DNA of 43,760 nt from Dehalococcoidia bacterium. GTDB taxonomy: Bacteria > Chloroflexota > Dehalococcoidia > GIF9 > AB-539-J10. The position numbers and the translations under genes are program-made. Below are positions 1 to 43,760 of this stretch, piece by piece. Each line of letters opens with the position of its first letter. Position 1 is the first letter of the stretch. The stretch covers positions 1 through 43,760 of the forward strand of contig JAUVZB010000012.1 of NCBI GenBank assembly GCA_030602785.1, given 5' to 3'. The notes beneath the pieces are model-generated. The model saw nothing but the letters and a program-made list of their open reading frames with translations, was not told the DNA's origin and did no database searches.

Positions 1-138
1 TCGGTACGAAGGGAGCAGATCGGCCACGGGGCGCAGGAGAACTGAATGCGTACCCTCGGCCTTCGTGAAGTGGTGCACCAACCCTGCCCTACTCTGTGTA
101 GCCTCACCATCAGTGTGGTTATTCCGACAGGCTCCTAG
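1..138 (-). mobile_element. Insertion sequence terminus with truncated transposase start
   Basis: Read on the minus strand from 138, this begins CTAG-GAGCCTGTCGGAATAA, an IS-type terminal inverted repeat, and matches the right window end (43621-43758) with about 10 mismatches in 138 positions. A short ORF opens with GTG at 27 (VADLLPSYR) and runs off the window; the other copy reads MAELLPSYQ, so this is probably the transposase N-terminus. The element continues outside the window. The CTAG at 135-138 is probably the target-site duplication. The family is not determinable from the termini alone; IS4/IS5/IS1182-like elements have comparable ends. Confidence 0.75.
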
Positions 139-343
139 ACCTGGATGCTCTCTCTGTTCTTGGAGACAAATGGCACGGAACTGGTCCAATGTGGCTCCAG
201 CACGGGCCAAGAAGACGCTTATGCTCTCCGACGAACAACACCGGCGAATCGAATCAATCGAGCTGTTTCGAAAGTACTCTACATCGAACACGGGGCGATC
301 TAGCGCGGCCGCGAAAAAGGCAATGCCTATGGTGACATAGTCA

Positions 344-1156
344 CTAAGGGACAACCCCCCACGTCTCCTTTGCCAGCGTCTCGAGGTCCAACTTCGGGTC
401 TGAGACATCATTGGTCGAAAACAGCAGGAGGTGTCTAGGAAGCATATAGTGCAGGTCGTCCTGAAATGAGAACTGCTGACTGGTGAGGCGAACCATCGTC
501 TGTACTACCCACTCCTTGCCCCTAGGTTCTGCACTTGGAGGGGGATCGATGGTGGTGCAGTTATTCACGAGCCTCAGTACATCCAGCTTCCGCGGCCGAA
601 CACATCCGGCATAGCGATGGTTACATGCCACGATCTTGGCGAGCAGCGCGATGGCATACAGTGTGATGGTCATGACCCTGTGATGCCCAGACAGTCCTCC
701 ACTCTTGGGCCAAGGGATCTGAACGAAACCATCGCTGCTTCTGTGCACATCGACTGCAATCCGATTGCACATGCCGAGGATGTCTTCGACATCGTAGTCC
801 TTCGCCGCGTTCCGTATTGTGTTTTCAGTTACCGTCTGCTCTGTCAAGTGTCTCCGTGTCCCGTCCTGCCGTACTACCGTCTGACAGACGGTGAAGCCCC
901 ATCGCCGCACCACTTCGCCGCAATTGCCAACCCAAGACTCCTTCCGTCGTGTGCGATTATTGCGATCATACCGTATATTGTGGACTGAACGAGTCCGACA
1001 ACCACATGTTGCGCCCACAACCAATGCCATGAAATCGGCGTGCTGTCTCCCAAAGACCGGCCTACAAACAGTCAGTCCTCGCCGGCTAGCCTCACGCATC
1101 GCAGCGGATACGATACTTCTGTGAAACCGCATCTTGTCGAAACTTCCCATTCCCAT
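344..1156 (-). CDS. Hypothetical protein (270 aa)
   Basis: I do not recognise this protein. The frame is open further upstream (to 1303), but the ATG at 1156 follows an AGAAGAAGGGGG purine stretch and gives the more credible start. The product is rich in Arg and Cys, with a CGC pair near residue 50 and scattered single cysteines, which could be a degenerate metal-binding region. The last 40 residues (FSFQDDLHYMLPRHLLLF onward) look like ordinary globular protein. There are no membrane segments. It lies between an IS end and a MITE-like element, so it may be mobile cargo or a decayed gene. It could also be spurious. Confidence 0.4.
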   Translation of the reverse strand: MGMGSFDKMRFHRSIVSAAMREASRRGLTVCRPVFGRQHADFMALVVGATCGCRTRSVHNIRYDRNNRTRRKESWVGNCGEVVRRWGFTVCQTVVRQDGTRRHLTEQTVTENTIRNAAKDYDVEDILGMCNRIAVDVHRSSDGFVQIPWPKSGGLSGHHRVMTITLYAIALLAKIVACNHRYAGCVRPRKLDVLRLVNNCTTIDPPPSAEPRGKEWVVQTMVRLTSQQFSFQDDLHYMLPRHLLLFSTNDVSDPKLDLETLAKETWGVVP

Positions 1157-1430
1157 TTCCCCCTTCTTCTCCACGCGGCAGCCAAGTCGTTGCGAGCTGC
1201 CGCGTGGTAGCCACGCGCTAGGACGAAAGCACTGGAACACACGGCCGATGAAGCCTATTCGAAGTTCGCTTGACTGTAGCTTTGAGAAGAAACCACTCCT
1301 CACGGTTCAAGGGAGGCAGGAGCGTCGCCAACGACGGCTGCGCCCTGCGCCAGACGTCCTCAAGCAGGTCCTGCTGCGCTTCTTCCATGGTGGCTACTGG
1401 GAGTCGACCGCTCTCGCAAGGGAAACGAAC
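1157..1430 (-). other. Gap with a possible small or broken reading frame
   Basis: No firm gene is visible. On the minus strand a 56-codon frame (start 1388, stop 1218) begins MEEAQQDLLEDVWRRAQPSL and has the acidic/amphipathic look of real protein, but it has no ribosome-binding site and ends abruptly. It overlaps the upstream part of the 344-1156 frame in a different phase. The two may be pieces of one frameshifted gene; this cannot be settled from the sequence alone. Confidence 0.25.
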
Positions 1431-1529
1431 CTAGGAGCCTGTCGGAGTAATGTTTTGCCTGAAGCTAAATGCCCCCGATTCTTAGGTTGCTCTAGCTTTG
1501 ACTCAGGGATTACTCGGACACACTCCTAG
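1431..1529. mobile_element. MITE-like element related to the flanking IS
   Basis: A 91-bp non-coding core is bracketed by CTAG at 1431-1434 and 1526-1529, consistent with a 4-bp target-site duplication. The ends are inverted repeats: GAGCCTGTCGGAGTAAT at the left and, read inward from the right, GAGTGTGTCCGAGTAAT (three differences). The left end differs from the IS termini at the window ends by one base over the first 17. With no coding capacity it would have to be mobilised in trans by the transposase of that IS family. Confidence 0.7.
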
Positions 1530-1535
1530 TAATAC

Positions 1536-1955
1536 CTACAGCACCAGCGATCCCTTCAGGTACAGGTAGTATCCGTTACCTGTTGTGCTGAAGGCGAGGT
1601 GGGAGATGTACTCTAGGGCTGGGTACGTCGGCTCTCCCTGTTTCAGTAGTGCAGTCAGTTGACCCACGCCTTCCGCGAGTCGCTCAAACAGATCCTCGGG
1701 CACACCGACGGCTGCTTCCTGTCTCGATATCACCGCACCTACACGGGCGTTGATCTGGTTGTAGGCCAACTGAAGTGTCTGATGAATGAATCCGAGTTCA
1801 GGTTCATATTCGAAATTCATTACCCGTCCCACCGTCGCGTATAGCGCGCTGAAATAGAACAGCTTCTCAGCAGCAGTATTGGAACCCTCCATGCGTTTGG
1901 TAGCGAACTCCATATCCTTGATCAGCAATCGCTTCATTGAAGGTGACAACGTCAT
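1536..1955 (-). CDS. Unknown third gene of the HigBA operon (139 aa)
   Basis: The start overlaps the antitoxin stop by 4 nt (ATGA-type junction), so it is almost certainly translationally coupled to the toxin-antitoxin pair. The 139-aa product is predicted mostly helical (residues 1-110) with an aromatic tail (GNGYYLYLKGSLVL). It has no signal peptide or membrane span. It does not look like the SecB-type chaperone known from toxin-antitoxin-chaperone operons, which is a beta-rich fold. I do not recognise the family. Its position suggests a modulator or accessory of the TA system, but that is inference. Confidence 0.7.
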   Translation of the reverse strand: MTLSPSMKRLLIKDMEFATKRMEGSNTAAEKLFYFSALYATVGRVMNFEYEPELGFIHQTLQLAYNQINARVGAVISRQEAAVGVPEDLFERLAEGVGQLTALLKQGEPTYPALEYISHLAFSTTGNGYYLYLKGSLVL

Positions 1956-2476
1956 ACCGTCACTCCTCCTTGGCTTGCACTCCGCACATCTCGCGCATTC
2001 CGCAAAGCCATGTCGGTACTTGAGAACGCCGTGTCGGCATCACTGGGCAAAGCACCATACGGGCCTGTCGGACAGTAGTTCGCAAGACTCTGAGCATTGA
2101 ATTGCCATCGTTCAAACAACCCCGCAAGTTCATCAGTGTCATGTGCCGGCGTTCGCAGAACCCACCATCCGCCTTCCCTGACGGCTCCGTGCTCCAGTAT
2201 GGGTTCGGAATCACACGCCAGTTTCCTGCCCAAGCAGGCGAGCATGCGGCCAATGCTGGCGAGGGTTGGATTCGCCTCTCCACTTTCGAGCTTCGACACG
2301 TACGGCTGGGACTTGCCAATCTTCTCGGCCAATTCCCGCTGGGTCAGGTGCGCCTCCAGTCGGGCTGTTGCCAAGCAGACCGCGAGACTTGCCTTGGCCA
2401 CCTCCGCGCCGAACTCCTTCGCATATTCCAGGTCCTTCAGCCGCTCTTCGGGACCCTCGACTCTTTCTAGAGACAT
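1952..2476 (-). CDS. higA: HigA-like XRE-family antitoxin
   Basis: The HTH_3/XRE DNA-binding domain spans residues 36-86, with recognisable helices in LTQRELAEKIGKSQPYVSKL and the SGEANPTLASI segment typical of HigA antitoxins. Residues 87-174 form a long, unrecognised C-terminal extension rather than the usual short tail. The gene overlaps the upstream toxin gene by 10 nt and the downstream unknown gene by 4 nt. Expected role: binds and neutralises the HigB-like toxin and represses the operon promoter at 2865-2893. The start ATG at 2476 follows GAAGGGAGATTGAT. The long C-terminus may contact the third protein. Confidence 0.85.
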   Translation of the reverse strand: MSLERVEGPEERLKDLEYAKEFGAEVAKASLAVCLATARLEAHLTQRELAEKIGKSQPYVSKLESGEANPTLASIGRMLACLGRKLACDSEPILEHGAVREGGWWVLRTPAHDTDELAGLFERWQFNAQSLANYCPTGPYGALPSDADTAFSSTDMALRNARDVRSASQGGVTV

Positions 2477-2859
2477 ATCAATCTCCCTTCGGATTCTGCG
2501 GTTGAACTCAAGTACTCACGCGCCAGCATTCGCGCATGCTCAACGTCTTCTGGCTGTACTCTCTGCGACTTCCGCCAGCCGCAGAGAAGCACAAACGCAT
2601 CCAGACTCCCAGAGTGAATGATCACTATCCTCCATTTCTTGCCCCTATGCCTGAGCTCATAGAGTCCAGGAATACGTTCACTGGGCTTCTTGGCCTTCAC
2701 CCGGCACATCATTTCCGTGTTGAGCACCTTTAGCCCATAGCGTCTCAGCTGCTCAATGCGGGCATCGATAGAAGGAGCTATGCTTCCATCTTGCTGGTCT
2801 CTCCACTCCTTGCACTCACATCGCCCGTTCGGCCGAACGTAGTAGAACAACACGCACAC
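2467..2859 (-). CDS. higB: HigB/RelE-type toxin (Gp49-like family)
   Basis: The 130-aa product fits the phage-derived Gp49-like/HigB family of ribosome-dependent mRNA endonucleases. Visible family landmarks are the N-terminal FYYVRPNGRCECKEW, central GLYELRHRGKKWRIVII, the FVLLCGWRKSQRVQPEDVEHA segment and a C-terminal basic/acidic helix. An insert near residues 50-60 (MMCRVKAKKPSERI) corresponds to the usual K.L.GLYELR region. Toxin-first gene order is the HigBA arrangement. Translation begins at GTG 2859, only 6 nt past the -10 hexamer, so the message is probably leaderless; GTG at 2853 is an alternative. Confidence 0.85.
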   Translation of the reverse strand: MCVLFYYVRPNGRCECKEWRDQQDGSIAPSIDARIEQLRRYGLKVLNTEMMCRVKAKKPSERIPGLYELRHRGKKWRIVIIHSGSLDAFVLLCGWRKSQRVQPEDVEHARMLAREYLSSTAESEGRLICL

Positions 2860-2864
2860 AAATA

Positions 2865-2893
2865 ACTATAACTCCAGAGGTTATTGTTGTCAA
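2865..2893 (-). promoter_or_regulatory. Promoter of the HigBA operon
   Basis: On the minus strand TTGACA (2888-2893) and TATAGT (2865-2870) are separated by exactly 17 nt, a near-perfect sigma-70 promoter. Imperfect dyads (AATAAC ... GTTATT) cover the spacer and -10, a plausible site for autoregulation by the XRE antitoxin. The GTG start codon at 2859 leaves essentially no 5' leader. Confidence 0.8.
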
Positions 2894-2996
2894 GCAGAGA
2901 CTCGGAATTCCGGGGACACCATACTCATTTCCCTGCGGTGAGACCGGGCAGGCAACCCTGGACCCAGAATGGGACTGTGGTGCCCAGACTCTGCAA

Positions 2997-3054
2997 GCCC
3001 GCCGCCATCCCCCACCTGCGGACAGAGCTCTGTTGCAGGTCGGCCCCGGCGGGC
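2997..3054 (-). terminator. Nested stem-loop after the B3/B4 gene
   Basis: Three nested inverted repeats share one centre: GCCCGCC/GGCGGGC (2997-3003, 3048-3054), ACCTGC/GCAGGT (3014-3019, 3035-3040) and the perfect 12-bp palindrome ACAGAGCTCTGT (3022-3033). It lies 10 nt past the stop of the gene ending at 3065. There is no U tract, so it may be a stability hairpin or Rho-assisted terminator. Confidence 0.5.
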
Positions 3055-3064
3055 AGGCACGAGA

Positions 3065-3757
3065 CTATCCCTCCACCTCTTCAATGCCGTGCGCAGACAA
3101 CAGCCTCACCTTCTGAACCTTCGCCAACGGTGAGAACAGCAGGATACTCTCCCACATGTCACGGACGTGGTCCAGGAGTTGCTCCCTCGTGATGCCGTCG
3201 GGTGCGTAGGTCACGTACAGGGCGTCCCGGGTCTGAGGAGATATCCTGCTGCGGTAGTCCGGGCCGTGGATGACGCTTGACAGGATGCCAGCGCCATCGA
3301 CCGTCATCATGTCGCCCGCCCTGGCTACCTGCGGCTCCTGGTTGAGCTTCGTGTAGCTCTCCTCACCGGTGGCGGCATCAAGGGTGACCGGTGGAACCAC
3401 CGTCGCGAGGTCGTGGCCCGCCGTGAGCAGCAGGTTCTTCATCTCCGCCATGAACATGACGTCCACCAGTCCGGATACCGTCGGCAGCGGCCTCTGTTTC
3501 ACGACCGCCGTCTTCAACTGCCCCGCGATATGGTAGGTCTTCTCGAAACGCCTGTAGTAGGCCGTGTACGCCCGCATGACCCCGTCCGACTTGATGTCTT
3601 CAGGGTTGGCAAATCTGGAGCGCAGCTCCGCCTCAAGCGCTCTCTTGCGCTGCTCGAGCGCGGGATGCTCCCTCACGTTCGACACCCCTCTCACCACGAG
3701 CATGGCGACCATCGCATCGGGGTAGGCTTTCTTCCAGCGTTCAGAGACGACGAACAT
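3065..3757 (-). CDS. B3/B4 tRNA-binding-domain protein (230 aa)
   Basis: A stand-alone B3/B4 domain, homologous to the editing region of the phenylalanyl-tRNA synthetase beta subunit. The order of features fits: N-terminal FVVSERWKKAYPDAMVAMLVV strand-helix, a basic helix with RKRALEAELR, the YTAYYRRF helix and KQRPLPTVSGLVDVMFMAEM, then the central DAATGEESYTKL and the C-terminal RDALYVTYAPDGITREQLL. Members may bind tRNA or nucleic acids or edit mischarged tRNA; the actual role is unknown. The frame opens at 3850, but the ATG at 3757 follows AAAGGAGAG and starts at the family's usual first strand. Confidence 0.8.
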   Translation of the reverse strand: MFVVSERWKKAYPDAMVAMLVVRGVSNVREHPALEQRKRALEAELRSRFANPEDIKSDGVMRAYTAYYRRFEKTYHIAGQLKTAVVKQRPLPTVSGLVDVMFMAEMKNLLLTAGHDLATVVPPVTLDAATGEESYTKLNQEPQVARAGDMMTVDGAGILSSVIHGPDYRSRISPQTRDALYVTYAPDGITREQLLDHVRDMWESILLFSPLAKVQKVRLLSAHGIEEVEG

Positions 3758-3939
3758 GACGGACTCTCCTTTCATTCGAGTACCGGGAACCGTACCCGCC
3801 TCACTCCATTGTACCGGTCCCGGGAATCCAGCCGGACTCATTCTACGCATCTCATGTTCCGAAAGAGTGATTTCGGACTCACAATACTCAATTGTCCTAG
3901 CGGCGGCCCAGGTGGGCCATAGCGGCTACGGAACGACGG

Positions 3940-4160
3940 ACATGGTGGGACACAAACGAGCCACCAGAACAGAACACCGACGAACCACCAGAACACGGAC
4001 AGACACGGACCAACACCGACCGGAGCCGGACCAACGACAAGCCCTTCGTCCGTGTCAGTCGGCGCGGGTCCGTATCACGCCGCTCTCTCCGCACAGCTTG
4101 AGGCCGACGCCGCGCTCTCTCTGCTTCTTCTCTACCCCGCTCTCCGGATGCGCGCAGAGA
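3940..4160 (+). pseudogene. Remnant of a four-helix-bundle suffix gene with its tandem A/C-rich insert
   Basis: The sequence has stuttering GAACACCGACGAACC / ACGGACAGACACGGACC units followed by a stretch whose translation (SVSVGAGPYHAALSAQLEADAALSL) matches the suffix domain of the intact gene at 5676-6398 (SVSVGVGPCRATLSAQLEANAALSL). The four-helix core upstream is missing, so this is a decapitated copy. GTCCGTGTC.GTCGG on the same strand is complementary to the ACGGAC units, so the segment could fold back. It sits directly upstream of the Ldh2-type gene and accidentally extends that gene's open frame. Confidence 0.6.
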
Positions 4161-4264
4161 GCTTTCTCGAGTACAATCATCGGCCACAAGGTGGGATGAA
4201 CCGCCCGACATGTTACGGCTGGTCGGAAGCGGCTCAACAGCAAGACACGGGGAGGAACACGATA

Positions 4265-5350
4265 GTGACAAACCAGGCGCTGGTACTGCCATGGCAAGAC
4301 CTTCATGACTTCGCGAAACGCGTCTTCGTCCGCGTAGGGATGCCCGAGCAGGACGCAGTCACGGAGGCAGACGCACTAGCGTGGGCGAACCTCCGGGGCG
4401 TCGATTCGCACGGCGTGGTGCGCATACCGTGGTACGTCGAGAACGTACAAAACGGCATCATAAATCCGACGCCCGACATCCAGATCACAATCGAGACTCC
4501 GGCAATCGCACTCATCGAGGCGGACCGTGCCTTCGGGCCGGTCGTGACGAACCAGGCGGCAGACCTCGCGGTCGAGAAGGCCAGAGGAGTCGGTGTCGGT
4601 TGGATATTGATACGCAACCATACGCACCAGGGAACGATGGGCCAGTACGTCGAGAGAATCGCGAACCATGACATGGCGGGACTCATCTTCGTATGCGGCC
4701 GACCCAACACGGCGCCGTTCGGCGCCCGCGCAGCGGGTGTAAGCAACAACCCTGTGGGCATATCTGCGCCTGCAGGGCGCCATCCTCACCTTATCCTCGA
4801 CATGGCCACAAGCCTCGTCGCCCTGGGCAAGGTGCTTATGGCCCGTGAGCGCGGTGAATCTATACCGGTGGGGTGGGGCCTCGACGAGAACGGCAACCCG
4901 GCCATCGACCCCCGGGCGCTCGCAACCCTGCTGCCCGTCGGGGGACCAAAGGGTTCCGGAATGTCGCTGCTGTTCGAGTGCATGGCGAGCATCATGGTCT
5001 CCAACCCGCTGCTGCTGCCCGTCCTTTCGGGTGAGGTGGGCGAAGTGAAGACGACGGGCCATGTCGGCCGAATGGCGAGGCACAATCAGAACACCGTGGT
5101 AGCCGCCATTGACGTGAGCCGGTTCACCGATGTGGAGGAGTACAAGGCCCAGGTTGACCGACTGATTGACGAGTTGAAGGAGCTTCCGAAGGCCGAGGGC
5201 TTCGAGGAAATCCTGATGCCGGGCGAACGGGAAGAACTCTGCTATGCAGAGCGGTTCGAGGCCGGCATCCCGGTGCCCACCGCAACCATTGCAGGGCTCA
5301 GAAAGGTGGCTAACGACCTGAACGTCGAGTTCATCCGCGGCGTGGCGTAG
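4265..5350 (+). CDS. Ldh2-family malate/lactate dehydrogenase-like oxidoreductase
   Basis: A 361-aa NAD(P)-dependent 2-hydroxyacid oxidoreductase of the Ldh2 (YbiC/YlbC-type) superfamily, which interconverts 2-oxo and 2-hydroxy acids such as malate, lactate, ureidoglycolate or sulfolactate. Landmarks are DSHGVVRIPWYV near residue 45, the NHTHQGTMGQYVE segment, the SNNPVGISAP loop, ILDMATS and the LPVGGPKGSGMSLL motif, all characteristic of the unusual NAD-binding fold of this family. The frame is open to 4052, but that part encodes the remnant of another gene. The GTG at 4265 follows GGGGAGGAACACGATA and starts exactly where family alignment begins. The substrate cannot be inferred. Cytosolic, probably monocistronic. 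Confidence 0.88.
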   Translation: MTNQALVLPWQDLHDFAKRVFVRVGMPEQDAVTEADALAWANLRGVDSHGVVRIPWYVENVQNGIINPTPDIQITIETPAIALIEADRAFGPVVTNQAADLAVEKARGVGVGWILIRNHTHQGTMGQYVERIANHDMAGLIFVCGRPNTAPFGARAAGVSNNPVGISAPAGRHPHLILDMATSLVALGKVLMARERGESIPVGWGLDENGNPAIDPRALATLLPVGGPKGSGMSLLFECMASIMVSNPLLLPVLSGEVGEVKTTGHVGRMARHNQNTVVAAIDVSRFTDVEEYKAQVDRLIDELKELPKAEGFEEILMPGEREELCYAERFEAGIPVPTATIAGLRKVANDLNVEFIRGVA

Positions 5351-5439
5351 GAACCCCCATTCCGGGGACGCCAGACTCAATTGCGTTTGTGCTCCTCGCA
5401 GGCGCGCCGGTGGCCGCTGCGCTTCAGTCTGAGGCCAGC

Positions 5440-5560
5440 TGGGCTTGACAGACACCAACCGGAACACCGACAAGCACGGACTGACACGGACCGGAGGCAC
5501 AACGACGACCAGGCTCCCACACGGAGCCTCCACAGGCAGAGAACCCGACCACCGACGGGC
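5440..5560 (+). repeat. Second copy of the A/C-rich tandem repeat
   Basis: Degenerate units (CCAACCGGAACACCGACAAG, GGACTGACACGGACCGG) resemble those at 3960-4030 and inside the gene at 5676-6398 (6118-6180). It lies upstream of that gene with no suffix-domain coding. Just before it (5357-5381) an ATTCCGGGGAC(G/A)CCA(G/T)ACTCA motif recurs from 2906-2928, with a weaker copy near 3873-3893. Confidence 0.5.
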
Positions 5561-5675
5561 TGCCACGCCCGCCCGCCCTGGGTCAGGCCTGGGCCTCGGT
5601 ATTGCAGAGACACACCACCCCGTTGACAGCACGTACCAGCCACGTCCAAGATGCCCTCTGGAAACGGAGTACACC

Positions 5676-6398
5676 ATGCCGGACACTGAACCGCTGATTC
5701 CGAAACACGGCGGCTACCGGAGACTTAAGAGTTTCCAGGTGGCGCAGCTGGTCTACGACATGACAGCCGCGTTCTGTGACCTGCACATCGACAGGCGCAG
5801 CCGGACGCACGACCAGATGGTGCAGGCGGCGCGGAGCGGCGTGCAGAACATCGCCGAGGGCAGCCAGGCAAGCGGCACCTCAAAGAAGATGGAGATGAAG
5901 CTGACAAACGTGGCGCGGGCCAGTCTGGAAGAGCTGCGCCTGGACTACGAGGACTTTCTGAGGCAGAGAAAACTTCAGATGTGGCCGGCAGACCACGAGG
6001 CACTGCAGCGCTTCAAGGCACGGAGTTGCGCCACACTGGAAGAGGTGCAACGATGGCTTGGGGAAGAACTGGTGCTGCTGGGCAAACAGAGCAGAACCCA
6101 GGCTGAAGAAGACCGGAAACGAAACGCCGACGAACCACTAGAACAGAACACCGACGAACACGGACAGACACAGACGGCGGCCGGACCAACGACAGCCCCT
6201 CCGTCCGTGTCGGTCGGTGTGGGTCCGTGCCGCGCCACTCTCTCCGCACAACTTGAGGCTAACGCCGCGCTATCCCTGCTGAACCTGTGCTGCTATCTCC
6301 TTGACCGCCAGCTGGCGGCCCAGGCGGCGGCATTTGAACGGGATGGCGGCTTCACAGAGCGCCTCTACGGAAGGCGCAACACAGCGAAGAAGAGTTGA
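5676..6398 (+). CDS. Four-helix-bundle suffix-domain protein
   Basis: Residues 8-130 are a four-helix-bundle domain of the 23S rRNA intervening-sequence/avd type, seen in LKSFQVAQLVYDMTAAFC, RTHDQMVQAARSGVQNIAEG and the helix ASLEELRLDYEDFL. Residues about 150-185 are a low-complexity linker (EQNTDEHGQTQTAAG) encoded by the tandem A/C-rich repeat. Residues 186-240 are the suffix domain (ATLSAQLEANAALSLLNLC, DGGFTERLYGRRN). ATG at 5676 follows AACGGAGTACACC. The function of the family is unknown; the helical bundle forms oligomeric nucleic-acid-binding rings in the related avd protein. The linker repeat is shared with two neighbouring non-coding copies, so the insert behaves like a spreading sequence. 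Confidence 0.85.
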   Translation: MPDTEPLIPKHGGYRRLKSFQVAQLVYDMTAAFCDLHIDRRSRTHDQMVQAARSGVQNIAEGSQASGTSKKMEMKLTNVARASLEELRLDYEDFLRQRKLQMWPADHEALQRFKARSCATLEEVQRWLGEELVLLGKQSRTQAEEDRKRNADEPLEQNTDEHGQTQTAAGPTTAPPSVSVGVGPCRATLSAQLEANAALSLLNLCCYLLDRQLAAQAAAFERDGGFTERLYGRRNTAKKS

Positions 6399-6399
6399 T

Positions 6400-6610
6400 G
6401 CACCAACCCACGGGCAAGGCATGCCGCCACCCCTACGGATACACCACACCCCGTCCTCCCACGGGCAGGCGCAGAGGCCTGCCCCTACATTCCGACACGC
6501 GCTCAATCTCCATCCGACCATAAGCCTGATCGATGTACCACCCCACGGGCGAGGCATGCCATCGCCCCTGCATCGGTCCACCACTCCCTCCCCAAACGGG
6601 CCAACCGCAT
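6400..6610 (+). repeat. GC-rich interspersed palindromic repeats
   Basis: Three related units: CCCACGGGCAAGGCATGCC (6408-6426), CCCACGGGCAGGCGCAGAGG followed by CCTGCCC (6458-6484), and CCCACGGGCGAGGCATGCC (6542-6560). Each is followed by a CCCCTNC complement that would allow a hairpin, a REP/BIME-like arrangement. No coding sequence is visible here. Confidence 0.55.
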
Positions 6611-6689
6611 TCTCCTGTCCACACACTGCACCAACACCACCCGGGACTCGTTATGCTATTGTGAAAGCAGTACTCAGGGAGGGTTGACG

Positions 6690-6863
6690 ATGAATTCAGG
6701 CAGACTCCTTGCGCGCGACCTCTTCTTCACACTCCCGCCGGCGGGATTCTTCCTGCTGCTGTTCTTCAAACTGGGTGCACCGTGGAGCTACATCTTCCTG
6801 GCGCTCTCGGTGGTGTTCTTCGTGCTGGCCATTCGGGTGGTCATGAAGAGCCGGTACGCATAG
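6690..6863 (+). CDS. Small membrane protein, PPAGFF family (57 aa)
   Basis: A 57-aa protein made almost entirely of two hydrophobic segments: LPPAGFFLLLFFKLG and PWSYIFLALSVVFFVLAIRVV, ending in a basic KSRYA tail. GGGAGGG precedes the ATG by 8 nt, and a TATGCT -10-like element lies at 6652-6657. The protein at 8598-8786 has the same core (PPAGFFLLLFFKL.APWSY), and its start is preceded by the same TTGACG hexanucleotide. A truncated third copy follows immediately. The conserved Pro-Pro, Lys and Pro-Trp inside apolar segments argue for a specific fold rather than random hydrophobicity. Inner-membrane location is expected; function unknown. Confidence 0.75.
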   Translation: MNSGRLLARDLFFTLPPAGFFLLLFFKLGAPWSYIFLALSVVFFVLAIRVVMKSRYA

Positions 6864-6873
6864 AGTCCCTCGC

Positions 6874-6957
6874 GTGCCGTGGACCTACGTTTTCCTGGCA
6901 CTGTCCGTGCTCTTCTTCTACTTCGCGATCCGGGTAGTCCTCAAACGGCAACGTTGA
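6874..6957 (+). pseudogene. C-terminal duplicate of the small membrane protein
   Basis: Starting 11 nt after the previous stop, the frame VPWTYVFLALSVLFF then YFAIRVVLKRQR repeats the second half of the 57-aa protein (APWSYIFLALSVVFF), with the first hydrophobic segment missing. It has no ribosome-binding site. It looks like the residue of a tandem duplication, although a 27-aa single-span peptide from GTG 6874 is not excluded. Confidence 0.6.
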
Positions 6958-6975
6958 CCTCCCCACACAGACGGC

Positions 6976-7004
6976 TTGCCCGCGCGCATCGGCCAACGTA
7001 GAAT
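6976..7004 (+). promoter_or_regulatory. Candidate promoter of mntA-hepT
   Basis: TTGCCC (6976-6981) and TAGAAT (6999-7004) are 17 nt apart. A second -10-like TATGCTAAT follows at 7011-7019. Distance to the mntA start is about 35 nt. Confidence 0.5.
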
Positions 7005-7043
7005 GTGAGTATGCTAATGCTGTTGGCTTGAACAAGGACCGTG

Positions 7044-7343
7044 ATGATGACACCGCAGGTGGCCTCCACCGTTAGAGACAGAAGAGAAGAGATCATCCGC
7101 ATCGCCACACGCCACGGCGTGGGCGGCGTGCGGGTATTCGGCTCCGCCGCACGCGGAGAGCTGCGACCCGAGAGTGATGTCGACTTGCTCATCGAAGTGA
7201 CGGGGCCTACGACGCCCTGGTTCCCCGGCGGACTCGTTGCTGAGCTGGAGGAACTGCTGGGTCGACGAGTTGAGGTCGTGGACCAACACTCCCTCCGCCA
7301 ACCTCTGCGTGAGACCATTCTGAGAGAGGCAGTGCCGCTGTGA
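7044..7343 (+). CDS. mntA: MntA-type nucleotidyltransferase antitoxin
   Basis: A 99-aa minimal nucleotidyltransferase. The signature GSAARGELRPESDVDLLIE (residues 33-51) supplies the GS motif and the DxD metal-binding aspartates (D45, D47); E77 or D80 in RRVEVVD is the likely third carboxylate. In characterised MntA-HepT pairs the MNT protein inactivates the HEPN toxin by adding AMP to its active-site tyrosine. The start is ambiguous: GTG-ATG-ATG at 7041, 7044 and 7047 all follow AAGGA (7034-7038). The gene overlaps hepT by 4 nt, as expected for a coupled TA pair. Confidence 0.9.
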   Translation: MMTPQVASTVRDRREEIIRIATRHGVGGVRVFGSAARGELRPESDVDLLIEVTGPTTPWFPGGLVAELEELLGRRVEVVDQHSLRQPLRETILREAVPL

Positions 7344-7687
7344 AGGTCGACCGCGTCTACTTGGAGCACATCTTGGAGTGCCTGGACTGGATAGACAGTC
7401 ACACTGCAGAGGGTCGCGAATCCTTCATGCAAGACCGCAAGACCCAGAGTGCAGTCCTGCGGGAACTTCAGACGATGGCGGAGTCAACCCAGCGACTCCG
7501 ACCCGCACTGAAGGCCGCTCACCCATCCGTCCCCTGGCAGGCTATCGCCGGCTTCAGGAACCTCATCGTTCACGACTACCTCGGCGTGAGTCTGGATTGG
7601 ATCTGGGGAGTCGTCGAGCGGGATCTGCCACCTCTGCGCACAGCCGTGGTGACGATGCGAGACGCAAGCGTCGGAGACCAAGGCTAG
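7340..7687 (+). CDS. hepT: HepT-type HEPN RNase toxin
   Basis: A 115-aa HEPN-domain protein of the DUF86/HepT type. The catalytic motif is intact: RNLIVHDY at residues 73-80 gives R73-X4-H78 and the tyrosine Y80 that MntA would AMPylate. The upstream helix bundle (YLEHILECLDWID, AVLRELQTMAESTQRL) and VPWQAIAGF are typical. As a homodimer it should act as an RNase that halts growth when released. GTG start overlaps the mntA stop (GTGA). A small hairpin follows at 7689-7705. A broken relative of the same fold lies at 28798-29126. Confidence 0.9.
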   Translation: MKVDRVYLEHILECLDWIDSHTAEGRESFMQDRKTQSAVLRELQTMAESTQRLRPALKAAHPSVPWQAIAGFRNLIVHDYLGVSLDWIWGVVERDLPPLRTAVVTMRDASVGDQG

Positions 7688-7688
7688 G

Positions 7689-7705
7689 CCGTCTTTGCAA
7701 GGCGG
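7689..7705 (+). terminator. Small hairpin after hepT
   Basis: CCGTCTT (7689-7695) pairs with AAGGCGG (7699-7705) around a TGC loop, one G-U wobble, beginning just after the hepT stop codon. There is no clear U tract. Confidence 0.35.
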
Positions 7706-7756
7706 ACTCCTGACCGGCGACAGGCCGATTCCTCGAACGACACAATCCTCTTCCGC

Positions 7757-7762
7757 TATACT
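7757..7762 (+). promoter_or_regulatory. -10 element of the membrane methyltransferase gene (leaderless)
   Basis: TATACT ends 6 nt before the ATG at 7769, and no Shine-Dalgarno sequence precedes that ATG (CTCCCC). A good -35 is not evident. The spacing implies transcription starting at or next to the start codon. Confidence 0.5.
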
Positions 7763-7768
7763 CTCCCC

Positions 7769-8506
7769 ATGGATCTCAGGCGAAAGCAGACAGAGCAACA
7801 ACCCGGCGAAGAGAAGCCCAAGTACGGCTTCGAGGCATCAGGGGTCTCAATCCCTCTCCTGCCGATGCTGTTCGGCCTCGTTCCCCTGCTGACCAACCTC
7901 GGGGGCCGGTTGAGCTTCGTGTCCATCGCTATCGTCCTCTATTTCGGCTGGAGCGGCATCACCATGCTCATCGGCTCTACAGACTGGTACCGCAACGGGC
8001 TGAACCAGCTCCTGGTGGAGGCATCACGTGTCGGGAGGACCAGCAAGGCCCTCAACGCCAACTGCGGCACCGGCTCGCTAGCCGTCGCCTTCGGGAAGGC
8101 CTTGAGCAAGGGCGAGGTCTGGGCCACCGACCAGTGGAAGCCCACGAAGCGCTCACCCGACCCGTCACAACAGACGAGCGACAACATCCGCATCGAGGGC
8201 GTGGAGAACATCGTCCGCCTGAGAGATGCCGACCCGCACGAGCTGCCCTTCAAGGCGGGCTACTTCGGCGCCGTCGGCTCCCGCTACGGCATCCAGAACA
8301 CGCGCAAGGGCAAGGACAAGGCGCTCCTCGAGATGCTGCGAGTCCTCAGGCCCTCCGGCAGGCTCGTGCTCGCCGAGAGCCCGTTCACCGCACTCTGGCT
8401 CGCATACCGCGCCCTGCCGCGCCTGGCCCGCGAGTATAGAGTGTGCAACATCCAACTCTCCCGATTCCACTTCACCTTCATCGTCACCGCAGAGAAGCTG
8501 GGCTGA
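7769..8506 (+). CDS. Membrane-anchored class I SAM methyltransferase
   Basis: 245 aa. An N-terminal cytosolic tail (residues 1-27) is followed by two apolar segments (about 28-42, PLLPMLFGLVPLL, and 48-68, LSFVSIAIVLYFGWSGITML). Then comes a Rossmann methyltransferase domain: degraded motif I ALNANCGTGSLAVAFGKAL, acidic strand VWATDQW, RDADPHELPFKAGYFGAV (motif IV-like) and LLEMLRVLRPSGRLVLAE (post-motif). Motif I has N-C-G-T-G where D.G.G.G is usual, but Gly spacing is retained. The substrate is unknown; membrane anchoring suggests a lipid, quinone or envelope target. Its promoter looks leaderless. Confidence 0.8.
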   Translation: MDLRRKQTEQQPGEEKPKYGFEASGVSIPLLPMLFGLVPLLTNLGGRLSFVSIAIVLYFGWSGITMLIGSTDWYRNGLNQLLVEASRVGRTSKALNANCGTGSLAVAFGKALSKGEVWATDQWKPTKRSPDPSQQTSDNIRIEGVENIVRLRDADPHELPFKAGYFGAVGSRYGIQNTRKGKDKALLEMLRVLRPSGRLVLAESPFTALWLAYRALPRLAREYRVCNIQLSRFHFTFIVTAEKLG

Positions 8507-8597
8507 GCAGTTTTTACTACGGAATACGCCCCCGGACCTGCCCAACACCCATTTCCAGTATGCTACTGCGGAAACACCGCGCTGCAAGGAGTTGACG

Positions 8598-8786
8598 GTG
8601 GCGAAGAACGAACAGGCAAACCCGGTCGACAGGCACCGGATGGCGAAGCCGCTGTTCTTCCCCATGCCCCCGGCAGGATTCTTCCTGCTGCTCTTCTTCA
8701 AGCTGGATGCGCCGTGGAGCTACGTCCTCCTGGCGCTGTCGGTGTTGTTCTTCATCCTCACAGCGAGGGTAGTCCTGAAGAAGTAG
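8598..8786 (+). CDS. Small membrane protein, PPAGFF family (62 aa)
   Basis: Paralogue of the 57-aa protein at 6690-6863. The aligned core FPMPPAGFFLLLFFKLDAPW then SYVLLALSVLFFILTARVVLK differs mainly by conservative changes. GTG at 8598 is preceded by AAGGAG (8586-8591), and ATG at 8640 is a shorter alternative. The region upstream carries the same TATGCT (8559-8564) -10-like element and the same TTGACG just before the start codon. Two apolar segments and a KK tail predict a hairpin inner-membrane protein. Function unknown. Confidence 0.7.
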   Translation: MAKNEQANPVDRHRMAKPLFFPMPPAGFFLLLFFKLDAPWSYVLLALSVLFFILTARVVLKK

Positions 8787-8854
8787 CCCTCCCGTCATCG
8801 CACGGCAGCCGGGACCACACGCCTCCCCCTGCGCACCACCAAACCGCGATACGC

Positions 8855-9805
8855 CTACTTCACCACGTGACACGCCACCAGATGCCCCGGCGCGACCTCG
8901 CGCAGTGACGGAGCCGTCACATGGCAATCATGTACATGATGGGGGCAAGAGTGCAGATAGGAGCACCCGGACTCAGATGCATGAACATGCTCGTGCACGC
9001 CCTCCTGCAGCACCGTCTCCCCGAGGCTCTCATCCAGTCCAAGCAGGAACCGACTGTACGGATGGCGGGCACCCTCCCGGAAGTAATCGCCACCGATGAC
9101 CTCCACCATGCGGCCCCGATACATGACGCCGACGCGGTCGCTCGCATACGCGACCGTCTCCAGGTCATGTGAAATCAGCACGAGCGATAGACTCCGTTCC
9201 CGTCTCAGCTTGAGCAGGAGCGCGAGTATCTGCGTGGCAACAATAGGATCGAGCCCGGAAGTGGGCTCATCCGCAATAATGACGTGCGGCTCCAGCAGAA
9301 GCGCCCGCCCCAGCGCAACGCGCTGGCGCTGTCCGCCGGACAGCTCAGACGGGTGGCGCGAGAGCAGTGACGGAGAGAGGTTCACCTGCCCGAGCACGCC
9401 GCGAATCGCTCGGCGGCGCTCCTCACCATTCCCTACCCCGTGAATGAGTAGTGGCTCCTCAAGTACGGAGGCAACGTGCTGGCGCGGATCGAGCGTGGAA
9501 TCCGCGTCCTGAAAGACGGGCTGGACCTCCCTGCGGAACCGCTTCAACGCGGCCTTGTCCATTCCGAAGACCTCGGTGCCCCTGTAGCGCACGCTCCCCA
9601 CGTCGGCGGGACTGAGCCGCAGGACCACCCGGGCCAGCGTCGTCTTGCCCGAGCCACTCTCTCCAACGATGCCGAAGACCTCTCCCTCCGCAACTGTGAA
9701 CGAGACGCCGTCCACTGCCCTGATGACATGGTCCGGATGCTGGAACCGGCCCAGCGGACCGTGCCCGACCAGGAAGTGCTTGCACAGACCCCGTACCTCT
9801 AGCAC
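8855..9805 (-). CDS. dppF: Oligopeptide/nickel-type ABC transporter ATP-binding protein (DppF/OppF)
   Basis: 316-aa ABC ATPase of the peptide/nickel importer family. Walker A GESGSGKTTLARV lies near residues 50-62, the signature LSGGQRQRVALGRAL and Walker B VIIADEPTSGLD follow, and the H-loop is LISHD. The C-terminal oligopeptide-transporter extension ends in a Cys/His-rich CPHHVHDC...HLVACHVVK. GTG start at 9805 overlaps the end of the DppD gene by 7 nt. It is the last gene of a five-component importer operon and couples ATP hydrolysis to uptake through the DppB/DppC pore. Confidence 0.9.
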   Translation of the reverse strand: MLEVRGLCKHFLVGHGPLGRFQHPDHVIRAVDGVSFTVAEGEVFGIVGESGSGKTTLARVVLRLSPADVGSVRYRGTEVFGMDKAALKRFRREVQPVFQDADSTLDPRQHVASVLEEPLLIHGVGNGEERRRAIRGVLGQVNLSPSLLSRHPSELSGGQRQRVALGRALLLEPHVIIADEPTSGLDPIVATQILALLLKLRRERSLSLVLISHDLETVAYASDRVGVMYRGRMVEVIGGDYFREGARHPYSRFLLGLDESLGETVLQEGVHEHVHASESGCSYLHSCPHHVHDCHVTAPSLREVAPGHLVACHVVK

Positions 9806-10809
9806 GGCGCTGCCTCCCCGTCATACAGATGGCACGCAACCCTCACGCCACCAACCTTCGACTCCGCCGGCTCATGAACCAGGCACTGCGGCATCACCTC
9901 CGGACAGATGGGGTGGAAGGAGCATCCGGGAGGGACATCGACAAGGTTGGCGGTATCCGCGAACATTGTCGGCAGGGGCTCCCCTCTCGTCCGCCTCTGC
10001 GCGGAGATGAGCAGGCGACTATACGGGTGACGCGGGTCTGACAACACCTCGCCGGCCGGGCCGCTCTCCACGATACGGCCGGCATACATGACAGCCACGC
10101 GGCCACACGTGCTCGCGATAGCATCCAGATCGTGGCTCACAACGAGCATCGTCAGCGCGCCGTTGAGGCGCCTGAGCATCGCCAGCGACTGCGCCCTCGT
10201 GGCGCGGTCAAGCGCCGTGGTGGGCTCGTCCGCGATTAGCACACGCGGCCTCAGCAGGAGCGCCATGGCGATGAGCACGCGCTGTCGCATGCCTCCTGAC
10301 AGCTCGTGAGGGTAGCTCTGCAGGAGCCGGCCCATCAGGCGGTCGTCAGCGAACCCGAGCTCGCGGAAGACGCGCCGGACCTCCTCGAGCGCTTCGCCGT
10401 CCATCCTGCTGCCGCGTCTCCCGAGCACCGAGCCAAGGCTCCCTCCACGCTCACGCACCACGATGGCCTCGGCAAGCTGTTCCCTCACCGTGTACGCCGG
10501 GTTGAGCGCGGTCGCCTGGTTCTGCGGCACGAGCGCGATATCCCTGCCGCGGATGCGCTCCACGTCCCGCTCAGGAAGTTGCGTTATGTCTCGACCGTCC
10601 AGCGTGATAGAGCCCGCGGTGATGCGGCCCGGCTGCTGAAGTCGCAGCATGGACAGGAACAGCACCGTCTTGCCACAGCCACTCTCCCCCATGATACCGA
10701 GGCTCTCACCCGGCCGCGCCTCCAGGTTCACACCGTTGTTCGCACGGACGACGCCCTGCGGGGTGTCAAAGTACACGTGCAGGTTGCTCACCCTCAGGAA
10801 TGCGCTCAC
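9799..10809 (-). CDS. dppD: Oligopeptide/nickel-type ABC transporter ATP-binding protein (DppD/OppD)
   Basis: 336 aa. Walker A is GESGCGKTVLFLSML, the signature LSGGMRQRVLIAMALLL, Walker B VLIADEPTTALD and H-loop VVSHD. The C-terminus carries the solute-specific oligopeptide extension with PPGCSFHPICPEVMPQC and VACHLY. It pairs with the DppF-type ATPase as a heterodimer. ATG at 10809 overlaps the DppC stop by 4 nt. Confidence 0.9.
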   Translation of the reverse strand: MSAFLRVSNLHVYFDTPQGVVRANNGVNLEARPGESLGIMGESGCGKTVLFLSMLRLQQPGRITAGSITLDGRDITQLPERDVERIRGRDIALVPQNQATALNPAYTVREQLAEAIVVRERGGSLGSVLGRRGSRMDGEALEEVRRVFRELGFADDRLMGRLLQSYPHELSGGMRQRVLIAMALLLRPRVLIADEPTTALDRATRAQSLAMLRRLNGALTMLVVSHDLDAIASTCGRVAVMYAGRIVESGPAGEVLSDPRHPYSRLLISAQRRTRGEPLPTMFADTANLVDVPPGCSFHPICPEVMPQCLVHEPAESKVGGVRVACHLYDGEAAPC

Positions 10810-11645
10810 CTCTCCAGTGCCCTCCTCAGGCGCGGGTCACTCTCCCCTTCGAAGCCGAACCCGATGAGCGTCAGCGCCAGTATGCACAGGCCGATGCACA
10901 GTCCCGGCGGCAGGTACCACCACCACAGTTCCTGGATGAAGCCGCCGCGAGAGAATGCGTAGTGGAGCATCATCCCCCAGCTCTTCATCATCGGGTCGCC
11001 GAGACCGAGGAAGCTCAGCGATGCTTCCATGAGCATCGCCGCAGCGACAGTCAACACGAACTTGGTAAGCACGAGCGGCAGCACGTTGGGCAGCACATGG
11101 CGGCGCATCACCCAGCCATCGCCCGCACCGAGTGCACGGGCTGATTCCACGTAGCCGGACTGGCGGACGCTCAATACCTGCGAGCGGATGACCCGCGCGG
11201 TCGAGGGCCAGAAGACCACACCGATGACGAGAATCGTGTTCCAGATGCTCGGCCCCACGTACGCGGCGAGCAGAATGACGAGGGGTAGAGCAGGCATGAC
11301 GAGGACGATGTCCGTGAGCCCCATGAGCGCGTTGTCGAGAGCACCTCGGCGAAACCCGGAAAGAAGGCCGATGAACACGCCCAGGCTCACGGACAGGAGC
11401 GCCGCGAGCGCGCCCACCGTCAGGGACACGCGGGCTCCCACAAGCAGCTCGGAGAAGATGTCATGCCCCACGTCGTTGGTTCCCAAGAGATGAAGGGCCG
11501 ATGGAGACAGGAACGGCCGGAAGTGCTGCCATGGGTCGTGCGGCGCGATGACGGGCGCCAGCATGGTGCCTGCAAGGAACAGTATCAGCGCGCAGGCCCC
11601 CACGGTGGCCGCCCGGTTCCTGCCGACAAACGCCCTCACCCTCAT
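10806..11645 (-). CDS. dppC: ABC transporter permease (DppC type)
   Basis: 279-aa inner-membrane permease with an N-terminal span (AATVGACALILFLAGTM), the family motif HLLGTNDVGHDIFSELLVGA (residues about 52-71), and further spans around residues 75-98, 112-135, 140-160, 195-215 and 245-268. The EAA coupling loop is ESARALGAGDGWVMRRHVLP, and the SFLGLGDP motif follows. It forms the translocation pore with the DppB-type protein encoded just upstream. Confidence 0.9.
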   Translation of the reverse strand: MRVRAFVGRNRAATVGACALILFLAGTMLAPVIAPHDPWQHFRPFLSPSALHLLGTNDVGHDIFSELLVGARVSLTVGALAALLSVSLGVFIGLLSGFRRGALDNALMGLTDIVLVMPALPLVILLAAYVGPSIWNTILVIGVVFWPSTARVIRSQVLSVRQSGYVESARALGAGDGWVMRRHVLPNVLPLVLTKFVLTVAAAMLMEASLSFLGLGDPMMKSWGMMLHYAFSRGGFIQELWWWYLPPGLCIGLCILALTLIGFGFEGESDPRLRRALER

Positions 11646-11648
11646 TCC

Positions 11649-12626
11649 CTACTTCGTCCTCGGGTCCAGCCTGGGATAGAGCAGGTCGGCCACGAAGTTC
11701 GCGAGGAGCACGCAGACCGCGACGATGAGGAACGCGGCCTGCAGCAGCGGGTAGTCACGCGCCCCGATGGCATCGTAGATGAGCGTCCCCATGCCCGGCC
11801 AGGAGAATACGACCTCGATAAGCAGGGTCCCGGAGAACACCATGCCGAACTGGATGGCCGTGACCGTCAGCAAAGGCGCCATGGCGTTCCGCAGGGCATG
11901 CTTGAACAGCACAGCCATGCGCGAGAGGCCCTTCGCCTGGGCCATCAGGATATAGTCCTCGCCGTAGATGGACACGACGGAGCTGCGGACAATGAGGAAG
12001 TCATACGCCGCCTTGAACAGCGTCACCACCGCCAGGGGCAGGAGCATGTGCCAGCCAACGTCCAGTACGTACGGCAAGCCCGACGCGCCGCCGGACGTGA
12101 CCTTCCCCAGAGGAAACCACCCGAGCTGGAAGCTGAACACGAACAGCACGAGCATGGCCAGCCAGTAGTGCGGCATCGAGTACGCCAGAAGGAAGGCGCC
12201 GGTAAGGCCGGCGTCGAGGCGCGACCCGCGGTACCACGCCGCGATGCCGCCGAGCACGGCGGCAATCACAGCCGCGAGAAGCACGGCGGGGAGTACCAGC
12301 GCCAGCGCCCAGCCGAGGTGCAGTGCAATGGACTCAAACACCGGCCGCAGGTAGAGGTACGAGTAGCCCCAGTCGCCGGTCGCGATGCCCACAAGATAGC
12401 GTCCGTACTGGACGTGCATGGGCTGGTCGAGTCCCAGGTCTGCCCTGAGTTCCTCCAGCGCCCCCCCTGAGCCGTAGTAAGCCTCCTCCCCAACGATGTT
12501 CAGGAGAGGGTCACCGGGCATCAGGCGCGGCACCAGGAAGTTGAGCGACACGATAACAGCCAGGGCGATGAGATACCTCGCCGCCCTGGCAGCTCGAGTT
12601 GCTGAAGGGTGCTCGTGTCGTTCCAC
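11649..12626 (-). CDS. dppB: ABC transporter permease (DppB type)
   Basis: 325 aa, six predicted spans. N-terminal YLIALAVIVSLNFLVPRLMPGDP is the classical DppB start, followed by LGLDQPMHVQYGRYL; the coupling loop is MAQAKGLSRMAVLFKHALRN, then the EVVFSWPGMGTLIYDAI and ARDYPLLQAAFLI motifs. The open frame runs back to 12752, but residues before GTG 12626 overlap the end of the binding-protein gene and a hairpin; GTG 12626 is the only sensible start. The ribosome-binding site is weak (GCAGAGACAC), so translation may be lower than that of the binding protein. Confidence 0.88.
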   Translation of the reverse strand: MERHEHPSATRAARAARYLIALAVIVSLNFLVPRLMPGDPLLNIVGEEAYYGSGGALEELRADLGLDQPMHVQYGRYLVGIATGDWGYSYLYLRPVFESIALHLGWALALVLPAVLLAAVIAAVLGGIAAWYRGSRLDAGLTGAFLLAYSMPHYWLAMLVLFVFSFQLGWFPLGKVTSGGASGLPYVLDVGWHMLLPLAVVTLFKAAYDFLIVRSSVVSIYGEDYILMAQAKGLSRMAVLFKHALRNAMAPLLTVTAIQFGMVFSGTLLIEVVFSWPGMGTLIYDAIGARDYPLLQAAFLIVAVCVLLANFVADLLYPRLDPRTK

Positions 12627-12633
12627 GTGTCTC

Positions 12634-12662
12634 TGCAGGGGCCGGCGTAGCCGGCCCCTGCA
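12634..12662 (-). terminator. Perfect 13-bp hairpin between binding protein and permease genes
   Basis: TGCAGGGGCCGGC (12634-12646) and GCCGGCCCCTGCA (12650-12662) pair perfectly around a 3-nt loop. There is no following U tract. It lies immediately 3' of the binding-protein stop codon and 8 nt before the permease start. Such hairpins typically protect the binding-protein message and reduce expression of downstream transporter genes. Confidence 0.75.
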
Positions 12663-12667
12663 CAAGT

Positions 12668-14341
12668 CTACTCCGCTGCCTTCGTCACCGTGAACCAGGA
12701 GAAGCTGTTGACCACACCGCCGTAGATGTGGTCGATGGTCCAGTTCCCCCAACCCTCGCGGTATGGGTAGACGCTGTCAATCCAGACGAGCGCGATGCCC
12801 GGCAGGTACTGCTGGTGAAGCTCCTGGAGAGTCTTGTCCAGCGCCTCCTGCTCCTCCGGAATGGCGGTGGAGAGGCGTGCATCGCAGGTCTCGAGGTACT
12901 CCTCAACATCCAGGTTGTGCAGTACGCCGGCACCCGTCCTGCGGACGTCGAAGTAGCCGGACGCGCTGCCCGCATGCATCAGGGTGCCCCACGGGGTCGC
13001 GCGGAAGAACACGAGGTCGAAGTCCATCTGCTCCTTGGTGGCAACCCATGTGGAGCTGTCCACCGCCTTGACGGTGCTGGCGATGCCGACATCCCGCAGG
13101 TTCATGGCCACCATCTCGGTCGTCCGCACAATGCTGGTCTTATCGCCGCGCGTGAGCAGAGTGAGGACCATCTCCTCGCCATCAGCGTCCTCACGAACGC
13201 CATCGCCATCGACATCCACCAGTCCAAGGGAATCGAGCAACTCCCCGGCCTTCTCCGTGTTGAACTCCATCCGCGGGATGGAATCATTGAAATTGGAGTG
13301 GGTCGGCGGGATGAAGCCGTAGGTGGGCACGGCGCCATAGCCCGCGAACACGAGGTCGGCAATCTGCTGGTAGTCTATGGCCAGCGAGACTGCCTGCCTG
13401 AAGGCGATGTCGCTCAGGGGCTCGCGCTCAAGGTTGAACCCAAGCGCCGCCGGTACCCCAAGGAAGGTCGCGGACGCGAACTTCACATCACCGGACTTGA
13501 GCAACGGGGGAATATGCGTGTACGGAAACTCGCCCGAGTAGTCCCACCACGTATCTATCTCGCCCCGTGAGAGGGCCATCACGAGCGCATCCATGTTGCG
13601 GAAGACGCTGACCTCCAGCCGGTCGACGGCCGGTTTCCCTTGGAAGTAGTCCTCATTCGCCTCGAAGACGAACTTGCCCGCGGCTTCGTCCCAGCTGACA
13701 ATCGTGAACGGGCCGGAGCCGATGACGCGGTCGTCCCCCTCGTATGTGAGCGGGTCTTCCACGCTGCTCCATATGTGCTCCGGCACAACGGAGTAAGTCA
13801 TGAACTCGGTCAGCAGGTTCCCGTAGGGGCGGGAGAGAGAGAGGACTACGTCATTGCCCTCGACTGTGACGCTCTCGACGACCTCCTTCATCCAGCCCGC
13901 CTGCGGGACGCGCTCGCGGTAGTACTCAATCGAGAACGCGACGTCTTCGGCGGTCACCTGAGTGCCATCGTGCCACGTGGCATTGTCGTCAATGGTGAAC
14001 GTGAAGGTCTTGCTGTCCGGGGAGACGGTCCAGTCCCGCGCGATCCATGGCACGGGCTTCATGTCCGGGCCGAGCTTGATTAAGCTATCGTGCGTGGTCA
14101 GGTTTGAGAGGACCCCGTACCAGTAGTCGGCGAACCTGTTCGTGGTCTTGAACGGCTTGGTGGAGCCCACACGAAGCACGACTTCCTCCGTGGGAGCCTC
14201 TGCCTCGCCGGGGTCGGACGGCGCCTCCGCCGGCTCGTCAGATGACGGTGGTGGGGTGACAGGCTCGGCGGCGCATCCCGCGACTGCGGAGAGAAGCACC
14301 AGCACGGCCAGTGCGGTGGACAAGAGAACGGGTTTCTTCAT
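12668..14341 (-). CDS. Family-5 solute-binding lipoprotein (peptide/nickel ABC importer)
   Basis: 557-aa extracytoplasmic binding protein. ATG at 14341 follows GAAAGGAGTCGATCGAT. The lipoprotein signal is MKKPVLLSTALAVLVLLSAV with the lipobox AVAGC (Cys 24). A Pro/Glu-rich tether (residues 27-52) leads into the SBP_bac_5 fold: LSNLTTHDSLIKLGPDMKPV, the conserved WTVSPDSKTFTFTIDDNATW, and TAEDVAFSIEYY. Ligands of this family are peptides, nickel chelates or other amphipathic small molecules; no specific metal-binding signature is recognisable. It should deliver the ligand to the DppBCDF-type transporter encoded downstream. Confidence 0.9.
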   Translation of the reverse strand: MKKPVLLSTALAVLVLLSAVAGCAAEPVTPPPSSDEPAEAPSDPGEAEAPTEEVVLRVGSTKPFKTTNRFADYWYGVLSNLTTHDSLIKLGPDMKPVPWIARDWTVSPDSKTFTFTIDDNATWHDGTQVTAEDVAFSIEYYRERVPQAGWMKEVVESVTVEGNDVVLSLSRPYGNLLTEFMTYSVVPEHIWSSVEDPLTYEGDDRVIGSGPFTIVSWDEAAGKFVFEANEDYFQGKPAVDRLEVSVFRNMDALVMALSRGEIDTWWDYSGEFPYTHIPPLLKSGDVKFASATFLGVPAALGFNLEREPLSDIAFRQAVSLAIDYQQIADLVFAGYGAVPTYGFIPPTHSNFNDSIPRMEFNTEKAGELLDSLGLVDVDGDGVREDADGEEMVLTLLTRGDKTSIVRTTEMVAMNLRDVGIASTVKAVDSSTWVATKEQMDFDLVFFRATPWGTLMHAGSASGYFDVRRTGAGVLHNLDVEEYLETCDARLSTAIPEEQEALDKTLQELHQQYLPGIALVWIDSVYPYREGWGNWTIDHIYGGVVNSFSWFTVTKAAE

Positions 14342-14363
14342 ATCGATCGACTCCTTTCCAGTG

Positions 14364-15191
14364 CTACATGCTGACGTGTATGACGGCGTCGCTGTGGCGG
14401 CGTTCCATCGAGGGCTGCCCATCCAGAAGGGAGACTCGGCTCTCGCCCTCCAGGTGGTGACACAGTCGCCGGCACTGGTCTTCGCTCAGTCCCGGGTTAC
14501 AGCGAAACATGTCCATCTGGGTCTCCAGCGGCACGCGGTATGTCCTCGTGACGATGTCGACGTCCGGACAGAATCCCATCTCGCACAGGGTGTTGTACAG
14601 GTAGATGTAGTTGGGCCCCGGCTCGACTCCAAGTACAGTACGGAGCGTATCGGTGAGGTCGTTGTCGACCGCGTGGATGAGGATGAGAGAGCGCCGCGTC
14701 ACCCGGCACATCTTGCTGAGGGCCGCACGGATATCGTGCATCTGGAAGCAATGTGCGGCCAGGACGAGATCGTGGACACCCACCTCAGCGGGGTCCAACT
14801 CCTCCCAGCAATGGGGAAGAATACTGAGATTAGTCAGGCCTTCCTGCCGGACTCCAGCCGCAAGGCGACCGGCCTGCACGGGAGAAGGCTCGACCGCAGT
14901 GACCTGGCATGCAACACGAGCGAGCGGCAGTGCGTACGTGCCCGCGCCTGCGCCAACATCCAGTACGCTGTCCCCCTGCTGGACGAGCGCCATGACGCGC
15001 TCGAGCAGAACACCGGGATAGCCGTTCCTCGACAGCCTCTGCACCCAGCCACCGAACCGTGTCCAGAATTCCTCCGGCAAGAGCCCCACGCGGGAGAGGT
15101 TCGCCTCCAGTCCGCTGCGCAGGAGATGCTCGCGCCACGCGGCCGCCCAGTCAACGTCGTCCCGAGTGGTTTCACAGCGTGATGGATTCAT
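14364..15191 (-). CDS. Class I SAM-dependent methyltransferase, first gene of the ABC operon
   Basis: 275 aa. An N-terminal helical cap (DDVDWAAAWREHLLRSGLEA) precedes motif I VLDVGAGAGTYALPLA (near residue 75), the acidic strand QVTAVEPSPVQAG, motif IV HDLVLAAHCFQMHDI and VTRRSLILIHAVDND. It is the promoter-proximal gene, 22 nt upstream of the binding-protein gene, so methylation and uptake are co-regulated. A methyltransferase fixed in a peptide/nickel importer operon suggests modification of the imported ligand or synthesis of a chelator, but that is inference. The ATG at 15191 has a poor ribosome-binding site. Confidence 0.85.
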   Translation of the reverse strand: MNPSRCETTRDDVDWAAAWREHLLRSGLEANLSRVGLLPEEFWTRFGGWVQRLSRNGYPGVLLERVMALVQQGDSVLDVGAGAGTYALPLARVACQVTAVEPSPVQAGRLAAGVRQEGLTNLSILPHCWEELDPAEVGVHDLVLAAHCFQMHDIRAALSKMCRVTRRSLILIHAVDNDLTDTLRTVLGVEPGPNYIYLYNTLCEMGFCPDVDIVTRTYRVPLETQMDMFRCNPGLSEDQCRRLCHHLEGESRVSLLDGQPSMERRHSDAVIHVSM

Positions 15192-15287
15192 TGCTGTTGC
15201 GATCGGTCATAACGGCAGCCGCACACACTCGTTCGGCGGACGCCCGCCGGTGCGGCTGCGCCGGACACATCTGACTACGTGGCGGCA

Positions 15288-15327
15288 AGTCTACATGCCA
15301 CCATGTGCAATTGCAACTGGTTGCAAT
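15288..15327 (-). promoter_or_regulatory. Promoter with overlapping perfect palindrome (operator)
   Basis: On the minus strand TTGCAA (15311-15316) and TAGACT (15288-15293) are 17 nt apart, reading toward the methyltransferase/ABC operon. A perfect palindrome ATTGCAAC-TG-GTTGCAAT (15310-15327) covers the -35. The half site TTGCAA recalls the nickel-responsive Nur box of the Fur family (tTGCaa-N5-ttGCAA in Streptomyces), though here the spacer is N4. A repressor bound here would block the -35. Confidence 0.65.
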
Positions 15328-15495
15328 ACTCCCGTGCGACGAACCGGCACAGCAGCGCTGATAAGGAGTGTCATGCCAGACGGCCCGGGGACAAGGGAGA
15401 CGCCGCCGGACCCGTCTACAGCGCCAGTGAGAACCCGCTCCGTACAGGTACGACGGAGGGTACGCCAACTGCAAGTTCGGGAACAAGGAACCGAA

Positions 15496-15837
15496 CTAGA
15501 TCCTGACCTTCACATCACCCCCCTCCACCACAACCTCGTAGCTATTGAGGTCGCCGGCCGACCTGCCGGCCGTGAGCGCCTTCACGGCGAAGCCGACGTT
15601 CTTCACCACCCTCCCCGTTGTCACATCGTACTGTGCTCCATGCCTCGGGCAGGTCACAACGCTGCCCTCCAGCTTCCCCTTCGTGAGGTCGCCACCCATG
15701 TGGGAGCAGGTCGCGTCCATCGCGTGCAGGCCGCCGCCGACGTTCGCCACGAGCAGCTTCCTGCCGCCGGCCTCCACGGCTATCGTCGTCCCTTCAGGTA
15801 TCTCGTCCTTCTTCGCAACAGCAACGAATGCCACCAT
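15496..15837 (-). CDS. Rieske-type [2Fe-2S] ferredoxin
   Basis: 113-aa small soluble Rieske protein. The two cluster-binding loops are CSHMGG (Cys, His) and CPRHGAQYDV (Cys, His), 17 residues apart, as in bacterial dioxygenase/nitrite-reductase-type Rieske ferredoxins. The start motif FVAVAKKDEIPEGTTIAV and C-terminal VEGGDVKVRI strand are typical. It should act as a one-electron carrier for an unidentified oxygenase or reductase; no partner is encoded nearby. ATG at 15837 is preceded by GAGGCTG. Confidence 0.92.
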   Translation of the reverse strand: MVAFVAVAKKDEIPEGTTIAVEAGGRKLLVANVGGGLHAMDATCSHMGGDLTKGKLEGSVVTCPRHGAQYDVTTGRVVKNVGFAVKALTAGRSAGDLNSYEVVVEGGDVKVRI

Positions 15838-15960
15838 CAGCCTCCTGTCCGCGCACTTCGCGGCACATGGTGCGCCGCCATTACGGCAAGGTCAACGGCC
15901 ACCCGGAGCGGCCCAGAGGACAGACGCGACCTGAGACCTGCGCATTGCGCCCGGCGAGAG

Positions 15961-16108
15961 TTGTGCTACCATGAAATCACTACCTATGGTAGTGCTCAGG
16001 AGGCCGCCCCCTTCACTGTCATGCCGCAACGACCTCCTGAGCTCTCCAACATAGCCCTACGACTATTCTCCACCACACTCAGAGACACCCGCGCCTTTGT
16101 GCTAGCAT
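15961..16108. promoter_or_regulatory. Gap with palindrome and -10-like elements
   Basis: No gene is visible between 15838 and 16143. A perfect palindrome CACTACC-TAT-GGTAGTG lies at 15978-15994. TTGTGCTACCAT (15961-15972) and TTGTGCTAGCAT (16097-16108) are near-identical; the second is 35 nt from the DUF3467 start and is its likely -10 region. Confidence 0.4.
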
Positions 16109-16143
16109 AGCCGCACACAGACTCGCCGCACGGGAGGTCCATC

Positions 16144-16470
16144 ATGGCCGAGCAGCCTCTACAGCTACAGCCCACACAGCCCGCAGCGCAGCAACAGAAG
16201 AAGATATCCATCGAGTTCCCGTCGCAGCTCAAGGCCGGCACCTACGCCAACAATACGAGGGTGATGCATGCGAAAGAGGAGTTCATCCTGGACTTCCTCA
16301 TGGTCGGTCCGGATGTGGGCGCCGTGACCTCACGGGTCATCATGAGTCCGGGTCACATGAAGCGCATGATTGCAGCGTTGCAGGAGAACATGCGCAAGTA
16401 CGAGCAAAAGTACGGTTCCCTCACCCCCGCCAAGGAGCCCAAGGGCCACGTGGGATTCCTGCAGGACTAG
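16144..16470 (+). CDS. DUF3467 family protein
   Basis: 108 aa. A Gln/Pro-rich N-terminal 18 residues leads into the DUF3467 domain: FPSQLKAGTYANNTRVMHAK, EEFILDFLMVGPDVGAVTSR and MSPGHMKRMIAALQENMRKYE are the family hallmarks. This is a widely distributed, small, uncharacterised cytosolic protein. ATG at 16144 is preceded by CGGGAGG. It stands alone on the plus strand and ends in a hairpin at 16518-16555. Function unknown. Confidence 0.88.
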   Translation: MAEQPLQLQPTQPAAQQQKKISIEFPSQLKAGTYANNTRVMHAKEEFILDFLMVGPDVGAVTSRVIMSPGHMKRMIAALQENMRKYEQKYGSLTPAKEPKGHVGFLQD

Positions 16471-16517
16471 CTCCTTCCCACGCCGGCTCGAAAGCCTGAC
16501 CTTTGAATAGAGAGAGT

Positions 16518-16555
16518 GTCGGCCCTGCGGCAGGTGGGCTGTCCACAGGGCCGAC
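16518..16555 (+). terminator. Stem-loop terminator candidate
   Basis: GTCGGCCCTG (16518-16527) pairs perfectly with CAGGGCCGAC (16546-16555) across an 18-nt loop, between the convergent DUF3467 gene and the enolase remnant. It lacks a U tract in either direction, so it could serve both strands weakly. Confidence 0.5.
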
Positions 16556-16600
16556 AACTCCATAAGGAGGTGGAAGAGCGGCAAGCCGCTCAGGCAGTTG

Positions 16601-16766
16601 TCACTTCACGCGGAGGTTGTCGATCGTATCCTCGTCGAGGTCGACTCCCAGACCGGGCCCCTCGGGCACATGCACGAATCCTTCCGAGTCAACAGCCATC
16701 TGCTGCTTGGTCACACCCCGTCTCACCTGCGTCTCTTCGACGCAATACTCGCGTCTCTCGCGCGGC
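16601..16766 (-). pseudogene. C-terminal remnant of an enolase-superfamily gene
   Basis: Directly after the aminotransferase stop codon, one frame encodes about 50 residues (REYCVEETQVRRGVTKQQMA, then DSEGFVHVPEGPGLG and DLDEDTIDNLRVK) ending in a stop. This matches the last 50 residues of the intact enzyme at 18392-19513 (FEYCVEETPIRWAVTKQRME..., DEDTIDNLRVK) almost residue for residue, and the 22773-23894 enzyme less closely. The rest of the gene is absent. The join is within 3 nt of the aminotransferase stop, indicating a deletion or recombination between duplicated enolase genes. Confidence 0.85.
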
Positions 16767-18143
16767 CTACTGAAGAAACTCGTTCTCGAAATCAGTCTGG
16801 GCAGCATCCAGCAAGCCAAAGGCCTCGTCGATTTCTGCTTCGGTGACGTTATAGGGCGGCGAAACGAGATAGTGGTCCCCCCGCACCCCATTGTCGACAC
16901 CGGTAGTAGGATAGACCATACAGCCGCGGGCCATAGCCAGACGTTGGAAATGGTTTGCAGCCTTTAGCTGCGGGTCAAATGGCTCTTTGGTCTGCCTATT
17001 CTTCACCAACTCAATGCCCATGAGTAGTCCTTTGCCGCGAATATCGCCCACTGTAGAGTGGTGCGCAAGTCTCTCCCTCCCCACTTGGAAGAAGTATTCT
17101 CCAATGCGAGCACTACGTTCTACCAGTTTCTGCGATTCGATGATGTCCAACACAGCCAGTACTCCAGCGGCAGAAACCGGATTGCCCTCCATAGTGAAGC
17201 CGTGAACAAATGGCGCGCCAGTCTCATCAAACACCTGACCTATCTTCTTGGCGATAAGCACCGCTGCCATGGGAGTGTAGCCGCCAGTCATACTCTTCGC
17301 CACTGTTATGATGTCCGGCTGGACGCCCCAGTGGTCAATGCCGAACCACTGACCGGTGCGGCCAAGGCCGCAGATAATCTCATCGTCAATGAATAGGATA
17401 TCGTGCCTGTCACAGATGTCACGTATCATAGGGTAGTACTCTTTCACCGGCACCATACAGGCAGTACCCGCCCCACCAATGGGTTCCGCCATGAAGGCGG
17501 CGACGAATTGTGGGCCCACCTGATTGATGGTCTCCTCTAGAACCCGAGCGCACTTGATGCCGCAGGATGGGTACTCCATGTCAAATGCGCACCGGTAGCA
17601 GAGTGGCGCTGGTATCTTGGGCCAATTGTGGAGGAGTAGGCCGAACTTGGTGCGGCGGACAACGTGGCCGGAAGCCGAGAGCGCTCCAACTGTCATTCCG
17701 TGGTAGCCCTGCCAGCGTGAGATGATCATGTGCTTCTGCGGGTGACCCCGTTCGACGTGGTATTGGCAGGCGATCTTTATGGCGGTTTCATTCGCTTCGG
17801 AGCCGCTGTTGCAGAACTGCACCAATCCGATGTTTGACGGCGCGACCTTAACGATGCGATCGGCGAGCTTCAGGAGGGGTTCGTTCAGCCAGAAGCCACG
17901 ATAGAAGAAGGACACCTTCTCCATCTGCCGCATCATGGCGTCGCGCACCTGCTTGTTGCCGTGGCCGATGGAGACGACGTGAGGCCCCCCGCTGAAATCA
18001 ATATACCGTCTGCCAGTATGGTCAAATAGATAGATGCCATCACCGTGGTCGCAGATGACCTCCGGCACCAGAGCGCCATGGATGGTGCCGAACACTCGGC
18101 CACTCAGCTTCTGAGCTTCTGCAAGTCTCTCTTGTGCTTCCAA
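16767..18143 (-). CDS. Class III PLP-dependent aminotransferase
   Basis: About 458 aa, omega-amino acid:pyruvate / glutamate-1-semialdehyde fold type I. The N-terminal substrate/PLP region is GRRYIDFSGGPHVVSIGH; the phosphate-binding loop is CNSGSEANETAIK; RWQGYHGMTVGALSASG stacks on PLP; IDDEIICGLGRTG carries the PLP-pyridine aspartate; and TVAKSMTGGYTPMAAV contains the Schiff-base lysine (about residue 283). The Cys pair region CYRCAFDMEYPSCGIKC is unusual and could bind metal or form disulphides. A GTG lies at 18149, but GAGGAG sits only 1 nt from it and 7 nt from TTG 18143, so TTG is preferred. Likely role: transamination of an amino-acid or amine intermediate released by the island's hydrolases. 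Confidence 0.9.
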   Translation of the reverse strand: MEAQERLAEAQKLSGRVFGTIHGALVPEVICDHGDGIYLFDHTGRRYIDFSGGPHVVSIGHGNKQVRDAMMRQMEKVSFFYRGFWLNEPLLKLADRIVKVAPSNIGLVQFCNSGSEANETAIKIACQYHVERGHPQKHMIISRWQGYHGMTVGALSASGHVVRRTKFGLLLHNWPKIPAPLCYRCAFDMEYPSCGIKCARVLEETINQVGPQFVAAFMAEPIGGAGTACMVPVKEYYPMIRDICDRHDILFIDDEIICGLGRTGQWFGIDHWGVQPDIITVAKSMTGGYTPMAAVLIAKKIGQVFDETGAPFVHGFTMEGNPVSAAGVLAVLDIIESQKLVERSARIGEYFFQVGRERLAHHSTVGDIRGKGLLMGIELVKNRQTKEPFDPQLKAANHFQRLAMARGCMVYPTTGVDNGVRGDHYLVSPPYNVTEAEIDEAFGLLDAAQTDFENEFLQ

Positions 18144-18187
18144 AGTCACTCTCCTCTAGTGTGTTTCGTCAGTGCCGGGTTCTCATT

Positions 18188-18340
18188 TCAATCTTGCAGC
18201 CGAACCACCATCATCTCCAGCCGCAAGGGGCCGTCACACTGGGCCGCGCTGATGACGTCGTCAGCGCCTTGGATGTGCGCAGCCTGTTCAGCAGCCTGAC
18301 ACCTCACAAGTATCCAGATAGAAAGGACTCCAATTGACAC
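18188..18340 (-). CDS. Possible small protein upstream of the aminotransferase (50 aa)
   Basis: Within the 242-bp gap a frame from GTG 18340 to TGA 18188 encodes 50 residues (…RCQAAEQAAHIQGADDVISA…RLEMMVVRLQD) with protein-like composition: one apolar N-terminal stretch and an amphipathic helix. No good ribosome-binding site is seen. Just before it lies TGGCATCAGCTT (18341-18352, plus strand), which also occurs in the leaders of the two betaine-binding-protein genes. The gap could instead be a regulatory leader. Confidence 0.3.
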   Translation of the reverse strand: MSIGVLSIWILVRCQAAEQAAHIQGADDVISAAQCDGPLRLEMMVVRLQD

Positions 18341-18391
18341 TGGCATCAGCTTGCGTCAGGCCAAGTCACGTTGACTCCAACGACTCGCGGC

Positions 18392-19513
18392 CTACTTGAC
18401 TCGCAGGTTATCAATAGTGTCCTCATCCAAATCGATGCCAAGACCCGGCCCCTCGGGCACGTGTACAAAGCCCTCGGAGTCAATCTCCATTCGCTGCTTC
18501 GTCACTGCCCACCGTATCGGCGTCTCTTCGACGCAGTACTCGAATATGAAGGAGGATTCTCGTGCTGCGATGAAGTGAAGCCCGGCAGCAAGATTGATTC
18601 CCGATGTGTAGAAATGATTGACGACCTTTCTGCCATGGTCCTCTGCCATGTCGGCAATGCGCATCGATTCCGTGAACCCGTTCCGCGCCAGGTCGATCTG
18701 GCAGATGTGTATACCTCCCCGTTCGATGAGGTCGCGCCAGGCAAAGCGCCCGGAGTCACCTTCACCCGCGGCAATAGGTATCCGGGACATACTACTCAGT
18801 TGATTGTAGCCATCCAGGTTGTCCTGCCGCAGAGGCTCTTCAAACCAGAACACGTCATAGTCCTCAAACTGCCTTGCTCGTTTCATGGCGGTCACCGTGT
18901 CATAGCAGCAGCCTGCGTCCACGAGGATATCCATGTCCGGACCTGCACCACGCCGTGCGCCCTCCACAATGTCAAGGTCGACTCTTTCGCTCTGGCCCAT
19001 CGGCGCCCAGCCAAACTTCACGGCGGTGTACCCCATCTCTTTCCACCTCTTCGCCTTCTGGGCCGTCTCGTTGCCATCCTTTCCCCAGAGATCACTCGCG
19101 TACGCGCGCATCTTCTTCTGGAAGGCTCCCCCCAGCAGTTCGTACACCGGCAGATTCACGTACTTGCCCTTCAAGTCCCACAGCGCCATGTCCAGACCTC
19201 CGATGGCCTGGATCACCACACCTCGGCGTCCGTAGTAGAACGTCGATTGGTACAGCTTCTCGTTTATGACCCTGATATCAAGCGGGTTCATTCCCACTAT
19301 GACGCGGCCAAGGCCCGTGCACATGGAGTGAACGAATGGCCCGTCAACAGTTGCCTTTGCGACCTGGGCATGAGAGTCAATCTCACCGATACCCACGAGT
19401 CCCTCATCCGTGTGGATCTTGACGATGAGGGAATTCTGTCCCGCATTGGCCTTGTCGAGCATTTCCTCTTCGGGTAGTCTCAGTTCTATCGCTTCAACCT
19501 TGGTGATCCTCAC
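18392..19513 (-). CDS. Mandelate racemase/muconate lactonizing enzyme-family protein (copy 1)
   Basis: 373-aa enolase-superfamily enzyme. The capping domain (residues 1-120) carries TKVEAIELRLPE and the 20s loop. The barrel shows K166 in TAVKFGW, metal ligands D199 (LVDAG), E225 (WFEEPL) and E251 (AAGEGDSG), then D274 (QIDLARNG) and H300 (VVNHFY), a His-Asp dyad as in the mandelate racemase subgroup. It should abstract a proton alpha to a carboxylate, giving racemisation or dehydration. GTG start at 19513 follows GAAAGGAGACATTC. The C-terminal 50 codons are duplicated downstream of the aminotransferase gene. Paralogue of 22773-23894, same length. Confidence 0.92.
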   Translation of the reverse strand: MRITKVEAIELRLPEEEMLDKANAGQNSLIVKIHTDEGLVGIGEIDSHAQVAKATVDGPFVHSMCTGLGRVIVGMNPLDIRVINEKLYQSTFYYGRRGVVIQAIGGLDMALWDLKGKYVNLPVYELLGGAFQKKMRAYASDLWGKDGNETAQKAKRWKEMGYTAVKFGWAPMGQSERVDLDIVEGARRGAGPDMDILVDAGCCYDTVTAMKRARQFEDYDVFWFEEPLRQDNLDGYNQLSSMSRIPIAAGEGDSGRFAWRDLIERGGIHICQIDLARNGFTESMRIADMAEDHGRKVVNHFYTSGINLAAGLHFIAARESSFIFEYCVEETPIRWAVTKQRMEIDSEGFVHVPEGPGLGIDLDEDTIDNLRVK

Positions 19514-19577
19514 GAATGTCTCCTTTCGTGCACTCGCGCTCTGAAGCAATCGTTCCGGGAGCGCGTCAAACGTTGTG

Positions 19578-20471
19578 TCAGGGAGCCGCCGCCCAAATGT
19601 CCATCTCCCTGCAGATGGGCCCGTAGATGTGTGGCCGTCTATCCCGGAGAAATGGCGTGTAGCGGCGCTTGTCCAAGAACAGCTCGCGGTCAAGCTCCAC
19701 CGTGATGGCGCTCTCGCCCTCCACCATTGCCAGGATTCGTCCACCAGGATCGACTACACAGCTGCCACCAAGAAACGACACGCCGCCCTCAACGCCAACG
19801 TGATTGCATGGGGCAAGATAGGCGATGTTGTCCAATGCCCGCTGAGACATCAACGTGGTCCACCAGTGCATCCAGTACTGGTCGTCACGCGTTTCTTCTC
19901 CGGTACGGGAAGGAAGGCTGCTGGCCTGAGGGGACAGGATAACCGACGACGCGCAAAAAGGAATACAGATTAGTTCTGCGCCATTCAGCATCACACACCT
20001 GGTCGTCTCAGGAAACAGCGTGTCGTAGCAGATGACGATTCCGACCTTCCACCCCACAACGTCAAACACCGGGAACTGCGTCCCTGCCCGAAAATAGATG
20101 CCTTCCAAGGACCGATAGCATCCGGGGTGGGTCTTTCGGTATTTGCCAACAATCGACCCGTCAGGTGCGATGAGCATCGCTGTGTCGTAGTACAAACCAG
20201 ACATTTCTTCTTCGTAGAGAGTGGCGATGACGTGAATCCCGTGCTGCCGTGCGCGGTCACGAACTCTGCTCATGCTGTAGCCGTCGTCCGGTTCCGCGAA
20301 TCGGACGTAGTCGTAGTCCCTGTATTGGAAGAAATAGAAGTTGTTGAAGAACTCAGGAAGGAGTACCAGGTCTGCACCTTGGGAAGCCGCTTCGTCTATC
20401 CATGAGCACGCGCGATTGACATTGTCCGAAACATCCTCGGTGGCGTTCATCTGAACAGGACTCAGTTTCAC
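19578..20471 (-). CDS. Nitrilase-superfamily (carbon-nitrogen hydrolase) amidohydrolase
   Basis: 297 aa. The catalytic triad is visible: E40 (LLPEFF), K113 (GKYRKTHP) and the nucleophile C148 (GIVICYDTLFPE). ALDNIAYLAPCNHVG and GGSCVVDPGGRILA are typical of the N-carbamyl-D-amino acid amidase / beta-ureidopropionase / N-carbamoylputrescine amidase branch. It hydrolyses a non-peptide C-N bond, releasing ammonia (and CO2 if the substrate is a carbamoyl). GTG at 20471 follows GGAGGACTGCC. It lies between hydrolase and racemase genes of one operon, so its substrate is probably an intermediate of the same pathway. Confidence 0.9.
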   Translation of the reverse strand: MKLSPVQMNATEDVSDNVNRACSWIDEAASQGADLVLLPEFFNNFYFFQYRDYDYVRFAEPDDGYSMSRVRDRARQHGIHVIATLYEEEMSGLYYDTAMLIAPDGSIVGKYRKTHPGCYRSLEGIYFRAGTQFPVFDVVGWKVGIVICYDTLFPETTRCVMLNGAELICIPFCASSVILSPQASSLPSRTGEETRDDQYWMHWWTTLMSQRALDNIAYLAPCNHVGVEGGVSFLGGSCVVDPGGRILAMVEGESAITVELDRELFLDKRRYTPFLRDRRPHIYGPICREMDIWAAAP

Positions 20472-20508
20472 GGCAGTCCTCCTTCCGCCATCCTTATGCG
20501 GTCTCGCT

Positions 20509-21591
20509 CTATACGAACGTGAGCATACGCTTCGGGTTCTCCACCATCATCGTGTGGATATCTTCGTCGGCGATGCCATACACACGCATCAGAGGAACAA
20601 CCTCGCGCAACAGGTGAGCGTAACCCCAGCCACCATAGCTGGTCATCATTATCTTCATCCCGCAATCGTGAGAGAGAAGAACCTGATTGACGTACCCCAT
20701 CTCAATCAACTGTTTGATCTGTCGAATCCTCTCGACATCGTTTGGTGTATCAGGCATATGCCCCTCGGCAAGGGCTACTCGTGCCGGATAGTATCCTTCG
20801 AAGCCAAAGACGTCGTACTCAATGAAGCAACCCGTCTCAAGAAGCTTCTGCCGCGTCTCCAGCAGGAAGCCGCAGCGGTCCATGTGGCTCATGACGACGC
20901 GACCCAAATCAGCGCCGGTGCCACGCAATATGTCCATTATCTCGAGAGGCGCGTCTTCGTTTCGACCAGGATGGATATTCATTGGGGCCCCCGTCCCTTT
21001 CTGGGCCACGGCCCCTGCACGCAGAACCTTTTTCTCATTCGGTTTGAGCGGCCATGAGCACCCGAGTTCTCCAATCATCCCCGACCGGATGCCCGTTTCA
21101 CCCACTCCTACCTTGACGTCCCGAACGATCTCGGCAGCGATGTCTTCTTCGGTCTTGGCGTTTCGTTCTGCCTCGGTCAACGGGCCATCAACGTAGTAGC
21201 CAGAGCCCATCACTATGTTGAGACCCGTTGCATTGGAGATGCGGACAAGTGCCTCTGGGTCTCGGCCGATTCCGATATTCGTCTGGTCGACAATTGTCCG
21301 GCCACCTCGGAGCTTGAACAGCGTAGCCTCCCTGATGGCCATCTCTTCATCCATGAGCACCTGGTTGTCCAGACTGTCCTTCATGTTGTAGCGAACCCAA
21401 CTCAGGTTCTCGAGAGTCACCGGTTGGTGTGCCAGAGCCCGCTGGCTGATCTCCTGGGGCTCCACAAAATAGACACCGCCAACAGTCTGGTCGATGAGCA
21501 GGTGCTCGTGCGGCAACGTGATTCCAAGGTCAGCGGGTTCCACGAGGCCCAGTACTGTCTGAGCCCAACCGGCGTTTGGCGAAATTTCCAT
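20509..21591 (-). CDS. Phosphotriesterase-family metal-dependent hydrolase (copy 1)
   Basis: 360-aa amidohydrolase-superfamily TIM barrel of the phosphotriesterase/lactonase type. Metal ligands appear in order: LPHEHLL (HxH), GELGCSW (the bridging Glu/Lys position, here Glu as in PHP-like members rather than carboxylated Lys), NIHPG, SHMDR and LLSHD. The VDQTNIGIGRDPEAL and GSGYYVDGP segments match the family. Likely activity is lactone or carboxylic/phosphate ester hydrolysis. The frame is open to 21633; ATG at 21591 (MEISPNAG) gives the natural length, with GAGCCGATG upstream. It is strongly similar to the neighbouring copy 21646-22731. Confidence 0.9.
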   Translation of the reverse strand: MEISPNAGWAQTVLGLVEPADLGITLPHEHLLIDQTVGGVYFVEPQEISQRALAHQPVTLENLSWVRYNMKDSLDNQVLMDEEMAIREATLFKLRGGRTIVDQTNIGIGRDPEALVRISNATGLNIVMGSGYYVDGPLTEAERNAKTEEDIAAEIVRDVKVGVGETGIRSGMIGELGCSWPLKPNEKKVLRAGAVAQKGTGAPMNIHPGRNEDAPLEIMDILRGTGADLGRVVMSHMDRCGFLLETRQKLLETGCFIEYDVFGFEGYYPARVALAEGHMPDTPNDVERIRQIKQLIEMGYVNQVLLSHDCGMKIMMTSYGGWGYAHLLREVVPLMRVYGIADEDIHTMMVENPKRMLTFV

Positions 21592-21645
21592 CGGCTCTGC
21601 CCTCCTTATTGTCTGGGGAACTGACTGCCACAACCATTGCCGCGA

Positions 21646-22731
21646 CTAGACGAGTGTTAGGAGTCGACGCGGTGTCTCAACCAACAGAGAGCGAATCTGC
21701 TCCTCCGTCATTCCGTAGACCTGCATGAGCGGCACGACATCGCGAAGTATGTGCGCGTAGCCCCATCCCCCATATCGCGTGAGCATCATCTTCATCCCGA
21801 TGTCATGCGATATGGTGATTTGCCCCAGGTACCCCATGACGATGAGTTCCTTAATCTCCTTGATGCGCCCCACGTCATTGGGAATATCCGGCAGAACGCC
21901 ATCCATGAGAGCAGAACGCGCGGGGTAGTATCCTTCCAATCCGAATACGTCATATTCCAGAACGCAACCTGCTTCGAGAAGCTGCTTCCTTGTCTCAAGC
22001 GGATAGCCACATCGGTCCATATGGCTGATGACTACACGGTTGAGGTCGGCGCTAGCTTTCGCGAGAACGTCGGCAATCTCGATGATTGCCTGCGGGGCAC
22101 GGCCAGGGTGGACATTGATGGAGACTCCCGTCTTCTTCTGCGCGTATGCGCTCGCCTGCAGAACCTTGCGTTCGTTGTCCCTGAGAGGCCATGAGCAGCC
22201 GAGTTCTCCAATCATGCCCGACCGAATCCGCGTCGTTCCCACGCCTACCGTGATGTCACGCACCATCTCCTCGCCCAGCTTCTCCACGCTGGAGTCTGTG
22301 ACGTGTTCCTTCGATGGATAGGACTCCTCGACGTAGTAGCCGCAGCCCATCACGATATTGAGGCCGGTTGCTCGAGAAACGCGCGCAAGGGCCTGTGGGT
22401 CTCGGGCGAGACCTATGTTGGTCTGGTCGACGATGGTGCTTCCGCCCTCGAGCTTGTAGCGCATCGCCTCCTGTATGGCAGTGCCCTCATCGAGTAGCAC
22501 GAGGTTGTCCAAGTTGTCCTTCATCCGATAGCGGATGAACCACAGGTTCTCCATGGAAACCGGCTGGTGTGCGAGAAGTCGGTCGCCGGCATTCTCGGGT
22601 TCCTTGAAGTAGTAGCCTGAGACGGTGCCGTCCGTAAACAGATGTTCATGCATAAGGGTGATGCCAAGGTCTTCGGGCTCGATAAGACCAAGGACGGTCT
22701 GTACCTTACCCTTCTGCTCGGGATTTGCCAT
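21646..22731 (-). CDS. Phosphotriesterase-family metal-dependent hydrolase (copy 2)
   Basis: 361-aa tandem paralogue of the preceding protein. It keeps the same motifs: LMHEHLF, GELGCSW, NVHPGR, SHMDRCGYPLETR, TISHDIGMKMMLTRYGGW. Differences cluster in the residue 115-150 region (CGYYVEESYPSKEHVTDSS against GSGYYVDGPLTEAERNAKT), where substrate loops lie, so the two may act on different or stereoisomeric substrates, or form a heteromer. ATG 22731 follows AAGGAGGAGATGAA. Confidence 0.9.
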   Translation of the reverse strand: MANPEQKGKVQTVLGLIEPEDLGITLMHEHLFTDGTVSGYYFKEPENAGDRLLAHQPVSMENLWFIRYRMKDNLDNLVLLDEGTAIQEAMRYKLEGGSTIVDQTNIGLARDPQALARVSRATGLNIVMGCGYYVEESYPSKEHVTDSSVEKLGEEMVRDITVGVGTTRIRSGMIGELGCSWPLRDNERKVLQASAYAQKKTGVSINVHPGRAPQAIIEIADVLAKASADLNRVVISHMDRCGYPLETRKQLLEAGCVLEYDVFGLEGYYPARSALMDGVLPDIPNDVGRIKEIKELIVMGYLGQITISHDIGMKMMLTRYGGWGYAHILRDVVPLMQVYGMTEEQIRSLLVETPRRLLTLV

Positions 22732-22772
22732 TTCATCTCCTCCTTCCGATAGTTGTCCCAGACGGGGTCGCG

Positions 22773-23894
22773 CTACGACACACGCAGGTTGTCGATAGTG
22801 TCTTCATCCAACTCGACGCCGAGTCCGGGTCCTTCCGGTACGTGAGCGTAGCCCTCGGAGTCGATATCCATGCGTTGCTTGGTGACCCCCCAACGTATAG
22901 GCGTCTCTTCCACGCAGTACTCAAGGATAAATGCGCTCTTGCGAGTGCACAGCCAGTGCAGGCCCGCGGCAAGGTTGATTCCGGTGGAGTAGTAGTGATT
23001 GACCACCCGCAGGCCACAGTCCTCAGCGTAGTCGGCAATCCGTACGGCCTCGGTGAAGCCGTTGCGCGCCAAGTCGATCTGAACAACGTCGATTCCGCTC
23101 GCCGAAATGAACTCACGAAGAGCAAAACGACCGGAGTCTCCTTCGCCGGCTGCAATGGGAATGCGTGAGCGAGACGTGAGCTTCGCGTAGCCGGCCAAGT
23201 CATCTTGCTCCAGTGGCTCCTCCAGCCAGAGGATACCCATCTCCTCGAACTGATGACTCCGGCGAATCGCGGTCGCCGCGTCCCAGCAGCACCCAGCGTC
23301 GACGAGAACATCGGCCTTGGGTCCGACGCCTCTGCGGGCTCCGGCCACCAATTCCAGATCCAAGTTTTCTTCCTGGCCCATTGGGCCCCAGCCAAACTTG
23401 ACTGCCGTGAAGCCCTCGCCAACCCATCTTCGACCTATCTCGGCAGTCTCATCGCCATCACGACCGAAGAGTATGCTGGCGTAGGCGCGAATCTTCTTCC
23501 GGTATGCGCCACCGAGCAGTTGGTACACGGGTTGCCCCAGGAACTTGCCGGCGATGTCCCACAGAGCGATGTCAACGCCACCGATAGCGTGAACCACAAC
23601 ACCCCGACGGCCGATGTAGTTGGTCGCGCGGTACATCTTCTGATTCAGTATCCGGATATCGAGAGGATTCTCCCCGACGAGCACGCGGGCCAGGCCAGTG
23701 GCAAATGAGTGGCTGAACGGTGCATCAATGGCTGCCTTCGCGACGCGTGGCGACGAGTCTATTTCGCCAATGCCGGTGATGCCCTCATCTGTGCGTATCT
23801 TCACAATCAGGGAATTCTGGCTGGACGAGGCCTTGTCCAAGACCTCAGTTTCAGGAAGGCGTATTTCAAGTGCCTCGACATTGGTGATCTTCAA
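22773..23894 (-). CDS. Mandelate racemase/muconate lactonizing enzyme-family protein (copy 2)
   Basis: 373 aa, same length as copy 1 and alignable end to end. Active-site positions match: TAVKFGW lysine, LVDAGCCWD, LWLEEPLEQD, AAGEGDSGRF, QIDLARNG and VVNHYYSTGINLAAGLH, the last giving the His of the His-Asp dyad. TTG at 23894 is the likely start: it follows AAGGAGG by 8 nt and begins LKITNVEALEIRLPE exactly where copy 1 starts. The extended frame to 23942 has no ribosome-binding site. It is the first enzyme gene after the TRAP transporter. Confidence 0.92.
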   Translation of the reverse strand: MKITNVEALEIRLPETEVLDKASSSQNSLIVKIRTDEGITGIGEIDSSPRVAKAAIDAPFSHSFATGLARVLVGENPLDIRILNQKMYRATNYIGRRGVVVHAIGGVDIALWDIAGKFLGQPVYQLLGGAYRKKIRAYASILFGRDGDETAEIGRRWVGEGFTAVKFGWGPMGQEENLDLELVAGARRGVGPKADVLVDAGCCWDAATAIRRSHQFEEMGILWLEEPLEQDDLAGYAKLTSRSRIPIAAGEGDSGRFALREFISASGIDVVQIDLARNGFTEAVRIADYAEDCGLRVVNHYYSTGINLAAGLHWLCTRKSAFILEYCVEETPIRWGVTKQRMDIDSEGYAHVPEGPGLGVELDEDTIDNLRVS

Positions 23895-23995
23895 AGTAAC
23901 TACCTCCTTCCGTTTGTCCCTGTGGGCTCTGTGATTTGCCAACGTGCGTCAATCTTTGGAAATCACCCTAGGGCTCCCAAGGTATTCATGACATC

Positions 23996-25330
23996 TCACC
24001 GAACCATCTGCGATGGTAGCCAAGTGATGATACTGGGAAACCTCGCGCATAGCAGCAGGCCTCCGGCGACCAATCCAACGTAGGGCAACACGCCACGAAT
24101 AATGTCCATTGTGTCCACGCCCATCTCGGGTGTTATCACTCCCTTGAGGTAGAAGATGGAGTACGCAAGAGGAGGAGTCAGGAACGCCATCTGTAGATTC
24201 ACTATGATCATCATCGCAAACCACAGGCTGTCGAAGCCCAGAGCGATTCCAATAGGCGTGACAATCGGTACCATTATGAACACTATGCCCATCCAGTCCA
24301 CGAACATCCCCAGGATGAATATGAGGACCATGATTGTCAGGAATGCGCCCCACTTGCCGAAGGGGGCAGCCATGACTACTCGCGCAACCACGTCACCACA
24401 ACCCAGGCCAAGAAAGACGCCGGTAAATGCAAACGCGGCACACGCGAAAAACAAGACGTACGAGGCAACACGAAGCGTCCCTACCAGAGTGTCCTTGAGG
24501 ACGTGCAGTGTGAGCTTGCGATAGCCGAGCACAAGCAACAGGGATGCCAAGGCACCCACTGCAGCGGCCTCTGTGGGCGCAGCAATGCCGAAGAATATGC
24601 TGCCTAGAACTGCAAGGATAATCAGTGTCATGGGCACAAGAGAGGTCGTGAGTCGCCAGAGTTTGGTGCCGAGTGGCACCGACATCCCTTCGCTGGAGAT
24701 GGCTGGTCCGAGACTTGGCTGAATCCGCGATCTGATAGCAATATAGAGTATGTACAGTCCCGCGAGCAGAAAGCCAGGTATGAACGCTGCCATGAAGAGT
24801 TTGCCAACCGATATGCCCGCGGTTGGCCCATAGATCACAAGCATGATGCTTGGAGGAATCAGGATGCCCAGCGTGCCTCCCGCGCACACCGCTCCACATG
24901 CGAGATCCTTGCTGTATCCACGGCTGAGCATTGCCGGCAGGGCGACAAGACCGAGCATGCTCACCGAGGCGCCCATTATGCCCACGCAGGCCGCGATGGC
25001 AGTCCCAAGCAGCACTGTCGCTATGGCAAGTCCACCGCGGAGCCTTCCCATCAACATGTGCAGCGCGCCGAACAGGTTGTCGGCAACCCCCGAACGCCCC
25101 ATCATCATCCCCATGAAGATGAACAAGGGGCAGGCGAGAAACGCGTAGTTGGTGGCAATCCCCCACATAGCATAGTAGAACGCCGGCAGAATCCGGGTAC
25201 CCCACGTGAGGAAACCCACCACTAGAGCTACGCCCCCGACCGAGAATGCCAGAGGATAGCCGGACAGGACCGCAAATATGATTCCACCCATCATGACAAG
25301 GGTGGCGATTTCCGGACTCATTTCGATCAT
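23996..25330 (-). CDS. dctM: TRAP transporter large permease DctM
   Basis: 444-aa, about 12-span membrane protein of the DctM family. Typical segments include AFLACPLFIFMGMMMGRSGV, GGTLGILIPPSIMLVIYGP (the conserved IPPS re-entrant loop), FGIAAPTEAAAVGALASLLL (EAA region) and WMGIVFIMVPIVTPI. The frame stays open to 25774 through the DctQ gene, but ATG 25330 follows GGAGAGTCGACC and overlaps the DctQ stop by 4 nt. It carries out Na+- or H+-coupled uptake of the anion delivered by DctP. Confidence 0.93.
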   Translation of the reverse strand: MIEMSPEIATLVMMGGIIFAVLSGYPLAFSVGGVALVVGFLTWGTRILPAFYYAMWGIATNYAFLACPLFIFMGMMMGRSGVADNLFGALHMLMGRLRGGLAIATVLLGTAIAACVGIMGASVSMLGLVALPAMLSRGYSKDLACGAVCAGGTLGILIPPSIMLVIYGPTAGISVGKLFMAAFIPGFLLAGLYILYIAIRSRIQPSLGPAISSEGMSVPLGTKLWRLTTSLVPMTLIILAVLGSIFFGIAAPTEAAAVGALASLLLVLGYRKLTLHVLKDTLVGTLRVASYVLFFACAAFAFTGVFLGLGCGDVVARVVMAAPFGKWGAFLTIMVLIFILGMFVDWMGIVFIMVPIVTPIGIALGFDSLWFAMMIIVNLQMAFLTPPLAYSIFYLKGVITPEMGVDTMDIIRGVLPYVGLVAGGLLLCARFPSIITWLPSQMVR

Positions 25331-25836
25331 GGTCGACTCTCCTTCGCCAATCCTTTCAATGTTCGGGAGAACCATGCGATGCCCTGAAGAAGGAACAGCC
25401 CTATCCCTATCGGAAACATCAGCCGAAAGGGCCACATGACTGGCTGCCAGATGCCCATATTGGACACCTCTCCAGTGGCGCAAGCCTGCAGGAAGTAGAC
25501 AACTGCGTAGTACAGCAAGACGCCCATTAGCGGAAAGAAAAAAAGGACTGTGAAGATGCCATCGACGATAAGCTGAACCTTGGTGCTGAGGCGAGCGTAC
25601 AAGACATCTACCCTCACGTGTCCGCCATGCAGCAGAGTGTACCCGCCACCAAGCACCATCAGCGTGCCGCCAATCATGTAGCCCAGGTCGTATGACCACA
25701 CGGTGGGGGCATTGAATAGGTAGCGGGCGGCTACGTCGTAGGTCACCACGAAAATCAGTACAATGCAGATCCAACTCACCACCCTGCCACTCATCTCACT
25801 GAGCCACTCAATGCGGCGAATGAAAGCATCAACCAT
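25327..25836 (-). CDS. dctQ: TRAP transporter small permease DctQ
   Basis: 169 aa with four predicted spans: SWICIVLIFVVTYDVAARYL, the YDLGYMIGGTLMVLGGGYTL pair, GIFTVLFFFPLMGVLLYYAV and LMFPIGIGLFLLQGIAWF. The VDVLYARLS motif after HGGHVR is a DctQ hallmark. ATG at 25836 follows GGCGGAGGTGAAC, making the longer frame to 25902 unnecessary. It partners with DctM in the membrane complex. Confidence 0.92.
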   Translation of the reverse strand: MVDAFIRRIEWLSEMSGRVVSWICIVLIFVVTYDVAARYLFNAPTVWSYDLGYMIGGTLMVLGGGYTLLHGGHVRVDVLYARLSTKVQLIVDGIFTVLFFFPLMGVLLYYAVVYFLQACATGEVSNMGIWQPVMWPFRLMFPIGIGLFLLQGIAWFSRTLKGLAKESRP

Positions 25837-25910
25837 GTTCACCTCCGCCGACCGTGTCACTGGCCGCGCCTTTCGAATCCTGCCGATCGGCGCGGCCAGC
25901 ATCTACGGCT

Positions 25911-27059
25911 CTACGAGCCAATCTTCGGCTGGACTTGGTCCTTGTAGGGTCGGTATGCGGCGAGGAAGGCTTTCTGAGACTCCCACACCTTCTTGAAGAA
26001 CTCGTCCTGAGCTGCCTGCTCCACCAAGTAAGCGTCCGATGCCTCGACTACTGCGTCCTGCACCTCCTGCGAAAGCAAGATGATCTCGACGCCCTCGTTT
26101 TCGAGTTGGCTCATAGCCATCACGTCAGTCATGTCATGCTCGGCCCAGGTTCGAGCCAGCATACTGTCGACCGCTCCGCGGACTATCTCCTGCAAGTCGT
26201 CGGGAAGTTCATTCCAGCGATCCTCATTGATAAGCATCTCGCACCACGACATTGGGGAGTGGATGCCTGGGCCACCCCAGTACTTGGCAATTTCGTAGAA
26301 CCCCATGGTCCAGTCCATCCCGGGATTGCAGTACTCGAACGCGTCAATGACACCCCGCTCAAGGGACTGGTAGAGTTCTCCCCCCGGTAAGGTGACCACA
26401 GAAGCCCCGAGTCCCGCCAGAACGTTGCCCCACATTCCGCCACACCTGAACTTCAGCCCATCGAAGTCATCGAGGCTGTCAATGGGTTCGTTGGACCAGC
26501 AGAAGGACTCGGCAGAGGTTAGAACAAAGAAACCGATGAACTCGGCCTTGTCGTACCCCGCTCTTTCGAGCATCTCACGATAGAGCTCTTCTCCACCTCC
26601 CTCGTACACCCACTTCATCATCTCAACAGGACCAGGACCAGCAGGGTAACCGGTCCAGAAGTTGGACACGTTGCCAAGCTGGCCTTTGTAGATGGACCCG
26701 GGAGACAACATGACATCAATCGTGCCAGCTTGAACCGCATCCAGTTCTTGCAGGGCAGGTACGAGGGCCCCCGCTGGGAAATTCTCGATGACCAGTCTCC
26801 CACCACTCATCGCCTCAATCCGGTCGCAGAGCGCAACGCCGTGTTCAAAAGTTAGGCTACCAGCCGAATGTATCTGCTGGCTCTTCCATCTGAACGTCTT
26901 GCCCTCGGCGGCAGAAGGGATAGCCCCATCCCCGTCTTCCTCCTCGCTCGGCGCGACTTCCTCGCCTTCAGGTGCTGGCTCCGCAGCACACGCGACTGTC
27001 ACCAGAGCGAGGATGGTCACCACACCAACCAGAAGCCACAAAATCTTCCGACTTATCAT
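25911..27059 (-). CDS. dctP: TRAP transporter substrate-binding lipoprotein DctP
   Basis: 382 aa. ATG 27059 follows AAGGAGGAAAAGGCG. The lipoprotein signal ILWLLVGVVTILALVTVACA has its lipobox cysteine in VACAAEP, and an acidic tether (EEEDGDGAIPS) follows. The DctP fold is evident from IENFPAGALVPALQELDAVQ, DVMLSPGSIYKG, FDGLKFRCGGMWGNVLAGLG and VTLPGGELYQSLERGVIDAF. R-C-G at the usual anion-binding arginine indicates a carboxylate ligand. YCNPGMDWTMGFYEIAKYW resembles DctP proteins for aromatic or branched acids and keto acids, but the ligand is not determinable here. Confidence 0.93.
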   Translation of the reverse strand: MISRKILWLLVGVVTILALVTVACAAEPAPEGEEVAPSEEEDGDGAIPSAAEGKTFRWKSQQIHSAGSLTFEHGVALCDRIEAMSGGRLVIENFPAGALVPALQELDAVQAGTIDVMLSPGSIYKGQLGNVSNFWTGYPAGPGPVEMMKWVYEGGGEELYREMLERAGYDKAEFIGFFVLTSAESFCWSNEPIDSLDDFDGLKFRCGGMWGNVLAGLGASVVTLPGGELYQSLERGVIDAFEYCNPGMDWTMGFYEIAKYWGGPGIHSPMSWCEMLINEDRWNELPDDLQEIVRGAVDSMLARTWAEHDMTDVMAMSQLENEGVEIILLSQEVQDAVVEASDAYLVEQAAQDEFFKKVWESQKAFLAAYRPYKDQVQPKIGS

Positions 27060-27247
27060 CGCCTTTTCCTCCTTGAGAATCGACATCGTTCGCGCCTCGA
27101 AATGCTGCGATGGCAACCGATCACATGACCCACCTCCTGTGGAGCCAACGCCGTTCATGCCGACAATGGCACAACGAGTAAACGGTGTCGCCTCTCTTGT
27201 CCTCGCGGCAGGCAAATCCCAGATATCTTCTTCCTTCGCAAGTTGCA

Positions 27248-27330
27248 CGCATGCGACCACATGCGGCGCAAAGCTACCTCGCATGCGAAGTTCTGCGGCG
27301 AATGCTACCTGCTCACTTCCGTTTTGTCAA
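27248..27330 (-). promoter_or_regulatory. Promoter of the TRAP/catabolic operon with two CGCATGCG boxes
   Basis: TTGACA (27325-27330) and TAGCAT (27302-27307), minus strand, are separated by 17 nt. Downstream of the predicted start site lie two palindromes containing CGCATGCG, at 27248-27255 and 27279-27288 (TCGCATGCGA), spaced 32 nt, about three helical turns. The leader to the dctP ATG is about 235 nt. Confidence 0.7.
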
Positions 27331-27573
27331 GACCTTTGAAAGGGCGTTCTGCCAGCTTTCGACCTGGGTGGCGATTGGACCTAGAGCTCCGGTTCTACGA
27401 AGGGAAGGGGGAGTTTGGGGAGACACGGCAGCTTTGCAGCAAGTGGTGACTCAGAGACATGGAGCTATTCTCCCAGCCAATCGAACCGTCCTTCGGCACG
27501 GAAGAACGATTCGGGTACGAACTAGTGCGATGCAAATGGAGCCGTGCGCATCACGGAGTCTACATCCATAACC

Positions 27574-27670
27574 ACTACTACATGTGGTAGTCTCCTGTCC
27601 GTGGTAGGGAGACGATAGTCCTTCGCGCAGTCACGGCCCCAACTTGCAGGGTTGGTTGTCTCTGCAAGTT
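27574..27670. promoter_or_regulatory. Divergent intergenic region with two further dyads
   Basis: No gene is visible between 27060 and 27932. Besides the operon promoter, an 18-bp quasi-palindrome ACTACTACATGTGGTAGT lies at 27574-27591 and a perfect 9-bp inverted repeat AACTTGCAG...CTGCAAGTT at 27641-27670. Either is suitable in size for a MarR-type dimer, and the regulator gene starts at 27933. I see no convincing promoter for that gene. Confidence 0.45.
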
Positions 27671-27932
27671 CTGATACGAAAGAGATGCACAATTGCGAGG
27701 AGCCGTGCTGTCATTCGTGAAACAAGGAGATGCGCCCTACACGACATGAGACGTATTGGGGGGTAATAGCTAGCAGGACTTGGAGGGTGGTAGGTCAGTG
27801 GTTTGCATGGGTGGCCTTCGTCGTGAGAGAATATTCGCATGCCTGATTGGTGTGGGAGTGATGCAGCCCTGCCCATGGGTCCGCATGAAAGGGCGCGATG
27901 TACCTGCAGTGCCCGATAGGAAGGTAAAGACG

Positions 27933-28535
27933 ATGGAACCTGATAGTGCTGTTGAAGACGAAAGATTTCGCTTCGACCCCGTCAACGAAGACGATGACTT
28001 CAACCTGGTGGCGCTCGTTGAGCACACCGGGCGTGCCACGGTCTTGGCTCGAGAAAGAGAACTGCGGCAGTACAAGTTCACCTCCCGAACTGCGGCGACG
28101 CTGCTCGTCGTATGGGCTATGGACAACAACGCAACGCCAACCGACATATCCCGATGGCTACTCAGGGAACCCCATTCCGTCACTGGCATGCTCGACAGAA
28201 TGGAGCGCGACGGCTACATACATCGCTATCAGGACAGGCAGCGCAAGAACGTCGTGCGCGTGGCAATGACAGAGAAAGGGAGAGAGGCCTACTTCAATTC
28301 CATCCGGCGCGAGTCTTATCATGAGATGGCGACATGCATCAACGACGATGAGCGCAAGGAGCTGCGCCGCATCTTGACAAAGCTATGGAGGGCCGCCCTT
28401 TCACAGCTTGGCGGTGACGGGAGTTGGACCAGAATGGCCACCACCCACCTTGCAAGCCCCCAGGCTCAGACTGAGAGCGCAGAGCCGCCGAGTCGCGAGG
28501 AACTCTCCCCTCCGCAAGCCGGGCCGACGAAGTAG
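27933..28535 (+). CDS. MarR-family transcriptional regulator
   Basis: 200 aa. The winged helix-turn-helix occupies residues about 65-130: LLVVWAMDNNATPTDISRWL, REPHSVTGMLDRMERDGYIH (recognition helix) and the wing DRQRKNVVRVAMTEKGREAY. An acidic N-terminal tail (residues 1-25) and a Pro/Ser/Glu-rich C-terminal 35 residues flank it. ATG 27933 follows AGGAAGGTAAAGACG. It is divergent from the TRAP/hydrolase operon and is the likely ligand-responsive repressor of that operon and of itself. Confidence 0.88.
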   Translation: MEPDSAVEDERFRFDPVNEDDDFNLVALVEHTGRATVLARERELRQYKFTSRTAATLLVVWAMDNNATPTDISRWLLREPHSVTGMLDRMERDGYIHRYQDRQRKNVVRVAMTEKGREAYFNSIRRESYHEMATCINDDERKELRRILTKLWRAALSQLGGDGSWTRMATTHLASPQAQTESAEPPSREELSPPQAGPTK

Positions 28536-28560
28536 CCCCACAGGGACTGATTGACACCAC

Positions 28561-28579
28561 GCGCCCCTCGCAGGGGCGC
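28561..28579 (+). terminator. Terminator hairpin after the MarR gene
   Basis: GCGCCCCT (28561-28568) and AGGGGCGC (28572-28579) pair perfectly around a CGC loop, 25 nt after the MarR stop codon; a short AGTTT follows. Confidence 0.6.
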
Positions 28580-28797
28580 AGTTTGCACCAGACTGGAGGA
28601 CCCCTTCGTCACTGCATTCGTGCCTGCACGAACCACACTCGACAGCAACCCGCTGAGTCCGGAGGTCTCTTTTCAGGACCGACCGATGGCCTTCAGCCCG
28701 ATGAAACGGGCTTCACGACACAGTATCTGATATGGTGAGTTCACCGGAGATGCCCCGCAGGAGAAGCGGCAAACCGGGGCACTGAGGACAATGCCGT

Positions 28798-29126
28798 ATG
28801 GCTGAACAGCAGAACGCGCTCCAGCAGATGCTCGAGGCCATCGAGGCTGTCGGGCGCTATATGCGTCGCGCGGCTGCTCGGGCATGGCGTGCGACCGCCT
28901 TCAGGTGGCCTGGATGGGCAACCAGTTGCGCGTCATAGGTGAAGCTGCGGCTGCCCTCACCCCCGGGCTGCGCAGCGAGGTCCCGGACGTTCCATGGGAC
29001 CGGCTTGTTGCACTGGCCGAGGAGAGGGCCGGCACGCCAGCGGGGATGACAGCCGACGAGATGCAGCGCTTCGTCGAGCGCGAACTGCCACAGGTGCGTG
29101 AATCCGTCAGGCACGTCACCCTGTAG
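28798..29126 (+). pseudogene. Broken HEPN (HepT/DUF86-like) gene
   Basis: From ATG 28798 one frame encodes MAEQQNALQQMLEAIEAVGR then YMRRAA. The HEPN-like continuation is in the next phase: DRLQVAWMGNQLRVIGEAAA, then DVPWDRLVALAEER and FVERELPQVRESV. A single-base shift near 28870-28885 separates them. This matches HepT architecture (LEAIE helix, VIGEAA, VPW), but the R-X4-H catalytic segment is replaced by ERAGTPAGMTADEMQ, so it would be inactive even if the frame were restored. No MNT partner gene is adjacent. Two GC hairpins (28695-28712, 28751-28781) precede it. Confidence 0.7.
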
Positions 29127-29224
29127 CGCGCCTGCGAGGCATGATACGCCACGGGCCAATGGGCTCCCTGCGGCGAATCGAACAGCCAGGTCCTTGAGCC
29201 CCTGACTGCAGAACAGGGCCCGAC

Positions 29225-29896
29225 CTACCCGGCGTAGACATCCAGTTGCGCCGGCCCGGCAATCTGACGCAGCTCCGATGTGAAGGTCGCCCAGTTGAAG
29301 CCCCTGCGCTTCCGGTACTGGTAGTGCAGGCTGACACGGTCATCCATCGCAGACACCGTCTCCAGCCGCAGTCCGCCGAGGCGGCCACGCAGGAACTCGT
29401 TGAGCCGCGACTCCATGCCGGGGAAGGCCTCACTGTCCACGGATATCATCAGGTTGCCGCGTCCAAGTGACGCTCCCCCACTCTGAACGAGCCACTGCAC
29501 GCCCAGCGCGATGAAGACGACAACGAAGAGGACCATGGTGACAAGGTAGTTGTTCGTCGCGGCACCGATAGATGAGGCGATGAGAAGCAGGAGGAATCCT
29601 ATCTCCGCAGGGTCCTTGACGGGCGTGCGGAAGCGGACAAAGGAGAGAGCTCCCAGCAGGCCGAGGGAGAGAGGTATTGAGGTCTGGATGCCGAGAAAGA
29701 GCGTGGTGATTGCCGGTCCTCCGACGATGAAGGTCCGGTGAACCCCCGCCCCGATGTGTCGCGAGCCGTAGAATATCTCATACCTCCCGTATGTCAGGAG
29801 AGCCGCCACAAGGGAGAAGCCGATGGGAATGAGCGCTTCCCACACGTTCAGTGGCGACGACAGCCCTGCGAGCGCGCCTTCAAGTCCGTTGAGCAC
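29225..29896 (-). CDS. DUF4956 membrane protein
   Basis: 223 aa. Four predicted spans in the N-terminal 135 residues (ALIPIGFSLVAALLTYG, AITTLFLGIQTSIPLSLGLL, IGFLLLLIASSIGAA, YLVTMVLFVVVFIALGVQWL). The hallmark cytoplasmic loop GALSFVRFRTPVKDPAEIGF lies between spans 2 and 3. The C-terminal 75 residues form a soluble alpha/beta domain. GTG 29896 follows AAGGAGG by 6 nt. DUF4956 genes recur next to VTC-domain and CotH genes, as here, and probably form a membrane partner of the polyphosphate-polymerase-like protein. Confidence 0.88.
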   Translation of the reverse strand: MLNGLEGALAGLSSPLNVWEALIPIGFSLVAALLTYGRYEIFYGSRHIGAGVHRTFIVGGPAITTLFLGIQTSIPLSLGLLGALSFVRFRTPVKDPAEIGFLLLLIASSIGAATNNYLVTMVLFVVVFIALGVQWLVQSGGASLGRGNLMISVDSEAFPGMESRLNEFLRGRLGGLRLETVSAMDDRVSLHYQYRKRRGFNWATFTSELRQIAGPAQLDVYAG

Positions 29897-29914
29897 TTCG
29901 AGCCTCCTTTCCGG

Positions 29915-30691
29915 TCAGTCAACCATCCTGCCCGAAGGCCAGAGGCGACCCAGCGCGCCCGGCTCGAGCAGGTGTGCTTCGATACACGACGAGTACTTTG
30001 AAAAACGTGTCCAGTCCACTCCGAGCTTCTTCAGGGAGCGCAGCGGCACGGGCAGTTCCATCCGCGGCCCCTTCACCTCTACAACCCCACCCGCCAGATG
30101 CAGGTCGCGCTCCCCGAAACCCAGGTGACGCATCACCATCGTGGAGTGGATATCGCAGTCGAGCGCCACGCTGTAGCCCGTAGTGAGCTCCGTGAACCTG
30201 TAGCGCCAGTACGAGATGTTGATGACCGGCACGAGCGGAGTCTCGCGGAAGAAGCCGAACTCCGCCAGCACCTGCATGAGTTCCGTGGCAGGCACTACGC
30301 CCGCGTGCAGCGCCCTCCGGGCAAGGCGGTCCACCGGCACCGTGATGCGTCTCCGGCGCTTGCTGCTGGCAAAGCCCTGGCGGGACTTCAGCTCGAGAAA
30401 TGCGGGCACTTCTCCCGCGTGCTCCTGCAGCGTGCCGTACCAGCGCATGCGTATCTTGTTCTTGGCGAACTCGCCCGCCATTGAGCGCACGTGCTCGGCA
30501 AGGTCGGGCGAGTCGAAGTAGAGGCTGCTGATGCGCTCCTCTCGAAACTCCACAGCGGGACGGCACGAGTGCCTCAGAAGACCGAGCGCAAGCGGGACGC
30601 GCTGCGGCTCGATGTAGAACTTGCGTTCGATGCGCCGGACCCGCGGCGCATCGCCGTAAGAGGACCCGGCGCGAGTCACTGCCTCAGCCAT
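29915..30691 (-). CDS. VTC-domain protein, polyphosphate polymerase-like
   Basis: 258 aa, triphosphate-tunnel fold. RRIERKFYIEPQRV contains the E-x-K entry motif; SSLYFDSPD, KNKIRMRWYG, FLELKSRQGF and SKRRRRI supply the basic tunnel residues; LDCDIHSTMVM and VVEVKGPRMELPVPL provide the acidic metal ligand and the final E-x-K. Eukaryotic VTC4 makes polyphosphate from ATP with this domain; bacterial stand-alone versions are presumed similar or bind polyphosphate. ATG 30691 follows GGGGGAGG; the gene overlaps the CotH gene by 8 nt and precedes DUF4956 by 18 nt. Confidence 0.88.
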   Translation of the reverse strand: MAEAVTRAGSSYGDAPRVRRIERKFYIEPQRVPLALGLLRHSCRPAVEFREERISSLYFDSPDLAEHVRSMAGEFAKNKIRMRWYGTLQEHAGEVPAFLELKSRQGFASSKRRRRITVPVDRLARRALHAGVVPATELMQVLAEFGFFRETPLVPVINISYWRYRFTELTTGYSVALDCDIHSTMVMRHLGFGERDLHLAGGVVEVKGPRMELPVPLRSLKKLGVDWTRFSKYSSCIEAHLLEPGALGRLWPSGRMVD

Positions 30692-32555
30692 TCCGACCTC
30701 CCCCGGGTGGTGGCTTCGCCGGTCTGCCAGGGACTCCGCCGGCAGGCATCCCCATGCCGCGCGCACCGTTGCCACTGCCGCCGCCATCTGATGGCCGCAG
30801 CCCGGCAAGCTGCTCCCTGATGGACACCGTTCTCTCTTGGACAAAGACCTTGAGGCCGACGACCATCCTTTCCCTGATATCCACCGCAGGTTGCCCCTCA
30901 TCGCCAGTTCCTTGCAGGAAGCCCAGCAGCGCGGCAATCTCCTCCGGCGTCAGGCACGCCTCCAGCTTTGCCTTCTCCTGGGGGGTCGGAGGGCGGTCAC
31001 GTAGCTGCTCAAGCGCGGCCTTCGGAAATGTCTGCCGCAGGCAGCCCAGCTTCGCGGGAGGCAGGGGCGGCGGGGCCTCGAGGGCCGGCGCTTGAAAGCC
31101 CTGCCCCGGGGCGCCTGGACTGCCGATGAGCTGGACCTCGACATCATCGCTCAAGCCCTGCTCCCACGCCTCGGTCGGATAGAATTTCAGGTCGTCCTTA
31201 ACAACGTAGGGACGGATAAGCTTCGCGCAGGACTCTATTCGTTCGCTCATGCGCTCGTACTTGAATGGTCCGTCCAGCAGCGCCTCCAGATATTCGTGAT
31301 AGCGATCGAGATAGGGCCCATGCTCCAGCAGCCGCGCCACCAGGGGCCTCTCCGCAATGGGACCCGTGGTCGGCTCGTCGACGTAGAAGTTGATGATGCC
31401 ATCGCGGTCGATGCCCATGGTGAAGACGCCGAAGGCCTCGTTGAGGTCCCACGGCATGATGGAGAAGCGGCCGTCCACCTCGTAGAGGTAGTAGTTGTGC
31501 CCCATGCCGATGTAGTTGTCGAGATGCACCAGAGCAGAGGAAACAGCGAGGAAGCGGAGCACGCTGTCGACGTCGAGCACTTCCTCTATCTGCTCCGGGA
31601 AACTCTCGTCCGGCTCGTTGTTGAGCACGTCAAGGAAGCGGAACAGCGCAGAGTGGTCGGAACGGCCCTCATTCGTCTTCAGGCCGGCCTTGTCAACAAG
31701 TGTCTCGACATCACGCTGCCTGTCGGGAGCATCATCGGACGGCGGCGTATCCTCTCCCGCACCGATGTAGCCCAGCAGCACATCCTCGCCGAGAATCCGC
31801 ACGATGTCACCCAGCCGGCCACCACCCAGATTGACGTCCATCACGCTCGTCTCTTCCTCCAAGTCCAGGCCGAGGGTCTCCACCTGCTCCAGGTAGTCCT
31901 CCTCGGTCCAGTCCAAGAGGCCGGCGGGCGGCTCAGGCTTGTAGAGATCGCCCGAGGTCCCGGGGAAGTGCTCGTCGAGGAAGCCGCGGTCTATCTGCTC
32001 CACCTGCGTATACACGCCGAGGTGAGTGTCGTTCACCCAGAGGTCGACGAACGACGTGCGCGGTGTTGGCAGCCCTATCCAGTCAAACAGCTCGTAGGCA
32101 AGCGTCTCCCGGATGAGTGTGGGGTCGCTGAAGCCGTTGCTGTAGTTCAACTTCTTCAGGCCACGAAAGGTGCGCGCGGAGTTGAAGAGATTGAAATCCA
32201 CCTTGAGAGCGATGCGCGGGCTGCCGGTCCACACGGCGGCGCGGAGCGAGGAGTTACCCTTGGGCCGCACTCCGACATCGGGGACAAGTTCGTCGCCATA
32301 CCAGAAGTCGGCACGCACGTACTCCTCCCGGTTCGCGCTCCGGCAGCACGCCTGCCAGTCCTCATCGCTCATCACAATGCGGACAGTGGCAACGCGGTCG
32401 GGCTCAAACGGTTCAGATACGGGGGACGCCACAGTCTCAGAGGGCACACAACCTGTGACGGCGGAGGGAAGAAGGATTGCGCACGTTAGAACAACGCGAA
32501 CGACGTGGGGCACACCGGAAGAATCCCGAACTGCGTGCCAACGATGCATGCTCAT
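30684..32555 (-). CDS. CotH-kinase family secreted lipoprotein
   Basis: About 623 aa. The N-terminal apolar segment VVRVVLTCAILLPSAVTGCV ends in a lipobox-like AVTGC. The CotH domain follows: VGVRPKGNSSLRAAVWTGSP, KVDFN, FRGLKKLNYSNGFSDPTLIR, YTQVEQIDRGFLDEHF, GDLYKPE, and the catalytic-loop-like HLDNYIGMGHNYYLYE with MPWDLNEAFG. CotH proteins are atypical kinases; the acidic D-N and W-D-L-N residues fit the phosphate-transfer site. A Pro/Gly-rich tail (about 480-500 and 595-623) may span the envelope. The start is uncertain (32555 or 32549; no clear ribosome-binding site). First gene of the CotH-VTC-DUF4956 operon. Confidence 0.87.
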   Translation of the reverse strand: MSMHRWHAVRDSSGVPHVVRVVLTCAILLPSAVTGCVPSETVASPVSEPFEPDRVATVRIVMSDEDWQACCRSANREEYVRADFWYGDELVPDVGVRPKGNSSLRAAVWTGSPRIALKVDFNLFNSARTFRGLKKLNYSNGFSDPTLIRETLAYELFDWIGLPTPRTSFVDLWVNDTHLGVYTQVEQIDRGFLDEHFPGTSGDLYKPEPPAGLLDWTEEDYLEQVETLGLDLEEETSVMDVNLGGGRLGDIVRILGEDVLLGYIGAGEDTPPSDDAPDRQRDVETLVDKAGLKTNEGRSDHSALFRFLDVLNNEPDESFPEQIEEVLDVDSVLRFLAVSSALVHLDNYIGMGHNYYLYEVDGRFSIMPWDLNEAFGVFTMGIDRDGIINFYVDEPTTGPIAERPLVARLLEHGPYLDRYHEYLEALLDGPFKYERMSERIESCAKLIRPYVVKDDLKFYPTEAWEQGLSDDVEVQLIGSPGAPGQGFQAPALEAPPPLPPAKLGCLRQTFPKAALEQLRDRPPTPQEKAKLEACLTPEEIAALLGFLQGTGDEGQPAVDIRERMVVGLKVFVQERTVSIREQLAGLRPSDGGGSGNGARGMGMPAGGVPGRPAKPPPGGGRNG

Positions 32556-32619
32556 TGCGACGCCGTGAGGAAGACCACGTTCCGGCACACTGTAGCAGAA
32601 CATGCGTGAAGGAAGAAGA

Positions 32620-32647
32620 GGGGGCGCCCCTCACGGGACGCCCCCTG
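32620..32647 (-). terminator. Terminator of the first betaine-binding-protein gene
   Basis: AGGGGGCG (32620-32627) pairs with CGCCCCCT (32640-32647) across 12 nt. Read on the minus strand, the stem is followed by CTTCTTCC. It lies 27 nt past the stop at 32675. Confidence 0.65.
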
Positions 32648-32674
32648 TTGCCGTCCTTCCCTATGAATGCGAGA

Positions 32675-33688
32675 CTAGAGTGCGGCCTTGACGCGTTCCG
32701 CCACATCGGCCGGGACCCAGTCGGTCCAGACTTCCTCGTATCGGGTCAGGAACCACGGTGCTGCTTCGGGCGCATCCTTGCCGCTATCCTGCAAGTACAC
32801 GAGCATTGTGTTGATGGCGTCAAGGGGGATGTTGAAGTCGAGCAGGAACTGGCGAACGTCCGGGGCACGTTCCTGCAGGCTCGTAGCACCGATGATGTAG
32901 TTGTCCTCCCGTGGATATCCGCACGCATACTTGTTCTCTTCGTTCCAGAGCTCTTCGGTCCACGCAGGCTCCTCAAGCGCAGTCATGTCAACCTTGCCCA
33001 GCACCCAGGTGGGCACCCAGTAGTAGCCAAACCACGGCTCGCCCTTCTCGTACGCTGAAATCATCGAGGTTGCGAGAGCCGTGTCGGAGCCGGGGGTCAT
33101 GATGTTGTAGTACTCATCGAGACCGTAGGCCTCCATCTTCAGCTGGTTCGTCTTCACGCACTGCCAGCCCGGAATGCAGCTATAGAAGCGACCTTTGGAC
33201 GAATCCTCAGGGTCCTCGAACAACTCCCAGTACTGCGGCATGTCGAACACGCTCTTGAGGTCGGGAGTCATCGGCTCGATGCCGCGCTCGGCATCGCCCT
33301 CTATCATGTATGTGGGGACAAGCCAGAGCTGGGTCATGGGCGTGTAGCACACACCCAGGTCCTCCCCCATACCAGTGGCTATCAGTGCATCGTGCGGCTC
33401 TTTCAGAGCGATATTGGCCATCTCCATATGGACGTCGATATCGCCTATCTCGATGGCCTTCAAGCCAACCACGTTTGTAGTGACGTCGATCCTGGTGCCG
33501 TAGCCGTAGCCATGTTCAACAATGAATGCGGCCACGTAGACCATGAAGGTTTGCGTGTCCCATGCGCAATCAGCGAACCGGATTACCTCGTCGCTCGTGT
33601 CCGACGAGGGACTGCATCCTGCGAAGGCTGTTGCGACAAGGACGGTCGCCAGAAGAAGCGCCGTCATGCAGAATGAAAACCGTCTCAT
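32675..33688 (-). CDS. Glycine-betaine-type ABC substrate-binding lipoprotein (OpuAC family, copy 1)
   Basis: 337 aa. Lipoprotein signal with lipobox AFAGC (Cys 25). The OpuAC type II binding fold starts at IRFADCAWDTQTFMVYVAAF; tryptophans and tyrosines suited to cradle a quaternary ammonium occur at YWELFE, GWQCVK, PWFGYYWVPTWVLG and PWFLTRYEEVW. ATG 33688 follows GAGAGGAGGACCCAAAG. No OpuA-type permease or ATPase gene is in the window, so it is an orphan receptor or uses a transporter encoded elsewhere. About 60-65% similar by eye to the next gene, with a conserved leader. Confidence 0.9.
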   Translation of the reverse strand: MRRFSFCMTALLLATVLVATAFAGCSPSSDTSDEVIRFADCAWDTQTFMVYVAAFIVEHGYGYGTRIDVTTNVVGLKAIEIGDIDVHMEMANIALKEPHDALIATGMGEDLGVCYTPMTQLWLVPTYMIEGDAERGIEPMTPDLKSVFDMPQYWELFEDPEDSSKGRFYSCIPGWQCVKTNQLKMEAYGLDEYYNIMTPGSDTALATSMISAYEKGEPWFGYYWVPTWVLGKVDMTALEEPAWTEELWNEENKYACGYPREDNYIIGATSLQERAPDVRQFLLDFNIPLDAINTMLVYLQDSGKDAPEAAPWFLTRYEEVWTDWVPADVAERVKAAL

Positions 33689-33727
33689 CTTTGGGTCCTC
33701 CTCTCAATTCAGTAGTGAAGCGGGAAG

Positions 33728-33991
33728 AAGATGATGCAAGGGCATCGCATACGACAGCGTCGCGCGGATGTTCCAGCGGGCGGTCAAGCGAAGAGCCACA
33801 AGGGGCTTGTGTGGGGCATCCAGACTGCGGGAGAAAGCCGAAGAAGAACGGGAGGGAATAGAGGATTACGGCTGAATTGGGTGCGGTCACCGAGACTGCC
33901 CTGGCATCAGCTTCTGTCTGGTCAGGTCATGGCGTCGGACACCGAGCATGCCGCGGCTGCGACTCCTTCAGTGCCCTGCGTCCTCCTTCAA
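33728..33991 (-). promoter_or_regulatory. Structured 5' leader A of the betaine-binding-protein gene
   Basis: This lies between a promoter at 34023-34051 and the ATG at 33688. The segment 33870-33991 is conserved with leader B. The arm AAGCTGATGCCAGGGCA (minus strand, 33897-33913) is complementary at 15 of 17 positions to 33728-33744, close to the ribosome-binding site. A local stem UGUC/GACA corresponds to UAUC/GAUA in leader B, a compensatory change. Identical blocks in both leaders are GCTGATGC, AGGGCAGTC and GACCGCACCC. Confidence 0.55.
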
Positions 33992-34022
33992 CGCGAGCGT
34001 CAAGCAAAACTGAACCGTTTCA

Positions 34023-34051
34023 AGAATACAACAAGCGTCTGGATGATGCAA
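34023..34051 (-). promoter_or_regulatory. Promoter of binding-protein gene copy 1
   Basis: TTGCAT (34046-34051) and TATTCT (34023-34028), minus strand, are 17 nt apart. The predicted start near 34016 gives a leader of about 330 nt. The -35 directly follows the terminator stem of the upstream gene. Confidence 0.65.
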
Positions 34052-34082
34052 GCGGTGAGGCCTGCCTGGCAGGCCCCACCGC
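34052..34082 (-). terminator. Terminator of binding-protein gene copy 2
   Basis: GCGGTGAGGCCTGCC (34052-34066) and GGCAGGCCCCACCGC (34068-34082) form a 15-bp stem with one G-U-type mismatch and a minimal loop, 31 nt after the stop at 34113. Confidence 0.65.
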
Positions 34083-34112
34083 GACAATCAATCGGCGACG
34101 TGCGGATATGCG

Positions 34113-35180
34113 CTACGCAGCAGCCTTGACGCGGGCCGCCACATCGGCGGGGACCCACTCGGTCCAGACATCTTCGTAGCGGGTCAGAAACCACGGAACC
34201 ACTTCGCTCGCGCTCTTGCCGCTCTCGTGCAGGTAGAGCAACAGGTCGTTCATGACCTCGAGGGGGATGTTGAACTCGAACAGGAAGTCCCGAACCTCGG
34301 GGGCACGCTCCTGCAAACTCGTTGCGCCAACGATGTTGCCGTCGTCGACCGAGTAGGCGCAGGCAAACTTGGATTCCTCAGTCCAGAGGTCCTCATCAAA
34401 CTCCGGTTCCGGGACCCGGTACATGTCAGCCATGCCGAGAACCCAGCTCGGCGACCAGTAATAGCCGAACCATGGCTCGCCTTTCTCATACGCCGCAACC
34501 ATGGACGCCGAGAGCGCCGCATCCGAACCGGGGCTCATGACGTTGAAGTACTCGTCCAGACCGTACCCTTCAATCTTGAGCGCGTTCATCTTCTCGCACT
34601 GCCAGCCGGGGACGCAGTTGAAGAAGCGACCCTTGGACGAATCCTCCGGGTCCTCGAACAGCTCCCAGTACGTGATGAGGTCGAAGACATCCTCGAAGTC
34701 CGGCATCGTCGCCTCGATACCGCGCTCGGCGTCGCCCTCAATCATGTACCTGGGAACCAGCCAACCCTGCCACACCGGCGTATATGAGACGCCAAGCGCC
34801 TCGGCCTTGCCGCTGTCGACCACCTCCTGGTAGACCTCGCCGATACTGCGGATTTCGACGTCCATGTGAACGTCGACATCACCGGTCTCAATCGACTTCA
34901 GGGCAACCATGTTGGCAGCTACTATCACCTCGGTGTTGTAGCCATAGCCCTCTTCGGCGATGAATGCGGCCAGGGTGGACATGAACGTGCTCGCGGCCCA
35001 CGACACGTCGGCAAAAACAAGGGTCTCGTCACTGTGGTCGGGCGCTGGAGTAGCGGCGGACTCCCCCGATTCCGATGGAGCATCCGCCCCCGGTGCCGCC
35101 GGCGAGCAGCCGGCGAAGGTTGTGGTCAGCAGTGTTGCGGCAAGCAACACCGTGACAATGGCACTTGTGTGCCTTCGCAT
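34113..35180 (-). CDS. Glycine-betaine-type ABC substrate-binding lipoprotein (OpuAC family, copy 2)
   Basis: 355 aa, tandem paralogue of 32675-33688. Signal peptide with lipobox TFAGC, then a Ser/Ala/Pro-rich tether (AAPGADAPSESGESAATPAP) that copy 1 lacks. The binding fold has LVFADVSWAASTFMSTLAAF, VSYTPVWQGWLVPRYMIEGD, PWFGYYWSPSWVLG and PWFLTRYEDVWTEWVP; aromatic positions are kept except the cage-adjacent T/W changes at WDTQT to WAAST. This suggests a related but distinct ligand. ATG 35180 follows GAGGAGGAACAGGACCT. It has its own leader (B) and terminator, so the two genes are separate transcription units. Confidence 0.9.
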   Translation of the reverse strand: MRRHTSAIVTVLLAATLLTTTFAGCSPAAPGADAPSESGESAATPAPDHSDETLVFADVSWAASTFMSTLAAFIAEEGYGYNTEVIVAANMVALKSIETGDVDVHMDVEIRSIGEVYQEVVDSGKAEALGVSYTPVWQGWLVPRYMIEGDAERGIEATMPDFEDVFDLITYWELFEDPEDSSKGRFFNCVPGWQCEKMNALKIEGYGLDEYFNVMSPGSDAALSASMVAAYEKGEPWFGYYWSPSWVLGMADMYRVPEPEFDEDLWTEESKFACAYSVDDGNIVGATSLQERAPEVRDFLFEFNIPLEVMNDLLLYLHESGKSASEVVPWFLTRYEDVWTEWVPADVAARVKAAA

Positions 35181-35217
35181 AGGTCCTGTTCCTCCTCTTA
35201 AATGGGGTCAAAGGTCA

Positions 35218-35469
35218 AAGCTGATGCGGGGCAGCACGAACGAGAATCGTGCGGCTTGTCTAGCGGGCTGTCACATGCAGCACCACAGGCGTTGAAGGCT
35301 GTGGCAGTGAACTGCAGTGGAGAGATAGGAGCAGGGGCTCTTCAAATCATGGCTGAAGAGGGTGCGGTCGCTTGGACTGCCCTTGCATCAGCTTATCTGG
35401 CTAGTTCATGACCTCAGATACCGGGCGCTTCGGCGGCGCCACAACCTCAGTATCCTACGTCCTCCTTAA
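35218..35469 (-). promoter_or_regulatory. Structured 5' leader B of the second binding-protein gene
   Basis: Counterpart of leader A. The conserved core is 35351-35469. The arm AAGCTGATGCAAGGGCAG (minus strand, 35377-35394) is complementary to 35218-35234 at nearly every position, closing a loop of about 142 nt ending 38 nt before the ATG. The local stem UAUCUG/CAGAUA is perfect. An AT-rich ATACTATATG (35496-35505, minus strand) is the best -10 candidate; no clear -35 is seen. Extra hairpins (CCACAG/CTGTGG, GCACGA/TCGTGC) lie in the loop. Confidence 0.55.
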
Positions 35470-35560
35470 TGCGTCGTTCCAAGGCGCGCATCTCACATAT
35501 AGTATGCATGAACACAATAGACGGCGCAACCATCAAACGAGTGAACCACTCACGAAGGCC

Positions 35561-35903
35561 CTAGAGCTTGCCCATCTCCTCGAGGAGCGCCACAACGCGG
35601 AGCGACTCGGCCATACCCCATCGTCCCACCGATGGCAGCAGCGACACCGGTCGTCTCCAGTATCTCCTCAGCCATTGCTCTTGTATCGAGCGCCCGCACT
35701 GTCTGGCCAAGCACGCAGTTCGTGCAGCCGCGACCAAGCGCGATACCGAGCACGATGAGTCTCTTGTGCTTCACCGACAGGGCCCCGTCAGCGTAGGCCG
35801 CTTCCTGAACACTTGTTACGCCAGCCATCGTGTCGGGCAGCAGCGTCGTCCACTTGTCGCGTGCCCGCACGCGTTCCCGATTCAAATCGAGCTGGCTCTC
35901 CAT
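35561..35903 (-). pseudogene. AhpD-like carboxymuconolactone decarboxylase family, frameshifted near the C-terminus
   Basis: Family landmarks include RDKWTTLLPDTMAG, DGALSVKHKRLIVLGIALGR and the redox CTNC motif followed by VLGQTVRALDTRAMAEEILE. AhpD-type proteins use this CxxC for peroxide/alkylhydroperoxide reduction. After GGTMGYG the ORF enters an unlikely tail (RVAPRCGAPRGDG, stop 35550), whereas one base later the expected family ending ESLRVVALLEEMGKL is encoded with a stop at 35561-35563. A single extra C near 35614 explains this. It may be a real recent mutation or a sequencing error. ATG 35903 follows GAGGAGAAC; the gene is 15 nt after the DUF4349 gene. Confidence 0.8.
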
Positions 35904-35918
35904 GTTCTCCTCTTCTTT

Positions 35919-37064
35919 CTATGAGTTCTTCGAACGCCGCCTCCGTCTGACGAGTCGGCGCACGAGATAGAAGATGCCGGCAAGCATCGCCCAGAGCGGC
36001 GTGAAGACAAGCAACCAGATAGTGAGGCCCAGCAACCCGCGACCGAAGGACCCCAGGCCATCAATGGCGCCACGGAGCACGTCTCCTGGACTCCACACGC
36101 CGCGCACTTCGATGTAGTAGTCGCGATACGCGATCGCCGCCGCAGACCTGTCATCGGTCACCTTCAATCCGACGCTGTACCAGCCCTCGTCCTCGTAGAT
36201 GTGCGTTGGATTGCTGTCGTTGCTCGTGCCGCCGTCGCCGAAGTCCCAGTCATAAGTGTAGGGCGCGAAGCCACCGAAGACATCCGACTCGAACGACACA
36301 GCCTCACCTTCATCCACAACACGTCCGTCGGCGGTCAACGACGCCGAGAGCACGGCCTCGTTCAACAGCACTTCGATGAGCGATGTGGCGGACGTCTGCT
36401 CCAGGTAGCGCATCCGGCCCTCGAGCTGCTCTATCTCTCCACGGACCCTCGAGACCTCCCGCTGCACGGCAAGGAGTTCTTCCACTGTCCCCGCCTGCTC
36501 CATGAGAGCGAGGAGTTGCTCCTCCGTGCGCTCGAGGTTCCCCTTCCGCGCCGACAGGTCCACGTACTCCTCCGTGACGTCCCGACTCGACGTCGTCTCA
36601 CGAAGCACCTCAACAGCCAGGATGCGGATGGCGCTGAGCGCAGCGTCGAACCTGTCGCCATCAACCCTGATGACGACGCTGCCGAAGGTCCGTCCCTCCT
36701 TCTCAAAGATGGAGGAGGACACGACATGCCCGTCAAAGGTCGCTGCCACCTGGCCAATCGCCTGCGAGGTCGCACTCACGTCCTCGACGACAAGTTCCAT
36801 GGAACCGTTGCGCACAACCATGCGGTCGATTTCCGCCGACTCCGCGGCAGTTCCCGCACCAGCCTCCTCCTCCTCCATTTCCATGGCGGCATCCTTCGAC
36901 ATTGCCGGGGCTTCTGGCATGGGCGGCCTCCCCTCCTCATCCTCCCCCGGCCAGTACTCAGTGCTCTCAGATTCGGCCATGGGCCCAAGTGCGCAGCCGG
37001 TCATGGAGCCAAGGAGAAGCACGGCCATGGCAACCAGCAACAGAGTGATTCGTGTTCCTTTCAT
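35919..37064 (-). CDS. DUF4349 lipoprotein with PKD domain
   Basis: 381 aa. Lipoprotein signal with lipobox SMTGC and an acidic/Met-rich linker (MEMEEEEAGAGTAAESAEID). DUF4349 spans residues about 80-235: MVVRNGSMELVVEDVSATSQ, FGSVVIRVDGDRFDAALSAI, VTEEYVDLSARKGNLERTEE and a coiled coil LEQLEGRMRYLEQ-type helix. A PKD domain (about 245-325, YTYDWDFGDGGTSNDSNPTH) is inserted before the final transmembrane span LLGLTIWLLVFTPLWAMLAG and a basic tail. Most DUF4349 proteins lack PKD, so this is an unusual fusion. ATG 37064 follows GTGAGGTGGGAT. Envelope-stress or adhesion role is speculative. Confidence 0.88.
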   Translation of the reverse strand: MKGTRITLLLVAMAVLLLGSMTGCALGPMAESESTEYWPGEDEEGRPPMPEAPAMSKDAAMEMEEEEAGAGTAAESAEIDRMVVRNGSMELVVEDVSATSQAIGQVAATFDGHVVSSSIFEKEGRTFGSVVIRVDGDRFDAALSAIRILAVEVLRETTSSRDVTEEYVDLSARKGNLERTEEQLLALMEQAGTVEELLAVQREVSRVRGEIEQLEGRMRYLEQTSATSLIEVLLNEAVLSASLTADGRVVDEGEAVSFESDVFGGFAPYTYDWDFGDGGTSNDSNPTHIYEDEGWYSVGLKVTDDRSAAAIAYRDYYIEVRGVWSPGDVLRGAIDGLGSFGRGLLGLTIWLLVFTPLWAMLAGIFYLVRRLVRRRRRSKNS

Positions 37065-37072
37065 ATCCCACC

Positions 37073-37882
37073 TCACAGTTCTCTTGACCTCATCTCTCTC
37101 GCGACACGCACAGAGAGGCCTCGCGAATCCCATTTCTCAGCCACAGCAATAAGTATATCGCTCGTTGCGGTGTCATAGGGCTGGAACTGGTAGCTGCCGA
37201 AGAACTTCAACTCCCGAAAGTCGGCAGCCTCAAGAACCCGCTCAAGATCATCCCGCAGATACACCCGTTCGTACGTGATGCTCCAGACCTGCAAGTCCTT
37301 GTGAGCCTCCCCGTGGTAGATATCCAGTACATTGAAGCGTGCACCACTCCCCAGGTAGTCAACAATGAAGAGCCGTGTGAAATCGCCGCGGTTGACCTCC
37401 GGAATGAAGCGGGGTTTCTCACGCCACGTCTTGTCGCTCGTGCCTGACGTGAGAACAACGATGCCGCCCTCACGGAGAACACCATGGATACTGGAGAACG
37501 CCTTCAGCAGCTCTGCCTCGTCAGGTACTTCGAAGAACGCCGACGAAAGGCAGACCACGGCATCGAACTTCCTGTCATAGTGCCGGCCAAGCTCCCGGAA
37601 GTCGACTCTCGCGAGAGGGACATCCTCGCCGCGACTGGCGAGGTTTCTCTCAGCCTGCGCGAGCATCGCCTCTGAGATGTCGGAGCCACAGACCTCGAAG
37701 CCGAGGGAATGGAAGAGATGCAGTTCGCGCCCCGTGCCGCAGGCACAGTCCAGGACACTACGCACGTTGTGGCGCTCGAAGAGCGCGCGGAAGAACTCCA
37801 CGATGACTGGGTCATGGTCGTCGAACGAGCCGAAAAACAGGTCGTACCGCTCAGCGAAGTGCTCGTACCGGTCCCGCGCCAT
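37073..37882 (-). CDS. Class I SAM-dependent methyltransferase
   Basis: 269 aa. Motif I VLDCACGTGRELHLF (near residue 43), acidic strand GFEVCGSDISEAMLAQAERN, motif IV FDAVVCLSSAFFEV and VLREGGIVVLTSGTS are clear. Motif I has C-A-C-G-T-G rather than G-x-G-x-G at its first positions, as in the ubiE/YjhP-like branch. ATG 37882 follows GAGGTGTGGCAC. The DUF4349 gene begins 8 nt downstream, then AhpD, so the three are one operon. The substrate is unknown. Confidence 0.88.
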   Translation of the reverse strand: MARDRYEHFAERYDLFFGSFDDHDPVIVEFFRALFERHNVRSVLDCACGTGRELHLFHSLGFEVCGSDISEAMLAQAERNLASRGEDVPLARVDFRELGRHYDRKFDAVVCLSSAFFEVPDEAELLKAFSSIHGVLREGGIVVLTSGTSDKTWREKPRFIPEVNRGDFTRLFIVDYLGSGARFNVLDIYHGEAHKDLQVWSITYERVYLRDDLERVLEAADFRELKFFGSYQFQPYDTATSDILIAVAEKWDSRGLSVRVAREMRSREL

Positions 37883-38016
37883 GTGCCACACCTCCCCAGT
37901 GAGCAGCAACTGTAGCAGAAGAGCGTCCAACTGGCACCCTCTCCCCTTGCTGCGATTGCAGCCGTGCCGTATCGGCCAGGACCATAATACTACGAGAACC
38001 AGTGGAAATCACAGGT

Positions 38017-38063
38017 TTCACATGGCGCGTCGATTTGACAAACCATGTGAAGAAGTCTAACAT
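38017..38063 (+). promoter_or_regulatory. Sigma-factor gene promoter bracketed by an inverted repeat
   Basis: TTGACA (38035-38040) and TAACAT (38058-38063) are 17 nt apart. TTCACATGG (38017-38025) and CCATGTGAA (38043-38051) form a perfect 9-bp inverted repeat spaced 17 nt around the -35, a good operator. The leader to the ATG is about 200 nt. Confidence 0.7.
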
Positions 38064-38273
38064 GACGCGTCCGAAGATGAAGTACTGCAGGTCGAAAGAG
38101 CAAACCATGAGATGCGCGACACAATCGAGGACCAGCTGGCTTGCCGGCTGGTTTTCGTGGAGTCGATACCGCAGCCGGATGGTCCCCCGGGAGTGGGAGC
38201 CAACGGCGAACTGCGGGGCGGGGCTCAACCCCTAGCGCTGTTTCGGCGTTTTAGTGACAGGAGGCAACAGGAG

Positions 38274-39704
38274 ATGGATGAGGAGACCCGGCTCGGGACT
38301 GCTGACGAACTCGAGCCTGAAGAAGAAAACACAACAACTGCCAGGGAGCCGACGGCCCTCGAACAGGACTCCAACGAGATAGACGAAGAGGAGTTCTCCG
38401 CACTGCTCGGTGCACGCGAGTACGAGGCCTCGGCAGACATAGAGCAGCTCTGGATGCGCGAAATCGGCAGCGTCCCGCTGCTCAGCAACAAGGCGGTTGT
38501 GGAGCTTGCCCGAAAGGTGGAGGAGGGAGAGACCCTCAACGAGGTCGAGTACGGGTTCTACAAAGAGAGAGGCGTTCTGCCTGATGGCCCGCACTTCGCG
38601 CTCGAACTCCTGAGCAGGCTCGTGGCCCTTGAACCCGTCATTGAAATCATGGCCCGCCACGCGGGCGTGACGGAGAAGACAGGAATCCTTGCCACAATCA
38701 CTGACCCCTCGTTCCGGGCGACAAGCGATGCCGTCTATACCGAGGAGATGATGGGCGAGTTGATGGAGACACTTGGAAACAAGAGCAAGGCAGAGCACGC
38801 CATGCGCGAGCTTTCGGTGGCGCCACGATTGCTGCCGCACGAGGTCATCGAGCTTGCCGGAGCAGGCCGGACCGCGGGCGACCTCAAGACACTGGTGGAT
38901 GACGACGCTTTCCAGACCCGGGTGTATGAGATCGAGTCTGAACTGGAGCGCCACTACCGGGGCATCAAGGACGAGGCCAAGGCAGCCCGGGACCAGCTCG
39001 TGCAGGCCAACATGCGCCTCGTTGTAAGCGTGGCCAAGAGGCACCTCAACTGGGGGCTGCCATTGCTCGACCTTGTCCAGGAAGGCGCGGTGGGTCTGAT
39101 GAGGGCCGTGGAGAAGTTCGAGTACCGCAAAGGCTACCGCTTCAGCACTTACGCAACATGGTGGATAATGCAGGCTGTGCGACGCGCTGTCGACGAGCAG
39201 GGCCGCATGATTCGCATCCCGGTGCACATGGCGGAGAAGATGCACAAGCTGAACAGGACACGCAGGAACCTCACCATGACCTCCGGACGCGAGGCGACCG
39301 CCGAGGAGCTGAGCGAGGCCATGGAATCCACTCCCCAGTTCGTGGAGATGCTCGACCACCTGCAGCACCTGCAGCCGCTATCGCTCGACCTGCCCGTGGG
39401 CGAGGACGGAGACACGTCACTGGGCGACCTTGTGGAAGACGAGTCCGCCCCTGCGCCCGAGGACATTGCATTGAGCAGCGTCCTCCGCGACCAGATACGC
39501 GAGATGCTGCAGGAACTGCCCGAGCGCGAGCAGAAGATAATCGAGTTGCGTTTCGGCCTGAACGACGGCCGGGAGTGGACGCTCGAAGAGGTTGGCAGGA
39601 CCATGAACCTGACCCGCGAGCGCATCAGGCAGCTCGAGAAGGCGGCGCTCAGGAAGCTCCGCAAGCCAAGCAGGGCGCGGAAACTGGTGGGCGCACTGGA
39701 CTAG
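38274..39704 (+). CDS. RNA polymerase sigma-70 factor (RpoD/SigA type)
   Basis: 476 aa. An acidic N-terminus (residues 1-50) is followed by region 1.2 ([20 protein letters not shown]), a non-conserved helical insert (about 85-230), and region 2 ([60 protein letters not shown]) with intact -10 recognition helix. Region 3 and region 4 follow ([40 protein letters not shown]) with the -35-binding HTH. Full 1.2-4 architecture marks a primary or primary-like sigma factor. ATG 38274 follows AGGAGG. The consensus promoters in the window fit its activity. Confidence 0.93.
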
Positions 39705-39730
39705 ACACACGCAGCTACCGGAACACTCAG

Positions 39731-39750
39731 GGGGCGGCTTTGGCCGCCCC
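39731..39750 (+). terminator. Rho-independent terminator of the sigma-factor gene
   Basis: GGGGCGGC (39731-39738) and GCCGCCCC (39743-39750) pair around TTTG, followed by TTGTGC, 26 nt after the stop codon. Confidence 0.75.
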
Positions 39751-39838
39751 TTGTGCATTGCGTTGAGATATCGCGTGGACTGTGGGATGATTATGGCACT
39801 GAGCAACCTGTGCTAACGATATGCGCCGGAGCAACAGA

Positions 39839-40738
39839 ATGACCCGTGTCACATTGATTGTGTTGGCTGCAATCCTGCTCCTCGGGTTCCCGGGCACAGC
39901 GCTCGCGGACGACTCCTCCGATGACCTCATCAACCAATTGACCAAACCTGAATCCGACTACGTGAACTCGACGAGAGCGAAGTACGCATCGATACGAGGG
40001 GTCATTGGCCGGCTGCATAGCGCACTTGCAGCTCCCTCACACGTGACGGCGGAAGAATGGAGTTCGCTCGCCGGCCTCCCGGTCTTCTTGGCAACACATT
40101 TCTCGATGCCACCCCCGGCCTTCGCCAGTATTGAGGGCCTGCACCAGGAAATCAACAGCCCTGCAGGCAGGCTGCATAACGCAGGGGATAGGTTCGACGT
40201 GGCGATTGACCTTGCGCGAGGGCATAATTCCCCGTTTCGAATTGGGTGGCAAAGCTATCCGGATGACTCGTTTCTCATGATCGCCTACGATCTAGCCTAC
40301 CTGAACAGAGCGGTCGAGGAACTGGACGCCGCGCTGTCGGCCGCCGAGGTGGGACTCGAACTCCTTGTCGTACTCCGTGTCGAGGAGTTGGAGGAGCAGG
40401 AAGAACAGGTAGAAACGGCGAGCGGTCTGTCAGACCTGTTCGGCATCTCGCTCGATCCGTGGGACTACTGCTTCATCGCCACAGCGGCCTACGGCACTCC
40501 CGCAGCCGAGGAGATACAGGTGCTGCGCGATTTCCGCGACGGGGTGCTGCTGCAAAGCGCGGCCGGCCGGGACCTGGTCGAGTTCTACTACGCCGCCAGC
40601 CCGCCTGTGGCAGACTTCATTGCCGAGCACGAGTGGCTGCGGACCGCGGTGCGCGAAGGGATTGTCGACCCCATAGTGTGGCTCGCACGGGAGGCGCGGC
40701 CTCTCTGGGAGACACCGGTGGCTGCCCTGGAGCCCTAG
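39839..40738 (+). CDS. Secreted CFI-box-CTERM domain protein
   Basis: 299 aa. An N-terminal signal peptide (TRVTLIVLAAILLLGFPGTA, cleavage near ALA-DD). The middle (30-190) is mainly helical with an acidic run (VEELEEQEEQVETA). The C-terminal domain begins with the CFIATAAYG motif (about residue 211) and continues EEIQVLRDFRDGVLLQSAAG, with DLVEFYYAASPPVADFIAEH; this is the CFI-box-CTERM module found at the end of many exported proteins and proposed to be a sorting or anchoring element. ATG 39839 has GGAG 7 nt upstream; ATG 39821 is an alternative. Converges with and overlaps the TatD-like gene by 4 nt. Confidence 0.85.
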   Translation: MTRVTLIVLAAILLLGFPGTALADDSSDDLINQLTKPESDYVNSTRAKYASIRGVIGRLHSALAAPSHVTAEEWSSLAGLPVFLATHFSMPPPAFASIEGLHQEINSPAGRLHNAGDRFDVAIDLARGHNSPFRIGWQSYPDDSFLMIAYDLAYLNRAVEELDAALSAAEVGLELLVVLRVEELEEQEEQVETASGLSDLFGISLDPWDYCFIATAAYGTPAAEEIQVLRDFRDGVLLQSAAGRDLVEFYYAASPPVADFIAEHEWLRTAVREGIVDPIVWLAREARPLWETPVAALEP

Positions 40739-41553
40739 CGGCGAGCGCTGCCGTCGAGCACTTTCCGCAGCCGCTTCAGCCGGTCGTCTTTGCCGACCAG
40801 CCGCAGCATGTTCAACCGCACCTGCTCCGCCATCTCCGTGGTGTCCATTCCGTGGACGATGGCCAGGGCCTGCAGCACCGTCTTGACAAGGTCAGGCATC
40901 GCCGGCTCGCCATAGACCCACTGCGGCCCGCCGGGGTTGTCGGTCTCGGTCAGGAGTTGACCGACGGGAACCTCGCGCGCGATGGCTTGTATCTGCTCTG
41001 AGGCGAGCAACTCACAGCCAAACGTGAAGTAGTATCCGCGCTCGACCATCCTGCGCAGCGGCTCCGGAGGCCCGGAGTACCAGTGAATGATGGCGCGCTC
41101 GGTGTCGTAGCGCTCCAGCAGCTCGGCGACCTCAGCCTCCGCGCCCCAGGTGTGGAGGTTCACGACCTTGCCCTGCTCCTTCGCCGCGGAGAGGAAGAAC
41201 TCGAGCACCCTCTCCTGCGCATCGTATTGGGAGCAATCCCGCACGTGGCGGAAGTCCATCCCCACCTCACCGAACATCGGGCTACCCTCCAACTCTTCCT
41301 CGAACTCGTCCAGTCGAGTCACGTAGTACGGCGCGTTCCAGGGATGGACGCCGAGCGTGGCGACGACGTAGTCCGAGCGCTCCTGTATCAGAAGCGCCCT
41401 CTCGTACGACTGCGGCGCCATCGCCACGCTGACGGTGACGATACGCTCCTCTTCGAGCTGGTCCAGCACGGCGCCAAGCCACGTGTCCGGGTACTCATCG
41501 ATGTGGGCATGAGCGTCAACAAGAACGGGGAGTCCGGATGCAATGTCTGCCAT
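40735..41553 (-). CDS. TatD-family metal-dependent hydrolase
   Basis: 272-aa TIM-barrel. Metal ligands in order: DAHAHID (HxH), FGEVGMDF (Glu), NLHTWG (His), IHWYSG (His) and TETDNPG (Asp). Relatives are DNases or exonucleases. VLVDAHAHIDEYPDTWLGAV and ATLGVHPWNAPYYV are characteristic. The extended frame to 41703 is not needed: ATG 41553 lies 8 nt past the -10 element, implying a leaderless mRNA. Divergent from the IlvD/Edd-family gene. Confidence 0.88.
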   Translation of the reverse strand: MADIASGLPVLVDAHAHIDEYPDTWLGAVLDQLEEERIVTVSVAMAPQSYERALLIQERSDYVVATLGVHPWNAPYYVTRLDEFEEELEGSPMFGEVGMDFRHVRDCSQYDAQERVLEFFLSAAKEQGKVVNLHTWGAEAEVAELLERYDTERAIIHWYSGPPEPLRRMVERGYYFTFGCELLASEQIQAIAREVPVGQLLTETDNPGGPQWVYGEPAMPDLVKTVLQALAIVHGMDTTEMAEQVRLNMLRLVGKDDRLKRLRKVLDGSARR

Positions 41554-41560
41554 GTGCACT

Positions 41561-41627
41561 ATTGTGCCCGCACGGCTCCGACGCGTCAAAACCCCGGCAT
41601 CTGTCACATGCGCGCCACCTGTGACAG
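41561..41627 (-). promoter_or_regulatory. Divergent promoter region of tatD-like and ilvD-like genes
   Basis: Minus strand: TTGACG (41584-41589) and CACAAT (41561-41566), spacer 17 nt, leaderless start at 41553. A perfect inverted repeat CTGTCAC (41601-41607) / GTGACAG (41621-41627) lies just upstream, between the two divergent starts, and may be an operator for either gene. Confidence 0.6.
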
Positions 41628-41681
41628 AATGGTCAGCAACACAAGGGTCGTTTGCCACCCGGCCATCAAGGAGGCACAGCC

Positions 41682-43442
41682 ATGACGCTGAAGAGTGACG
41701 CACTCAGGAGAAACGCGCCGGAGTCACTGCCGCTCTACCTCTCCGGCGCAGTGACAGAGGAGGACTACAGCAAGCCGCTCGTCCTCGTGCACTCCACACA
41801 CGGTCAATCGCATCCGGGGAGCTACCACCTCGACCGCCTGGTGAGACAGGCAACACTCGCCATCCACGAGGCCGGCGGCGCAGCATTCAATTTCACCACG
41901 ACCGACCTCTGCGACGGTGTGGCCACGGGCCACGACGGCATGAACTACATCCTTCCGTCCCGCGATTTCATCGCGGGCATCATCGAGGCCTACGTACAGG
42001 GACACGCATTCGATGCCGCCGTGCTGGCAGCCAGCTGTGACAAGGCACTCCCGGCTGTACTCATCGCAGCGGGCCGGCTCAAGGACGAGATACCGGCGGT
42101 GATAGTTCCGGGTGGCTCGGGCGGGATAGGAAGCTGTTACCTGCTGAGCGGCGACATCGCGGCAACATTCGGCCGGGTGCAGGCCGGCCTCGAACAACCG
42201 GAGGAACTGCGCTACGTGCAGCGCCTTTCGCTCCCATGCGAGGGCGCGTGCCAGTACATGGGCACGGCATCCACGATGCAGGTGATGGCGGAGGCGCTCG
42301 GCCTGGCACCGCCAACGTCGGCCCTTGCCCCCGCTAATGAGCGTTATGTCCTCACTGCGGCGAGACAGGCAGGATACCTGGTCATGGACCTGTTGAAGCG
42401 TGGAGTGAAAGTCCGGGACATCCTCACGGAGGCGTCCTTGGGAAACGCAGTGGTCATCCACCAGGCGACCGGCGGCTCGACCAACGCACTGCTGCACCTG
42501 CCGGCCATCGCCGCCGCTGCAGGTCTGGACTTCGACGTCCGTGTGTTCGACACGCTCGGGCAGCGGACTCCCTACCTCACCAACCTGCACTCGGCGGGCG
42601 ACTACGCCTCGCGGCAGTTCTGGTACGCGGGAGGCACGCAGAGAGTGATATCGCTGCTCGCCGACTCGGGCCTCCTGGAACTGGACGCGATGACGGTGAC
42701 GGGCAAGACACTCCGTGAGAACCTGAAAGACGTGACGCGTACGGACTTCTTCCGTGCGGGAGAGGGCTATCTGGCGAACTACGCGACACGCGAGGGCTCA
42801 CGCCGACTCAGGAGGACCGACGTTATCAGGGACTCCGAAGACACCTGCAACACATACGGCTCCGTAGCCATCCTCTACGGCAACCTCGCGCCCGAGGGCG
42901 CGGTTTTCAAGTACAGCGCCTGCGACCCGGCCATGTACGAGCATTCAGGAAGGGCTGTGGTCTTCGAGAGTGAGGAGGACTGCTTCGCGGCCGTGACGGG
43001 ACTGAAGGTCGAGCGGGGCGACATCCTCATCGTCCGCAACGAAGGCCCTGCCTCTTGCGGCATGCCGGAGCTGTTCAACACGAGCGCCGCAATCGTCGCC
43101 ATAGAGCAATACAGGAGTTCAATCGCCCTCATCACCGATGGCCGCTTTTCGGGCGGCACGGCCGGCCCGGTCATCGGCCACGTCTCCCCCGAGGCAGTCG
43201 CGGGAGGCCCAATCGCCCTGATACGGACAGGCGACACGGTGCGTGTCAGCCTTGGCGCGCGGGCGCTGGACATCGTCGCGGTGCAGGAGGGCCCCGCCGA
43301 CCCGGACGGAGTCGCCCGCGTCCTTGAGGAGCGGCGCCTTCGATGGCAACGTCCGCCGCGACGCTACACGACCGGCATGCTCGGCGCCTACACGCGCCTG
43401 GCCACTTCACCGATGAAAGGCGCCTACATGGCCGGTGACTGA
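41682..43442 (+). CDS. IlvD/Edd-family dehydratase, divergent
   Basis: 586 aa, length and order of motifs as in dihydroxy-acid and sugar-acid dehydratases, which remove water from 2,3-dihydroxy carboxylates using an Fe-S cluster and Mg2+. Visible: TTDLCDGVATGHDGMNYILP, SCDKALPAVL (cluster Cys 119), CEGACQYMGTASTM (cluster Cys 190), TGGSTNALLHLPAIA, GPASCGMPEL and DGRFSGGTAGPVIGHVSPEA. The first cluster cysteine of the usual TPC.. HL motif is Ser 47 (HPGSYHLDRL), while Cys 77 replaces the usual Ser in the following motif. ATG 41682 follows AAGGAGGCACAGCC. Likely a sugar-acid or novel acid dehydratase rather than IlvD of branched-chain synthesis; no ilv genes nearby. Confidence 0.9.
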   Translation: MTLKSDALRRNAPESLPLYLSGAVTEEDYSKPLVLVHSTHGQSHPGSYHLDRLVRQATLAIHEAGGAAFNFTTTDLCDGVATGHDGMNYILPSRDFIAGIIEAYVQGHAFDAAVLAASCDKALPAVLIAAGRLKDEIPAVIVPGGSGGIGSCYLLSGDIAATFGRVQAGLEQPEELRYVQRLSLPCEGACQYMGTASTMQVMAEALGLAPPTSALAPANERYVLTAARQAGYLVMDLLKRGVKVRDILTEASLGNAVVIHQATGGSTNALLHLPAIAAAAGLDFDVRVFDTLGQRTPYLTNLHSAGDYASRQFWYAGGTQRVISLLADSGLLELDAMTVTGKTLRENLKDVTRTDFFRAGEGYLANYATREGSRRLRRTDVIRDSEDTCNTYGSVAILYGNLAPEGAVFKYSACDPAMYEHSGRAVVFESEEDCFAAVTGLKVERGDILIVRNEGPASCGMPELFNTSAAIVAIEQYRSSIALITDGRFSGGTAGPVIGHVSPEAVAGGPIALIRTGDTVRVSLGARALDIVAVQEGPADPDGVARVLEERRLRWQRPPRRYTTGMLGAYTRLATSPMKGAYMAGD

Positions 43443-43620
43443 ACACAGGAAGAAGACACGCATGGGCGTCGCGTTCCACCCCACCACGTCACAGCACTAG
43501 CGCCCGACCGGGGCTCCCACCGCTTGAAGCGCGGGACTCTTGTGCCACCAATCATGCGATGCTAGAGTGCCTAATCGCCGGCGTGACCGGGCACAAAAGC
43601 ACAGGCGCGACCCTCCAGGC

Positions 43621-43760
43621 CTAGGAGCCTGTCGGAATAACCACACTGATGGTGAGGCTACACAGCGTAGGGCAGGGTTGGTGCGCCACTCCACGAAGGC
43701 CGGGGGTGCGCATTCAGTTCACCTGCGCCCCATGGCCGAGCTACTCCCTTCGTACCAATG
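43621..43760 (+). mobile_element. Insertion sequence terminus with truncated transposase start
   Basis: Begins CTAG-GAGCCTGTCGGAATAA and is about 93% identical to the reverse complement of 1-138. ATG at 43732 opens a frame MAELLPSYQ that runs off the window, equivalent to the VADLLPSYR start at the left end. The sequence from 43443 to 43620 shows no gene; it contains only a TATGCTA-like GATGCTAGAG (43558-43567) and unremarkable sequence. Confidence 0.75.

Follow-up and report, generated by a model that had tools for sequence, protein, structure and literature searches.

The window, which is the whole 43,760-nucleotide stretch of DNA analysed here, comes from a salt-lake Dehalococcoidia bacterium and carries two neighbouring genes of the OpuAC family (betaine-type binding proteins), designated A and B, both on the minus strand.

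34113-35180, minus strand: gene A, OpuAC-family substrate-binding lipoprotein, 355 aa (Pfam PF04069, E=4e-40)
32675-33688, minus strand: gene B, OpuAC paralogue, 337 aa (Pfam PF04069, E=1e-39)

The best match of gene A among solved structures is 7yle (107 bits), and the two proteins are 58% identical (BLASTP), with 55% identity at third codon positions and 50% at four-fold sites. No permease or ATPase gene was seen beside A or B among the neighbouring genes tested with Pfam, and a complete OpuAC-ATPase(CBS)-permease operon is located elsewhere in the same genome, on another contig. Immediately downstream of gene B lie a CotH-kinase gene and then a VTC-domain gene (29915-32603, minus strand). 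Each OpuAC gene of the window is preceded by a leader of ~290-300 nt, and both leaders contain a common 120-nt block that is 75% identical between A and B (E about 1e-14); the coordinates, sequences and shared block reported earlier from the letters of the DNA (the sequence-only reading) are correct when read on the minus strand. Since the block is 75% identical and four-fold sites are 50% identical, it is constrained and is more than the trace of a recent duplication.

Homologous leaders occur twice in the window's genome and once apiece in the genus's six further genomes (G001-G006), and these relatives were found by a protein search of 100 related genomes followed by a covariance model, R1, of the 5' hairpin described below. 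Within the collections searched, which include several hundred Chloroflexota genomes, the leader is restricted to this one genus: when 393 genomes of the class and 400 of the phylum (overlapping in part) were searched with R1, no other match exceeded chance level, a relaxed search of the remaining members of the family found no further leader, and a scan of 84,980 species genomes with a degenerate pattern gave five loci only, all on contigs of members of the same genus. Matches outside the genus in G098, G757 and G766 (28-29 bits) were dismissed as chance, given their E of about 0.003-0.005 per genome and the ~400 genomes in each search. As the sequence-only reading had held, there is no match to a known riboswitch class, the window giving none among 4227 Rfam families (Rfam 15, gathering threshold) and a permissive scan of 33600-35560 giving only unrelated, chance-level matches. 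Several members of the genus look, from the sample codes CSSed and B1Sed, as if they derive from sediments of Cock Soda Lake and Bitter-1, which have been described (PMC6146748).

Seven of the eight copies are directly upstream of an OpuAC gene and in line with it, but because all eight are homologues of a single ancestral locus, this association does not constitute independent evidence. Other OpuAC paralogues of the same genus and family lack this leader, which rules out a leader common to OpuAC genes generally, and the element is also absent from the complete OpuAC-ATPase-permease operon of the window's genome. In the paralogue grouping (window genes and L012-L016), A falls with G004 and G006 and B with G001, G002 and G005; the A and B paralogues are older than the species, and reciprocal loss or exchange of tandem copies is thereby implied. 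A family of ~110-aa proteins adjoins OpuAC in four genomes (for example, L067 4255-4587 and L064 4493-4828), the two members tested having no Pfam match, and a relative is also encoded elsewhere in the window (28860-29114, plus strand).

The conserved part of the leader is a 5' domain located ~290 nt from the ATG, which excludes the ribosome-binding site of the gene, the surroundings of which are little conserved.

35398-35468, minus strand: conserved 5' domain of leader A, comprising AAGGAGGAC, hairpin I and a CAUGA flank; hairpin proper 35410-35461; R1 84.9 bits (seed member)
33919-33989, minus strand: the equivalent domain in leader B, with the hairpin proper at 33931-33982; R1 78.8 bits (seed member)

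Directly 5' of hairpin I is the invariant AAGGAGGA. The hairpin itself, with the consensus GAC[GYA]GGAYACYGA..UCGGURUCC[GAG]GUC, consists of GAC/GUC, a 3x3 internal loop GYA/GAG, the stem GGAYACYGA/UCGGURUCC and a variable apical part, with CAUGA as its 3' flank, and folding indicates that in B-like copies it can be lengthened by AGG/YCU around an AUGA stretch. Standard pairs are present in 95.8% of cells across the eight copies, compared with 20-47% in slid controls, and at the eight core pairs (alignment A4 columns 14-58 to 21-51) all 64 of 64 cells are paired, 14 of them changed, the changes including U-A/C-G exchanges. The G003 copy, which was detected by the model yet is outside its training set, retains 12 of 12 hairpin I pairs. 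A structured leader, as proposed by the sequence-only reading, is supported. That reading had also described a compensatory change in a local stem (UGUC/GACA to UAUC/GAUA); the change is real, though slightly misquoted, as B reads GGGCAC/GUGUCC, with GGCA, not GACA, opposite UGUC, and the U-A to C-G exchange stands and recurs in G001 and G003. Support from covariation is weak to moderate, with shuffles matching the observed values in 26 of 500 and 40 of 500 cases, double changes at one pair only, and scores that, according to a warning of the tool, are inflated by the relatedness of the copies; folding z-scores are modest (-0.35 to -3.96).

The loop of hairpin I has indels of -10, +2 and +5 nt, and as these are not divisible by three, coding is disfavoured, as is any upstream reading frame of more than two codons. 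A two-codon frame is conceivable: the AAGGAGG in front of the hairpin, a perfect Shine-Dalgarno sequence in 8/8 copies, would be a true ribosome-binding site for an AUG-NNN-stop behind the hairpin, and ribosome occupancy would control the leader. This site behind hairpin I is fixed, with codon 3 a stop (TGA/TAG) in all eight copies, AUG in six and codon 2 free. However, the AUG has become ACG in G006 and AUC in G004, the spacing requires the hairpin to be looped out, and the TGA/TAG difference may represent a single ancestral change, so that such a translation device is a most improbable explanation.

Promoter-like elements lie 5' of the block in both leaders, and the intergenic region between genes A and B contains a strong hairpin in addition.

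35524-35529, minus strand: -35-like element of leader A, TTGCGC, with a corresponding position in 8/8 copies
35501-35506, minus strand: -10-like element of leader A, CATACT, spacer 17 nt
34046-34051, minus strand: -35-like element of leader B, TTGCAT
34023-34028, minus strand: -10-like element of leader B, TATTCT, spacer 17 nt
34052-34082, unstranded: strong hairpin past the end of gene A and ahead of the leader B promoter, formed by inverted repeat I2 (arms of 15 nt, 93% complementary)

All eight copies have TTGN3-N17(18)- followed by a -10-like hexamer (TANNNT; CATACT in A) ending 27-34 nt upstream of AAGGAGG, a pattern derived from these same homologous copies, so that the product of the chances is not a probability; the sequence around these sites is merely 28-77% identical. 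With a promoter-like site 5' of the block in every copy, the block is probably transcribed and, judged from the sequence, transcription should start immediately before it, rather than downstream of the block, the position that the sequence-only reading had named as evidence against its proposal. The strong hairpin in the A-to-B intergenic region suggests that B is probably its own transcription unit. An exact direct repeat, GATGATGCAAG, is present at 34042-34052, over the -35 element of promoter B, and at 33730-33740, within the downstream arm of the long repeat considered below.

Folding places a second, local hairpin, P3, 3' of the conserved domain.

35352-35392, minus strand: local hairpin P3 of leader A, GCUGA...UCAGC
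33871-33911, minus strand: local hairpin P3 of leader B

The outer 5 bp of P3 can form in seven of the eight copies, the exception being G005, which lacks the 5' strand, and in G001 and G003 the hairpin is lengthened by UGAC/GUCA in place of the inner GGGC/CACCC pairing.

The one copy that is not linked to OpuAC is that of G003 (L071, minus strand, about 1250-1650), where the promoter, hairpin I and P3 are kept and the gene is gone. The order there is a DUF4349/PKD gene, then promoter, hairpin I and P3, then a convergent DUF3467 gene, and the 110-aa gene found between DUF4349 and DUF3467 in G001, G002, G004 and G005 is also missing. In the DUF4349 tree, G003 is nested among gene-bearing species (supports 84-89 there), and loss of OpuAC is therefore most simply a deletion; the G003 block is no more diverged than the gene-linked blocks. 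The deletion may be recent, or else the RNA is useful by itself, and this leader without a gene is a natural test of RNA function on its own. The latter case would suit an independent small RNA gene, driven by a promoter of its own and situated upstream of OpuAC by chance, whose product works in trans or as a 5' fragment released by processing, since its parts survive in a nested genome, and with no extra divergence, where both OpuAC and the 110-aa neighbour are lost. Such a gene is nevertheless unlikely: a convincing terminator before the gene was not found in A, B or G003, the G003 leader runs to roughly the expected position of the ribosome-binding site, which fits a simple and possibly recent deletion, and both tandem copies in the window still pair gene with leader.

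In each of the two leaders a long inverted repeat links the block to a second site, 35-59 nt ahead of the ATG, pairing 35217-35236 with 35377-35394 in A and 33723-33747 with 33896-33915 in B, with a spacing of about 142-152 nt in both.

35217-35236, minus strand: downstream arm in leader A, -29.9 kcal/mol, p<0.001; retained elsewhere in G006 alone
33723-33747, minus strand: downstream arm in leader B, -27.7 kcal/mol, p=0.003; not retained in B-like orthologues

With duplex energy compared to dinucleotide shuffles of the downstream region, the repeat is real in A and B and also in G006, whose leader is nearly identical to that of A (-31.7 kcal/mol, p<0.001), and to that extent the downstream arms are conserved as first claimed; in the other five copies (G004, G005, G002, G001 and G003) its energy does not stand out from the shuffles (p 0.17-0.56). 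As a conserved core of the element it therefore fails in five of eight copies, and it is not the part that evolution retained across the genus. Since A and B belong to different sub-lineages, its presence in both is convergent, the product of exchange within one genome, or chance.

In the sequence-only reading the long stem, AAGCUGAUGC.AGGGCA paired with UGCCC.GCAUCAGCUU, was the main switch, controlling access to the ribosome-binding site. The strength of the pairing in A, G006 and B is in keeping with this, and in leader A GCUGAUGC can be taken up either by the downstream arm or by the 3' strand of P3, such that the long repeat and P3 are mutually exclusive, as is required of a switch; G001 also has arms GATGAC/GTCATC, though its pairing is not above chance. 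However, not only is the stem insignificant in five copies but its arm ends 35-37 nt short of the ATG, leaving the Shine-Dalgarno sequence uncovered in A and B, and gating by this stem is very unlikely. The alternative of a DNA operator, in which a protein would bind the block immediately after the promoter and the distant repeat of A and B would serve as a second, looping operator, can draw on AGGTCATGACCT, which in G005 is a palindrome of 12 nt without mismatch and in other copies nearly one, and on the recurrence of GATGATGCAAG over the -35 of B. It is also quite unlikely, as the second operator is not kept in five copies, one half of the palindrome has decayed (CGATAT, TCAAAT) while the half that contributes a strand to hairpin I is kept, and the changes in the hairpin preserve pairing with apical loops that differ in length.

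No conserved expression platform, either a terminator or a stem sequestering the ribosome-binding site, was found across the copies. Matches to intrinsic terminators are at background level, with none convincing before the gene in A, B or G003, and pairing at the ribosome-binding site is no better than in shuffles, so conserved occlusion was not found. A decoy Shine-Dalgarno arrangement, in which a single anti-SD stretch would pair with either the 5' AAGGAGGAC or the gene's ribosome-binding site, was also rejected, its pairing being at shuffle level (p 0.08-0.96).

The explanation we favour, with confidence slightly better than even, is a new, lineage-restricted candidate cis-regulatory RNA leader for a solitary osmolyte-binding protein. 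The analysis itself establishes the sequence conservation, the pairing potential in all copies, the position of the promoter-like site and the restriction to one genus in the collections searched. Under this proposal each OpuAC gene would have its own promoter and an mRNA with a leader of ~310-330 nt, the first ~70-90 nt of which would fold into hairpin I, followed by the second hairpin, GCUGA..UCAGC. This conserved 5' domain would be the sensing or binding part, its internal loops and flanks presumably recognising a protein, an ion or a small molecule. The ~150 nt nearest the gene, which vary more, would relay the signal to mRNA stability or translation. The 5' strand of P3 could alternatively pair, in A and B, just upstream of the ribosome-binding site and may provide a locally evolved switching strand. 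Transcription, regulation, any ligand and the switching are inferred.

A betaine-like ligand, as first suggested, is possible, its one basis being the gene association, and in G003 the leader persists with no OpuAC behind it. Likewise possible is a riboswitch for betaine or salt, and if the leader is a riboswitch it would be a candidate betaine- or salt-sensing RNA of a new class; the full proposition, a new riboswitch class of one salt-lake Dehalococcoidia genus in which hairpin I senses a betaine-type osmolyte or the ionic state and controls a solitary osmolyte-binding protein, is rather improbable. At minimum, these structured leaders are new to the catalogues and come from a phylum that has received little study.

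Riboswitches that respond to the osmotic or salt state and regulate genes connected with osmolytes are known, namely those for c-di-AMP (ydaO) and Na+ (DUF1646) (PMC9337991), and the leader matches no riboswitch model in the Rfam scan. The opuB motif (SRC-50-1) of Enterobacteriaceae is likewise a structured leader of an Opu-type ABC transporter gene, with a ligand said to be related to shikimate metabolism (PMC11109978), which illustrates that such a leader may sense something other than the solute being transported; it has five stems, with P1 formed partly from the Shine-Dalgarno sequence (PMC11109978), an involvement not found here. Functionally closest is the proX motif (SRC-29-1), a candidate riboswitch upstream of proX in Spiribacter. 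It too is a structured leader of rare occurrence, found in organisms of saline habitats and linked almost exclusively to one gene, for glycine-betaine/proline-betaine transport (PMC8632094). For betaine, it was the one candidate in the literature consulted, and is itself unproven. The proX motif occurs in a different phylum and is set apart from the present leader by its description, its consensus being published as a figure only (PMC8632094): it has a highly conserved ribosome-binding site that can be occluded by P2 (PMC8632094), whereas here the conserved domain is ~290 nt upstream and excludes that of the gene.
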